Position numbers and translations under genes: made by a program. A stretch of DNA of 64,000 bases from Polytrichum commune. Taxonomy: Eukaryota > Streptophyta > Polytrichopsida > Polytrichales > Polytrichaceae. The stretch lies in the NCBI GenBank assembly GCA_950295325.1, contig OX485803.1:58729554-58793553 (forward strand). The letters run 5' to 3'. Below the pieces are notes generated by a model, which was not told the DNA's origin, searched no databases, and saw only the letters and a program-made list of their open reading frames with translations. Of this stretch, positions 1-64,000 are shown in pieces. Every line of letters starts with the position of its first letter. Within the stretch, counting starts at the first letter, position 1.

Positions 1-949
1 AAGAAAATATTTTATTTATTTATAATAATCTATATGTAAACTTTGGTTTCCAACATTTTCACTTAGAACTGACATGCATGCCACTTGTTCGTGACCAAAA
101 TCACACAAGTCATTTCTACATGTGTATATAAGAGCAGGTCTACTTTGCATTATACCCACATTACACCCATATGAAACTTTGATTTTGATTTATTTCTAAG
201 TTCTTAACTAAGTTCAGGTGATTCAAAGCATTTGAACATCATCCTCACACATAAGTTTTCCTCAAACTATGTCACACGCCAGTCCTTGGAATTTGGTTGA
301 GACCAATTGAGTCCAACATGGAAACAACATTCTGCAACTACACCACATATTTCAAATAATGTGGATCCCTTACACATATGGTTCATAGTTAGGGTGCATC
401 ACATGCTTTTTTGAGAGTTTCTTAAAATCAGTTGGATACTTGAAAATTGATGTGATGGCCATCCATACACATTTCTTAAGTTGTGATCAGAATTGACGTT
501 GACTTTGAAATGAAATTGGCATACATCAAATTAAATACAGACTATGAATTCTCCAAAATCAGTGTGGGCCACACTAGGTATTTGAAACAAGCGGTATAAG
601 AAAAGCGAAATAGAGTGTCGTCTATGGTTAGTGATAAGCTTCTAAGTGGGTACCCAAGATTTGTCTCCTTCCCACTCAATGAATGCGTTGAGTTTGAGAA
701 ATAACCGGTTGAAGATCAAGACTTCAGGAAAATTACTGATCAGTTTTACAGAGGAATCTATAGAATGTACCTCGAATACACTTATAATAGCTTAAGAAAA
801 ACCAAAAGATGTCAACATGTAACTAGTTGGGATTTGGAAACACTAGGATCTTGACTGATTGTGCGCAAAAATCTCTCCGGACATTGTTCCCACTTTTTGA
901 TTTACGAGTGTGGACATAACTCATAGTGGATGTGTGTGCACACCAAACA
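1..949. other. Intergenic AT-rich sequence
   Basis: No gene is recognisable on either strand. The only structure seen is a dispersed repeat at 690-890, listed separately. Open frames here are short and lack coding character. Confidence 0.5.
690..890 (+). repeat. Dispersed repeat E, copy 1
   Basis: This stretch is clearly related to 27021-27183 in the same orientation. Shared blocks include GAGTTTGAGAAAT, GAGGAATCTATAGAAT, TGGAAACACTAGGAT and GGACATTGTTCC. The second copy lacks about 35 bases in the middle. No coding frame is shared, so this is an unclassified repeat. Confidence 0.6.
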
Positions 950-1173
950 CCACACTAAATATTGTATTTACTGTCACTTACTAATTGGAATTACGCAATG
1001 TTATACCTATTTGCCGTATATCTCAACTGATGTCAACAAAGGCGGAATTGGTTGTGTGGACATTATAGAACACTAACATCTTTACTTGGTAAACAAAATT
1101 ACATAAACTGTATGAAAAATGATGTTGTGTAACTCCAAGTAATAAGTGACACTAAATGCAATATTTAGTGTAG
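950..1173. mobile_element. MITE-like element, CTACACTAAAT family, short copy C
   Basis: The ends form an inverted repeat of about 35 bases. The left end reads CACACTAAATATTGTATT and the right end, reversed, CTACACTAAATATTGCATT; both continue into a GTCACTTA block. It is 224 bp long and noncoding. The same terminal motif bounds the elements at 2864-3247 and 47183-47540. No clean target duplication is visible, so the superfamily is unassigned. Confidence 0.6.
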
Positions 1174-2863
1174 ACTTCCAATTCCAACATAAAGTGCTTA
1201 AGATAATAAGCAGATTGAGAGGCTGATCACACTTACCACTTCTGGCACCATCCATCGACATCTCCAGCTCTAGTAGTGTGAAAAGTGGTGAGATGACATC
1301 TACATCTCAACATAATCCCTAGCAATTCCCCAGCTACAACCGGACGGAAACGTTGGTGTGAATGGGCCATGAGAGGCACCTCTTCCATCAGCCACTTGTG
1401 GTTTCAATTGGACTTCACAATAGTATCCCACAAACTTGTGGGCTTTCGAGTCCCCAGCCTGAGGATCTCGACTGTTTTATTTTATCATGAAACTATCCAT
1501 ATAGTATTCATATAGGACAATGTTGCTGTCTACTAGCCTAGTATTGGACTTGGACTGCAATATGGGCCCAAGAACTTAGATGTAACTTATTTCCATTGCG
1601 TATATACTAAACAAGTCACTTGTGGGGTCACTCTTGTGAATCTGGACAAGCATGTTCTGAAAATTTTGATGATTTTGTAGTCCAATATCTAGAAAACAGC
1701 ATAAATTTATGGAGGGAGGGAATTATTGTATATGAGCGTGCCAACGCAAAAGTCTTGAAATAGTATGTAGCCATGATTTTTTTTAAAGTTGATGTGACAA
1801 CCATACTTTAATTTTAAAAGACCCCAAATTAGTGTACTCGAGGTTATCTAAGATGAGTCATCAACAACTCTATAGGGGGTCAAGGTTTTTCTTATTTTTA
1901 TGTTGGATGGATGAGAGTTACGCTCGTATACAACAATTCCCTCTTTCCGAAATCAACCACACATGTCTGGTTCTTTGTAAAGTTTAAATAAAAAAAAATA
2001 GAGCATTTAGTACTATTTACAATCCAAATATGTGAAGTATTTTGACACATGAGAGCTGGAACTGATCTAGGGATAGGGAACCTACTTAGTGTTGAGGGAT
2101 GCTCTCAAGCAAGCTTTTATTGTTGAAGAGTGGAACTCTTTCTACCTCATGGGAAAGAAATTGACTTACCTTCATCTTCAGGACCTTTTCAGCTATGAAT
2201 GTGAAATATACTCGAGGCAATCATTGACCCACTGCAGCACAAAATCATTTTTGCTTACTGCATCTCAAATTATAGACTTATCATCGAAATCGGCCGGAGG
2301 TTGACTATCCCGATCTCTATAAATCATAGAGTATTCTAGATTTGCTCTCATAATGTATTTGAAAATGAGGCACATTGTGTATCGAAGTGCCCCCTCTATA
2401 ACGCCATTAGAGATAGGTTTCCTTCCCTAGTTCATAATATAATGTTAGACAGTCTCAAGTCTTTCTTCCAATTGGACCACCAAGTTGATATTAGCATGTA
2501 TCTCACGGAGACCACACCAACCAATCATGTTAAGAAATTAGCCTTTTTGACACCATCTTGACGTACATTTGTTCCATAAGTCTTTTGGCTTTCAGGAGTT
2601 AATATCCATTTCCGTTTCATTTCATTACAAACCTAGGAGAGGTAGTTTTCTATCACCAGGCTCCTACATACATGCTGCAATCTGCAGCTCTTACGAATCA
2701 TAAACTAACCGTTGACCAATGATCTGTGCACAACTGCATTTCAAATTTATTCCGCTAAACGACTCAACTTACCTTCATTTAAGTATGTAACAATTCTACA
2801 TAACTTAGTAGGCTTGGTTTTCTACATGAATAAGTTCAAGGAGACCACCTGCATGATACAGTA
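1174..2863. other. Intergenic sequence, no gene seen
   Basis: About 1.7 kb of AT-rich sequence. The frame at 2089-2304 (71 codons) resembles no family I know, has no splice context and begins at a non-ATG codon. I see no repeat structure. Confidence 0.4.
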
Positions 2864-3247
2864 CTACACTAAATTTTGTAGTGTCATATGGTCTTTTATG
2901 TCACTCTGGTAACTCTTCTAACGACACTTCTGATTTTCAAGTACTATCATCCCAACTTATATATGGTTCATCTAAATGCCAGCTATGAAAACAAAGTGTA
3001 ATACATTCTGCATCCCAACATTTCTGTAATGAAATATTGTCATAGATGAAATTGGATGCATTTTCACTTAGTAAGTGATAATTGTTGCAACATTGTAAAT
3101 CTACAATGCCCAAATTTCTTTACAAGGACAAATAATGAAAAATAATTCAAGTTTCACATTTAGTATTGGTGCACTTCACTAGCGGTTTACAATTATATTG
3201 AAGAGGACGAATAAAATTGGTGACACTAAATACAATATTGAGGGTAG
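2864..3247. mobile_element. MITE-like element, CTACACTAAAT family, copy A
   Basis: The left end begins CTACACTAAATTTTG and the right end, reversed, CTACCCTCAATATTG followed by TATTTAGTGTCACC. Internally it aligns over most of its length with the reverse complement of 47183-47540; shared blocks include TTTTATGTCACT and GTAAATCTA. It is 384 bp and noncoding. The left end abuts TA, but the right flank does not match, so no target duplication can be claimed. Confidence 0.65.
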
Positions 3248-3410
3248 CGAACATCGATCTTTCCCACATAAAAAATATTCTGATGTGGTGGAATTTGGAT
3301 GTATCTTAGCTATAAAATATACGAAGGTACATTCACATGTGTGGTGCCCTTTTTTTATTTTTTTTATTCTAAGGGATAGAAGGCCAAGAAGCCAACGCCA
3401 AGTGCATCAA

Positions 3411-3700
3411 GGGTGAGTTTCCATGTAGGTTGCTCACCCACTACATTCTAGAGAATAATGAGTCGGAGGTGTTTGCATGTACTTAAGCATAAGCTACCAT
3501 CCAATCATGTTCTAGCGGTATGTTAGGATGTGGAGGGTTGTGGCCACATGCCGCTAGACTTCCATGTGCTCACTAAAGAATCTTTAACCTACAAGTTCCG
3601 GTCACCGAAAGTTTGAAGGACCTAGTTTTAGAAGGACGAGGAGGTTAATACTGTAGGTTCATAGCTGGTTCGACACATGTTAGCCGAATAATTAATCAAA
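3411..3700 (+). repeat. Left terminal inverted repeat of the 4.46-kb transposon
   Basis: Begins GGGTGAGTTTCCAT, continues through TAGGTTGCTC, and shows a second matching block, GTAGGTTCATAGCTGG, near 3653-3668. The reverse complement occupies 7690-7870. Confidence 0.75.
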
Positions 3701-4000
3701 GTGGAAAAATTGCATTCGGCTAAAAAAAGAAAAAAATCAACTTTTGCTACAATTTAAAAGAAAATCGGCTATAAGTAAGAATGTACATGTGAAATTTATT
3801 CAATTATTACAAATGAATGTTTTCTCATTCTCAAAAATATTCAAATGCCTTAAAATTTGATGTTTTTTAACCTAATTGCAGAAGAGGTGACGGCTTAGTT
3901 GAACTTAACCTAAACCTACTTACCCTAATTAGGGTTTGAGGCTCCTTTGAACACTCTTTTCATGTCTTTGAGCTTTGAAGTGTGTTTGGTGAAATTTTGA

Positions 4001-5890
4001 GTGTTCCCGTTGCTTTGCTTGTTTGAGCTTTTAGTTCAAGTCAAAATGACAAAGTCAAAGACTTTGAGTAGTATTTTCATGTCAATTTCCAAAGAAGAGA
4101 TGCAACAGTCAGTGGTACGTGATTTTGAGACTCTAAAGACTAAGATGGATGAGGAAGCGGCTTTGCAAGTAGAAGTGGTGAAGCGTCCAGTTGGAAGGCC
4201 ACGAGGCACATTGGAGGCAACGTTGTTGACTCCTAAAGTGAAAGAAGAGGAGCCAACTTCCAAAAAGCTCAAGGTTAGGGGTCATTACACTAATTGGTTT
4301 GAGCCTTTTCTTTGGGATCCCATTTATGTTGTTGTTAGAAAACATAGAAACATCAACAATGCATGGAAGTACTTGAAGATGATGTACAAGAAACCGGGAG
4401 AGAGCTATGGCACTTATGAGAAGCTTGCTAGAAGTATGTATGAGTGGTTCACATCTACAGGAGAACTCAAAGATGCTTACAAGAAGTATGTAGATGAAGG
4501 ATCTTCCCATTTCCATGGAGGAAACCAACATTGTCCTATTCTATCAAATCATCAAGAATTAAAGGAAGCTATCATTGAGATGCTACATGCACATAGGAAG
4601 GCGGGACAACTTCTCTATGCAAGATCAATCCGCAATCTCATCATCCCCTTTATTCAAAAGAGGGCTCCAGATCTATTTGTTCAAGAAAGCTCAACTTCAT
4701 TCAAGGTATCACTTAGTTGGGTGAAGGCATTTGCTAGAAAAGAGTTAAATTGGTCTTTTAGAAAAGCTACTACAGCAGCAAGCAAATTACCAAAAGATTG
4801 GGAGCTACAAAGTTTAAAGATGACCCAACGGATAGCCTACTTGGTTAAGTGCTACAATGTCCTATGTGAGTTAGTGGTAAACACAGATCAGACCGCAGTC
4901 CATCTTGTTCCAACAAGTGGAATAAAAACTTGGGAAGAGAAAGGATCTAAACATGTGGCTGTGATTGGAATTGAAGACAAAAGACAAGTTACAGTAGCGG
5001 TTTCATCTTCATTACCGGGTAACATCTTACCTTTTCAAGTCATTTTCACAGGAACAACAAGTAGGAGTTTACCTCTTATGAACCTAGGTCGGAAAACGTG
5101 TGAAAAAACTGGGTGGCACATCACACACACTAGCAACCATTGGTCTAATCTTGACTCTTGCAAGGCATTTGTTGAAGGGATACTTCAACCCTACAGACTC
5201 AAACAAATAGAGATTTTTTGACTCCCCATCCATACTCCTCTTATTTGGTTGATTGGCTGCTGGTCCGTTCATACCTCTATAACGTTTCTTACATGGTTGA
5301 AATTGACTCATCCCTTAGTGAAAACAATATTTGCACACGTGTTTTTATAGCCAGCAGATGTTATCATCTAACGACCTTTCAAGCATGCCTTTCGAATCCA
5401 ATACGATAAATGAAGCATAAATCAAATATCTCAACAATTAGATTCAGGGGAGGAATAAAACATCAAGCTCGATTCTAAGCTAAGTGTTTTAAAACCTCTC
5501 CTATGTTCATGGTTGTATGAGGTTTGGTTTAGCATTCACAAAAAATGAATGGTACAAATTGGATGGGAACAATGTAGCATTGCTAAAGCTTTTCAACATG
5601 ATTTTCAAGACGATGCCTTGTGCACAAATTTATTAATACCATTTTTCAAGGAGGAAGCAACCCAAATAGAAGAAGTTACAAACAAGGACGACACAATAGA
5701 AGACATGGAGCCGGATACTTGCATTACAACAATCATGCAAGAGTCGTTAGAAAGGGCAGCTGAGATCAGCCGTTTATATGGAGCTCGAATTTCATCTCTA
5801 AAGGACGCAGCTAGAAAAATGTATGTTCAATCTGCACAAAAAAAAAAATCTTTTGGAAGGTTCCGATGTACAAACATCTGCAGGATTTAA
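4001..5890 (+). pseudogene. DDE_1 (pogo/CENP-B-like) transposase, decayed
   Basis: The first 406 codons (4001-5221) are open. They contain an AT-hook-like KRPVGRPRGT near residue 62, a CENP-B/Tc5-type helix-turn-helix region (around residues 200-275) ending in WSFRKATTAASKLP, then the start of the DDE catalytic core with VVNTDQTAV (first Asp) and a typical GNILPFQVIFTG segment. The frame stops at 5219-5221. The second catalytic Asp region lies in another frame near 5250-5400 and contains stops. A C-terminal piece with acidic linker reads on at 5549-5890 and begins GWEQCSIAKAFQ. The enzyme would cut and rejoin its own ends, but with the core broken it cannot be active. The family assignment rests on motif recognition; a related DDE superfamily is possible. 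Confidence 0.75.
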
Positions 5891-7689
5891 TGGAATGTTT
5901 TGGGGCTGATTGCATTGATGATGTTTTTGCTGTGCAGAGGTTGTGCAAACCCTAACGAACACATTCCAGGGCCAAACTTCATATCCCATATGGCCGAATC
6001 CCCACCACCACCACCACAACAATAAGAATCTGAACCTCCGCATCAACAATAACTCCTCCTCCAACATCACAACCACAACAATCTTTAACCTCTGCATCAT
6101 CTGCAAGTTCACCTAGATCTGCAGCAGTTTCATCTCCTACAAATCTCACACAAAATACTGTAACCACATACAACCTCGGTGGTCTGAGCAATATGTGGTC
6201 TGAGCAGTATAGAAAGCCTGCAAGTAGAGCACCGCAACACAAATTCATAGATGTTCAAAACATCATCACCAATAGCAACTCATCCCGTGAAGATTCTAAG
6301 TATACACACCTACATTGTCTCTGAGGGGCTAAGGTAAAAGCATCTGGAACCCTTATTTGTGTGTGGCATGCAAGCAACCCCATGATTAAACCATGATCAA
6401 AGAAGCTTAAGCTTGACAATTGACTAGGGTAAAGAAGGACATTGTGGTTGCAATGAGATTTCGAAGTTCAACTTGAGATGTGGCACATGCATTAGTCGTG
6501 AAAGATCCCCCAACACAGATTCGCACGAAGGACGCAAGAAGATTCGGCAATGAAGGAGGGTATCCTTCGATGCCAATACGAGGAGGAGGATCATCTAGCT
6601 GCGGAGGGGGATTGAGCTGCTGCGGCGGAGGAGGATCGATGTAACAGTCAGATCGATGCCTGGGTTTGAGGTGGTATTGTCTTGCAGATACTCCTCGAAA
6701 TTTGTTTGATTTTCACGTGCTAGTGTCAAGTCAGTAACCTGCCACAGTAAACCATCACCAATGTCAGAACATATTGCCTCACTACTGGAGGATAGACCTT
6801 CAAATTGGATTTCCTTCCATTCGGTGAAGGTTTAACCCTCCCAAGTATATATCATACCCCATTCAGCAGCCCAAAAGATGTCTACAGAGTAGAGCACAAA
6901 CATACCATGCCCTCCATCTTTGATGTAAACTGCCCTCCGCACTATTGTTTCAACTTGGTCAAAATGTTGCGCTCATGGTCATCATTGGCACTCTTGTCGA
7001 AGAGTAGTCTTCTAGCCAATTTCTTCCTGTAATAAGTGCACATCAGATATTAATATCTGCAGAGGATGATGTTACAAATGGAGCCACACTTGGTACTGAA
7101 TATGATTTCAGATTGATGACATGAACCACTGAACTCGCAACTTCCACTTGTATGCTTTGTGACATATAGATGTTTACTACCTGTAAGCATTCAGGTCTTC
7201 AGCTATATGAAACCAACAAAGAACTTGGAAAAACAAAAAGATTAGACGATGGTCACCTGTAAAACTCTGCAAACAGGTCTTTGTCACTGATGTATGCAAG
7301 GAGTTTTACAACCTGCGGAGGAGGATCGAGCTGCGGAGGAGGAGTTGCGAGATTCCTCAGCTCTCACAGCCGAGGCTCACCTAATTTCGCTCCCCTGATT
7401 TCGAGGCGTTCTTTAGTTATGTGTTGTGATTCCGAGGCGCTTATGCTTAAAATAGAGAAGCTCTTACATATTCGTTTGTGACCAGGCTGTTACATTTGTT
7501 TTTAGTGTGGAATGTGCTTCACAAGTGCAAAGTACCTTTTGATGTGACTTGGTGCCTTTTAATTTATTACGGCATCAAGAACATAAATTTGTGTATTTAT
7601 AATTTAGTTCGTCATATGTTGACTTTGATTTCAAAGGATTTCAACAACATTAAGTGATAATTTCCAAAAAAAATCGACTTTTTTTTTTT
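5891..7689. other. Noncoding interior of the DNA transposon
   Basis: Sequence between the transposase relic and the right inverted repeat. It includes a CAC/CAA-rich stretch (about 6000-6100) and GGAGGAGGATC-type purine-rich blocks that recur at 6585-6640 and 7315-7345. I recognise no gene in it. Confidence 0.4.
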
Positions 7690-7870
7690 GAATTATTTAG
7701 TGTCGGACCAGCTATGAACCTACGGTAGTTGGGCCTAAATTTGAGAAGTTGGGAGTAGCTAGTTGGCTCACATGAATCCTACCCCACCATATTCCCTCTA
7801 CCAGTTGAGCGGGTTTGTTGTTATTCACAACAAAATATGATGGACGAGCAACCTAAATGGAAACTCACCC
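7690..7870 (-). repeat. Right terminal inverted repeat of the 4.46-kb transposon
   Basis: The end reads GGAAACTCACCC, the reverse complement of the left end, with one mismatch in the outer 25 bases. The internal block at about 7707-7722 matches the left copy at 3653-3668. Confidence 0.75.
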
Positions 7871-8091
7871 TAAGAAGCAAAGAAGACGTGTCCACTATGA
7901 GGAGAGTTGGGGCCCTCCGAACACGCCACATTGCCACGTAAAAAGTAACAAAGACCAAAGAAACATGGACCTTGTCCATGACAACCCGCCAAAAGCCTCC
8001 TAACGAAGGACCACCCCCACCTTACTGGCCAAGGACAACCCTCAAACCACTGAGAAACAAACCAAAGTGACCGATGACCTACATCCATTGC
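7871..8091 (-). other. LINE fragment B, 3' UTR piece
   Basis: Blocks such as AAGGACCACCCCCACC, GGCCAAGGACA and AACCACTGAGAAACAAACC correspond in order to 49830-50010 of the full-length LINE. The piece lies between the DNA transposon and the LTR insertion. Its last five bases, ATTGC, are the left copy of the LTR target duplication. Confidence 0.7.
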
Positions 8092-10812
8092 TGTGAGGCC
8101 AAAACCCCCACCCTTAAGCGTTCGTAGTCCGAGTAGTGGGTTTGGGCTCACATTCTTCCGTGGCATTGGCCTTGGGCTTGGATGAGTCCTTTGATGACTC
8201 AAGTGTCCAATTCCTTGCCTTGTACGCGCAAGCCCAAGTGGATATTCCCCTTTTCCTTTTACCATTGGTCACCTTTACTTCCCTTGGGTCCTTGAGCTCC
8301 TCACTAGGCTTAGTTGTTGAGTCCATGGTGCAAGGATCAACTCTTCATGTGATTTTGGGTCTAAGTTACTCCACATGCCAATCCATGAATGTGAAACAAC
8401 TCATTTTTATTACGAGGTCATCAATGCGAAGTATTAACAAATACTTTTCACATCACATTACCCCCGTCACGCCACACAACTCAATCAAATGTCAATCCAC
8501 TCCTAATTTCTACAATGGTTGCACTCCTCAATTCTCCTACTACACTCTAAATGCATAGAGGACAAGCCCTCTTGTGCCTTGGGGAAGGCCCACTAATCAA
8601 GAGGTAGTGGAAACCATCCCTCAAGACGTACACACTTAAATCACTTAGCTCCTAGCTTAGTTATCCTAAGCTAATTGGGTGGGCAAGCTATTAACTTGAC
8701 CAATTCAACTCCAAAAGTCACGCCGATTGTTTTCCCTAATACCTCTTGCCTAATCAGATCCGTGGGGCCATACATCTCTCCAACAGAAAAATGCCGCAAA
8801 GAATTATTCTACGTTGTTCGACGGGTGGACCGGCCCGTCGACCGCCTGTCATTACCCGTCAATTTCTCCTGTGCGGCGCCCTTTCGGTCGGATACCCTGG
8901 TCCTTCGCCAGGAACGACCAACAGCTGCTGTCTCAAGCCTGAGAGCCCCTCCAGCTTACCCAGCCTCTCCTCTTCAGCGCAGTTCGACCCTCCAGTCCTT
9001 TGTTGTGAGGCCAGAGTTCCCAAACTCCGATAACCTGGCTCGCAGTGTCTGTGTGTGACCGCCAACCTCACAGCCCTCAATCCACCTTACCGCTTCTGAT
9101 TCATTTTTCTCTTTACAAGATCGACGACCCTTAGGTACTGCCAGGATTCTCTCTTGAAGCACAATGCGACAATTCGTTAGATGCTGGCTTCATTTTGTGG
9201 TGCTCTGTGTCACACCGAGAGCCAGGGGCTCTCTCTTGCCGAAATCCTGATCGACGCAACATGCAACCAAAATGACGAGCTGCAGCCAATCGTAATTTCA
9301 AGCGTCAACGCATTGACAACTCACAGCCAGAGTTTTCTCAGCCTCATGTCCTAGCAATCCCAATTCGAGTTGGTCAATCCAGCTTCGCAGAGTTTTGGAC
9401 AACCCAGTCGACCTCCCCTGCCTTCGCTCCCTTTCTGGCCGAATTCACCTCCTTCCGAGCTCGGACCGAGCTACACTCTGGCTCGCCAGCCACCCCTGTT
9501 CCGATTTCAATGCTGCTTGCTGAGATTCACTTTGCCACCGCTTATGGTCACCCCTCTGGCACCCCCATTCCTCCTAGCCAATTCGCTCCAGAAGCCTTCA
9601 AAAGCATTTCGCCACTGAACCTCGCCTTTCCTCTGTTTTCTGACAGTCATTTTTTCTTTGTTTTCGGCTAACTCCTCCCAGCCAAGGCACTCCTTCTCAT
9701 CATTTTCTCAGCTCTCCAGATTCTATCCCGTAAGGTGGTAGCTGCACAATTCCCAGACACTGACCATTTTTATGTAATGATATTCTGTTGTTTTAGTCAG
9801 CAAGTACCTTCCCTGCCTAGTGACCTCCGCATGGTTTTCTCTCACTGAGAGAGCAAAATCAACTCCCACGACAATTGGCCAGGGGCTTTCCCCTCATTTC
9901 CCTAGGAGCTTCCACCACTGTTTCAAGTGGAGAGAGAGTGAGATTAATTCCCCCACACACACATCCTCAAGGGGAGAAAGAAAATGTGTCTAGAGCATAA
10001 CTAACCATACTAGTCCACATCACTAATTTCCTACACTTTCCTACTAATCAACACATGTTGTTCGTGATTCTAAGAGCTCACTCCCTTGAGAGTACTTGAG
10101 AGAGAGAGACTAACTAACCACACTAACCAACCCCACTAATTTCCCACACATTGCCTCTAAGTACAAGAGTTTTTCATACCAACTAAGTCACCTCCTATCA
10201 TGAGCTCTAAGAGCTTCACTTCCTAACATCAACAAGAGAGAGAGAGAATGAGGGCCATCCCCCACCTTACTTCGGACCCCCTTGAGAGAGCCCAACCCAA
10301 ACATAGCCTTAGCCACTTTCCGCCGCCACAACTTTCTCCCCTTACCTTCCCAAATTGTCACTCACGACTTTAATTCAAATCACGATGCCTAAGTCACAAT
10401 TTGATTGGTGCTTTTGAAATTTGCTTATCCTCCACCTTGCATTCCCCTTTTGCATTTCTCCATTAAGTGGCCACGATGAGGTGGTCCACTTGTGCGCTCA
10501 ATGTGATCCTCCATTCATCCCAATTCGAATGCACTTGCCTCTTGAGTCACCTTGGTCGTCTCCATCCATTTGTACTAGCCTACTCACTAACTACTTGATC
10601 TAAGCCTTTCCTATCTACCCTACTTCACTCCAATCCTTTCCTAAGGTAAAAACACAATGACTTGCTCATCTCCTAGCCTCTTACCATATTGTACTTCTAA
10701 GACTAACATTTCACTCTTTTCATATTTTTGTGAAGTGACATACCACTTCAAAGCACACTAACTAATAATTTCAAATGCTAAGACTAAATGTGGGCACCCT
10801 TTTGGGCTCACA
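8092..10812. mobile_element. Solo-LTR-like insertion 1, duplication ATTGC
   Basis: The insert begins TGTGAGGCCAAAA and ends TTTTGGGCTCACA, giving TG...CA ends in inverted match. ATTGC lies immediately outside on both sides (8087-8091 and 10813-10817), and the LINE sequence resumes after it. Both ends resemble the element at 12964-14852: the start shares AAACCCCCACCCTTA and TAGTCCG, and the end shares AATG-TAAGA, ATGTG-GCAC and GGGCTCACA. No gag, pol or internal region is visible, so a solo LTR is the simplest reading. At 2.7 kb it is long, and a noncoding LARD-like element is possible. Short frames inside (for example 8675-9058) have no recognisable product. Confidence 0.8.
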
Positions 10813-11345
10813 ATTGCCATTTCCAATTCCAAGTGACTCTCATCCTATCTCTTCTACAAAGGACATTTCTAGCCCCCCAAGTTTGGTCGAAACCTTTGAG
10901 GAAGGCCTTGGCCGAGTAGGCACTAATTGTAACCAATTTAACCACCCTAGCCCAAGCCATCTTGGCATACATAATGAGGTCATCCCAAATAAGGTGTTTA
11001 ACCTTGGATTCATGCCATTATGTTTTCGGCTATTTACCCTATCATTACACTCAATCCATATCGTCCAAAGCATGATGCCAGGAAGGAGGTGCCAAATTTT
11101 GATTTCCTTAACAAAGTCCTTAGAGATTCTTTCGCCAAAGAGAGCTTGTTTCTAATCACAACTATCATAGTTGCATGTTCTAACCCCACAAAGCTTGTGC
11201 ATGATAAACGTCGCCTATCGCCACACTCTTTGGGCTTGGGTGTAGTCCCGGAACATGTGTGGTGTCTCAAGATGAAGGTAGAAGGTGTTAAAACCAACAC
11301 CTATAAACGCCTCCAAATTGCCAACACTCTACTACTTTGAACCGT
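10813..11345 (-). pseudogene. LINE ORF2 C-terminal fragment (zf-RVT region)
   Basis: On the minus strand, broken frames match the end of the full-length LINE ORF2. MLWTIWIECNDRV corresponds to its TLWTIWVERNDKV, ATFIMHKLCGVRT to its ATYIMHELCGIRT, and an ETPHMFRD stretch has the usual ET..H.F.DC spacing of the zf-RVT domain. Several stops and frame changes are present. This is the remaining coding part of LINE fragment B. Confidence 0.75.
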
Positions 11346-12958
11346 CCTCATGGTGTAGTAGTGTCCAAACCCAAGAAGTGATGGTCTTAGATGCCCTTAG
11401 TGGCGCCACCTCATAGCAACCTCTACTATCTTCATGTATGTCGTGCACCTCTCCATGAAGAGTGCCCGAAACACCATGGGCACAAGGAGGACCCCGGAGT
11501 GACACCCGGAAATTGTGGCGCCATCGATGAGAGGGCCCTGTGCGTTGGGAACACCTCCCACTCACAGAGTCTAGGAGTCATGAGGGTAAAGCCATTAGCA
11601 TTGGTTAGCTTATGGCGTCTAAATTCTAGAATGCTCAAGAACACCTCAATCAGAGCTGTGAGCTAGGAGATATGGCAATTTGAGTGGGGCGCTGCCTAGC
11701 CCTGGGACATCAGTGGAGTGGCGGCTGGAACTACCGAGGTTAGAACAACTATAACTTCCTTAATATTTGTCAAAATGGAGCAAGTGAGGAGTCTATCAAC
11801 ATCTATGCAAAAAGTGAATATCGATGGAGTGGTTGCTTGATAAAATCAGAGATCATACAATGAAGTTATGAAGGTCTGAAGCTGTTGGGGGCTTCTAGTC
11901 CCAGCGGTTAAGAGAAAATGTCTATTTAGGAGCCCAACTTTTAGGAGAGAGACAAAAAATTTCTTGACGGTGGGGTAGGGGCCCTGCCCAAAGTCTTTGA
12001 GGCTTATAAGGGTGAGGCGACATGGCCAACCGAACCCACCCGAACCCACCTGAACCCACCTGAGGCCACAAGGCACAACCTCCACGGGCGTTGGCCCAAT
12101 GTGAGGGCATAGTTGCCAAGTATGCTTCGGGTTATTATAGTGTTGCTCTGGCAACGTGATGATTAATTAAAGATTAGACTTTCATAGATGGAAGTCCACA
12201 TCTAATCATTGGCTATATATTAAGGGGATAGTTCCGAATGCATGTGTGGAAAGATTGGTCACCCACCTATGAGCTTGAAGGTTCAAGGTATTGGGAGCTA
12301 AGCATTTGCACGGGTGGAATGTGAAGGGTTAGTGCTCGTGACCCTTGCTAAAATTAAAATTCAACCAAGATAGTTAAGGGGAGTTAACAAGGGTTGCAAT
12401 AATATATGGTAGGTAATGGGTTTCACACTATCTCGAGTTGGTTCAAGGTGGGTATAGGGTGGCTTGTCAATGCTTAATCTAGCCATTTTATTCACAAAGC
12501 CAAGGAAGTAGGCCCATAAAGCACAAAGGGGGTTAGTTTTGGGAATGCAAGAGGGTTCTGGATATGCACAATCTTCAATTAACTTATAAGGTCAAAATTT
12601 ACATTTAATGCAATATCTTCCAACTTTTATTATTTTGAAAAATTTCCAATCATGCATACTTCCTACCCATTCAAATTTGTAATCCCAAAATACACATTTT
12701 GTATCAACTAAATCTTGTAATAAAGACAAATGAAATGACTTTTGACAGTAATAATTTTGTCCTCCAATTACAAGTGCAAAAATTGGAATGTTAGATTCAT
12801 GGATTGCTCCTATAATATGAGGTATTTCATGAAAGGCCTCACATTCTTGTACTAGAATCCTAAACCGAGATGAACTTGGAAATTACACAAAAATCCGTTG
12901 CAAATGAGTTCTTGCCAATTTATATAATTTTCTCACTACTTCTTAAATTGTACTTTCA
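11346..12958. other. Unassigned intergenic sequence
   Basis: No gene is recognised. A short direct repeat of GAACCCACC units occurs near 12033-12062. Frames on both strands at 11391-11666 overlap one another and resemble no family I know. Confidence 0.4.
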
Positions 12959-12963
12959 GACAT

Positions 12964-14852
12964 TGTCAGCCATAAACCCCCACCCTTATGCGTCATAGTC
13001 CGGGTGAGAGTCTCTGGCTAACATTTACTCACCAGTCCCCTTGTCCAGTGATTCAGCTTTCCATACTCCAATGATATAAGGTTTAACACACCATTCTTTA
13101 TTCAAGAGCACAAGGTAATCAACATTTAGAAAGTACTCCACACCTTTTGTTCATCCTACCACTGTGATTGTCCAATGAGTTTTAGCCTTTGCACTTAAAC
13201 CCGTGGGTTTTTCAATACAATCAATCCTAAGATAATGACTAATCAACCCAAGCACAACAAGTGGGGTTTAATTAGCTTCTACTCCTATTCATCCTTGCCC
13301 TTACCCACTAATGCCATTTCTTAAATCACTTTTCCTTAATTCCTAAGCCTATCTAAGAATTAACCCTCCCTTGTCTCGCCCTGCCGGACCGCCACTGCGA
13401 TTCCAGGGAGCTCATCCAGCTCGGTCTCCTCCCTCGTTCCAGACCCACGGCTCCCACCACCGAAGGAAACCTCCTACCTTGTGTGGCTACGTTGTCTTGC
13501 AGCTCCTCTGTCCTTGCAGCAGCCAAAGGCTGGCCTTCCCCTGGCTAACCTTATACTCCGCAATCAACCCAACTCCGCCAGTAGTGCAGTAATTTGACCA
13601 GCCCAGATAGTTGAATGTTGTGACTGAATCCTTTTTCGATTGCAGATTGCGATCTCAGTCTCCGACTAGCTAGTTCTTTCTGAAGGTTTTTATTGTAATT
13701 CAATGAGCCTCAGCGCTTCGGTGAGCTGTAGATTTCTACCTCCTTCCCTAGTCAATCACAGACTCCTCAGTGTGAGTTCCAAGGAGTGAACTGATTCCAC
13801 CAACCTTCAAGACTGCCGATTGCCTTTCACTTTCCCGATTCAACTCGAACTTCACTCCCTGGTTCCACACATCTGATTCACCCTTTTCGTTCCTCTATCC
13901 AGTTGACTGCCATTGAGGCTCAACCCAACCCACTTACGGAACCTCCAACATCCTCCCTCATCCCAATGCCATACCTCAGTAGGCCGAGGTGGCTGCAATT
14001 TGCCGAAAATGCCGACTTTTCGGATCAGAGTAATTCAATGAGAGCGCATCAAATACCTTCAGTTGAGAGCAGCAGCTACGATGCTCTCCTCCCTAACAGC
14101 TCTTTGTCACATTACACAGCCTTGGACAACTCCCAGTGATAGTGCTCGAATTCACCCCTTACTCCAGCCCTCTGTTGTCGACTTGAGCTTCCGGTGTTGC
14201 TGCAATTCAACCGAATCCCCTGTTTTGAATTGCTTCCTTTGGCTAGACACCCACCAACGTACCCATTCACCCTTTCTCGCCCTGTTGTCATTAAGGGTTT
14301 TCCAACTGCCTCGATGGCAACCTCCTCTACATCCCTCCTCACCAACTGAGATCCAGCACCGCAGCCTAACAGCGCCCCTGCTTGCTCCGCCGCAAACATC
14401 CTGTCTCTATGTTCCTCTATGAGAGCCCGATTCCAAAACCTCCTGGACCCCTTTCCTTTCGGCCGGAAATCCAGCTGAGATAACGGTTTGTGTCCAACCT
14501 GCCCTGCTTCTACCGCTTAACGAACACCCTTCAACCTTAAATGAACAGTGATGTAACTTTCCACCATTCCTTTTGAGCAAACCTCCCTTAAGTGGACACG
14601 ACCTAAGCCTAACCCATCGAACCTAATGTACTTTCACATCTTAAAATAAACTAATTCACTCTTTATAATTTTACTCTTCAAGCCACTCCAATCCCATGCC
14701 TAACAAGACTAATCTAACTTAATTAAAACAGTGTCTAAGTTCTTATGCCTCCCGCTTGTTATTGCTTTAACACTTCAAGCAACCACAAACACCAAGGTCT
14801 TTTATAAGTTTTTAATGTTAAGAACACATGTGAGCACGATATCGGGCTCACA
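12964..14852. mobile_element. Solo-LTR-like insertion 2, duplication GACAT
   Basis: It begins TGTCAGCCATAAACCCCC and ends GATATCGGGCTCACA. The five bases GACAT flank it exactly (12959-12963 and 14853-14857). Start and end are related to those of the insertion at 8092-10812, so they are two members of one LTR family. The 1889-bp body is pyrimidine-rich with scattered frames (13371-13592, 13903-14139, 14063-14422) that encode nothing recognisable; I read them as noncoding. The 0.8-kb length difference from copy 1 reflects internal deletion or divergence. Confidence 0.8.
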
Positions 14853-15021
14853 GACATCCCATATACCTCTCCTACAGTACACAAGGTATTTTTAGTTCCG
14901 AGCCTTTGTAATGACATTGCAACTCTACTCTCAATTGAAATTATCTCTCATTTGTGTATTCTTCCTTTGCAAATACGGACCTAACCTCTCACAAAGAAAC
15001 TTAAATGTATTATGTCATTCA

Positions 15022-15301
15022 CTCGGGGGGTTCACTCCCTCTTATATTTTGCATACACGTGCGTTCGGGACCTATTTATTGGGGGGGGGGGGGGGGCTAT
15101 TTACCTTGCAGGATAGATTATAAGGTATGGTATTTTTCAAAATAAAGGTGTGATGGTATTTTACATGTAATCCTTTTTCACTGTTAAAAAACCCCCTATA
15201 TTTTATGTAAGTTTTTTACAAAATTTATCTACAATGAATATATAAGACCCTATTTTTTATCGCACGTTGTTCTACGATTTTTCGCCAGTGAACCCCCCGA
15301 G
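15022..15301. mobile_element. hAT-like MITE, 8-bp duplication GTCATTCA
   Basis: Perfect 15-bp inverted ends: CTCGGGGGGTTCACT at 15022-15036 and its reverse complement at 15287-15301. The eight bases GTCATTCA flank it exactly at 15014-15021 and 15302-15309. An 8-bp duplication is typical of the hAT superfamily. The 280-bp body is noncoding and includes a run of 16 G at 15081-15096. A subterminal block (ACGTGCGATAAAAAATAGG when reversed) is shared with the larger element at 44586-46672. Confidence 0.85.
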
Positions 15302-15309
15302 GTCATTCA

Positions 15310-16167
15310 CAAGTTCTTTGCTTGAACATTTATTTCGTGAAAGAATTCAAAAATAATCTATTGGTGTACCTTACGTTTCTCTCAAATGCACACACACTAC
15401 GATCGCTCATCTTCATACTCTCAAAGCAAATGCTCAAAATCAGGGCATTTTCTCATTTTTCATTGAATGCTAATACTTGCATATTAAGTACATGTTGTAC
15501 AATCATGGGCATACACGAGAGAAGAAACGCTATCCCTGGTAGGAACAGTGTGATTGAAATGCCCGTTCGATCCACCCTTGGTATAATATCAGTGATGCAA
15601 GAATATTAATTCCTCTCGGGGGGGGGGGGGGTAACTATAGTAACCAGGGTGACCAAAGTGACCATGGGAATTGAGTGAATGGGTGATCTTTGTATTGGTG
15701 GGGTTAGTGTGGTTGTGGTGTTGTAGGGGTATATGATCACTTTGTTTCGTGAGGTGGTCGCCAAGTCATAGGACTGCTCAGTGGTTCATTTTATGTGAGG
15801 GTTTAGTATCACATGTTTGGTGGTCCACCAACCCGTACCGTAAAGTGTGACAATTCCCTAGCTAGTGGTGGCATTTATTCTTTTGTAATCCTAAATATTT
15901 ATTGGTTGGTGGGTACTTGGAGTTGCTATGATAGTTGTGTATCTGTTGGTAGTGGTTCGTTGTTTTTTTATCCTCTTTTGTGTAGAATTATGGACATAGC
16001 ATATTATATGGCAATGACGTTGATATTCTCAAATGTATATTTGATGCTTAGCTTAGGGATGTTGTCTTGATACTTTCCATAGAAGGGATATGTGTGGCTG
16101 CCCTAGCACTTGTCTGTAATGACTATTAGTTGATTTACCTTCCATCCTCTTTTGATAATATTGTAAA
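15310..16167. other. Intergenic sequence, no gene seen
   Basis: Contains a second G run at about 15620-15631 after CTC, which may be a stray end of the same MITE family, but no matching opposite end was found. The frames at 15322-15609 and 15813-16070 are not recognisable. Confidence 0.35.
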
Positions 16168-16695
16168 TTAATGGGTTTTTATTATTATAATTTCATATGA
16201 TATTTTATCATTAAAGTATATGAATTCAAAGAATAATATTGTTAGGTTATCATCAGGTCCTGTTGGTGGTGGAGATTGATATGCTAGTCCTTTCACACAT
16301 AGAAGATCTGGTTTGAATTTGACATTGCAGTGACATCTTTGTTGACCACACATGCAATGTAATATCCATGGGGGGACGGTGTTTTCCGAAGGGTCATTAT
16401 TGAACGTGCCTGCATTCATGAGAACATAGCATCTTGATTTTTTTGATGGCATTATAAGTTTTCTTAATTCCCATACTGCTTTATTATGTCTTTTGGCTCG
16501 AAGGGCATGTATGTGGTTGGGCATACACCAATATAAAGCATTCTTCTCCTTCCTTATCAATGTAAAACTTATATATATATATATATAAAAAGTGAAAAAG
16601 AGAGAAAATGAAAATATGTAACTAGTGAGGTAGGATTGTCCCTCTTTTCCCACCAAAAAAATATGCAATGGTCCCTCAACATGGATCATTCTCAC
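16168..16695 (-). CDS. Hypothetical ORF, 175 codons, Cys-rich centre
   Basis: One of the longer unexplained open frames. The C-terminal half has protein-like composition with HCMCGQQRCHC and a PSPPPTGPDD-like turn (the sequence reads SPPPTGPDD), flanked by charged segments. The N-terminal part is interrupted by an (AT)n microsatellite at about 16570-16586, read as a YIYIY run. I do not recognise the family. It may be a fragment of a transposon-encoded protein or an unspliced exon. No splice partners were found. Low confidence that it is expressed. Confidence 0.25.
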   Translation of the reverse strand: MRMIHVEGPLHIFLVGKEGQSYLTSYIFSFSLFFTFYIYIYISFTLIRKEKNALYWCMPNHIHALRAKRHNKAVWELRKLIMPSKKSRCYVLMNAGTFNNDPSENTVPPWILHCMCGQQRCHCNVKFKPDLLCVKGLAYQSPPPTGPDDNLTILFFEFIYFNDKISYEIIIIKTH

Positions 16696-18799
16696 CTCAC
16701 CCTATGATAGCCCATCACTGCACAAAATGGGTTTCCCAACACCCATGTATGGCCTTTGGATGATAGTCAAGTGCCCTCACCATTTCACGGTCATGGCCCA
16801 TGGCTCATGTATGAAGTGGCCCCAAGGCACCTGATCAAGTTATATATTCTGCGGAGTCAATATTGCTTTCTCTAAACAGACAAAACCTGGAGTACTTGGA
16901 CCATGGGAGGTCATCCTAGTCGCCAACAGCCTAACATGCGACCAGTTTTTCAGTAAATAATCATATATGTAGCTGGTCCCAGATCTCCAATTTATCCCAG
17001 TAACTTGTCATGACGTTTGGGTTTCAGGATCCAAATTAGCCGATTGCTTGCAACTTGAACAACATTCAGGCACAAAGCTCTGATGATCCTGTCCACGTGA
17101 ACACCAGGTCCAATAAGGAGAACTTGAAAAAAGAATCCTTACCCAACTTGTAAGTAGTCAGTTAATTAGCTGGCCAGGATCCATGGCACATTGAACCAGG
17201 ATGAGAGTGAGCAGTCTACCAATCTCTGACAATATGGATAGACCTAGGTAGGTGCCGCAGTAACGCTGCAGGCTTCTTCCTCTACTATGTCTGAAGACTT
17301 ACGCACGAGTTTGTGGTTGTTGAAAGTAGACCTCGTGTTACAGACTACTCATCATTGTTGCAAAAACTTATCGTCACAATATTGAGGTTCTTCGTTTTTA
17401 CGCAGACCATTGCGCGACATTTCTTTGAAGCTCGAATTCTCACACAGGCGCGTAGTGGAGGTTTTACATCTGGGGTCAAAACCAGGGGAGGACTGGGAAG
17501 GTTCATACTTCATACGTAGACCCACTCCTGGATCAGATGCCGTGCCTTTGCCTCAGAATAGTCAAACTCTTTTTTCGCAGACTGCAGTTGTGAGCTACTT
17601 TACTTGCTTGCCGCAGATTCGAGGGACCGAGGAACAACCTGAGCTGCAGAAATGATCAACTTGGTACTCATCAAGGCTACCTCGTAGTTCTGTTGAGGAG
17701 GTTCTTCTGCTCTGCTGTGGTTCGCCTGCAGGTTGAATAAGCTGACTCGAGTTCGCTAATTTGGTGGAGTAGTAAGTCGAAGGTAGTCAGTGATCGGCTA
17801 TGGTGGTTTGGAAGAGTCTGCGAGTCATGTGATTCTTTCTGAGGACATTAGCAAGGTTAAGGACGGTGATGGTGGTATTTTGAGGTTATACAGAAATACA
17901 GAGCTAAATCTCGGTGTCGAAACTAGAGCTAAAACCCAAGAAATTGCTTGTTGTAAGTAGCGGAACAGACTTACACCGAAATGGTTTTTCGTGGACAAGA
18001 GCGGAAATGATTGAGAATCAGCGTGCTGCAGATCACCGGAAGACGAGTAAGATAGGAATTATTACCAACGCGCAGATTTATCAGCATGAGGAAGGGAAGG
18101 TTTAAGTTGGGGTTGATGACGACGACTTAATTTATAGGTGGAGAAACAAGGTTGCAGATTAGTGGAGAAATTATTAGGTTGAAGCTGGAAAGCAGAGATT
18201 ATTGAATACTCTGCTATACTGCTGATGATATTTGAAGACCTTTGAATTGCGATCCGTTGGAGTTTCCTGTCCTCCACCTTGCCAATTCTAAGAGGGAAAA
18301 TGATAGCCTACAGGATCCAGTCGTAAGTTCCAGACTCGGAGGCTGGGAAAAGATTGGCGAAGTTTGGGAGAGATTTAAAGGAGACCATCGCGAATGTCCA
18401 TGAAGCTGCTGATGAATAAGACCTGTATGGATTTCTCTGTATGATGCGTTTTCGAAACAGGTGAGCTGAAGGGATCCTGAACTTTCTTCCATTGGCATCG
18501 GGTATGGTTTCAATTAGCTGGAATATGACCCCAAAATGGGTTATGAAGCAGTAACACCAAATCTGAATATTAATCAAGACATGACGCTTTAATAGTTAGA
18601 TGTCATTTTATGTGGCTTTGACCACCAACACAGAATAAAAAACACGTTATCAACTTCAGGTTCTCCCGGCGTCATCAACTCAATGTGTGATACTTCGATC
18701 ATTCAACCTACTGCGGTTTGAGTGAGTTTTTTGGTACTGAATCAGCAAACATGGTGGTTCAGATGAGCTTGTGCAGGAAGTTTGTTGCATACTGAAAGC
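16696..18799. other. Unassigned sequence upstream of the receptor kinase
   Basis: Several short overlapping frames (17313-17655 plus, 17914-18105 plus, 18062-18577 minus) have no recognisable domain. The last few hundred bases should contain the receptor-kinase promoter and 5' UTR, but I see no convincing TATA box. Confidence 0.35.
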
Positions 18800-21700
18800 A
18801 TGGGGAAAAAAATTAGGTATTTTTTTCTTTTGTGGGCTGCCGCTTTTATGATAGTTCTGGAGGTTTGCCATGCCACACAAGAAGGTGAGATCTTTTATTT
18901 TCTCGGACTCTCCTACAAATTTTTTGCCTAAGCAGTAGTTCACTGACATTATGTAACTTGTGCAAGTCGAGTATTGTTCCCTGCCTTGCCAGTTTCAGAA
19001 GACATGTATTTAACCATGATGTGAATGTGGGACTTTGAAGAAGTAGTATTCCAATTTCCTGCTATTGTGTAATTTTCCAGGGGATGCTGTAGCAAATGTG
19101 CTGAAGAATCTGAATTATGGAGGATACAATACAACTGACCCGTGCAAATGGGACACCACACGAATATTGTGTGATTCCACATCAGGGCGAATCACAATGT
19201 TGTATGTTATCAACCGTCATTATTCCGTCACGACCCAATAACTCAAAGCAAGAACATTGATTATCGCAATATTGATTCATGAAAGGGTTAGAGCCAGTGA
19301 TCCTCAACCCTCGGAGAAACGCTAGAATGATGGAGCTATTTGACACAACTTTGTTTTCTTGAGTGGTTGTGCATTCATATTGTTAATGGATTTTGTTCTA
19401 TAACTGCAGAAATTTCAGTACAATGGGATTGTCAGGGACTCTATCATCTGACATCGGCGTCTTCACTTCTGCCACATTCCTAAGTCTCTCCAACAACTCT
19501 CTACAAGGAACTCTACCTGATGCGCTTGGAAACCTTGTGAATCTTCGCACATTGTAAGGCCACAGCTTGAAAATATGTGTCTATTTGATCCTGAATCTCT
19601 GTCTGTTTGTTTGATCTTGCAAATGATCTCAAAGCACATTCCTCCAAGCTTAGGGATTTCTGTGACCATAACAATTTTTGACAGAATGCAGCTACATAGT
19701 CACCTGCAAGGCTTAAGGCCAGCGTTTTAGCTTTGAATTCTCAAGGCCATAGCCTAGCAATCTGCACCACGTAAATTTGTGTGTCAACTCCAGTGAGCTC
19801 TTAATTACAGTATGTTTGATTTCTTGGGTGCAGGTGGTTGAGTTACGCATTTCGCAATATCCCTTTCCCACAAGTTTTGACGAAGCTGACCAACCTTGTT
19901 GAATTGTATGTAGCACAAGTCTACTCAAATTCATTTGAGTTTTTGTTGATTCAATTAAGTAGCTGAAAATTACTATGAGTTACTCAAGCATGAATCTACT
20001 CAACTAACGATGTGTTCTGCAGGAGGATGGATCATTGCGCTATGACTGGAGTGATACCTACAGAGATTTCCTCCCTGAGTAAATTGCAATACATGTAAGC
20101 CTGTCAAGCCTCATGCTACCAGCTATTGCCTCAAAACGCTTAATTGTTCGGGCCAAGTGGAATTACTGACATGAATCAGGGCATGTGACATTGCAAAGTA
20201 TGTTCTGTCATTTAGGTTATCAAGTGGAGGATGTGCTGATTAGTTCCTCATAATTACTGCGTCGCAGGTACTTGGGTAACAACACACTCACCGGGCCAAT
20301 CCCGTCTTCGATTGGAAGTATGACCACCCTCCAAATAATGTAAGTCATTTTCCCAGATATATAGCTGACCACTCTTACACAAAGTCTTGTCTGCAGTGAA
20401 ACTTGGTCCTAAAACAGGGAAGTAGGTTGATGAATTTGATGAGGTTGGCAGCTGCAAAGATTGTCCCACGAAGCACAAATTATATATAAATGCTCACAGA
20501 CTGATACCGCAAATTAATTACATACTCATTAGGTTGACGGCTGACAATTGCGAATCTTTGTGAGTACATGTGCAGATCATTGTGGTCGAACAACTTCATA
20601 AATTACCAAATACCGACAGAGATCTGGAACCTTCCCAACTTGGATTATCTGTAAGTCTCATAAACTCTGAGCTAGTTCGTGCTTATAGACTTCCCTTCTG
20701 TGTATATAACCGGTGCACAAGAAATTAGTTTTACCTGGACATGTCCTAGAGTCTTGATGACATATAAGATCAATCACATATTTGATGAAGTGAAACACTT
20801 TATTCGACAGACTAATCATTACAGTGATGTGAGATTGACTGTCAATAGTTGTGTTCATTACAGGAATGTGCATGATTGTAACCTATGGGGCCCTCTTCCC
20901 AGTGAGGCTGCAACACCGAAGAATTTGACGAAGCTGTAAGTTAAATTCAAACTTATCAGAAATTCTTGGATGAGTTTCATTAAGTTTACTAGAAGTTTGA
21001 TAGATTGTCATTTTGTTCTGTCGGAATACCTAGTCGTAGTGGATGGGAATTAACCTTACAGGTGACTTGGATATTGCTTGGATATGGCAGGTTGTTGTAC
21101 TCAAATTACTTCACAGGCTCTATTCCAGACGCCTGGCAATCCATGACCGCCATCTCCACTTTGTAAGTATGTCTCTCATGAATTTGACTTCTTTCGGAAG
21201 TAGCACTTAAATCTATTCTTGCTGCAAAGGAATGGAGCGAAATTGATGGTCTGGCTGAATATGGTGCAGGAATATTCGGCAAAATTATCTCTCGGGAGTT
21301 TTTCCATTATGGCTACCAATGCTGCCAAAATTGATACTATTGTAAGTTTCTGCTTCCGCGATTAAGAAAATGTATGTCGTTGAATGGTATGAAGTTTCGT
21401 ACGATTTGACGGGATACGAACTACCACGCTCAGACATATGGAAAAATTTAGACCTGGAATCATGTGTGGGTTTGCAGAGATGTATCAGCAAACGAATTCT
21501 CGGGAACTTTTCCAGAATTCAATAAAAGCGCACCTCTTCTTCAAGTGACCAATCCAGCTCAGGACACGTTCAACTTGTGAGCTCATTCTTTGCAGCATTA
21601 ACACCAGATTATCATATATATATCAAAATGTGATCTTCACAATAAATTTGTAGCAGCTGTTGCTTTATTTGCAGCAGTATCGACTAACAAGTGATCATAA

Positions 21701-24700
21701 TCGAGACTGTTAGACTAACCTAACCTGTTTGTGCAGAGCTTGTAACTATTTCAACGGCACATACCCCACAACTCCCTACAACATGTAAGCAGATGTTTCA
21801 GTAATCATGTCACGCTTATTAAAGACAGAATGCTACCAAAAGTATTACCCGGTAACTCACATCCAGGAGTTTTAAGTAGACGTCTACTGACATCGGCAAT
21901 GTTCTTGTTTTTTTATCCCTGGAGCACAGCAATATCACAGGAAACTGCTTTGTGAATACCACAGACAAGAGCGTCGATAAGTGCGTCCGTGGCTTCACAT
22001 GTCTCAAGTTCCAGAGTGGATTTGTACAAGGTGAAACTCAGTTAAAAATCGTCTACTTGATGCATGCTGTGTTTGAAGTATCAGATGCATAGCACCGTTT
22101 CCCATTCACAATTACCTACCAGTCTGATGGGAAAAAGATGACCAGTTAGTTGATGCATTCTAAGTTAGGAGCCGATTATGACTTCGATGTTACTTTTGCA
22201 ACAGGATGTGCACCTTGTCCATCCGGGGAAGAAGTGCAAAACTCCTCAACCTGCGTTTGTCAGCCCATAGGTATGGCCATCACATGATTTCCTGAATGCT
22301 TGGATGTTACAAATTTTCTCGCCGAAATGAATTAGTATTCTCGAGACATCTGTTATAAGAATTAAAGCATTCTCGAGACATGTATATATCAAAAGAAACA
22401 AAGCATCCTCGAGACATGTATATGTTATAAGAAGATGATGCAAATTATCAGGAGTTGGTGTCCTATAGATGTAGATATGTGTGTCGATGAGTCTGCTTGC
22501 GCTAAATCCATCCTCTTGCATTCATGTGGTGATACCCAGGTTACAATTCGGGCAAAAGTGACAACACATTTCCGTACGGACCTGTGATCGGTGGACTCGT
22601 GGGGTTGTTAGCTTTGCTTCTCTTCGCCTTTGCCATGTTCCGGTACAAGCCCTTTCACATATTCGACCCGTTTCTCAGTAAAGACAAGTGTAAGCTCTTA
22701 ATCAAATTACTGCCTTCTCGTCGTTACCGCATTTTCTTCCAAAGTCCTAAAAAAGAAGGTTATTCCCTATCACTACTTGCCTGCTCTGAAAATATGACAA
22801 TCTTCTCTGTCCAGTCATAACAGCATCAAGTATTGATGGCATTTATGTGCATACCATTCTTAAGTGGTATTCTCCCTAGATAAGGATCTTGGAGAGTATA
22901 CAGTCGGTGAGATTCCTTCTGGCGAGATGTTCAAGTTGAATCTTTGTAGATAGGAGAAAGTTTTGTCCGAAGATGAGTGATAAAGAGGTATCGATGACTA
23001 ATGAGAGCTTGTTACTTGATTATTCTTAGCATTCATGCATATAATGAAGGACCTGATTCTTTGAAGCTAGAATAGAAAGAGGAAGTCCTTACATACGCTT
23101 AAGAATGCTATGGCTTTGGAGGATCATATATGGCTTTGGAGGATAAAATGAGTGACCCCATATTAGATAGCCTTGATTGCAATCTATGCGAACTGCATGC
23201 AGAGTAGCTTAAAAACCAAAAACATAATAGACCCAATGAGGACAACCTAGTGATTATGAAGGGCTATCATGTGCAGACGGTCCTTGGGACATACCGAGTG
23301 GAGTGAAGAGATATACGTTTCTCGAGCTTTCGAAGGCCACTGACAATTTCAGTGAAGCACACGAAATTGGCGCTGGTGGTTTTGGGAAGGTGTATCGTGG
23401 AACCATGGACGATGGCAAAATGGTGGCCATCAAGAGGGCTTCAGCTTTAAGTGTGCAAGGTGTACATGAGTTTCGGAACGAGGTTGTGTTGCTTAGCCGG
23501 TTGCATCATCGCCATCTTGTTCGCCTTGAAGGATTCTGTGATGATAAGAAATTGCAGGCAAGTATCAGTATTTGTTTCTTGACCTTATGAGGACCAAATT
23601 CTTCGGAACTCCAAATTTGATGGACAGCTATCTGAGATGATTGGAAGCTAACCAGTTGAATTTAGAGAGAGAAGCAGACAAATTGTTATTTATCGTCTGA
23701 TGTAGTGTTTCTTACATGTCGTGATGACTTTGTCTATCTTGTGACAGATTTTGGTCTACGAGTTTATGAAGAATGGCAACTTGCATGACCAGCTTTTAGG
23801 TGAGATTTGAAGGACGAGACTGATAATTCACATGTCCGAATCCTCCACGTCACATAATAATTTTTTTGTTGGAAACATTAACAACAAATATACGAACTAA
23901 GTAGGAACTAATATTATTTTGGTCGATGCAGATGAAAATGGACGTAAGCAACTGACCTGGGTGAAGAGGTTGGAGATTGCAGTCGGCGTGGCCAAAGGCT
24001 TGGATTATCTTCATTCTTATGCCGTAAGTCACCGTTATCAATCAAATTCAAGTCGATTAAGTACAGGCCTGAGTTGAAATTTGGTCTCCTATTGACAAAG
24101 AGCGCTAAGATGCAACCAATTTTTGGCAAAGTAATTGTCGGTCTCATAATTCTACATGTATATGGTGGCTTGTTACAGGATCCGCCAGTAATTCATCGAG
24201 ATATCAAGCCGAGTAATATCCTACTTGACGAAGGTTTAGTTGCAAAAGTTTCTGATTTTGGAATCTCTAAAGAGAACCAAGACTTCTTCACACATATCTC
24301 CACTCGACCTGCCGGCACTGCTGGGTGAGCTCTTACGCCTCAGTATATATTATTTCAATGTAGGAATCAGTGTAGGGAATTAAAGAACTGAGGTGGTTCA
24401 AATGAGCACTGAGGAAAGCAGCCCTTAAAACGGACATTTTCAGCTCTGCACCCACTTCTCGTAGGATATGAAACACACAATTAGTGCGAGATGATTAGCA
24501 GATCCAAATCGTGCCCATAACCATTTTCCGCTTAATTTTGAAGCTCGTACGAATATTTTTTTCAATGTCAAAGTGAAGATCCTCTTTCTTCTTGAATGAT
24601 CATATACGTCCCTCAACTATGTTCACTATATTGCGCTTAGAATGGTCGACAAATTTTGAGCGTGTACTCCAATATCTTTAAACAAGTCTTTTTGGTGGCC

Positions 24701-26134
24701 GTTGTTTAATCTACACGTAACCACACACCACTCACACATAGGTGCCCGTTTAAGATGAGTAACTGAATTAGGCCCGCTTACCTTATCTTGCATTTCAAGT
24801 GTGATCCTGCAGGGTATTTATATTTTTAGAGAATCTAAAGATAGGCATCAGCATACGCTTGCCTCTTTTCATGTTGGTCTTAGTAAGAGATTGACTGATT
24901 GTTAATATTCCCCTTAATTGCAGCTACTTGGATCCTGAGTACTTTTTGAGGCGCCAGTTGACGACCGCAAGTGATGTATATGCATATGGAGTAGTGCTTC
25001 TGGAAATCATCACTGGGCAGGAGGCAATTGATCATCTACGCTTTGAAGAGCTGAACATTATTGAATGGGTAGATTGACCAGCTGCACATACATCCCCAGA
25101 ATTGAGCAATTTGTGTGACATACAGAGTTTATACATACATGGTTTTGTTGGATTGTTTATGCAATTTAATTTCCTCACACAAAGTACGTCTTTACGTATT
25201 TGATGCAGGTGAAGCCGAGATTCCGCAATGAAGGGGTTGAGAAAATTGTTGATCCAGCACTTGGAGATAATTATGATAAGGAGATCCTGAAGGTGATGAC
25301 GGAGGTTGCACTAATGTGTGCAGCCTTCTCAAAGAATGACCGGCCATCTATGAAGGTATTGCCCGTAAACCACCTCATTTGGAACTTGGAATAACTTGCT
25401 CAGAATGGGTCCATATTTTCACACTTGCTGAGATCATGAAGTCCATATCTTGGAAAAGGAAATGGTGGCTAGAGCTTCAAAAAGCTTAGTAGATTTGTGT
25501 GGTTAGCTTACATCTTAGGCTGATGATTATAAATTTGATGCCAGCTAGGTCTTTACTTAGAACTAGGTGAGCAACCCCATTGCCCTCTGTTGACACCTAT
25601 CACAGCTTTTTGAGTTCAGGGTTTAGGACACAAATTGCCTCTTTGGACACCTATTAAGGCTATTCTATAGCTTATTAGGATGAGAATCTAATTGTTTAAG
25701 GTTTAAGTGAGCAACCCAATTGCCTCATCTGACACCTACTAATTTTTTGGGTTGAGTATTTAGGTTTTTATTGTTCAATGGTTAGGTGAGCAACCCAATT
25801 GCCTCCTTGAGATTATAGAGAGCAGTTGTTTATTTGACTGGCATACAAACAGGTGCACTACTGATGGGTAAATGTTTTTGTGTGGGTTGTACGGCAGGAG
25901 GTATTGACATTGCTAGAGCCACATCTACATACGGTGAACCCATTGTCATTGTCCAAAAGGTCGTCCTCCATAGAGATTGACAATAATGAGATAAATGATG
26001 ATGCCCTCCTGTATGCTCAACTCAAGGCTCACATATCCGCGGAGGTGCAGATGTCGCAGCAGAGTAGTAGTCACACTACTGGCTCAAGTAATTTCTCCTT
26101 CGATACCCCAGTCACCTCCTTACTGCCGCGATAG
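18800..26134 (+). CDS. LRR receptor-like kinase, LRR-VIII-1 / HPCA1 type, 22 exons
   Basis: Predicted plasma-membrane receptor Ser/Thr kinase of 806 aa. Exons: 18800-18884, 19081-19201, 19410-19553, 19834-19905, 20023-20094, 20269-20339, 20576-20650, 20864-20935, 21091-21162, 21270-21341, 21478-21576, 21737-21784, 21930-22030, 22205-22270, 22540-22689, 23277-23557, 23748-23799, 23932-24023, 24179-24324, 24924-25068, 25209-25355, 25898-26134. The joined length divides by three with no stops. Residues 1-25 are a signal peptide, 29-335 LRRs of about 24 residues mostly one per phase-2 exon, then Cys370, Cys373, Cys385, Cys387, a TM segment (about 405-425), and a kinase with GAGGFGKV, Lys493, HRD at 588-590 and DFG at 608-610. 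It is an RD kinase with GTAGYLDPEY. Family knowledge: HPCA1 senses apoplastic H2O2 through a CxxC...CxC set. The ligand here is unknown. Confidence 0.9.
23558..23747 (+). other. GC-AG intron inside the kinase domain
   Basis: The exon ends LQ at 23557 and is followed by GCAAGT rather than GT; the acceptor is GTGACAG before 23748. Joining gives [11 protein letters not shown], the expected kinase strand order, and keeps frame. The AG|GCAAGT donor fits the known minor GC-AG class of U2 introns. Reading through hits a stop after 11 codons ([10 protein letters not shown]). Confidence 0.8.
24420..24795 (+). repeat. Dispersed repeat D, copy 1, in kinase intron 19
   Basis: Aligns over about 350 bp with 47645-48005. 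Shared blocks include CCCACTTCTC, GATATGAAACA, CAATTAG, AACCACA-ACCACTCA and AATTAGGC. It sits inside the longest intron (24325-24923), so that intron was probably lengthened by an insertion. No inverted ends or target duplication are clear. Confidence 0.6.
25565..25830 (+). repeat. Imperfect direct repeats in kinase intron 21
   Basis: The block AGGTGAGCAACCCAATTGCC, or a close variant, occurs near 25565, 25702 and 25790, with a weaker copy near 25630. Units are followed by GACACCTA. They are noncoding and lie between exons 21 and 22. Confidence 0.6.
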
Positions 26135-28528
26135 CACGCATCTGCAGCCAATATATGCGATAACATCTTGGAGCTCATCAAGTGATGAGACACTCTTGTG
26201 GATTTTGATTGTGGCTGCAACAAATCATGTAAACGAGACATGGTTGTTACTATCACTACTATTGCAGTGTCTTCCAGGTGACTTGCCAGATCATTTAGAA
26301 GAGAAGCCAGCCCCCGCCACCCCCGTCCCCGCTCCCAACAAGGATGCATGACCCACTCCGATAAATTCCTCTTGTTGATTGGGAAACCCAATTGCATGAT
26401 CCTGCAGTAGCCAGATAGATCATTGCGGCGCTAATTGAGCTCATACCAACTGACTGACAAGCCTTTGAGTCCGAAAATCTCACAAATTAGAGCAAAGATT
26501 CATGGATTATTCTGGGCCCAATTACCCCATCTGCGAGGACTGGAGGGCTACACCAGTGAAATGTAATTTTATCTCAGTTACCATTGATTCCAATGTAGAT
26601 GTATCAACAAAGATAACCGAATCCCACAACAGGGACAGCATTTGTATCCTCATCCACCATGATGTGCATCGTTTGGCACCTATTCAATTCTACACACTTG
26701 TAAACAAGTCTCTCAATCTTCGCCAAGCAGTTTCAATGCGACTTTACTAGGGTAGATATATTTTGAGGATCCAGGTGTTCACTTTGCGACAAACACATTA
26801 CCTAAGGGTAATCCTCTTTGGAATTAAAATTACATAGTACGTATTATTCTCAATGCTTGGAATGCGATCTTGGAAGTCTGGGTATGAAACTCCCCAATGT
26901 CAAACTAGATCTTGTGGTATCACTTGACTGTGGTATTCTGGAATAGTGAATAGATTGCTTTCAGATGTTCCAACACAATCAAGGGGGAGAACCAGCCGCT
27001 AGTTACAGATGAACCCGATAGAGTTTGAGAAATTCCCGGTTAAAGTTGAAGGATCCAAAACAATTATCAATCATTTTAGAGGAATCTATAGAATATACCC
27101 CAATCACATCATGTAACTGTTTGGACTTGGAAACACTAGGATTTTGACTGATTATGCCCAAAATCCTCCCTGGACATTGTTCCAACATCTTGTGGAGAAA
27201 TTTGTAATCACTCACTTTCACTATTTGTACATGAGCATCAGTAAGATGTACTGTGTTTCATGATTTGAGAGTCCAACACTTTTTATCAAAGTAGACATGT
27301 CTTATCTGAATTATTTTACGGATTAATACAATGGTTGTGTCATTGGTTGAAGTAGGCAGAAAGTCAATGCTCAATATGTGCTCAGCATTAACCACTTTAG
27401 GCACACCTACGTAACCACTTAAGATCGCATATGTGCTCGTTAAAAGTTCATCTCAAATTGAGATGAAGTCACCTCTATCCCATGCTTATGGTATTGAATT
27501 TGTACAAGATTTTCTTTAGAATTGGTTCTTTCCCTGGATTTATTCCACATCAGAAGAGGCCACACCTCCTGGAAGTAATAGGCTCATCCACCTTATCAAG
27601 CAACCACATGGAACTTGGTGGGATTGTATTGTTTTGCTATTATCATAAATAGTTTGATTTGCCATCACTTTCAAATTTATGAACTTGACAACTTTAACAC
27701 ATCAACATTCAAAATCTGGAGGAAATGGTTGGGGCACCCAGCATTAAGTTGCCTGGTATTCATGGAAGAATAAATCACTTGCTGTTTACACATGTAAACT
27801 GTAAGGTGATTAAAATATGTCATCAACATGGACTGCTTCCAACAGAGCTAACTAATAATGAGTGTGGCTACAAGAATTGCACCTTGTCAGTGCTCATCCT
27901 GGACGAGATGATTGTTGTAACGTTCATGACATAATTCATGAAGTCAATTTGCATCAAACTTTCTTTCAATCCTCACAGCACAACCAACTTGGTGTGTGTC
28001 CTGGATGTCAGAAAAGCTCAAGGATAAGCATATTTATCTTCTAGATCAAATATCAAATACCATTAAGCGCAAGACAACCAACACATTTATCTTCTCAGAA
28101 ATATCAAATACTATTATGCTAAACTAACAACCCACACAACACCCTGATATCTTGCACAATAAGTGCATATTGATTCTGAGAACGTCCACCACCTTAACCT
28201 CAGGCTTCTGTGTTGGTTTCAGTCATCTACCAATAAACATCAGAACCTCATAACATTTGCATACAGAATTCAAATAAAGACATGCTTTCGTGGATTTAGA
28301 ATCCCCTGTCAATTGCTAAACAAAGGATCAAATCTAATAATAGTATCCATGAACAAAGCTTAAAGTGACGGCTTTAGCACCATCTACCTTAAGCACAAGG
28401 CAACCAAGTGATACAAGGACCATCAAACAGACTAGAATCAAGTTCATTCAAATTCCCGATTTCCCAATAAGACAGGGACGGGACCAGCTTTATATTTGTG
28501 TGTAGAGGCTATGTAATGTTGGAACAGG
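26135..28528. other. Intergenic sequence between receptor kinase and PAC
   Basis: Separates the convergent 3' ends of the plus-strand receptor kinase and the minus-strand PAC gene. It contains repeat E copy 2 at 27021-27183. No other gene is recognised. Confidence 0.5.
27021..27183 (+). repeat. Dispersed repeat E, copy 2
   Basis: Related to 690-890 in the same orientation, with an internal deletion of about 35 bases relative to it. Noncoding and unclassified. Confidence 0.6.
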
Positions 28529-31500
28529 TTACCACTGTAGAGTTGCTGCTAAGTGCCTTAAATCCTTCACTAGTTGAATAGCTCTCAATTTTTCCTGCTG
28601 CCGAAGTCGCACTGCCACAGACTGGGGATCAAGGCCTGATACGGGCTTGATTCCTGCTTGACTTTCTAGCTCTATGAGTAGCTCATCAACCTCTCTTATA
28701 AAATCAATTCGCAGAAGTGCATCATCCTCTTCAGGTATTTCAATGGGACCCATTTGCTGTACCAAATCAAGACCACAAGAATATCAGAACCACAATAAAA
28801 AACAGATTTTATTTTTTATTCTGAGTCAGAGAGAGAGAGAGAGAGAGAGAGAATTCTTGCGAATGAAGGTTATGGTAACCAAAGATTTTTGGAATCCTTG
28901 GCAGTTAGGGTTAAAGTTATCCTTCAAAAATGTGCCGGTTATCCTGGGTTAGGTTAAGTATACCATCCTTTAATTAGGTGGGTATAATAAGGAAAACATT
29001 CACCGAAAGAAAACATATAAATATGAAGTAACAATTTTATTATTTTGGCCATAGGAGGTTAAGTTTACCTGTAGTTATTGGCCTTGGCAGTTAATGGGGG
29101 ATAAGATTATCCTTTATCCTCTATTAACCTTCTAATGAACCTTTTCATCTGGTTAACTGCCCAACATTAATTGATATCTATGCATATACAACAATCTCCA
29201 GGAAGAAGAGCTCATCTTTGAGTAAAGATTGAACCCCATATGGCACTCTATGAGCTACCAATTAAACTAAAGCTAGATGCCAGATAGGTTCATTTAACAT
29301 ATTCGTAAAATTTCCAACTGGTCGTAAATAAAAAGATGCCCTTACATTCTCCATATCCACACCAGATGCTCCAAGAATTGTAAATGCATCCTCAGGAGGA
29401 AAAACTTCGATCATAGTCCTCCGAGAACGCCGCAACCATTCTTCATGGCTAAATCCATCATGCAGATTCAATAGCTCATTAAGCAGCTGCATTGCCAAGC
29501 TTGCTTCGCTTCGAAGTATTTCCATCTGTAGAACAAAGCTAGGGCTCACTTCAGAGCATTCAAAAGATGGAAGTTGCTGCCACCAAAATTAACGCACTAA
29601 GGACCTTGACCACTTTCAACATCAAAACCACAACCTAGAGCTTAAGTTTAGGTGATATTCAAGTATTGTTACATCAAACCAGTATTGACATTGCAAAATT
29701 ACAGAAGAGGACCACCCTTTTCAGCATCCATGATTGTTGGTGTTGAATCATGAAAGAAGTTTTCTAACTACACTGATTATGGTATATACTGTGGACCAGA
29801 CTAATAAAGGAAATCAACACTAGAAACAATGGGGATAATATTGTGGATGCACACAATTTTATAACATTCGAGGTCCAAGAAACAAATTATGGTACCTCCT
29901 TCAAATCTTGCTCATTTTCTCAAACACGTAGTCTATCTTGTGAAGCTTCTTTTGTTCTATTTAAAGACACCAAGGACTAAGTAATTTTAAGCTCTTTAGA
30001 TTCGCATTCAAAATTGCTGTCAATGATGTCTTACCCACAACTAATAGTGAACAAATGAGAACATAGTGTTTACCATAATCATTTAATGAGTAAAAGAAAA
30101 CGGTCAACCAAATTTATGTGTATATGTTACCTCAACTCGGCGATATAGCAGATCAAGAGCTTGAATTGCATCCCTCTCATCCTACAGACCACCCTATTTT
30201 ATAATCAGCAAGAGATTCTCAGACTAAAATAAGTGCTGCTGAGAAAAAGAACACTTAAAATCTCCTTAAATTAAATTCTGGAGGGACAAGGGCACTAACA
30301 GAAGATTAAGAAACATGATGACATCAACATGGGCCAAAACTTTTGCCTCTCAAGTTTGACAAATGTGGATCAAATCAAAAGTCAGAAATCTTACATAGTT
30401 TGTCCTAAAGATTGGCAAGCTCGTACAAATTGTGACAATGAGGACAAGATAAGCACTTCATTTAACTAGCCATCTTCAAAAACTTTAACAATCAGGATTA
30501 AGTATACATAAAGAGGAGTACATCATGTCGAGCCAACTCCAGCCGATTTCGGATCACAACAAGAACAAGAGGGGTGAGCTCTCCATTTTGGGCTGCTTGC
30601 TCAATCACCTGCAAGAGCATACTTCATTGAGTAACAGGCCTGTAGAATACAGAGTGTAACAGTAGAAGGACTACGTTGTGAAAACATGAAGTCATTCCTA
30701 AACTGGAGAATCAATCAATATACTAAGGACAATCTCAGATCTCAGGTATTGACTGCAAATGAACATCATTCTCATCTTTCTCATCAAATTCCCTTGCATT
30801 GCATCAACTGGGAATCATTCCATCCAGAAATAATGACGAAGGTAAGCAGGCCTCATTCAGTTACTCATCTTAAACGAACACATGTATTTGAGTGGTGCAC
30901 AGTGAGGTGTGGATCTAAGAACAGATACCAAAAAGGCGTGTTTGAAAGAAACTAGACTACGTGCTCAAAAGTTGCCAACCATTCTGGGCTCAATAGTCAA
31001 CATAATTGGGGGAATCTATATGATCATTTAATAAGAGATTCTTCACTTTGATAGTGAATAAGATATTCATACAAGCTCCAAAAATTATGAGAAAAATGAC
31101 TATGGGCATGATTCGGATCTGCCAAACATCTAGGACTAAGTGCATGTTTCATATCCTACATGAAATGGGTGCAGGAAAAGAAGTGTCAATTTGAGGCCCA
31201 CTTACTTTATTTACTAGTCAGAATTCGATTTGTACAAAACAGAGAGAGAAGGAAATAAGTTTTTGTCAAATATCCAATTCGGAGGAAAGTAAACTTCATC
31301 TTCAGAGTCAGATTGGGATCACACCTCTTCCACTTCTTCTCCTGCTTTTATCAGACTTGCAACAAGTTTTCTAGCATTCTTGACATCCTCTGCTGGATAA
31401 TTTTTCATCTGTTGCCCAATATTGCGATACCCCTCCTCCTTCTCTGCCTCCACCTCTGCCTCCAGCCGCCTCTGCCTTTCCAATTCTGCAGTTTCCTCCT

Positions 31501-33242
31501 TCCTCGCCTGCTCCCATTCCTGCAATGAGCAGAACATTCCTCGTCACACGACAGAAGGTGAAGCAAATTGTGATTCATGGACGTGGGCTGAAATTTTGAT
31601 TTACAAGTACATGAGGCCAAAGTCAGGACCAAAGATTTGTAGTGCTATGTAAACTCATCCATGAGGAAGGTGAAAACACAGCAAACTATATTATACAGCC
31701 TGGACATAATTATTTTTAGAGGACTTGACTCCGGAAATAGCATCGGATACCCCCAATTGGTCTAGTGAGGTCAAATTGGAATCAATCGGCCCTCAACCTG
31801 TAGGGGGCTTGTTTTTACTATAACCCCTTCATTTACGATGGATGAGTTTACATAGATGCCATGAACCCCAAGCCCAAAGTGAGCAGACACTACAAATTGC
31901 TCAGTATTTCACATACACTTTAAGGAAGAAACAAGAGCATCTAAACCCGAAATTCCATGTCCTGGAACAGTTCAAACGTTGAAAGTACTAACCCCCTAAA
32001 AAGTCAGTATCCTCACCCTGAATTTACACAAAAAAATCAGTATCATTACCCTGCATTTATCTTGTTACGATACACCAGTTATGGTAGCAAGCATCAACGC
32101 ATCTCAGATCCTTCTGTTGAAAAAAATACATATCAATCAAATGGTAGACATTACAGTTATCCATTAACTCAATGAAACTTTCCGTCGAGTTGAGTCCCTT
32201 ATAAATTTCCATTGGCTGTTTTCCATACAATATAAATAATTTATTTCCACTTGTGGTGCACGCTCAAAGGAAGTCTTTGAATTTGAATGAAGAGCAACCT
32301 ATTTCAGTTCATTGAGGGAAAAACTCATTTTAACAGTTCTTGGCATGCCAAGAACTGTTTGACCCTCAATGAACCTATCTAGAATGTTCTTCGGTCAAAC
32401 CTCCACACTACCTCCAAGCATGCACCGAAAACTTACTGAACATGGAAGGTGTTGTGTGCAAATCAACCAACTCCCAACCAAGAGTCATGTTGAGTTTGAG
32501 ATTAACTCTATTGAATCCCCCTTCCAGAAGTCATGATAATTTGGATAATGCACCCAACCAAGATCTATACAGATGGTTTATCATCATTGCTATACTTTTT
32601 TTTTAATACCATGAATCAAGCAATGACCTACATTCATATCATCTACTGTTGATATCCCATGTCCATCATCACGAGTGACTACAGACAAATCTAGAGCACC
32701 ACATTCATCAACTGGTCCAAGAGTAGAATGGTCACCTCCGTTCGAGCTTCAGGAAGAGGAATACCGTACCGGCCTGCAAGCAAAGTACATGCAAAAGTGG
32801 ATACATTAATTTATCAACAAGAGGAGGGACGCAAAAACTGCTATCTATGCCAGAATTAATTGTAAGTGTCTGGGTTAGTTGCAAATCACAATTCATGTAC
32901 CTTCACAAAATATCAAATCAATGCATCAACAACAACAGGGACACAAAAACTGCTATTTCCAGAATTATAATTTCTCACTTAGTTACGACAAAGCATCAAA
33001 ACTATGATGACAGACATGTTTTGTTAGGGTTAGTTGCAAATCATCACATTTCATGTACCTTCACTAGAGAGAGAGGAAAGGTCGACAACGGGTGCAGGTT
33101 TCGGCGACGATTTGGATTTGGATTTGAATTCTGCCCTCACCACCATAGCCATCATCCTCACGCTTTGGAATGTTTTTGTGGTGCATGGTCTTATGGTCAG
33201 GTGGGTAGAAACAGGGTAAGGGGCAGGAAGACACCGTAACAT
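28529..33242 (-). CDS. PAC: PALE CRESS-like plastid protein, 7 exons
   Basis: Exons on the minus strand: 33242-33059, 32773-32736, 31519-31325, 30608-30522, 30181-30131, 29525-29346, 28756-28529. All introns are GT-AG and the joined 963 nt give 320 aa. The first 35 or so residues are basic and Ser/Thr-rich, as in a plastid transit peptide. Exon 3 (about residues 75-139) is a highly charged helix starting EWEQARKEETAELERQ. Later exons carry LLNLHDGFSHEEWL, FPPEDAFTILGASGVD and the C-terminal LLRIDFIREVDELL, ending in AATLQW. I recognise this order from PAC, required for chloroplast development and linked to plastid RNA maturation and ribosome assembly; Arabidopsis PAC is of similar length. Identification is from memory of family features, not a search. 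The start ATG is the first in frame and its exon splices cleanly. Confidence 0.8.
28827..28852. repeat. (GA)n microsatellite in last PAC intron
   Basis: About 13 GA units, in the intron between the last two PAC exons. Confidence 0.9.
32307..32374. repeat. Foldback in PAC intron 2 with perfect 28-bp palindrome
   Basis: The core 32332-32359 is a perfect palindrome built from AACAGTTCTTGGCA and its reverse complement with no spacer. Outside it, GTTCATTGAGGG (32307-32318) is matched by CCCTCAATGAAC (32363-32374). In RNA the intron could form an extended hairpin. It may be the remnant of a foldback transposon or a small-RNA precursor; nothing else supports either. Confidence 0.75.
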
Positions 33243-33260
33243 GGTGTCTAATGCTTGTTA

Positions 33261-33616
33261 AGCTCCCAATTTCACCCAAAATGCAAACCCTCGCGAATTC
33301 TTCCCCGCGAATTCTTGACGTTTCACTTCCCAACTAGACAAGTCAAGATAATGTCTTAAAACTGAAGCTTAAACCCTAAACTCTAAACCCTGCGGTGCAC
33401 AAAACCGGGGTACAATGCTTAAGTTCTCAATTTCACCCAAAATGCAAACCCTCTGGAATTCTTCCCCACAAATTCTTCACGTTTCAATTCCACACTTGAA
33501 AAGCCCGAGAAAATTTCTTAAAACTGAGGGAATACAACTAAAGAATTTGCCCTCCAGAGACAATGCTGCTTAAACCCTAAACCCTAAAACCTGCGATGCA
33601 CAAAATTGGGGCTGCA
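33261..33616. repeat. Tandem duplication just upstream of PAC, with telo-box motifs
   Basis: Two diverged copies lie head to tail: 33261-33420 and 33421-33616. Both contain CAATTTCACCCAAAATGC, AAACCCTC and GAATTCTTCCCC, and end in telomere-like AAACCCTAAA followed by CCTGCG-TGCAC. They lie immediately 5' of the PAC start. Confidence 0.7.
33370..33595. promoter_or_regulatory. Candidate telo-box elements upstream of PAC
   Basis: AAACCCTAAA occurs near 33371-33380, and twice more near 33574-33590. AAACCCTA (telo-box) is a known plant promoter/5'-UTR motif in genes for translation and growth. Its position 130-350 bp upstream of the PAC start codon is suggestive. The function here is inferred. 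Confidence 0.35.
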
Positions 33617-34228
33617 AAAGCCCGCTGTTACAACCTCGTAAGACTCAGAAGAACAATTGTGGCAACAAATCCGAAGCTCACGAGACACTATAAACTCTAC
33701 AATAAGTGAGAAACCCCAGAAACCCAACTTTCAATTGAATTGTTCTTGCGGAACCCGCAGCTTGAATTTAGCTTTTAAAACCGAGGAATGCAATTTTGGA
33801 GGGCGCCATGTTTCTAATCTCTTTGCTAAGTAAATTTAAACGTGAAGACTTCACTACGCGAATCGAACTAACGGATGGAATTGATCAATTCTTGTGAAGT
33901 TGGTGGCCGGGAGATTGTCGGAAACTATCTGGGCCACTCAAGCCAAACCATCCTCACAACCGTAGAACTAAAAACCTAAACCCAAACCCGTTATTTATTT
34001 CATGATTTAGTGCCTCGACCAATCAGAAGAGAAACCAGGAATAGCATGTTCGTAAACTCTGAAAACCCGAAAACCTCAAAGTTTTGAGGTTAGGAAGTTT
34101 TAAAGTAATAAGGTAGACATTTCTTCAACCCTCACATTATATGAGCCAAGGTTTGTAAATGTTGAAGGTTAACCAGTCACCGTCAAGTGTGACGGCGCGG
34201 ACAGGACATCCCCCAAGCTGGGACTTGC
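33617..34228. other. Intergenic sequence upstream of PAC
   Basis: No gene or repeat recognised. It may contain distal PAC promoter sequence. Confidence 0.35.
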
Positions 34229-34320
34229 CACACCCCCTGCGTGGATGGATGCCGTCGGAGTCCACGTCCCAAGTCGAAGTGCCGCTCAATTTGGAATACC
34301 TGCCGCACAATATGTGCCAC
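34229..34320 (+). pseudogene. Peroxiredoxin 5'-end fragment, inverted copy
   Basis: These 92 bases match the reverse complement of 40008-40100 with about four differences. Read on the plus strand they give TPPAWMDAVGVHVPSRSA and then AAQYVP, the same leader as the fragment at 39784-40107. There is no start, no downstream exon and no peroxiredoxin core here, so it is a stray duplicated piece. Confidence 0.75.
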
Positions 34321-35045
34321 CGCCAAAAGCTTTAATAAAAAAAATTTGGGCTGCTCAAATTTTGAAGGAGGTTAGGGTTTGATATAAAGTGCGGGTTCTA
34401 AACATTCCGCCTCCTCTAAACATTCTTTCCTTCATGAAATGGATGAATGTTTCAACAAATTTGAAATGTACTCACTCATCCCAATCAATATGGGCCCTTA
34501 GATGTGAGGCTTTCATTCAATACTAGGGAAGAAACTATACAATGTGTTTGTAAGGATTTAGGGTTCTTTTCTTCACTTGTAACTTTGCTTTCATATCTAG
34601 AGGTAATAGTGTTTACACTAATCCTTCTAGTTCAACTACATCTTGAATTACTTATTTGAATGAAAAATATTGTTATTTTTGCTTCTTATTTTGTGGTGCA
34701 TTTGTTCTACTTTAGATACTAAATTGCACCATGTTTGTGGAGCATCAAATAAGATTTGTGGCACATTTATTTTGTGGCAAGTATTGCACTCTCTTCCCTA
34801 TTCTTCATTTAAGCAAGCATGGAAGGTGTCCAAATTAAGAGCGTACAATATATATATGTTGCGTCAGGTATTGTATGGTTGCTGTGATTTGTTTTGATGT
34901 TGTGTTGATACATCAATTAAAATTAAATCTCTTTGTTGGTTGCTTAAGGTAAGACAATAGCCATGGGCAGAAAAAATGAGGTACCACATATTCAATATGC
35001 AAGTCAAGGTCTTATTTATTACCAAGATTTGATATGGATTCAAAG
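34321..35045. other. Intergenic sequence, no gene seen
   Basis: AT-rich sequence preceding the MULE relic. Its last part may be degraded 5' sequence of that transposase, but no motif supports this. Confidence 0.3.
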
Positions 35046-35935
35046 GATGAGACGGGGTTCAAAGGACTTCTCTATTTGTACAGTGATGACGGCCTATATT
35101 TTGTGAGAAAGAATAAACGATTTTATCGAAGGGCAAATCATGGACGACAGTTCTTTAGTTGAATGAGTCAGGGAAGATAGCAAGGAGAACAAGAAATAGC
35201 TCAAACACATACAACTAACTTCATTTATTGTTCAAACAATTATATCCTCATATTGGTGAGGTTATCTACTATCATAATGAGCATACTAGGGAGAATGGTG
35301 AAGTTGTACATGGAGTAATGAATCCCGATACAATAGCAAGGAGACGTGAGGTAGCTCCTCGAATATTTGAAGAGTTAAAGAAATGGCTTATCAAGCGTTT
35401 GGATGACGGATTCACGGCTAGACAAGTCTTTGAAGAACATAAGAATGTATGGTATGAAGGTTGGACAAACAATATAAAACATTCAAAAGACAACTATTTA
35501 CTTCTTAAGCGTGTTCGATACTATGAGTATCAAAGGAAAAAAAATTGTACATACACAAAAATGTATTGGTGGGTGTCAATATGTGGAAATTGGATAATCC
35601 TACAGTGGTCTTCTACTATCAAAATGGTGATGCTACAGGAGGTGTTCCTTTCACCATTGGTATTCAAACTCCATGGCAAAAGACAACTCTTTTTAAATAT
35701 GAAAGAGATGGATGTAGTTCTATGGACGCAACTTTTGGTACAAATGATTTAATGTACCATTTGTTTACTCTGGTGGTTTTTTATGAATGATACAACGGAA
35801 TCCCAATTGCATGGGTTATTACTTCACGACAAAAAATGATATTTATGATTGGCTATAGGCACTAAAGTTGTTTGTCAATAATGAACACTTAAATTGGAAA
35901 CCATCGTGCTTCATTATAGATGATGCAATACAAGA
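35046..35935 (+). pseudogene. MULE transposase relic
   Basis: The frame at 35228-35545 holds a charged DNA-binding-like region (RRREVAPRIFEELKKWL). After a frameshift in an A-rich tract near 35540-35560 the next frame carries the MULE core block: PFTIGIQTPWQ, then MDATFGTN with the first catalytic Asp, then LFTLVVF. A stop follows, and a further frame continues PIAWVITSR and later FIIDDA with the second Asp. At least one frameshift and several stops break it. It is one domain piece of a Mutator-like element; I see no inverted ends. Confidence 0.75.
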
Positions 35936-38900
35936 ATGAAAGACAATCAAATAAGTATGTCATTGCTATTTTTTGTATTTAATATATTTGCATTTAAGAT
36001 ATAACGTTCCATTAATTGGTAATGACATTACAATATTGTTTTTGTAAGAGGATATGGAATGATGCAAAATTTTATTTATGTGCATTCCATGTTTTAAAAA
36101 ATTAAAAAATATATGTATAAAAAAAACCACCAGATGACAAATTTATGAAGTAGGAAGTATTTTAGAAAATGCAACAAGTTCTCTACCTTAACATTGAATA
36201 TAAAGAAACGGAGGAACATTTTATTGACCGTGCTATGAATGCTATGAATAAGATATTTGAAAACTATGACGTACTCGTTTAGGATTTATAGTTACCGAAA
36301 GTCTAACTTAGGATTTATATGTTCAATTTTAGTGTAATATGTGTATTGTTTAGAGATTGTAAATCATTGTCTTCATAAATTGTGCTTTTAAATAAATAAT
36401 GAACATATAGAATAGACATCATTATATATTGATAGGAAAAATATTCTATGTTGAATAATTTAAATCCAACATCACAAGCTAAATAAAAATCATATTATGT
36501 CTTTACTGACGGAAGTAGCGGGGATATCGAACACGATAATCCTCTGCCTTCTCCTCAACTTTAGCCCTAATTGAGGTGGATTTTATATTTCACAAATTTT
36601 CTTCTACATTGAGCATATCTTGCTCATACTTCTTTCATTCAAGATTGTACCTTAAAAAAAATTCAGATGTTAGAAAAAATTAGAATAATAATAATACACA
36701 TATACAATAACAATAGAAATTATTAAAGCCTAATTTTTCAAACTCATATAATTTAAAAACAACATATCAATAGAAAATTTCTTGGTCTTCGTGATATTCA
36801 AGGAATTCCTCTTTGAATAATTTGCGCTCATGAGGAATATGATTTTTCAAAAATGCCTTCACCAAAGTTGCATATTTCGATGCCCTCGTAGTTACAATTT
36901 TTTGAAGAAAAATATCATTTATTTCCAATGAACTTTATTTGTCGGAATTAATCAAGCTCATCCCTCATTCACTAATTCCAAGAATCTCTACTTTCTTTGA
37001 ATCAAGAATGCTACAAAGAATAAGTTTAGGGAGTGACTCACAATCTTGTGCATTTTCTTCAATCTTACTCCACGAAGCCAATGCCTTCTGCCTCCAGACC
37101 TCCACTTATTGGTTATGAATTTTTCGTAGTTATTTCTCCACATCTCCCATGATCTTCAAATTAATTTTCTTGTGATTTTGAATTCGATGGCGATGATTTG
37201 TTCTTGGCCTCCCTGGTTCTGCTTTCTCTATAAAGAGATTGTGTTTCTTTTTTATGTGTCTACAGAAATTCTTCAAATTCTTGAATTTGCAGATGCACTT
37301 TCCATGACGACACTCAAAGGCTTAAAAAATGTCTTCCCGGTCCTCCCGGTTTTCAGGAAACCAATAATGAGTCCCGAACCTAGCAAGGGGTAACCATCTT
37401 CTACACCATACAAGAAATAAAATAAAATTTCAAAATTAATTGTTGTAAAAATTACAATTCTAAAAAATATACATCACCACATATTTTAATAAATGATATG
37501 TGAAATTTCTAAGTACAAAATATTCATAACATTAACTTTAAAATGGTTAAATAAATTCTACATATTGAATACCATTTGTCCTCATATTTGGAAGAAGATG
37601 CAAATGTGACTGTTCAGCATCAGATATCTCACTCTCCAACCTTAAACCCACACCTTCACGCGCCAAAATGGTTGGCACTGCATACATGTGGTTTCACAGT
37701 ATGAGTTAAGTGGTTAACAATTGTCCAATTTTGCAGCATTGAATATGCACATTTTCAAGGAAGAAGAATTTGAAGGAAAAATCACATACCTAGAGAGAGA
37801 ATTGCCGTCATTGAAGTGGATGCCGGAGCCGGTAAAAAAAAAAGGAAAGCTGGGAGGTGCAACATAGTGATGTTGATGTAAGAAGAATCTGATCTAAAAA
37901 CCAACCCTAGATTTTATTCACTTGTCATCATGTATCAAGCAACTTGCGTTTTCCAATTTCATACTGTATGTACGTTTGTGTTGAACAACACTTCGAGTTT
38001 GCCGGTACCTTAGTTGCTGAAGCAAAGACCGGTTGCCTTGGCTATGACTATGACTATGAAGGAGGATATGGCTATGGCCATAGAGAAGGTGGAGAAGAAG
38101 GCTAGATCTAGCAGAGCTTTCAATTTGTTAAACAGGATCCTACAAAGGAGCTCTCAATTAGACTATCTCGACTTTCCATCATATTTCGCATCCGGCTCTT
38201 CCTTCACGTGAAAGAATCAAGAATATCATCTGATGATAATAGTTGCATTGTTGACTCTTGGTTACCAACTACTTACACCAGGCGCTCTCTCTACAAACAA
38301 ACAAATTAGCACAGGAGAACAACATTAGGAGCTGACCTAAGGCTTCTTCTCCAAATGCGGATTCATTCTGTCAAATATTGGCCACCGAATGCAACACAAC
38401 TCTCGAACCAAAACAAGGCTACAAGAGTCGGCATATTTTAAAAAAATCGTCCTAAGTCTCTCAAGAGACCTCAGGCGGTAATCTACTGTTTCCTCTCTCG
38501 TCGTCAAAGCTCTCTGCTCAAAGGCTACCTTCACCCTGGTCTACTATTACCAACTAACGACTTGCAATGCCGAGCGCTCGATATGCAGATAGATAACTTA
38601 CATTAAAAGCAGGCACACGGAAAATGTCCGCTACAAACACCTACTTACTTATCTCTATGGCTCTAAACGAAAAACACAAAAAGCGCACCGTTGTACATTC
38701 TCAAATCGCTCTCACAACAAAGACACCACCACAAGAGCCAGGATCCCTCTCAATCAACCACACAGCCGACACCTATAGACTCTTCTTGAGCACTCTAAGA
38801 ACACGAAAATCAAAGATTCAACATCATCATATTGCAAAAAAGAGGAGCTCGACCTTTCGGAAACAAGAAAACAACCAAAGCAATCTAATTCGAGCCACTC

Positions 38901-39783
38901 AGGCTTGTCATCACAAATTGCCTTAAAAGGAAAACACACACACACACTCTCCTCTAGCACGTTAAGGAAAATAGACCTCTGACCTTTAGAAGCAAACCCC
39001 GCAAACCTCCTTGACTTTCTAAGCACCGGACTCGAACTCCTCCTCCTCCTTAACTTAAAAAAAGGGATCTTCACCCTTGGCAACATGCCACTTCAAAATT
39101 CCACTGATTTCCTCGTCTCCTCCGAGGTCTTCTTCTTCCCTTCCTAAGTTCTAACCTGGCTTTGTGATGATTGTGAAGCTTGAAACAGCAATGATGCAGG
39201 CTGGTCTACTTACCTTATATGAGCACCCCGGAACAGCGATAGGTCTATATGGGAGCGAATTGTAGAGACAGTCTGCCTCCCGTTTTCTCGACTCTCGCGG
39301 TCTTCGATCGTCATCTACTACTACACCGAGAAGTATAGCACCTTAAATTATGTATATATACTACACCACCAGATCCGCGGAGGAATGCCTCCTAATTTCC
39401 CTTCCCATTTCTGCCTAATTCTTTTATTCCAGGTGAAAGACAACTGCCAGCAGCAGCAGCAGCCTCCTCCTCATTTTAGCGACTAAAATTCGTTCGCCAG
39501 CATTTGTCACAACCCTCAGGACAATACATTTTTCATTGCGCTCGCATTCAAGTAGCGCATTGCACTTACTCTTGTTGAGTACATATGGGGAATTGTGTTG
39601 AGCGCACGCAGGAAACACATACACTGGGCGGGAAGGTTCAGTGTTTGCAATTTCAGGGTAAATCCGAAATGGGTGCCCGGAGCAATTTCGGGGTTTCACT
39701 TGCGATTTGAACACCCATTCCAACAAAGAAATCTCAGCAAAGAAAGTGGACGACATTTAGCAGTTAATTCTTGAGCTACTCAC
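35936..39783. other. Unassigned AT-rich sequence
   Basis: Nearly 4 kb. A repetitive YDYDYEGGYGYGH-like short frame occurs near 38030-38100, but without family or splice context. Basic frames on the minus strand (38337-38534, 38754-39086, 39424-39756) are unrecognised. I looked on the minus strand for further peroxiredoxin exons downstream of 39784 and found none. Confidence 0.35.
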
Positions 39784-40107
39784 CTGCAGGTGGGCGTGAA
39801 AGCTCCGGGCACAGCGAGGAGCACAACCTTCTTGTCCTTTAGGGTTTCGTGGATTTGGAAACTGTGGCTACCATTGTTGTCTTCCAAGTAGCTCGAAAAC
39901 ATTGTCCAGAATCTTGTCACCAACTGCAATAGAAGCCATTTTCGCCAGATGAGCGGGAGCGGGGGTGGGAGCGGGCAGGTTGCTCGAAGTGCCTAGTTTG
40001 AGGTGCCGTGGCACATATTGTGCGGCAGGTATTGCAAATTGAGCGGCACTTCGACTTGGGACGTGGACTCTGACGGCATTCATCCACGCAGGGGGCGTGG
40101 AAGGCAT
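39784..40107 (-). pseudogene. Plastid-type type-II peroxiredoxin, first exon only, frameshifted
   Basis: From an ATG at 40107 the frame gives a transit-peptide-like leader rich in Ser, Ala, Arg and Pro (VPSRSAAQFAIPAAQYVP), then MASIAVGDKILDNVF at 39939. One extra base at the GAG-C-TAC junction shifts the frame and produces a stop after GRQQW. In the next frame the family core continues to VPGAFTPTC, which holds the peroxidatic Cys, and ends at a GT donor (39784|39783). Type II peroxiredoxins reduce peroxides with thiol donors. No later exons are visible, so this is a 5' gene fragment. A sequencing error could explain the frameshift but not the missing exons. Confidence 0.7.
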
Positions 40108-41693
40108 TGTTCCATTGGTAAAAGCCTCCAAAGCTTGTTCATCACAAGGTTAAGAGGTAGACAAGATTGACACGTTGTTATTCTCTTATGCTCATTACAA
40201 CATGGAAAATGATTGGTGTCAGATGACATATGAAGGTACAATGAGGTTTAGGCCTTGCACCCAAAAGTAAACAATGTGGAGGGTGATGATAAGGTTGTGT
40301 GGCCCAAACAAACATGCGTTGGGAGCTTGGGATTGGGCCGCGTGGCCAAAACCAAAACACACAAGTGTGCAATGGCTTAGGGGGTTGAGATGAAGACAAA
40401 AGGCACCATGGATCAAGACCAAAGCTTGACTTCATCGAGACCAACAGAAAAACTACCTTCCACCATAATCATAACAAGTTTGAAGTGAATTACAAGAGGC
40501 TTTGATGGACAATCATTTATTAATAAAAGAATAAGTGTGTATGCTCATCATTTTTTGACTAAACTTGTGTTCACAAACCTTAGACTACAAAATTGGTAGT
40601 CAACATTATCCCTACAACTGCCACTCTGCAATGCCAAGGATCAAGCACTCTCAAGAATTCTTGAAAACCAAGACCTTGATTAGGCTGAGTAACCAAAACT
40701 TGGCAGAGCTCAAGGGAGGGTTACCTTCGACAATTGTGGTTTCGATAGTTGCGTCCTCATGGAGGCCCCCTGCCACTCGAGTCTCTTGCAGGCACCCCTC
40801 CCATGTTGCAGTCCACTTTAAAGCTCTGCAAAATAATAGCACCTTCTGCGTCAATCCAACATCCACCATCACCATGTTTGGAACCTCCGTCATGCCAACA
40901 GCCTACTCCGATTCATCAAAAGACAATCCCATGAAATTTGAATTTCCTCGATCAAGCACGCACTGGTTTATGTCACTTTTGAATACCCTTGTACCTGGGC
41001 GGCTTTGATCGAAGTTATATTGTTGCACATAATGCCGAAATTTAGGGTATTTTTATTTCCATAGTACAAAAATTCAACAGGTAATTCTTGAAGAATGTCT
41101 ACATTCAAGTTTGTACGAAATTTATTTTTGGAAATAAGTATGTGATTCTTAATTGAAACCGCCCAGGTAGGATAGGCAGCGTGTTACACCAGTAGAAATC
41201 ACACCCTATTCGTTGTGGTGGAAGACATGCTTCAGGGATCAGAAGGTCCGACCCCTTACATTCAAAAGAATAAGATATTGGAGTTAGTGCAAAAAATTTG
41301 CGTTTTCTGAGGTAAAATCGTGCCAATCTGTAGTCTTGCTGCTTACAGTGCTTAAATGCCATGTCTCATTTGAGCAGAAAATACGAGTTCGAAATCCCAC
41401 ATCTGGTTGTCATGGAGCTTTGATGCAAGGAAATAAGTGTGGTTGAACAAACATAAGTACATAAAAATAATCTGGATCACATTCATACAGACAGCTCGAG
41501 TGCAAACAACGTTGGTGAGACACCAAAATGCAATCTATTTGGATGCCCCAGAAATTTAAGCTTGAAATGGGCATGATCTGCTCGTAAATTGCCATCGGCA
41601 ATCTGCAAATCCGGCACTAACAAAAAGAAAGAGGACATGATGCTTAAGAAAGCATCATAGAGTCTATCTAAGGACAGCCTAATCCTCTTAATT
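40108..41693. other. Intergenic, with unrecognised frames
   Basis: Overlapping frames occur on both strands (40565-41008 plus, 40651-40893 minus). The minus frame reads protein-like (WTATWEGCLQETR) and continues upstream past one TAG, so it may be a decayed coding fragment. I do not recognise it. Confidence 0.3.
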
Positions 41694-42740
41694 CTAAGAG
41701 AAGTTGATATTATAGACTGGCGTTTTGTCGGGGTAGTACAGGCCAAAGTGTTTCTCATCTGGCGTGCCTCCTTTCCCATTTTCATTGAAAAGGGCAAAGA
41801 TGTATGTTCGGATATACCCTGGTCGTGCGGGCGTGCCCGTTTTACTGAGCACATGTTTCACCAGGTTGTTGTTATAAGTCTGTGCATTTGCTATGTTAGC
41901 AGGGGCGTTGTTATCAGATGGGCCAGATGGCCACCCAGACTCACTAATAAGGATCGGCACATTGTCATATGCTCCGAGCCGGGCCATGGCAGCAACTACC
42001 GTGTCGACCATGGCATCAAACAAGTTGGTGTACGTTTTGCCATTATCAGTGACATAATGGGATGCATCCGCGTTGAAAAGCGCATAACCTAAATTGATGC
42101 TCTGTGCACTTCTATAAGCAAGGTATGGGTAGATGTTCAACGTCATGGGGGAGCCCTTTTGGACGCAGAAATCAAGATATGACTTGAGGACGGCCGTCCA
42201 TTTATCCTCGAAAGCACCGACTGACGGTGGAAACGGATGAGCAGCTGAGATGATGCCGTAAAAGTGGGGTGAGCACACTTTGATGTTACTCGCGTAACCC
42301 GCGTCTTCTATGGCTTTCTGCACGTTCCAAATCGCGGGCATGAGCTTCGATATGTCATTCATGTTGCCTAAGTACTCGTTTCCGACTCCAATGTACGTGA
42401 TTTGGGTGGCCGGGTAGTACTGCTTCACGTTGTTGGTCACCCACGCGGCAGCTGCGGTCGGATCGTTTGCCAAGCTCGCGATTTTGTCGTTTGTGATTCC
42501 TACAAAAACATCGATCCCCGAATTCGCAAAGGCCGTCAATGCGTCGCTTGCGGGCGAGTATATCTTCACATGCTTTACTCCGAGGCCTTGTAGCAGAGAC
42601 ACCACTTCAGATGGAGATGGCAGGGGCTGTCCAACACGCCCATAGTTCACTCCAACTGCTGCTTCGGCCGGAGCTGTCATCGCTGCGATTATAGTTATAA
42701 CACATGTCACCAGAAAAACACACTTATATGCAACCATCAT
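41694..42740 (-). CDS. Glucan endo-1,3-beta-glucosidase, GH17, intronless
   Basis: A secreted 348-aa glycoside hydrolase family 17 enzyme that cleaves internal 1,3-beta-glucan (callose) bonds in the cell wall. Residues 1-27 form a signal peptide; the mature N-terminus begins with VGVNYGRVG typical of the family. The acid/base Glu122 lies in YIGVGNEYLG and the nucleophile Glu267 in ISESGWPSG. The chain ends soon after the FALFNENGKGG block, so there is no C-terminal X8/CBM43 domain and no GPI-signal tail. Length fits the simple secreted class. Many plant homologues carry an intron near the signal-peptide end; none is present here. The ATG at 42740 is followed by a second ATG; either would keep the signal peptide. 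Role in defence or development cannot be told. Confidence 0.93.
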   Translation of the reverse strand: MMVAYKCVFLVTCVITIIAAMTAPAEAAVGVNYGRVGQPLPSPSEVVSLLQGLGVKHVKIYSPASDALTAFANSGIDVFVGITNDKIASLANDPTAAAAWVTNNVKQYYPATQITYIGVGNEYLGNMNDISKLMPAIWNVQKAIEDAGYASNIKVCSPHFYGIISAAHPFPPSVGAFEDKWTAVLKSYLDFCVQKGSPMTLNIYPYLAYRSAQSINLGYALFNADASHYVTDNGKTYTNLFDAMVDTVVAAMARLGAYDNVPILISESGWPSGPSDNNAPANIANAQTYNNNLVKHVLSKTGTPARPGYIRTYIFALFNENGKGGTPDEKHFGLYYPDKTPVYNINFS

Positions 42741-44577
42741 AAATCAGGAGCTCTTCTATAGCAGATTAATCCTCCACCTCTCGTGCTTGTGTGTGGCTGC
42801 CGGCCTGCTAATTAGCTCTTGTCCCCTGCATCAGTTAGCCACCATTTTCTTGAGTAACACAATCAATTGAAGCACACATCTACTAATAAAACCCCAAAAG
42901 GCTAGATGGCAATGCTCTAGTATTCCCTTGCGAGTCTTTAGAACCCTGACCCTCAACATTTGGGATGCATCCCTGAAGCTGTCAAGAGACAACTGTGCAT
43001 TCTTAGCACCCTACTTTGATAATTGTAGCATACATATAGTGGTCACAACAGACGTGATGACTTCCCCACACGTTAATCAACAGGAAGTTATGCATATGGC
43101 ATTTCCTCTGTGCCCATCTACAGCAGGATTGATGAGATGTCCTCATGCATACCTCCAACAATATTCTCCGAATGATCTCTCAAGCTGAACATTTGCCTCA
43201 TTGGTCTCCTGATGACAATGGACGACTCTGCAAATTAGGAGTGATCACAAGTCATATATGTGTGAGCCCAGTAGTATTTATTATACTATCAAAGGTAGGT
43301 ATAGAACCAGCCATGACATAAAAGTCAAATCACCGACAGTTTGAAGTTTTCAAATACCAAATGTGAGATACCAGATCTCACCTATGACTGATTTATCCTG
43401 GGATTGAACTCACTGATGTCCACACATCTAATTTCCCAGGCATGTTGATAAATCTTTGTCATGTAGATTGGCCAGGAAGCTTTTGCACCAACACTTGATT
43501 CACAGGAGCTGGAATGGAATATACATGGAACATGGTTCAGTGGTTGCCGATTCAAGGTTACAGATTTTGTTTACAATTTTTGTGTCTGTACAAATCCAAC
43601 ACGAGGCTTCATGCAGACCGATATCTTAAAAAGGAAGGTGTTGAAATTCAGGTGCACTTCTGACATGGTTTCAGTTTTTACTCTGCTGCTACCAAGAATT
43701 CAAACGGTCAATACAGACATCTTAGACACAGTGTCTCATTTGCTATTATTGTCGGAACATGGCATGTTTACTATGTCCTTTTCTCTTCACTTAAACTCCA
43801 CATTGGAATAGCACGGCCTGCCAAAATGCCCACAAAATGGGTATTAAAACTGAAGAATTTAGTCACAGACAGCACTATCGAACTTAGACAATGCAATCAA
43901 AGGAAAATCTTGTACTTCATGCACCCTTTTATGAACCTTACACACCAATTTCATACCAACTGGTTCCAACTTCATTGCAAAATCCTCTATTCTCCAAGGA
44001 AGTAAACATAAACACAAATCGGGCGACAAGAAACTGGTCTCTTTGCCATTCGCAATTAGTCCAGTTTGTGAACTTAATTTTAAGATACAACATTCTGCAA
44101 TTTAAAGTGGTGCAAGCTATCCAGTTGTGCAGCATTGTAATTTTTGCAAGTGAGGAAAACTTATCAATTTTATACAGTGTCCAATCTTATAACATGCATT
44201 GTGAGTCATGCAATGGAATAGATTCCAATTCTCGATTTGACACATGATGTCACCATAGTCACCAGTGGCCATCACACTGCATCACTTGTCCAGCAACACC
44301 ATCCTTACATTCATATTAAATACACACAACAATGTTATACTTGAAATGAATATTCAAGTATGGTTGCAAACCCACATCACTGAGGCGATGTGGTCGTGGG
44401 CTAGGAAGATCTCAGCTGACAATTGCGATCTGACAAATCTAAAGGCTCCTATGTTGCCCCAATTTATGGCTTCTCTTCCCCTCGGGTAGAGTTTGAAAAA
44501 CTTCACGTTGGATGAAATCTCCACCTCCATCCACTCACAAATATTGGATGAAAATTTTCAAACTAAGTCCTTCATTA
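42741..44577. other. Upstream region of the GH17 gene, otherwise empty
   Basis: Should contain the glucanase promoter. No clear TATA box; TTTTATTAGTAG on the minus strand near 42887-42898 is a weak candidate. The frames at 43611-44489 are unrecognised. Confidence 0.35.
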
Positions 44578-44585
44578 AAAATGAC

Positions 44586-46672
44586 CACGGGGAGGTGACT
44601 ATTGAAATTTTAGAAACCACGTGAGATAAAAAATAGGGTCAATTTAATTCATCGAGGGTAAATTTTACAAATTCGTTAGATCTACCATAGCATTGGAAAT
44701 ATGTCCTCTACATGATTATTTGTAAAATTGGGTGGTGAATAATTACTCCATTTTAGTAATCAGTAGAAAAAAATAGGGTATTAGATATTGGATCCCCCCA
44801 AATGTGTGTAGTAGGATCAATAGAATAATTATGGGTTTGACTACTTGGATGAAGAATTGTGTAAATTTTGTCTAAAATTTGAATGAAACGCGTTAGTACG
44901 GAGGGAAATGTTGTGGATTTTTTTGGGAGAAGGAATGTTGTGACTTCTCAATGGCCCTTGGCTTGCTTAGGGTTGGGCAAGCACAGTGGTGTGAAGGCGG
45001 TGAAGCGTTCGGGTAAGAGGTCTTGCGTTGGTGAAGTGTGGCGCATAGGCGGTAGGTAAGACACATTTTTTGGAGTTTTCTTCTTTGCTTCATAACGTTC
45101 ACACAAGGTGTTTCATGAGCGCCAAAGATTCAGCTTGCTCCGCTTGCATGCGGTAAGAATTGATTTCAAACTCCAACTCCTTGATTTTTTCCCTTCCACT
45201 GTCTGTTTTTTGACGACATGCTATTGATTTCCAACACCCTCCTAAATGTGAGATGTAGAAAGATGAAGACTTACAAAACTTGAATGTGAGCGTAGAAAGA
45301 TGAGATGTTTTCCAGGTTATTCTGTACTTGTATCTTGTTCTTTGAGACATCTACCTCAAGTGGGATGTTCTGATGTCGCTACCAATAGTTGTAAAAATGT
45401 GTACGTTTTGATGAGATGTGTCATTCGGATTTTGTGTAACATGTGGTTTCGTAGTCAGAGGACGAGGTCCTGCTGGAGATTGTAGTGTCATTCCATGAGA
45501 GGCCAATTTTTTCATCGAACTGGAACTAATGTCGTGGAAACTAGGAGATTACTCAAATGAAAAAGAGATTAAGAAAAGTTTGTGAGGTTGGAATTGGGTT
45601 CTAGAAAGGCCGATATTGGGATCATCTCGGAAATGTGAGCCAATTTTTTTCATATGATCCTTTTCAATCCTAGAATTATAGGTTTCTTTCGAAGATTTCA
45701 AACATAAAATTACAAACTCCATTATGTAATCATAGTAATGCTAGTAGTGTCTAATATGCCAATATTCTATTGATTATATTTTTGCTACAACAATCTTTTG
45801 TAGATGATCGATGATGCGCTACAGCATTTGGCAACGTCACCGTGGTAGACGTAGAGGATTGCGCTTTGCCTTGGAGGAAAACTTGGTGGAGTGGTTGGAG
45901 ACTTCAAAGATTACCCGCCTCATGCCATCAATTATTTTTAGTTATTCGTCATCATTGGTGTTAAGCAAATCTCTCCAATTTTTTTAGTCTTATCATGACA
46001 TTGTAGAGGATATTGACATGTATAGGAGGGTGCATAGTTATATCCTAACCCTTCACATTGTAAATATTTGGTACAAGGTTGAATGTGTTTGTGAACACAA
46101 TTGAAGTAAATGTTTTCAATTTGTGTATTTAACTTTCTTTCATTTGAATGCAATCTTTTGTTTTTGGAGTACATAGTTGTGCAAAAAATCATGTTTTGTG
46201 ATAATTGATTGTGTTTCTTGTTTTGTTCTATCTGTTTTTACAACTTGTCTATGTTAGCTTGTACATTTTGTTATCTATATGTTTATTGGTAACCTTTTAA
46301 ATAATATCCAAGTGTTATTGATTGTGTTTTGAACGGCATTTTGAACGGTTTAGCATTGGTAAAACTAATTGAAACCGATTAAATGACAAGATGGATGCTG
46401 TGGAACGTTTGTTGCTCACATAATCAACTTTGCAATGCTATAGTATTTTGTCTACTATTTGGTACTTGTACGATTTATAAAAAAAATGATGCCAAAAATT
46501 AGCCTTTCTAAACAATTACAAATAAATATAGGGTGTTAGAAAATACGTCAAAGTAGCTTTATATCTACATATAGGGAGGGAAAAAATATTGAGAGGTGCA
46601 TAAATATCCCCCCATTAAATACCCCATTATCGCACGTGGTTACAAAATGTAAGGGGGTGTGATCCCCCCGTG
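44586..46672. mobile_element. hAT-like nonautonomous element, 2.1 kb, duplication AAAATGAC
   Basis: The left end reads CACGGGGAGGTGAC and the right end, reversed, CACGGGGGGATCAC. The eight bases AAAATGAC flank it exactly (44578-44585 and 46673-46680). Near the left end, CCACGTGAGATAAAAAATAG matches the subterminal block of the 280-bp element at 15022-15301, and the right end has a related CCACGTGCGATAA. No transposase motif was recognised inside; a minus-strand helical frame at 45099-45350 is unassigned. It is either a deleted relative of an autonomous element or an element carrying foreign sequence. Confidence 0.8.
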
Positions 46673-46702
46673 AAAATGACTTGCAAAGGAGGTGATGTTG
46701 TC

Positions 46703-46774
46703 AGAGGGAATCGAACTCCTACTTCTTCCTTTCGAAAGGTAGAACCAAGAGTACTAGCCATCAACTCCACGCCC
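46703..46774 (-). repeat. tRNA-like sequence, possible SINE head
   Basis: On the minus strand the B-box-like GGAGTTCGATTCC (46708-46719 region) lies about 40 bases after an A-box-like TGGCTAGTACTCTTGG, and CCTTTCGAAAGG could form an anticodon-arm hairpin. The acceptor ends do not pair, so it is not a working tRNA. It is a tRNA pseudogene or the head of a tRNA-derived SINE. It starts about 20 bp from the hAT-like element. Confidence 0.4.
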
Positions 46775-47182
46775 AAAAGCTCCATTCAAAACCTAGAGAA
46801 CCCTCTGGGCACCTTCAAAATCCCACACAAATGCTTTCATACGATGGGATGAACAATGAACCCTTCATCTTGCAACATTGATTTTTCATCCTCTGAAATT
46901 TCATCCGTCGGAAGTTTTTTTGGGGATGCCCGAGCAGTTTCATAGACCGTAAGATGGGACGATGTGAATGAATGGCTTGGATGTGGTTTGCCCACGCCAC
47001 ACACCCTCCCATTCACAGCGCCTCAATGCCATGGGTTGCAAATTGTAGTACCGTTAACTTACACAAGTTTATTTATCATCAAATGTGCAACCAGGACCAC
47101 AACCTCTTCAAGTTACAACCCCAAACGTTTTTCCTGCCTAGCTTGATCAGTAAAAAACTGGTATAAAGGCCCAACATGATTA
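46775..47182. other. Intergenic sequence, no gene seen
   Basis: Short overlapping frames only, with no family resemblance. Confidence 0.35.
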
Positions 47183-47540
47183 CTACACTAAATATGATAT
47201 TTAGTGTCACCGATTCTAATTGTAAAATGCGGTATAGTGTCACTACCACTAAATGTCAATCCAACATCATTTGTTGTTCTTGTCATTATTGAGGGGGATT
47301 TTAGATTTACGGTGTTGCAATTACTATCACATACCAAGTGATTTTTCATCCAAATTTCAATCACTTATGACAGTATTTCATCACAATTTGCTGACAAGAG
47401 AAGGGAGGATTTTGGCCAATAGTTGAACTCATCCATCATCCATGACAATATTTGTTCACTTATTCATGAAAAGTGTCATCCAGAAAGTTCCATAGTGACA
47501 TAAAATACCATAAGACGCTAAATATCGTACTTAGTGTAGT
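47183..47540. mobile_element. MITE-like element, CTACACTAAAT family, copy B
   Basis: Starts CTACACTAAATATGATATTT and, reversed from the right end, CTACACTAAGTACGATATTT. Its body aligns in reverse orientation with 2864-3247. It is noncoding and 358 bp long. Flanks show no convincing target duplication. Confidence 0.7.
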
Positions 47541-47644
47541 GTTTAAAGAGAGTTCACATGAGCTGCATTAGTTGTTAACTTAGACATGCCCCCGCAGCTT
47601 GCTATCATAAGACAAAACACTGTTACTTACATAAGATAGATGGG

Positions 47645-48005
47645 TCTTAAATGGTTACTTTTCCAACTAGCCCACTTCTCCCAAGATATGAAACATACAA
47701 TTAGCACAAGATGGTTAGCAAAATCTAAATGGAAGTCATAAACACTTTCCTCGTAATTTATGAAGCTTCTCGTGTTCATTGAGTGATCATAGATCCCCCC
47801 CCCCCCCTTAACAACAACAACAACACAAAAAAAAAACACTAATTGAGCCTATGATGGTTTATTATATTTTTAGCACATATTCCATTCTCTTTTCACACAC
47901 ATGTCTTATTGGTGTCCATTTTATAAGTCACACCTAACCACATACCACTCAAGTAAAGGTGGCCAATTAAGAGTATTAACCAAATTAGGCATTTCTCCCT
48001 TAAAC
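47645..48005 (+). repeat. Dispersed repeat D, copy 2
   Basis: Aligns with 24420-24795 inside the receptor-kinase intron. It contains a run of about 14 C near 47793-47807 that the other copy lacks. Confidence 0.6.
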
Positions 48006-48334
48006 ATGCTAGTAAATGTCCTCTTCACACTTTGATACAAAACAAGTACAAACTATACTCATTTTATGGTTATTGTTTCTAACATAACAAAGGACATTCA
48101 CACCACATTATGTTATGTATAGATTTGTTGTTCTAAAAGGTTTTTGAAAATACATAAAAAAATTCTTAAAGGATCCATCAGAGGATCATCCAAGAGGCAT
48201 GTTGCTTACAGGGGAAGGAAATAAATGTTACAAGAATAAAACAAAAATATCGCATGAAATAGTGTTTGTTTATCCCAAATTTTATCAAATACAAGAAATG
48301 ATGCGTATTCATATATTGTACACAACACATTATG

Positions 48335-48510
48335 TATTACAAATCTTGCATAACAAATCCTGCACAACAGATCTGGCATGATCGATTCTACCAAGTTGAT
48401 TTTACATAATAGAGATGACACATTCTGCCAAACAAATTTTGCATAACAAATTTTACATAATACATCCAACATAACATATTTTGCACTACACATTCTACAT
48501 GACATATACA
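48335..48510. repeat. Degenerate 14-bp tandem repeat
   Basis: About a dozen units close to AAATTTTGCATAAC in a row with substitutions and some shortened units. On the minus strand this produces a Cys/Met-rich frame that looks protein-like only because of the repeat. Confidence 0.7.
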
Positions 48511-49292
48511 AATTAGAGATTATTTTGAAAGGAACTTTTTATTTCATGGCTAAACATTGGCTTGAGTTGACGTAAGTAATAAAGTGTATAATTAATAGGT
48601 AGTCTAGTATGTAAATGTTGCAACTAAGGGCTCTCCGAAAATCCGTCCTAATAACCAAAATTTCTAGTTTCATAGTTTAGTACTATGTTTTGTCCTTGAA
48701 CACAAAAGATGACTACACCACTAGATTTGCAAACTAGATTGTTGGTTGTTCTCAGATATAAACACATGTAGAATGTCATTATAAAGACAAGCGGATCATA
48801 CTGGCATTTTTGTCATCTGTCTTGTAGTTGGATTTGAAGTCGATGAAGTTGACCCTCATGTAATGAGAATTGTAAGTATTTCGCGTAAACTACAACATAA
48901 TTCAAGTTCGTGTTAGTAAACCAATTTGATTAACTAACAAATTAGGAACTCACAAAAAACTCATAAGTGATAATCCAACCGAATGAATACAGAACAATCA
49001 TAAGTCTACACTGATATGAATGTTAGATTATAATGAATCAACACAATCATTAGACATAGCAAAATCTCATAATACCACGTCAACTACTAGTACATAATCG
49101 AATTAAGTGCGATAAAAAATACTCATGCACAACCTACAAATCATGTGAGCCTAAACACAAAACAAGAAGGTGTCTACACTGAGCTATAAAATTTTAACAT
49201 CACATGCTTAGAAAGGAAGACCACTTGACTATAAGCACTATTTGTATAAAATAATTGTGCGCACTAACAAGTTCGGATCCATTAATTTTGTT
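48511..49292. other. AT-rich intergenic sequence
   Basis: Between the two minisatellites. No gene, inverted ends or recognised repeat. Confidence 0.4.
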
Positions 49293-49430
49293 ACGTAACA
49301 CAATTATGGATTTGTACATGACACATTTATGGATTTGGTGCATGACACAATTCTGGATCTCGTGTATGACATAATTATGGATGTGGTGCATGATACAATT
49401 AAGGTTGTGATGCATGACACAATATTGCAT
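49293..49430. repeat. 24-bp tandem repeat, about five units
   Basis: Units resemble ACACAATTATGGATTTGGTG plus CATG. The minus-strand translation shows an eight-residue period (for example CVMHQIHK). There is no spacer structure, so it is not an array of another kind. Confidence 0.75.
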
Positions 49431-49784
49431 CTAAATTTGGAACCAGTGCATAACACATTAGCATATTTCGTTTGCATAACATATTAGCAAATGTAATGCA
49501 AATTCAAGGAGATGGGAGGAATGAATGTTCACAATGTCCAATGAAGGTACGTGGCTCGAAGGATGACTAACGTGATTGGAGTTGACTCCGTTCATGGTTA
49601 TGTCTGGTCAAGCAAGCTACGGCCAACAATGTGGGCAACACCAATAAATTTTGGTCTGGGCACTAGCGGGTGGACTAGGGGCAACGGATTTTTAGGCGGA
49701 CATAGCTCGATAGGGGTTCTTTAGCGTCTGGCCTTATTAAGCATGATATTGTTGTGATTAGTGTTTTTTTTTTTTTTTTTTTTT

Positions 49785-50018
49785 GAGAGACAAGAGGTCA
49801 ATCGACCAACGCCAAAAATGAATAAAAATCAAGAAGGACACACCCTCACCGGGGGGAGGCGGAACCCCCCGGGCGTGAACACACCGCCACGTAAACCAAA
49901 CAAGCCACTAAAGACCCAACCAAGGACAACCCCCCAACCCCACCAAGCCAAGGACCACCCCCACCCCACCGGCCAAGGACACCCCCCAAACCACCAAAAG
50001 GAACCAACCTAGCACCCA
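49785..50018 (-). other. LINE 3' UTR
   Basis: C-rich on the plus strand, with repeated AAGGACA-CCCCCAACC-type blocks. It lies between the ORF2 stop and the poly(A). Confidence 0.75.
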
Positions 50019-53000
50019 CTATCTAAAGTTACTCGTCTTCTTCCAATTCCACTCAATGTGGAGGTTATGTCTTTTACATAGCACGTTCCTCGCCCCCCAA
50101 CTTTGGTCAAACCCTTGAAGCGTAGTCATAGCGGACACCGGGCAAATCTTGATTTGTTTGAGCACTTTGTTCCAAGCCGCCTTAGCATAGAGAATGAGTT
50201 CATCCCAAATGCGGTGTTTAACCCTCGTTAAATGCCATTGTTCGTCATTGAACACTTTGTCATTACGCTCCACCCAAATAGTCCAAAGGGTAATACCTCT
50301 AAGAAGATGCCAAATTTTGATTTTCTTGGCATACTTTTTAGGGATTCTTTCCCCAAAAATGACTTGTTTCCAATTGAAACAATCGTAATTGCCCGTACGA
50401 ATTCCGCAAAGTTCGTGCATGATGTATGTCGCCCAACGCCAAGCCCTCTTTGCTTGTATGCAATCCCAAAACTTGTGCTTGATGGACTCACTCGTGTTGG
50501 GGAGGCAAAATACACATTGTTTGGAGATGGAAGCCGGGGCAATTCGCGCTCTCCATTCGTTAACCGCCACCGCCTTGTGCCAAATAGACCAAATGAACGC
50601 CGCTTCTTTGCCGGCACGGAGGGGATCCCATACTTGGGACCAAAAGAATCTATAGTTACTCGGGAGGTAACCTTGCCATTTATCCCCCGCGCGTGTGGTC
50701 CCCGCGTTTCTACTAGTAATGATTTCTCTACCACTCTTGGTGGTGTAGTTGAGGAAGTGGCCGCCATCCCCCCATCGCCACCTATCCGGGTCCCAACTAA
50801 GGGTGGCAACCTTACCATAGAAAAAGGTTATCTCTTCCTTATCATCATCCTTGTCCTTTTTAGAGCCGCGAGTGGTGTGGATGATTTTGACTTCATGAAA
50901 AATTCCCTCAAGGTTACCAACCGGCCTTTCCCAAGGCCTAAGACACCTAGAATGTGTTCCCACCGTAAAGCAAGGAGCCGGGATTGGGAGACTTACATTG
51001 TAATGTTGAAGACAAGGGGACGTAAATTCCGTTGTGCACTGTACCACTAAGGTAGGATCTTCACTCCCTCCTTCATAAAGTCCAATCCAAGTACTGGCGA
51101 AAGTAGTGTCAAGGTCATCTTCAAGCATGGCTCGCCAAGGTTCGGCGACTCTGTCCTTCAATTCACCCCACCTAGTCTCATCGGCCGGTAAAAGGTTGAA
51201 CCTTGCTTGCGCGTCTCCCCATGTGACAAAGTCCTTGCTTCCACTATCCCAAATATCATCAACACTTTGGATCCCTTTTCGGTGCCATTCCAATCCTTCG
51301 AGGTAGGTAAACCCTTTCTTGAGTAAGTCAACTCCATCCGACCACCAAATGTTAGAATGAAGTAATTCCATTCTTGTCCGGGGGGATATTTGGTACATAC
51401 CTTTAACCATTCTTCTCCATGCTTTGCTAATGTGGCCCCAAACCTTGGATCCGGGGAATCCTTGGTGTTGCTTGCATGTAAACCAATCTAATCCTACTCC
51501 CCAACTTCGCCCTCGTTGGGGGTTAAATCTAGCTAGCCTATAGCGTAACATTAGTTGGAGATTAGATTCTCCGGGTTCCATAGCCTTGACTATCCACTTA
51601 CAAAGTAGACTAGTCTTAGCCTCCTCTGGATCAACAAGCCCAAGTCCCCCATATTTCTTTTTCATACAACATTCTTTCCAACTAACCCGGGTTCGGGTAA
51701 GTTGCTCTTTTCCGGACCAAAGGTAGTTTCGAATCGCTCCGCGTATCTTTCCAAGAATCTTGTTGGATCCCCCCCATACCGTAATGAAGAACCAAAGTGT
51801 AGAAAGTAACACTTAGTTGCAAATTACGATTCTTCCCACAAGAGAAAGTTTCCTACAACTCCAATAATCAAGCTTCTTGGAAATCTTGTTATATAGGAAT
51901 TGGTCAATGTCCAGTGTACTAAGCTTAAGGCCAAAAGGTGTGCCTAGAAGCTTGGAGAGATCCCCTTCTTCCGCCCATTGCCAATCATATCTTTGGAGCC
52001 ATACGGGCCTATGTGTAAATTTGTCAAACCAATAGGCACAAGATTTATCCCAATTGATTTCCATGCCGGACGCTTTACTAAACGTTGTGAGTAGTCTTAC
52101 AAGTTCATCCACATTCTTTTTCTCCCCTCTAACCATAAATGACGAATCGTCCGCGTATTGAGAAATACATTGTTGTTTTCTTCTTCCTGGAAGGTAAATT
52201 CTCCTCAACTTTCTTTCCACGACCGTTTTCTTTATGATGTGGGTAAGAAATTCTCCGACAATTAGAAAGAGATAGGGGGCAAGGGGATACCCTTGTCTCA
52301 CTCCCTTTTCAATTTTGAAGTTGTTGCCGGGGCTCCCGTTGAGGTTGACCGCCGCGGTCGCATTTTCAAAAAGTAACTTAACCCACCTTATAAGATTTTC
52401 GTTAATGTGCATGGCTTTCATGACATGGAAAAGAAATTGTCATGACACCTTGTCGTATGTTTTAGAGAAGTCTAGTTTCAAGAAGACCGAGTATTGTTTA
52501 GATTGTCTAGTCCAATGTAAGGTCTCTTGAGTAAAAACTATGTTATTTAGAATAAATCGGAGTGGCAAAAATGCCGTTTGCTCCGGACTTATGACATCCC
52601 TAAGCATAGGTTGGAGTCTAAGTTGGAGAGTCTTAGCAAAAATTTTGTAGCTAACCGTAAGGAAGGTGATAGGCCTCCAATAGTTTAGGTCTTTGTTATC
52701 CCCCTCCTTTGGTATTAGGCTAATCAATCCCTTGGTGATTCCATTATGTAGTTTCTATTCTTCTATGTTCTTGACTATCATTCGGTGGTAATCTTGACCT
52801 ATGGTTGGCCAAAGCTTTTGGAAAAATTCTATAGGAATGTCATCATGCCCCGGGGCCTTCCCTTTAGCCATTGCATTAGTAGCACTACGTAATTCTTTCT
52901 TCGTTATTTCTTGGTCCAAGGCCTCGTTCATTGCATCCGTAAATGGGGCCGGTAGTCCCTCCATAACTTCCATAAGGGCTTCATCTATAATTTCCTTATG

Positions 53001-54294
53001 ATTATAGAGATTCTTGTAAAAATCATGACAAATCATGACAAATCATTTCTAAATCCTCTCTTTTCGTAAAGCTTCTCCCTTGTCTATCTTTAAGCTCTAC
53101 TATAATCGATTGGATATTCTTTTGTCTTACTGCTTTAAATAATTCTTTGGAGCATTTGTCCCCTACTTGTTGTCATTTAGACCTCGCTCTAATGGAGGCC
53201 CCTTTGGCTTTCCTTGTCTCTATCCCCTCCATCATGTGTCTAAGTTTGCTCACCTCTCCTTGCTTTTCAAAATTATCAATATCCTCATACAATATGGCCG
53301 TGGCAATTTCTAGTCTAGCCATGGTATCTAGCTCTAGCTTCCTAGTGGCTTTGGCTTTTTCTTTGCACATTTGTCTATAGCATCTAGAGACTATCCTTAT
53401 TTTATAGAAGAAATGGATGTCCCTAAGAAATCCTACCCATCTTTCCTCTAGCTTTTGCAATATCTCATCCTTGAGGTAAGACACATTCCATTTAAATGTT
53501 GTCTTTCTCACTTCATTCCCCCCAATATGCACTTCTAAGTGTACCGGAGAATGATCCGATCCCACGGAATATCCGTGGATGTAGTATGATGCTAGGTGAA
53601 TATTTAATCTATTATGTGTAGGAGTATAGAATCTATCCAACCTAGCTAGCCTACGTCTTTCCCCTCTTTGTCCATTATCCCATGAGTACCGCGGCCCTCC
53701 TTGGTAGATAAATTGGTCATTGACTTGGAGAGTGTTAAGAAGAATGTTTCATGTACCTCTTTCCAAGTCGCTTATCATCCTCCCACAATTGTGAGACTTG
53801 TCTCCCAGCCGCTCCGTCATGTTGAAGTCTCCACCGATTATCCATTCGCAATCCTTTAGTAGTGCGTCCATAAGCATATACCATAAGTATCTCCTATCGG
53901 TGGGAATATTGGGTGCATAAATACATGCAAGCCCTATATTCCCCCCTTCAACACCTTCCATTTTGACCCACACCACTCTATTATCATATAGAGATCCATT
54001 GGCGGTAACTAACTTGGCAAATTTGTTGGTTATAAATATTCCTACCCCACCTTTGCCCGCCGCACTTGGGTTAAGCCAACTCCGCTCTCCGGGAGCGGCT
54101 TCTAGTATCCAACTAGTATATCCTGGCATAAGTCTTGGTCCTAGGTTTTTCAAGGCTCTCCCTCTAAGTTTGTGTTCTTGGATCATTACTACATCGGCTT
54201 TAGGTGCTAGTGTGTTAAGGAACCCTTTTTCTTTTATGATACTATCTGGGTCATTAAATCCCCTAATGTTGTGAGTGATTATGTTCCACTTCAT
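50019..54294 (-). pseudogene. LINE ORF2: endonuclease-reverse transcriptase, broken
   Basis: Removing one 10-bp duplication leaves 1422 codons. Order: an APE-type endonuclease (THNIRGFN, MIQEHKLRG, GGDFNMTE, and SDHSPV as the end motif) at about 54294-53500, a reverse transcriptase with LIPKEGD, FLKLDFSKTYDKVS, the KGVRQGYPLAP block and the catalytic YADD at about 52170-52160, then a C-terminal zf-RVT domain (CVFC...KHKFWDC) and WTIWVERNDKVF. Stops lie at 53749 (TGA), 53173 (TGA), 52755 (TAG), 52440 (TGA) and 51813 (TAA). The frame changes at the duplicated CATGACAAAT (about 53026-53048). The last 597 codons remain open. Confidence 0.92.
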
Positions 54295-54383
54295 GAGCTA
54301 GGGTTTTGTACAAAGTGATCCTTCTTTCTTCCTTTAACTAGGATTGGTGCCCGTGCCCCAAAATCTCCCTTGTCTTGGGGTGG

Positions 54384-56807
54384 TCATTTGTTACTCAAGG
54401 TCATAAGACTAGAAGCACTATTTCGGATAGGTGTGTTAGCATGTGATGCTCCTTGGTCATATTCTCTAGCCCCTTCTCCCCTCGTATCCGTAGAAGTATT
54501 TGGGCTATCTAGGCCAATACTCGCCATTATGTCTTTGTAGGTGTTACCCTTGTAGTTAGTTTTTTGGGGGGGTTGTGTCTCCCACACTATGTCCGGAGGT
54601 CTATTGGCAAGCATGTTCTCGGTCTCCGGGTAAGTGCTACCAATGCGTTCAAAGTCATTATGGAGGTAGGGTCCCGTCCACTTACCAAGTCGTTGGGTCT
54701 TGTTGGTATTCCGGTGACTAGGTGGTCCGTTTTCCCACGTTTGTTTTTCCCTTATGCTAGCCTTCGAGAACGGTGCTTTGTTTGTGGTTTCTTCACTCCA
54801 CCTCTCTGGTCTCTCCCCACTAGGTCTTTCACCAAGGTCCTTGCCATTTCTTGCCACCGTGTAACCATTTTGATTACTGTTACCGGCTTCCCCCATTGGT
54901 AATTCTCCTTCAAGGTTATTTTTGGTAGGGGGTTCGTGGACTAGCCATTGGCTCCCCGAGTTTCGAGGGGCCACCTGCCCCTGCCACGTGGTTGGCTCTC
55001 CCTCTGCTGTCCCGGCGTAGCCCCCTCCTCTGTCTCCTTCCTCCATCCCGTTCCTCTCCTTCCCGTTGCTGGTTGGTTTCTGTGCCCCGCCCAAGTCGTT
55101 GCCGAGCAGTCCCTCGTCTTCCTGGGCGCTCCGGAGCCTCTTCTCTCCCTCGTCTTCGCTGCATGTCTGCTGCCGCTGTTCGGTGTGGCCAGCTTGTTCC
55201 CGAGCTGAGGCGGCAGCTTGAGCCTGCCTGTCTGCTCCAGTTCCTCCCTCTGTTGCATATAGCTGATTTCTTGTGGGTCTCACTGTATCCTCGGCCTCCA
55301 TCATCTCGTCTTGGGGTGGCGATTCCTTCTCCGCAGCCTCTCCCTCTTCAACCTGCATCAGGTCGTTGTTGGTTGTTGTCGGCCCCTCCTCCGTTCTATC
55401 AATCTCATCTTCGGCATCCTCTGCTTCACTATCCGATTCTTCCTCCTCCGACTCCTCAATTTCTCCGCTTTCGAGGGGCTTTTTGTGACCTGAATGTTTT
55501 ATTGGCGACCAGAGCATCGTAGATGCTGGATCACCCCTGCCTTCACACTGTGCCTCAGAACCTTCTCCCCTGTCTGTCTGTACAAACACACCGCCCGTCT
55601 GCCGCAGAGCCTCAAGCCCACTCGCACTGTCCGGCCTCTATGCTTCGATCTGTCGTTCGGTTCTTCTTTCCTGACTTTTGTTTCCTCCAAGCCCTTCCTG
55701 GTTTTCTAGTGTTGGGTTTGTCCAGGTAGCTTGATCTCCTCGCAGTTGGCCGGCCTCTTCACTCTGTGTATTCGTTCGGTACCTTGTTGCTCTTGACTCT
55801 TCCGCTAACGCGAAGGCATTTGACCTCATCTCGTCATTAATGGTATTGAAGATGTTTCTTCTTGTGTTTTTTCGGTTGATGACTTGTTGGAAGCCGTCTT
55901 CATCTATTCTTATGTTTTTCCCTTTCTCTTGCTGATGCATCTGTGGTACATGTGCTAATCTCCTCCCTCCCCTCACGGGTCTTTTCTGGACTACATTGCA
56001 TTCCCTCACCCGATGCTTCCAGCTATGACATGCTTTGCATCTCATTGGCAACTTATCATAATCAACTAGGACTTTTTGTGTTGGGTGCGATCCATCCTCC
56101 GTTTCTAGATCTATGCTTGTCACCCATCCTTTGTTGACCATGAGATTCACACAGAACCTCGGATCTCTTGCCGATTCGTTTGATGTATCAATGCCAATCA
56201 CTTCCCCTAACGTTTCTGCTATGGCTAGTGCTTGATCATGGTGTTCAAATGGAAGTCTCCTCAAGGCAACCCAAGTGGGAAAAACTAGATTGCTAGGGTT
56301 GTCCGGGTTGAATCCGTGTACCCAACTTTGGATCATGCATGTTCCCCATTTGGACTTATAAGATGACAACATTAGTGCTCTGTTGAGTGCATCCGAGTCC
56401 TCTCCTTTAAGGAAAAAATAACCCTTCCCCACATTCATGCAAAATGTTAACACACTATCTCCTATTTTTTGATTGAGGGCTTGCAACCACCGATCCATGT
56501 CTTGGAAGGTGGGTTTTGGGCCTACAAACTTTGCAATCACTAGTTGCTCCTTTAATAAGGCAATGCGTGCATTCACTTTCATTGGATCCACTTTAAAGGT
56601 AATGGCATCCTTCCTAACCAAGAAACCACTAAAGTTCCTCTCAAGATTTGTTGGGAGGATCTCACCAACTTGTTCCCTAAATGGGTTGAGTTGTCCTTCA
56701 TGAACATGACTACTTGCTTGGGCAAGAACTTCAATCACAGCCTCCACCATTTCTTCATCACGTCTTGGATCTTCCCCCGTTATCCATCCTCCTTTTTCTT
56801 CAAGCAT
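54384..56807 (-). pseudogene. LINE ORF1: nucleic-acid-binding protein, one internal stop
   Basis: A single frame of 807 residue positions interrupted once by TAG at 55638-55640. The N-terminal part (389 codons) resembles the DUF4283-type plant LINE ORF1, with FPTWVALRRLPFEHHD, and ends in a CCHC knuckle CKACHSWKHRVREC. The C-terminal part is acidic and Glu-rich near its start (EEEESDSEAEDAEDE), then low-complexity. ORF1 binds the element's RNA. The ATG at 56807 is preceded in frame by a TGA four codons upstream. Confidence 0.88.
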
Positions 56808-57170
56808 TGGGTCAAATCACAGGCCTCCGCCATATCTGACTTTCTCCGCGAACGTTTCCACCTGTCGGACTTCTCCCATGGCTACAGAGTTGGTGATTAC
56901 TGTTGCACCCCTTCCGTTGTGGTTCGTAGATCTACTGGATCCAATGCTGATCGCACTTCCCGATCTGATATCCACTTCAGATTGCTCCGATCCGACGTTC
57001 GTTTGTCACCTATCTAATCACGATCTCGTCTAAGCTCTTACACATCAAAGCAAATAATCCTATCCTAGCCTCAAGGCACAGATCTCGAGGGTACCAGTGC
57101 CTCGCTTCCGTTTCCTAGAGCGGCCCATTGGGTGACCAATCAATATATTACCAATCTCTAGCACCGACCG
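56808..57170 (-). other. LINE 5' UTR
   Basis: A 363-bp leader of the LINE, ending at the target duplication. It would contain the internal promoter of a live element; no motif was recognised. Confidence 0.7.
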
Positions 57171-57182
57171 TTGCGATTAGTG

Positions 57183-59111
57183 TATTGTAGGTGAGCGTTC
57201 TCAACCTCGTTGGGGAATGTTGCTGGAATTGTTGTTTTGTTTAGCATGTTGTCCAATGATGATGAGGGTGTGTTGTGTCTTGGTGTAGTGGCATTGGTGG
57301 CTTTGTATTAATGGTGAGTTTTATTCAGGGCGGCGATGTGGTTTCTTTTTGGAGGGTACATTGGATTACAGTGTTTTGAGGTAGTTGTTCTGTAGGAGGT
57401 GAGAGATGTCTTTGTCTGGGTTAGTGCTGAGATATTGCTTGGAGGTGTTGCTTTGTGGGGTGTTGTGGATATGGGAGCTTTTGTGGAGTAACATATCTTG
57501 AGTAAACTTGCCTTTGTGGTGTGACGATGGTGGAACTTGTGGAGGGTTTTCCGTGTTAAGGATCTTCTTGGTAAGAGTATGTGGTTTGATAAGGAATGAG
57601 TGGGGAGAGAATACTTGCCTGGTGGAGATTGGTGTGGTGGGCGATTGCGGCTATGGTGGTGCAGCGTTTCTACTTTTGGCTAGTTAAGTGTAGATTGGTG
57701 GTGCGTGTGGTTGTTGACCTTGTGGGCGGGGTCGGTGTGAATCCAGTGCTGACCTCAAACTCGTCAGCTACTCCATTGATGCTGCTCCTGTGTGGGATGT
57801 CTCGGAGGCCTTAGGTGGTTTTTGGCAATGGGGGTTTGGTGTGGTGCTCCGTCTTGAGTGGACATGTTGGGGAACAAAACAAAATAGTTCCATACATAAG
57901 AGAACTAAAGTACTCGAGCTCAAACCATGAGATCTGCCTTTGTGCACCAGGATTCAATGATACTCAAGTAATTACTATAATCACATAGGGATAATCACAA
58001 GTTTCATATCTCATACAACACTTCAATGGAGCAAGCATATCACATGCCAATGGGCTCTTTCCTCCGCTTCTACTTCCCCCATTTTTAAAATCACCATCTC
58101 AGATTGAAAGACACATGCAAGATTCTCTACAATGACTGGTGTGTCCAGTTCAAAGAATAAGGTACACTCTTGCATTCAAAATTCCCAGAAGAATCAAACA
58201 TAGATAACCACTTATATAGGTAGTCACCATACTATGATGATGAAGTGCACAGCATACTAGTGAATGAACCTGAAATATATGCTTTATCTTACGAACTGCA
58301 CCATTAAGCTTCTCACGGGTTGTCAATCTTGATCAAATTGGACCATGGTTAAAAAAGAAGAGCCACAGCCCGATAGGGACTAAAATTCCTGAATTGTGCA
58401 GGAAACTACATTTTGGTCTTAATCACCAACTGCAATATGCACAAAATGAACTGACAACCTGGATCTACAAGCACGAAAATGAGAGAACGCACAAGTGTAC
58501 ACTTTATTAAAAACCTCAAGAGCCTAAAAGAATATAAAATCTCAGAAAAAGAATTGGAACTGAGATGGCACTGGATTAATGAAAACCAGAATAGTGAAAT
58601 GCACTGAGCTTTGCCACAGCCGCGCCCCCTCCCCCCGACATCTGAATCCAGCACATATATGAGGATAGCAGTGAAATGGATAAACATATAAATGCCCTTG
58701 CTAACCAAACCTCCTCAATGTCTGAGCTCTGTCCACATATGCAAAGGGAAGCAGCTGGAATTTTTGGAGCACTGCTGCTGAGTGCCTTTCAGCTCCAAGA
58801 GTCAATCTTTGAATGCCTCTTGTTCCCCTGCCAAAGGAAAAGAAAGATAGAGCAAGGTTCTCCCAACTGCTTCCTCACTTGCAACTACATTGCTAAACCT
58901 TCCTCTATCTATCAACTCCCTGGCAGATGCACAGACTTTGCACTGCTTTCTGCCGTTTCTTACAAACCTGCTCCCTGAGATGTCACTGACCAATCCCTTC
59001 CATCTCCTTCCTTTCCTCACATTCATTGCAGCTTCACTGCTGCAAGAGACGAGGTTTTGTAAGTAAGTATCTTCTCATTCCTGGTTGGAAGTATAAAGTT
59101 CATGGCCAACC
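57183..59111. other. Intergenic; G/T-rich then ordinary
   Basis: 57183-57850 is strongly G/T-rich on the plus strand and codes for nothing recognisable. 57850-59111 contains unremarkable frames; the part next to 59111 should include the 3' UTR of the LRR-extensin-lectin gene. Confidence 0.4.
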
Positions 59112-62100
59112 TCAAGTGCTTCTGCAACAAGTGCCCGAGTCATCGGAGAAGTAACCAGAACTGCAGTCACATGTGTATCCCACTGCCGAAGTCACATTTG
59201 AGTGACAGCTAGCTTTCCAATCACCCTGTGTCTTGCAAGTATCTGACATTCCACATCCGACATCTGTACATCTCGTCAATGAGCAGATGAAAGGGAGTCG
59301 CACATCACATCTCAAGTCGTTCAGCATGTAATCCAGCTTGCTATTGTCTCTCTCCTGTTCTATAGAATCATACTTTACTGTTATACAGCCCTCATACCCG
59401 CCCCTGTTATTCGGTTCACCATAATTCCAGAAAGACTGGTTGAAAGGAATGCAAGGAGAAGCTGGCCATGTCCAAAAAGAAGTCGGTGGGTTGACCATGT
59501 ATGGCTTGCGACCACCCAAGTAGCAACCGAGACCCTTCGGGTTGGTTTCATCCGGAAACACATAGTCTTTGGCCTTCTCACAGATGTGGCCAAGATCATT
59601 AAGCTCGTCCCAAGTAGCCGCAGCTGCCAAATGTCCATCCTCCTGTTGCCTGCAATAATATTCAGCCTCAGCCCATGTCTGGCGCTCCTTAACGAGCATG
59701 AAACATGTTCCTGATTCCTTCCCTGCCTTGTAACCTTCGGGACACTCGGGCTGGGCCTCAGGAGAAGGAGTGTGTGGTGGTGGGTGGTGATGATGATGGG
59801 GCGGGGGACTGGGAGGTGGGGGAGATAGGCTGGGAGGAGGTGGAGAAGGGCTGGGAGGAGGAGGTGACGGGCTTGGAGGAGGAGGTGACGGGCTTGGAGG
59901 AGGAGGTGAGGGGCTTGGAGGTGGAGGTGAGGGGCTAGGAGGTGGGGGAGATGGACTAGGGGGAGGAGGTGAAGAATTGGGAGGTGGAGGTGAAGGACTG
60001 GGAGGTGGAGGTGAAGGAGAAGAAGGTGGGGGAGATGGAGATGGAGGTGGAGGAGATGAACTGGGAGTTGAAGGAGTTGGAGTTGTTGTATGATAGAAGG
60101 CAGCACATGTTGCTCCTGACTTCTGGTTTGAATTGCCTGACAAACAATTTCCACTAACATCGAAGACAATTCCTCGCGCTGCAAGATTATTACAAGTAGG
60201 AGCCACTGCATTGATGAAATTGTTGTTCAGGTGCACCTCCTGCAAGTGTGGAAGCCTACAGAATCCTGCTTGCACCTTACCTGAAATCCTGTTGTTTCCC
60301 AAGTTTAGCACCTCCAGGCTTTGCAGATTCTTGAATGACGTGGGGATAGATCCGGTAAGTTTGTTGATCTTCAAATCGAATATGTTCAGTTGATCCAACA
60401 TGCCAATTGCTGATGGCAAGCTCCCTTGGTGCTTGTTGTTTAGACCCAGGAATTGGTTCAAAGTCCTCGACATGTTGCCGATGGAATGGGGGATGTCGCC
60501 ATCGATCTCATTGTTGGCATACACCAACACAGAGCAAGGAGACTTTCCAAGACTTGTGGGGAGACTCTTGTGAAACTTGTTGTTGTTCACGAAAATGGCG
60601 TCGAGCGGCCTCTCAAACAGTTCGGGAGGAAGTTCGCCGTGAAAGTTGTTGAATCGAATGTCCAGGTATATCAGGTTCTTGATGTCCAGGCAAACCTCGG
60701 GAAACAGCCCCGAGAATCTGTTGTTGCTCAGATCCAGCTCAAATAATGTATCCATGTACCTGAATGTCTCGGGGATTTCTCCGCTGAAAAAGTTGGAGTT
60801 CAAATGGAACAGCCCGATCTCCGCAAGCAAACCCAACTCAGGCACAAGAACTCCTGTAAGATTGCTGTGATTCAAATCAATACCCGCAACCACTCTGAGA
60901 TCCGAATCTGGATCATCGATAGGGGCGGAGCAAAAAACTCCCGTATAATCACAAACCTTGGGGCCCACCCATGTCTTGGTGATGCCCAAAGGATCATCGG
61001 TGATAGCTTTCTTCCACGCTTGGAGGGCAATGAAAGCTCTGTACTGACTGAACTGGATGGGATGGTGTCCTACTCCAATGGGATGGTGGCCAACTCCAGG
61101 GGGATGATGGCCCCCGCCAAGCGAGAAGGCGGAATGATGGGCTCCATCTTCGGCAGCCTCAGGTGCTTCTGCTGCAGGCAAGAAATGCATCAGATAAAGT
61201 TCAGGTAAACCATCACAATCAAGCGTCACGGTTGCCAGGATTATTCACATCCAATACATGAGGATTAAACACCAGTACCAGTATAACGCTCATTTCAAAA
61301 TATCATAAAATTAAGCATCCGAATTCTATATCAGACACTAAGGAATTTGGGCTAAATGATTGAAGATAACACAAGACGAGGACATGGTTCAGCCATCCAA
61401 ACTGAACACAGATTTAAGAAGTTTAATACTGTAGTAGAAAGTTCCCCAGAAAGTTCACGACATTAAGAACACCATCGAATCTATACAAGTCACAGAAAGT
61501 AAACAAGGAAAATGTGGTAACCATGCCTCCCATGAGTATGGTGCGGTAAACGAGCACCACAATGGAGGGTAGAATATCCAACCTCTTTGACATCAGTAGC
61601 CTCATATCCAAACCAAAAAATTAGCAGACCTCCAATTCCGTTTGCCATTTAACTTACATATGGACATAAAACATTACCTGGCCAAGAACAACTTATCAAC
61701 AGATATTTCGGCTATCGTTACTGTTCGCAGTGGTGTACTCATTTTCCCAAAGAAGCTTATGCAGAGGTCCCCAAAAAGCCATTCTAATGAAAGAAAGCTT
61801 TCAAAATCTCCAGTTGACAAAGACTAACTGATAGTCTCGGAGATGAAATCACTCCACAACCCAAGCTTATCGCTTAGGTTCAAATAGCGAATAGCTCTGA
61901 CAGCCGCACTTGGGCTTCCAGTAACAGAGATAAGTATACATCTCCTTATTAGATGTATAACGTAATCTGCATTACATGGCCCCCATCCATGTGTCGTTCA
62001 CATCCGGTAGGACTGGAATGGTCCGAGCAACTAAGTGTCTGCCATGGACACCCGAAAGCACCAAATCTAGACCCACATTGACGGAAACCTAAGCCACACT

Positions 62101-62450
62101 GACGTTCTGTGCGGGTCCACAAAGAGCGCATGACTTTCCGGAAATATGGCAAACTTGAAAATGGGCCTCAATAGTCGTACACATCATCAGCCAGTGCTTC
62201 TCCGAAGAGATAAGCAGAGATTAGCTCGCACAACTTCCGAGCGATGAACTACCATGAAGTATGCTAGTTGCGCATTGCCTTACAAGCTTTCTACTTTCAT
62301 CACTAAGAGGGCTCCCGTGCCTACGTCCTGCTTGCATTCAAAAGTTGGCATAAACCTCCATGAAAGGGCATTACCTGAGTCAGTACTGGAGGCAAATGAC
62401 AGAGAAGAGCAGAGGACGAGCAGCAATACGAACTTGGCGAAGGAGCGCAT
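59112..62450 (-). CDS. LRR-extensin fused to C-type lectin and EGF-like domains
   Basis: Two exons, 62450-62375 and 61171-59112, joined by a GT-AG intron, give 711 aa. Exon 1 encodes a signal peptide (RSFAKFVLLLVLCSSLSFAS). Then come a His-rich segment (GGGHHPPGVGHHPIGVGHH), an LRR-extensin-type N-cap and about ten LRRs (about residues 65-380), a run of a dozen or so SPPPP extensin motifs (about 383-495), a C-type lectin domain (502-655) with conserved Cys, WTWP, GEPNN and LNDLRCD...PFIC, and a Cys-rich EGF-like tail (about 660-708). There is no kinase or TM segment, so it is probably a wall-bound protein. LRX proteins bind RALF peptides and pectin through the LRR; EPN is a mannose-type Ca/sugar motif in C-type lectins. 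The ligand is inferred only. The upstream GTG at 61229-61230 is not the start; it lies in the intron. Confidence 0.88.
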
Positions 62451-64000
62451 CCGTTGTAGCTGAAACCAGGCCGAGAGGCCTGCACCCAACTGAGCCATCC
62501 ACGGAGACCTCAGAGGAGCAATGCCCTGCTCCTTCTATAACACCACACTGCACTGCTTGCCAGATCTACCACACAAACAGTTCCCTGTCTCCCTATTGCC
62601 TACCCTGTGTGCTACTCCCCTCAGACTTGCGTCTGCCTCTCCTCGACACCTTACACTTGCACCACATTGTTGTCAACCCTGTCCAACCATTGCCACCCTA
62701 ATCCCAATACACGGGCCTCCTCCGCAAAGCCTCGCTGTACGCCCACAGATCCTGCAGCTCCAGTAGCCAAGCACCTAACTTATCCGCCCTTCCCTTTGTC
62801 ACTCTGTCGGTCTAGAGACACCCGCATGCGCCGAGACTCAGCTGCGCCTTGGCCGGCTTGCCTCGCCTCCTCCCTCGTCTAGCTCAGAGCATTGCCGGCA
62901 GCTCACACACAGATAGATCGATTTCAAGCAGCGCCAAAGGCGGCGTATTGGGCCGAGCGCTGCCTGTCCTTCCCTGGGCCGAGAGTCCCAAGTGATGAGA
63001 GTGCTGGTGCAATGCCTAGCTAGCTAGCTGCTGATGAGAGTGGCAGCAGAGTCGCAAGCTAGCCCGGCGACGACGGAAGGAAGAAGGAAGGAAGGAGCGA
63101 AAGAGCGAAGGAAGGGGGCGTCCAAGTTCTTGTGATCTGTGTGTGCGCGCGCGTGTGTCTGACAAGGAGATCGACAACCAACCAACAACCAACAACCCAA
63201 CCGTCCGTTGCAAAATCACCGTGACATTGTGAATAACTTTCACTTCTTATAACTTAAGGTACTCTCCTCTGTCACCTCATGTAAGTGAAGTTTGGAGCCG
63301 ATGAAGTTGTCTCTGTTGCTGTATGTTCAAATGTGTTGATTGAATCCCTTTGGAGTTTGCAAAAAATGCTACTGTGCTGTACCTTACTGTTTCGCATGCT
63401 TTTGCAATTTGATCATCAGTGACCGAGTCACACTTTACCATTGTTTATGGTATTCAATGTCACTTGCGTACTAGCATTGCTCATCCTATTATGCACATTG
63501 AGCTATCTCTTAGGGCCGTTTCACACTACGGCCGCCCAAGTCGAGTGGTTGTGGGATTGAATGGCCAAACTTTGTTGAGAGTCCAAAGAAGTGGGCTGAA
63601 ATTACATAGCCAATAAAATATCGGAATTGGAGACTTCGGCCAAGCATGGTGTGCAGCCTCCAAAGGCCAAGCCCAAAGTCCAAAGGAAGAAGGAGCATCC
63701 CACTTTATTCCATGTCCAAAACAACCCCTCCAATCTAACGCCCAAGATCTTATCATTTTATTTTTATTTTTTAATGAACAAAAGTGACAGCCTTTCGACC
63801 ATAGTTTGGGTTTCCATTCCTGTCTGACCTAAATTTCCTTCGAGACTGTTGTCTTTGGTCAAAAAATATTGCCATGTATGCATTTTGGAGAGCAACGGTC
63901 TTTGGACTTTGCCCTCTAGTGTGAAGGGTCCAGAGGCCAAATTCTTGGTTTCTTGCACTATGATTGGTGGAAATCGATAGCCTCTCGACCTTCGGCCATA
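62451..64000. other. Upstream region of the LRR-extensin-lectin gene
   Basis: 62451-63200 is GC-richer, with a GA/CT-rich patch at about 63065-63120 typical of a plant 5' leader. TTATAAG on the minus strand near 63247-63254 is a possible TATA box. 63250-64000 shows no gene. Confidence 0.35.

Follow-up and report, generated by a model that had tools for sequence, protein, structure and literature searches.

A leucine-rich repeat extensin-type gene with a predicted C-type lectin domain in the moss Polytrichum commune

Organization of the gene

The window, that is, the whole stretch of 64,000 nucleotides of Polytrichum commune DNA analysed here (assembly GCA_950295325.1, contig OX485803.1, forward-strand positions 58,729,554 to 58,793,553), carries on its minus strand a frame that is open for 710 codons (59112-61244). 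The following features make up the gene:

62375-62450, minus strand: exon 1, with a signal-peptide-like start (MRSFAKFVLLLVLCSSLSFASSTDS) judged by eye; the same exon is present in the second copy, with one residue changed
61172-62374, minus strand: intron, phase 1, GT..AG, 1203 bases
59112-61171, minus strand: exon 2, with the remaining coding sequence and the stop codon; protein of 711 amino acids, or 710 with the next AG
61056-61171, minus strand: segment joining the signal-like exon to the LRR head; contains GHHP-type His/Gly repeats, read directly
60090-61055, minus strand: LRX-type LRR head with an N-terminal cap and a C-terminal Cys stretch (Pfam, PDB-sequence and LRX2 matches)
59760-60089, minus strand: extensin-like repeat of 110 amino acids that ends in a His run (composition count)
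59283-59744, minus strand: C-type lectin domain (Pfam Lectin_C above cut-off)
59316-59417, minus strand: Ca/sugar-site span with E115, N117, E123, N147 and D148 and the motifs GEPNN..E and NDxRC, identical in both copies
59115-59282, minus strand: C-terminal tail rich in Cys; EGF-like by eye, with a score under the Pfam cut-off

The original prediction of an LRR-extensin-lectin fusion is borne out: all parts lie in one gene, and the LRR and lectin domains are identified by Pfam and PDB-sequence matches. It had placed all parts in one open frame, which is correct for the LRR head, the repeat, the lectin domain and the tail, all in exon 2, but not for the signal-like start, which is a separate exon. 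Exon 1 splices to exon 2 at 61171 across GT..AG borders with the frame kept, so that both the length and the junction (62375/61171) of the proposed 711-residue protein are correct. An alternative AG three bases on (61168) also keeps the frame and gives 710 residues. An in-frame ATG (MAQLGAGLSAWFQLQ...) is also present upstream. The start encoded by exon 1 is hydrophobic and, by eye, signal-like.

His-rich stretches flank the part of the protein formed by the LRR head and the repeat, one before the LRR (61056-61118, minus strand; GHHP repeats) and one before the lectin domain (59760-59798, minus strand; HHHHH). The latter run is longer in the second copy. These stretches are perhaps metal-binding.

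An LRX-type LRR head

Within the open reading frame, Pfam detects LRR_8 (58.3 bits) and LRRNT_2 (23.1 bits; cut-off 20.7). Among the sequences of solved structures, the top match of the LRR head is Arabidopsis LRX2 (315.8 bits), with 146 of 314 columns identical (47%), followed by pollen LRX1 (two entries, 304.2 and 303.2 bits) and then by the kinase GSO1 (295.1 bits, summed over four stretches). This agrees with the LRX-type LRR domain first read from the letters. The likeness to LRX proteins such as LRX2 extends over about 310 residues of the head and continues into SP3-5 repeats; unlike them, the moss protein goes on past the repeat into a C-type lectin domain and then a Cys-rich tail, and the repeat is without Tyr.

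We searched the moss's own genome (407.8 Mb in 64 contigs; nuclear matches were listed on C1-C7, and a set of seven chromosomes would suit Polytrichaceae) for further genes of this type. With Arabidopsis LRX2 as query, two loci scored 315.0 bits each and the next 115.3 bits (38 matches; 127 of 1812 candidates scored). The LRR head from the window returned the same pattern, with two loci at 734.7 and 732.9 bits, then a drop to 106.3 bits, among the matches listed from a search that gave 191 (124 of 1305 candidates scored). Among the candidates scored, the two lectin-fused loci are the only LRX-grade matches found. A conventional LRX gene was not found in the 407.8-Mb genome, in which gaps, stretches kept out of the search or unscored candidates could conceal one. 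For Physcomitrium patens, five LRX are reported in the available text of PMC4769139.

An extensin-like repeat devoid of Tyr

The 110-residue segment behind the LRR head contains 67 Pro, 29 Ser and 13 SP3-5 motifs (14 in the second copy), as expected from the extensin repeat of the original prediction. It is not C-terminal: about 215 further residues follow in the 711-residue protein. The LRX definition given in the accessible part of PMC4769139 places the extensin part near the C terminus, a trait that this protein lacks. Neither copy has a single Tyr in the repeat, and the Tyr-X-Tyr cross-link motif, described in that same part as mostly typical of classical extensins, is absent; Lys is also missing from the window copy. 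Because the repeat has no Tyr, the covalent extensin anchor proposed at the outset is not supported.

A C-type lectin domain with a complete-looking Ca site

The Pfam family Lectin_C scores 27.5 bits on the whole open reading frame and 31.1 bits on its C-terminal 215 residues, and for the lectin part of the second copy the score is 32.5 bits (cut-off 22.6), which supports a C-type lectin domain in both copies. Searched against PDB sequences, the C-terminal 215 residues gave 94 matches at E up to 1, 60 of which were listed; we take all 60 names to be C-type-lectin-like. The three best lectins align to residues 6-61 only of this 215-residue part, and E-selectin aligns over residues 25-187 with 27.5 bits in all and 21.1 bits for the aligned stretch (stretch E 0.0017).

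In the E-selectin alignment, GEPNNR...E and ND.RC are in register, and E115, N117, E123, N147 and D148 (numbered here, as elsewhere, as positions in the C-terminal 215 residues comprising the lectin part and tail) pair with residues that we take to be E80, N82, E88, N105 and D106 of E-selectin, with roles in Ca and sugar binding. All five are identical in the second copy. Judged by alignment, the Ca site thus looks complete, a point on which the original prediction had asked for a structural view. An AlphaFold model built from two sequences, a low alignment depth, reached a mean pLDDT of 34.1, too low to lend the fold structural support. The EPN triplet is a motif of the mannose/fucose/GlcNAc type. 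Departures from E-selectin are also present: the Trp of WND is replaced by Leu, and the lectin core contains insertions.

The tail is Cys-rich, and the E-selectin alignment extends into the first EGF cysteines of that protein. Its Pfam EGF score is 9.9 bits (E 1.2), below the cut-off of 21.5, although short Cys-rich domains can score under Pfam cut-offs. Of the EGF-like end that had been proposed, the Cys-rich character stands, but a firm EGF domain does not; the tail may be called EGF-like by eye only. The order of domains resembles that of E-selectin and other animal proteins in which a C-type lectin domain (CTLD) precedes EGF, with the GEPNNR...E and NDxRC motifs in register and then a Cys-rich segment. 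It differs from them in the plant LRR and Pro-rich parts, in a similarity of 21-27 bits and in an EGF match below cut-off.

Pfam matches no kinase family in the open reading frame, which stops at 59112 with neither a membrane span nor a kinase after the CTLD. The fusion protein shares with C-type lectin receptor kinases a plant extracellular C-type lectin domain but, unlike them, is without a kinase. In Arabidopsis, the C-type lectin is represented by a single receptor-kinase gene (PMC7313013, available text).

Other C-type lectin domains in the genome

With the lectin part as protein query, three places were found in the 407.8-Mb genome, including the window gene and its second copy. The third (C2:38077493-38077657; 33%, E 0.195) lies in a locus, C2:38075993-38079157, in which successive frames show, by eye, CTLD pieces spread over exons, then a membrane span and the beginning of a kinase. 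This locus is probably a member of the plant C-type lectin receptor kinases. Of its CTLD pieces, the first reaches 16.4 bits with Lectin_C, less than the cut-off, and the second has no match; inspection by eye showed neither an EPN nor an ND motif in this CTLD. Used as a query, the C2 piece returned the same three places, with cross-matches at E 0.02 and 0.19. A genome search with Pfam PF00059 gave no match and missed even the gene in the window, and it is uninformative on the number of CTLDs. With three CTLD places and two LRX-grade loci, both of which are the fusion copies, the suspected rarity of the combination holds within this genome.

Acquisition of the lectin from bacteria or viruses found no support among close relatives: patterns that reach these only gave no match in viral contigs and six in prokaryote genomes, none of them confirmed as a relative. 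A more distant relative, or a source in animals or fungi, is still conceivable.

A second copy with mosaic divergence

The second copy (C1:58879852-58883226) lies on the opposite strand, head to head with the window gene across a gap of about 88 kb; its lectin match is at C1:58882579-58883220, and about 94 kb separates the lectin parts of the two copies. The second copy is open for 721 codons and encodes 715 residues, with the same domains in the same layout, the same splice donor and a matching acceptor. A DNA search of the genome found the intron at two places only, the two gene copies, with 85% identity including gaps (BLAST).

Divergence between the copies is uneven along the gene. Base differences amount to 108 of 1166 in the intron (9.3%), 14 of 1072 in the N-terminal and LRR coding part (1.3%), 64 of 328 in the repeat (19.5%; 23.6% on a codon alignment), 60 of 471 in the lectin (12.7%) and 16 of 177 in the tail (9.0%); the 3' flank follows with 47 of 238 (19.7%) and then 30 of 426 (7.0%). 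The LRR head has a single changed residue in 322 (dN 0.0013, dS 0.058), and the lectin part is about 87-88% identical, with 23 of 154 residues changed in its core (dN 0.082, dS 0.43). At third positions, 13 of 357 differ in the LRR part versus 47 of 215 in lectin and tail (Fisher p 1.5e-11). Pairwise dN/dS is below 1 for the LRR and for the lectin core, both of which are under purifying selection between the copies. The unequal synonymous divergence suggests either that gene conversion has homogenised the two LRR parts or that the lectin part was exchanged.

The 23 lectin changes, which fall in residues 1-160 of the C-terminal 215, cluster in two stretches, 90-95 (5 of 6 residues) and 130-143 (8 of 14). 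A permutation test on the densest 14-residue window gave p 0.0066, both stretches having been chosen after the data were seen. Residues 130-143 align with the E-selectin loop just before the ND of the Ca site, a loop that touches the ligand in that protein.

Candidate peptide partners

RALF genes were detected in the moss genome at five places, each above cut-off (10 candidates scored). At one of these, the only one of the five whose frame was read (L008), an RR site and RALF-like cysteines are present. Malectin_like, the family to which the FERONIA ectodomain belongs, is matched above cut-off at least 56 times in the genome, counted exon-wise and not sorted into receptor kinases. LRX proteins bind RALF, according to the available text of PMC9933782; their RALF role rests on flowering-plant work.

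Proposed function and alternatives

We read the gene as a new variant of LRX, with a putative RALF-binding head, a Hyp-rich rod and a predicted Ca-dependent sugar-binding head. The protein would be secreted, and its LRR head would bind RALF peptides by analogy with other LRX. The Tyr-free, Hyp-rich rod would serve as a spacer, and the lectin head would hold a Ca-bound sugar in the wall or at the cell surface. Because of the EPN motif, this sugar would be expected to be of the mannose/fucose/GlcNAc class. The lectin head itself might then act as the wall anchor, and peptide and sugar binding would be coupled, a substitute for the covalent attachment that classic LRX are assumed to have. Between the copies, the peptide partner would be common and the sugar fit different. 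That the fusion couples peptide binding to Ca-dependent sugar binding in place of covalent anchoring is, in our judgement from sequence, slightly more probable than not, and the 'wall sensor' role named in the original prediction is what we would infer from the same domains. A broader proposition, in which the whole detected LRX complement of this moss lineage was rebuilt as two-headed sensors of RALF and glycans, with near-identical LRR heads, diverging lectin heads and a lectin in place of the Tyr cross-linking anchor, is tentative and seems to us doubtful.

The divergence of the lectin parts invites a different assignment, in which the lectin head recognises sugars that are foreign or stem from damage, as part of a wall-held immune receptor, and the copies diversified their lectins around a constant LRR partner. 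The 87% identity of the lectin parts against one changed residue in 322 in the LRR, and the clusters at 90-95 and 130-143, the latter just before the aligned ND, are what such a receptor might display. However, the lectin-core dN/dS is about 0.19, and there is therefore no positive selection overall; the two variable stretches were picked after the data were seen; and synonymous divergence is high in the lectin too, so that the difference from the LRR is in large part due to the copies having been homogenised unevenly. We consider an immune role unlikely. Still less probable is a lectin fold without sugar binding that has a structural role or binds protein, a situation found in many C-type-lectin-like domains. 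Leu in place of the Trp of WND, the insertions relative to E-selectin and the weak scores overall point that way, but both copies, at 87% identity, keep all five aligned ligand residues, and the genome's receptor-kinase-like CTLD, which is without visible EPN or ND, is unlike the fusion lectin in this respect.

An artefact, whether an assembly join of an LRX gene and a lectin gene at the Pro-rich repeat or two separate transcripts, would be in keeping with the position of the join in a low-complexity repeat. A second locus on the opposite strand bears the same fused frame, however, which makes an assembly join very unlikely, and divergence between the copies of 19.5% in the repeat and 12.7% in the lectin coding sequence shows that the assembly did not enter a single locus twice. 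We give an artefact of either kind only a minute chance.

Relation to published work and significance

In the available text of PMC7313013 and PMC9213367, no fusion of LRX with a C-type lectin is described, most subscription literature and all plant sequence databases being outside the search; the word 'lectin' has no occurrence in the text on LRX of PMC4769139. The fusion may already be present, unremarked, in annotated moss genomes. A moss C-type lectin gene, Pa1_19801.1 of Physcomitrellopsis africana, is listed as a candidate for horizontal transfer and aligned to a 'C-type lectin mannose-binding isoform-like' protein (PMC11228847, available text). Compared by description only, it differs from the fusion in that this text mentions neither LRR nor extensin; it is perhaps a relative.

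LRX proteins bind RALF and are attached to the wall, and the fusion bears on how they sense its condition. A natural LRX ending in a predicted Ca-dependent lectin rather than a cross-linkable extensin allows one to ask whether sugar binding can substitute for cross-linking, and whether it gates the response to the peptide. If the proposed coupling is true, a single molecule would read a growth peptide together with wall or microbial sugars, and plants would have a Ca-binding C-type lectin in soluble form.

Genomic surroundings

Beyond the 3' end of the gene, the window contains a LINE-like element (50019-56816, minus strand) in several separate frames, with DUF4283, endonuclease (PF03372) and reverse transcriptase (PF00078) domains and a zf-RVT match just under cut-off. 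Farther along are an open frame of glycosyl hydrolase family 17 (41694-42743, minus strand; beta-1,3-glucanase-like, 275.7 bits) and a 406-residue open frame (4001-5221, plus strand) that has no Pfam family above cut-off and by eye resembles a DNA-transposon protein. Elsewhere in the assembly, the plastid contig C8 carries psaA and psaB and is 146,561 bases long; moss plastids are generally smaller than this. The top matches of its PsaB, which point to a moss, are 8htu, 6l35 and 7ksq (1704.7 to 1700.6 bits), which we take to be Physcomitrium patens entries, followed by matches at 1667.2 bits and then at 1630.3 bits and lower.
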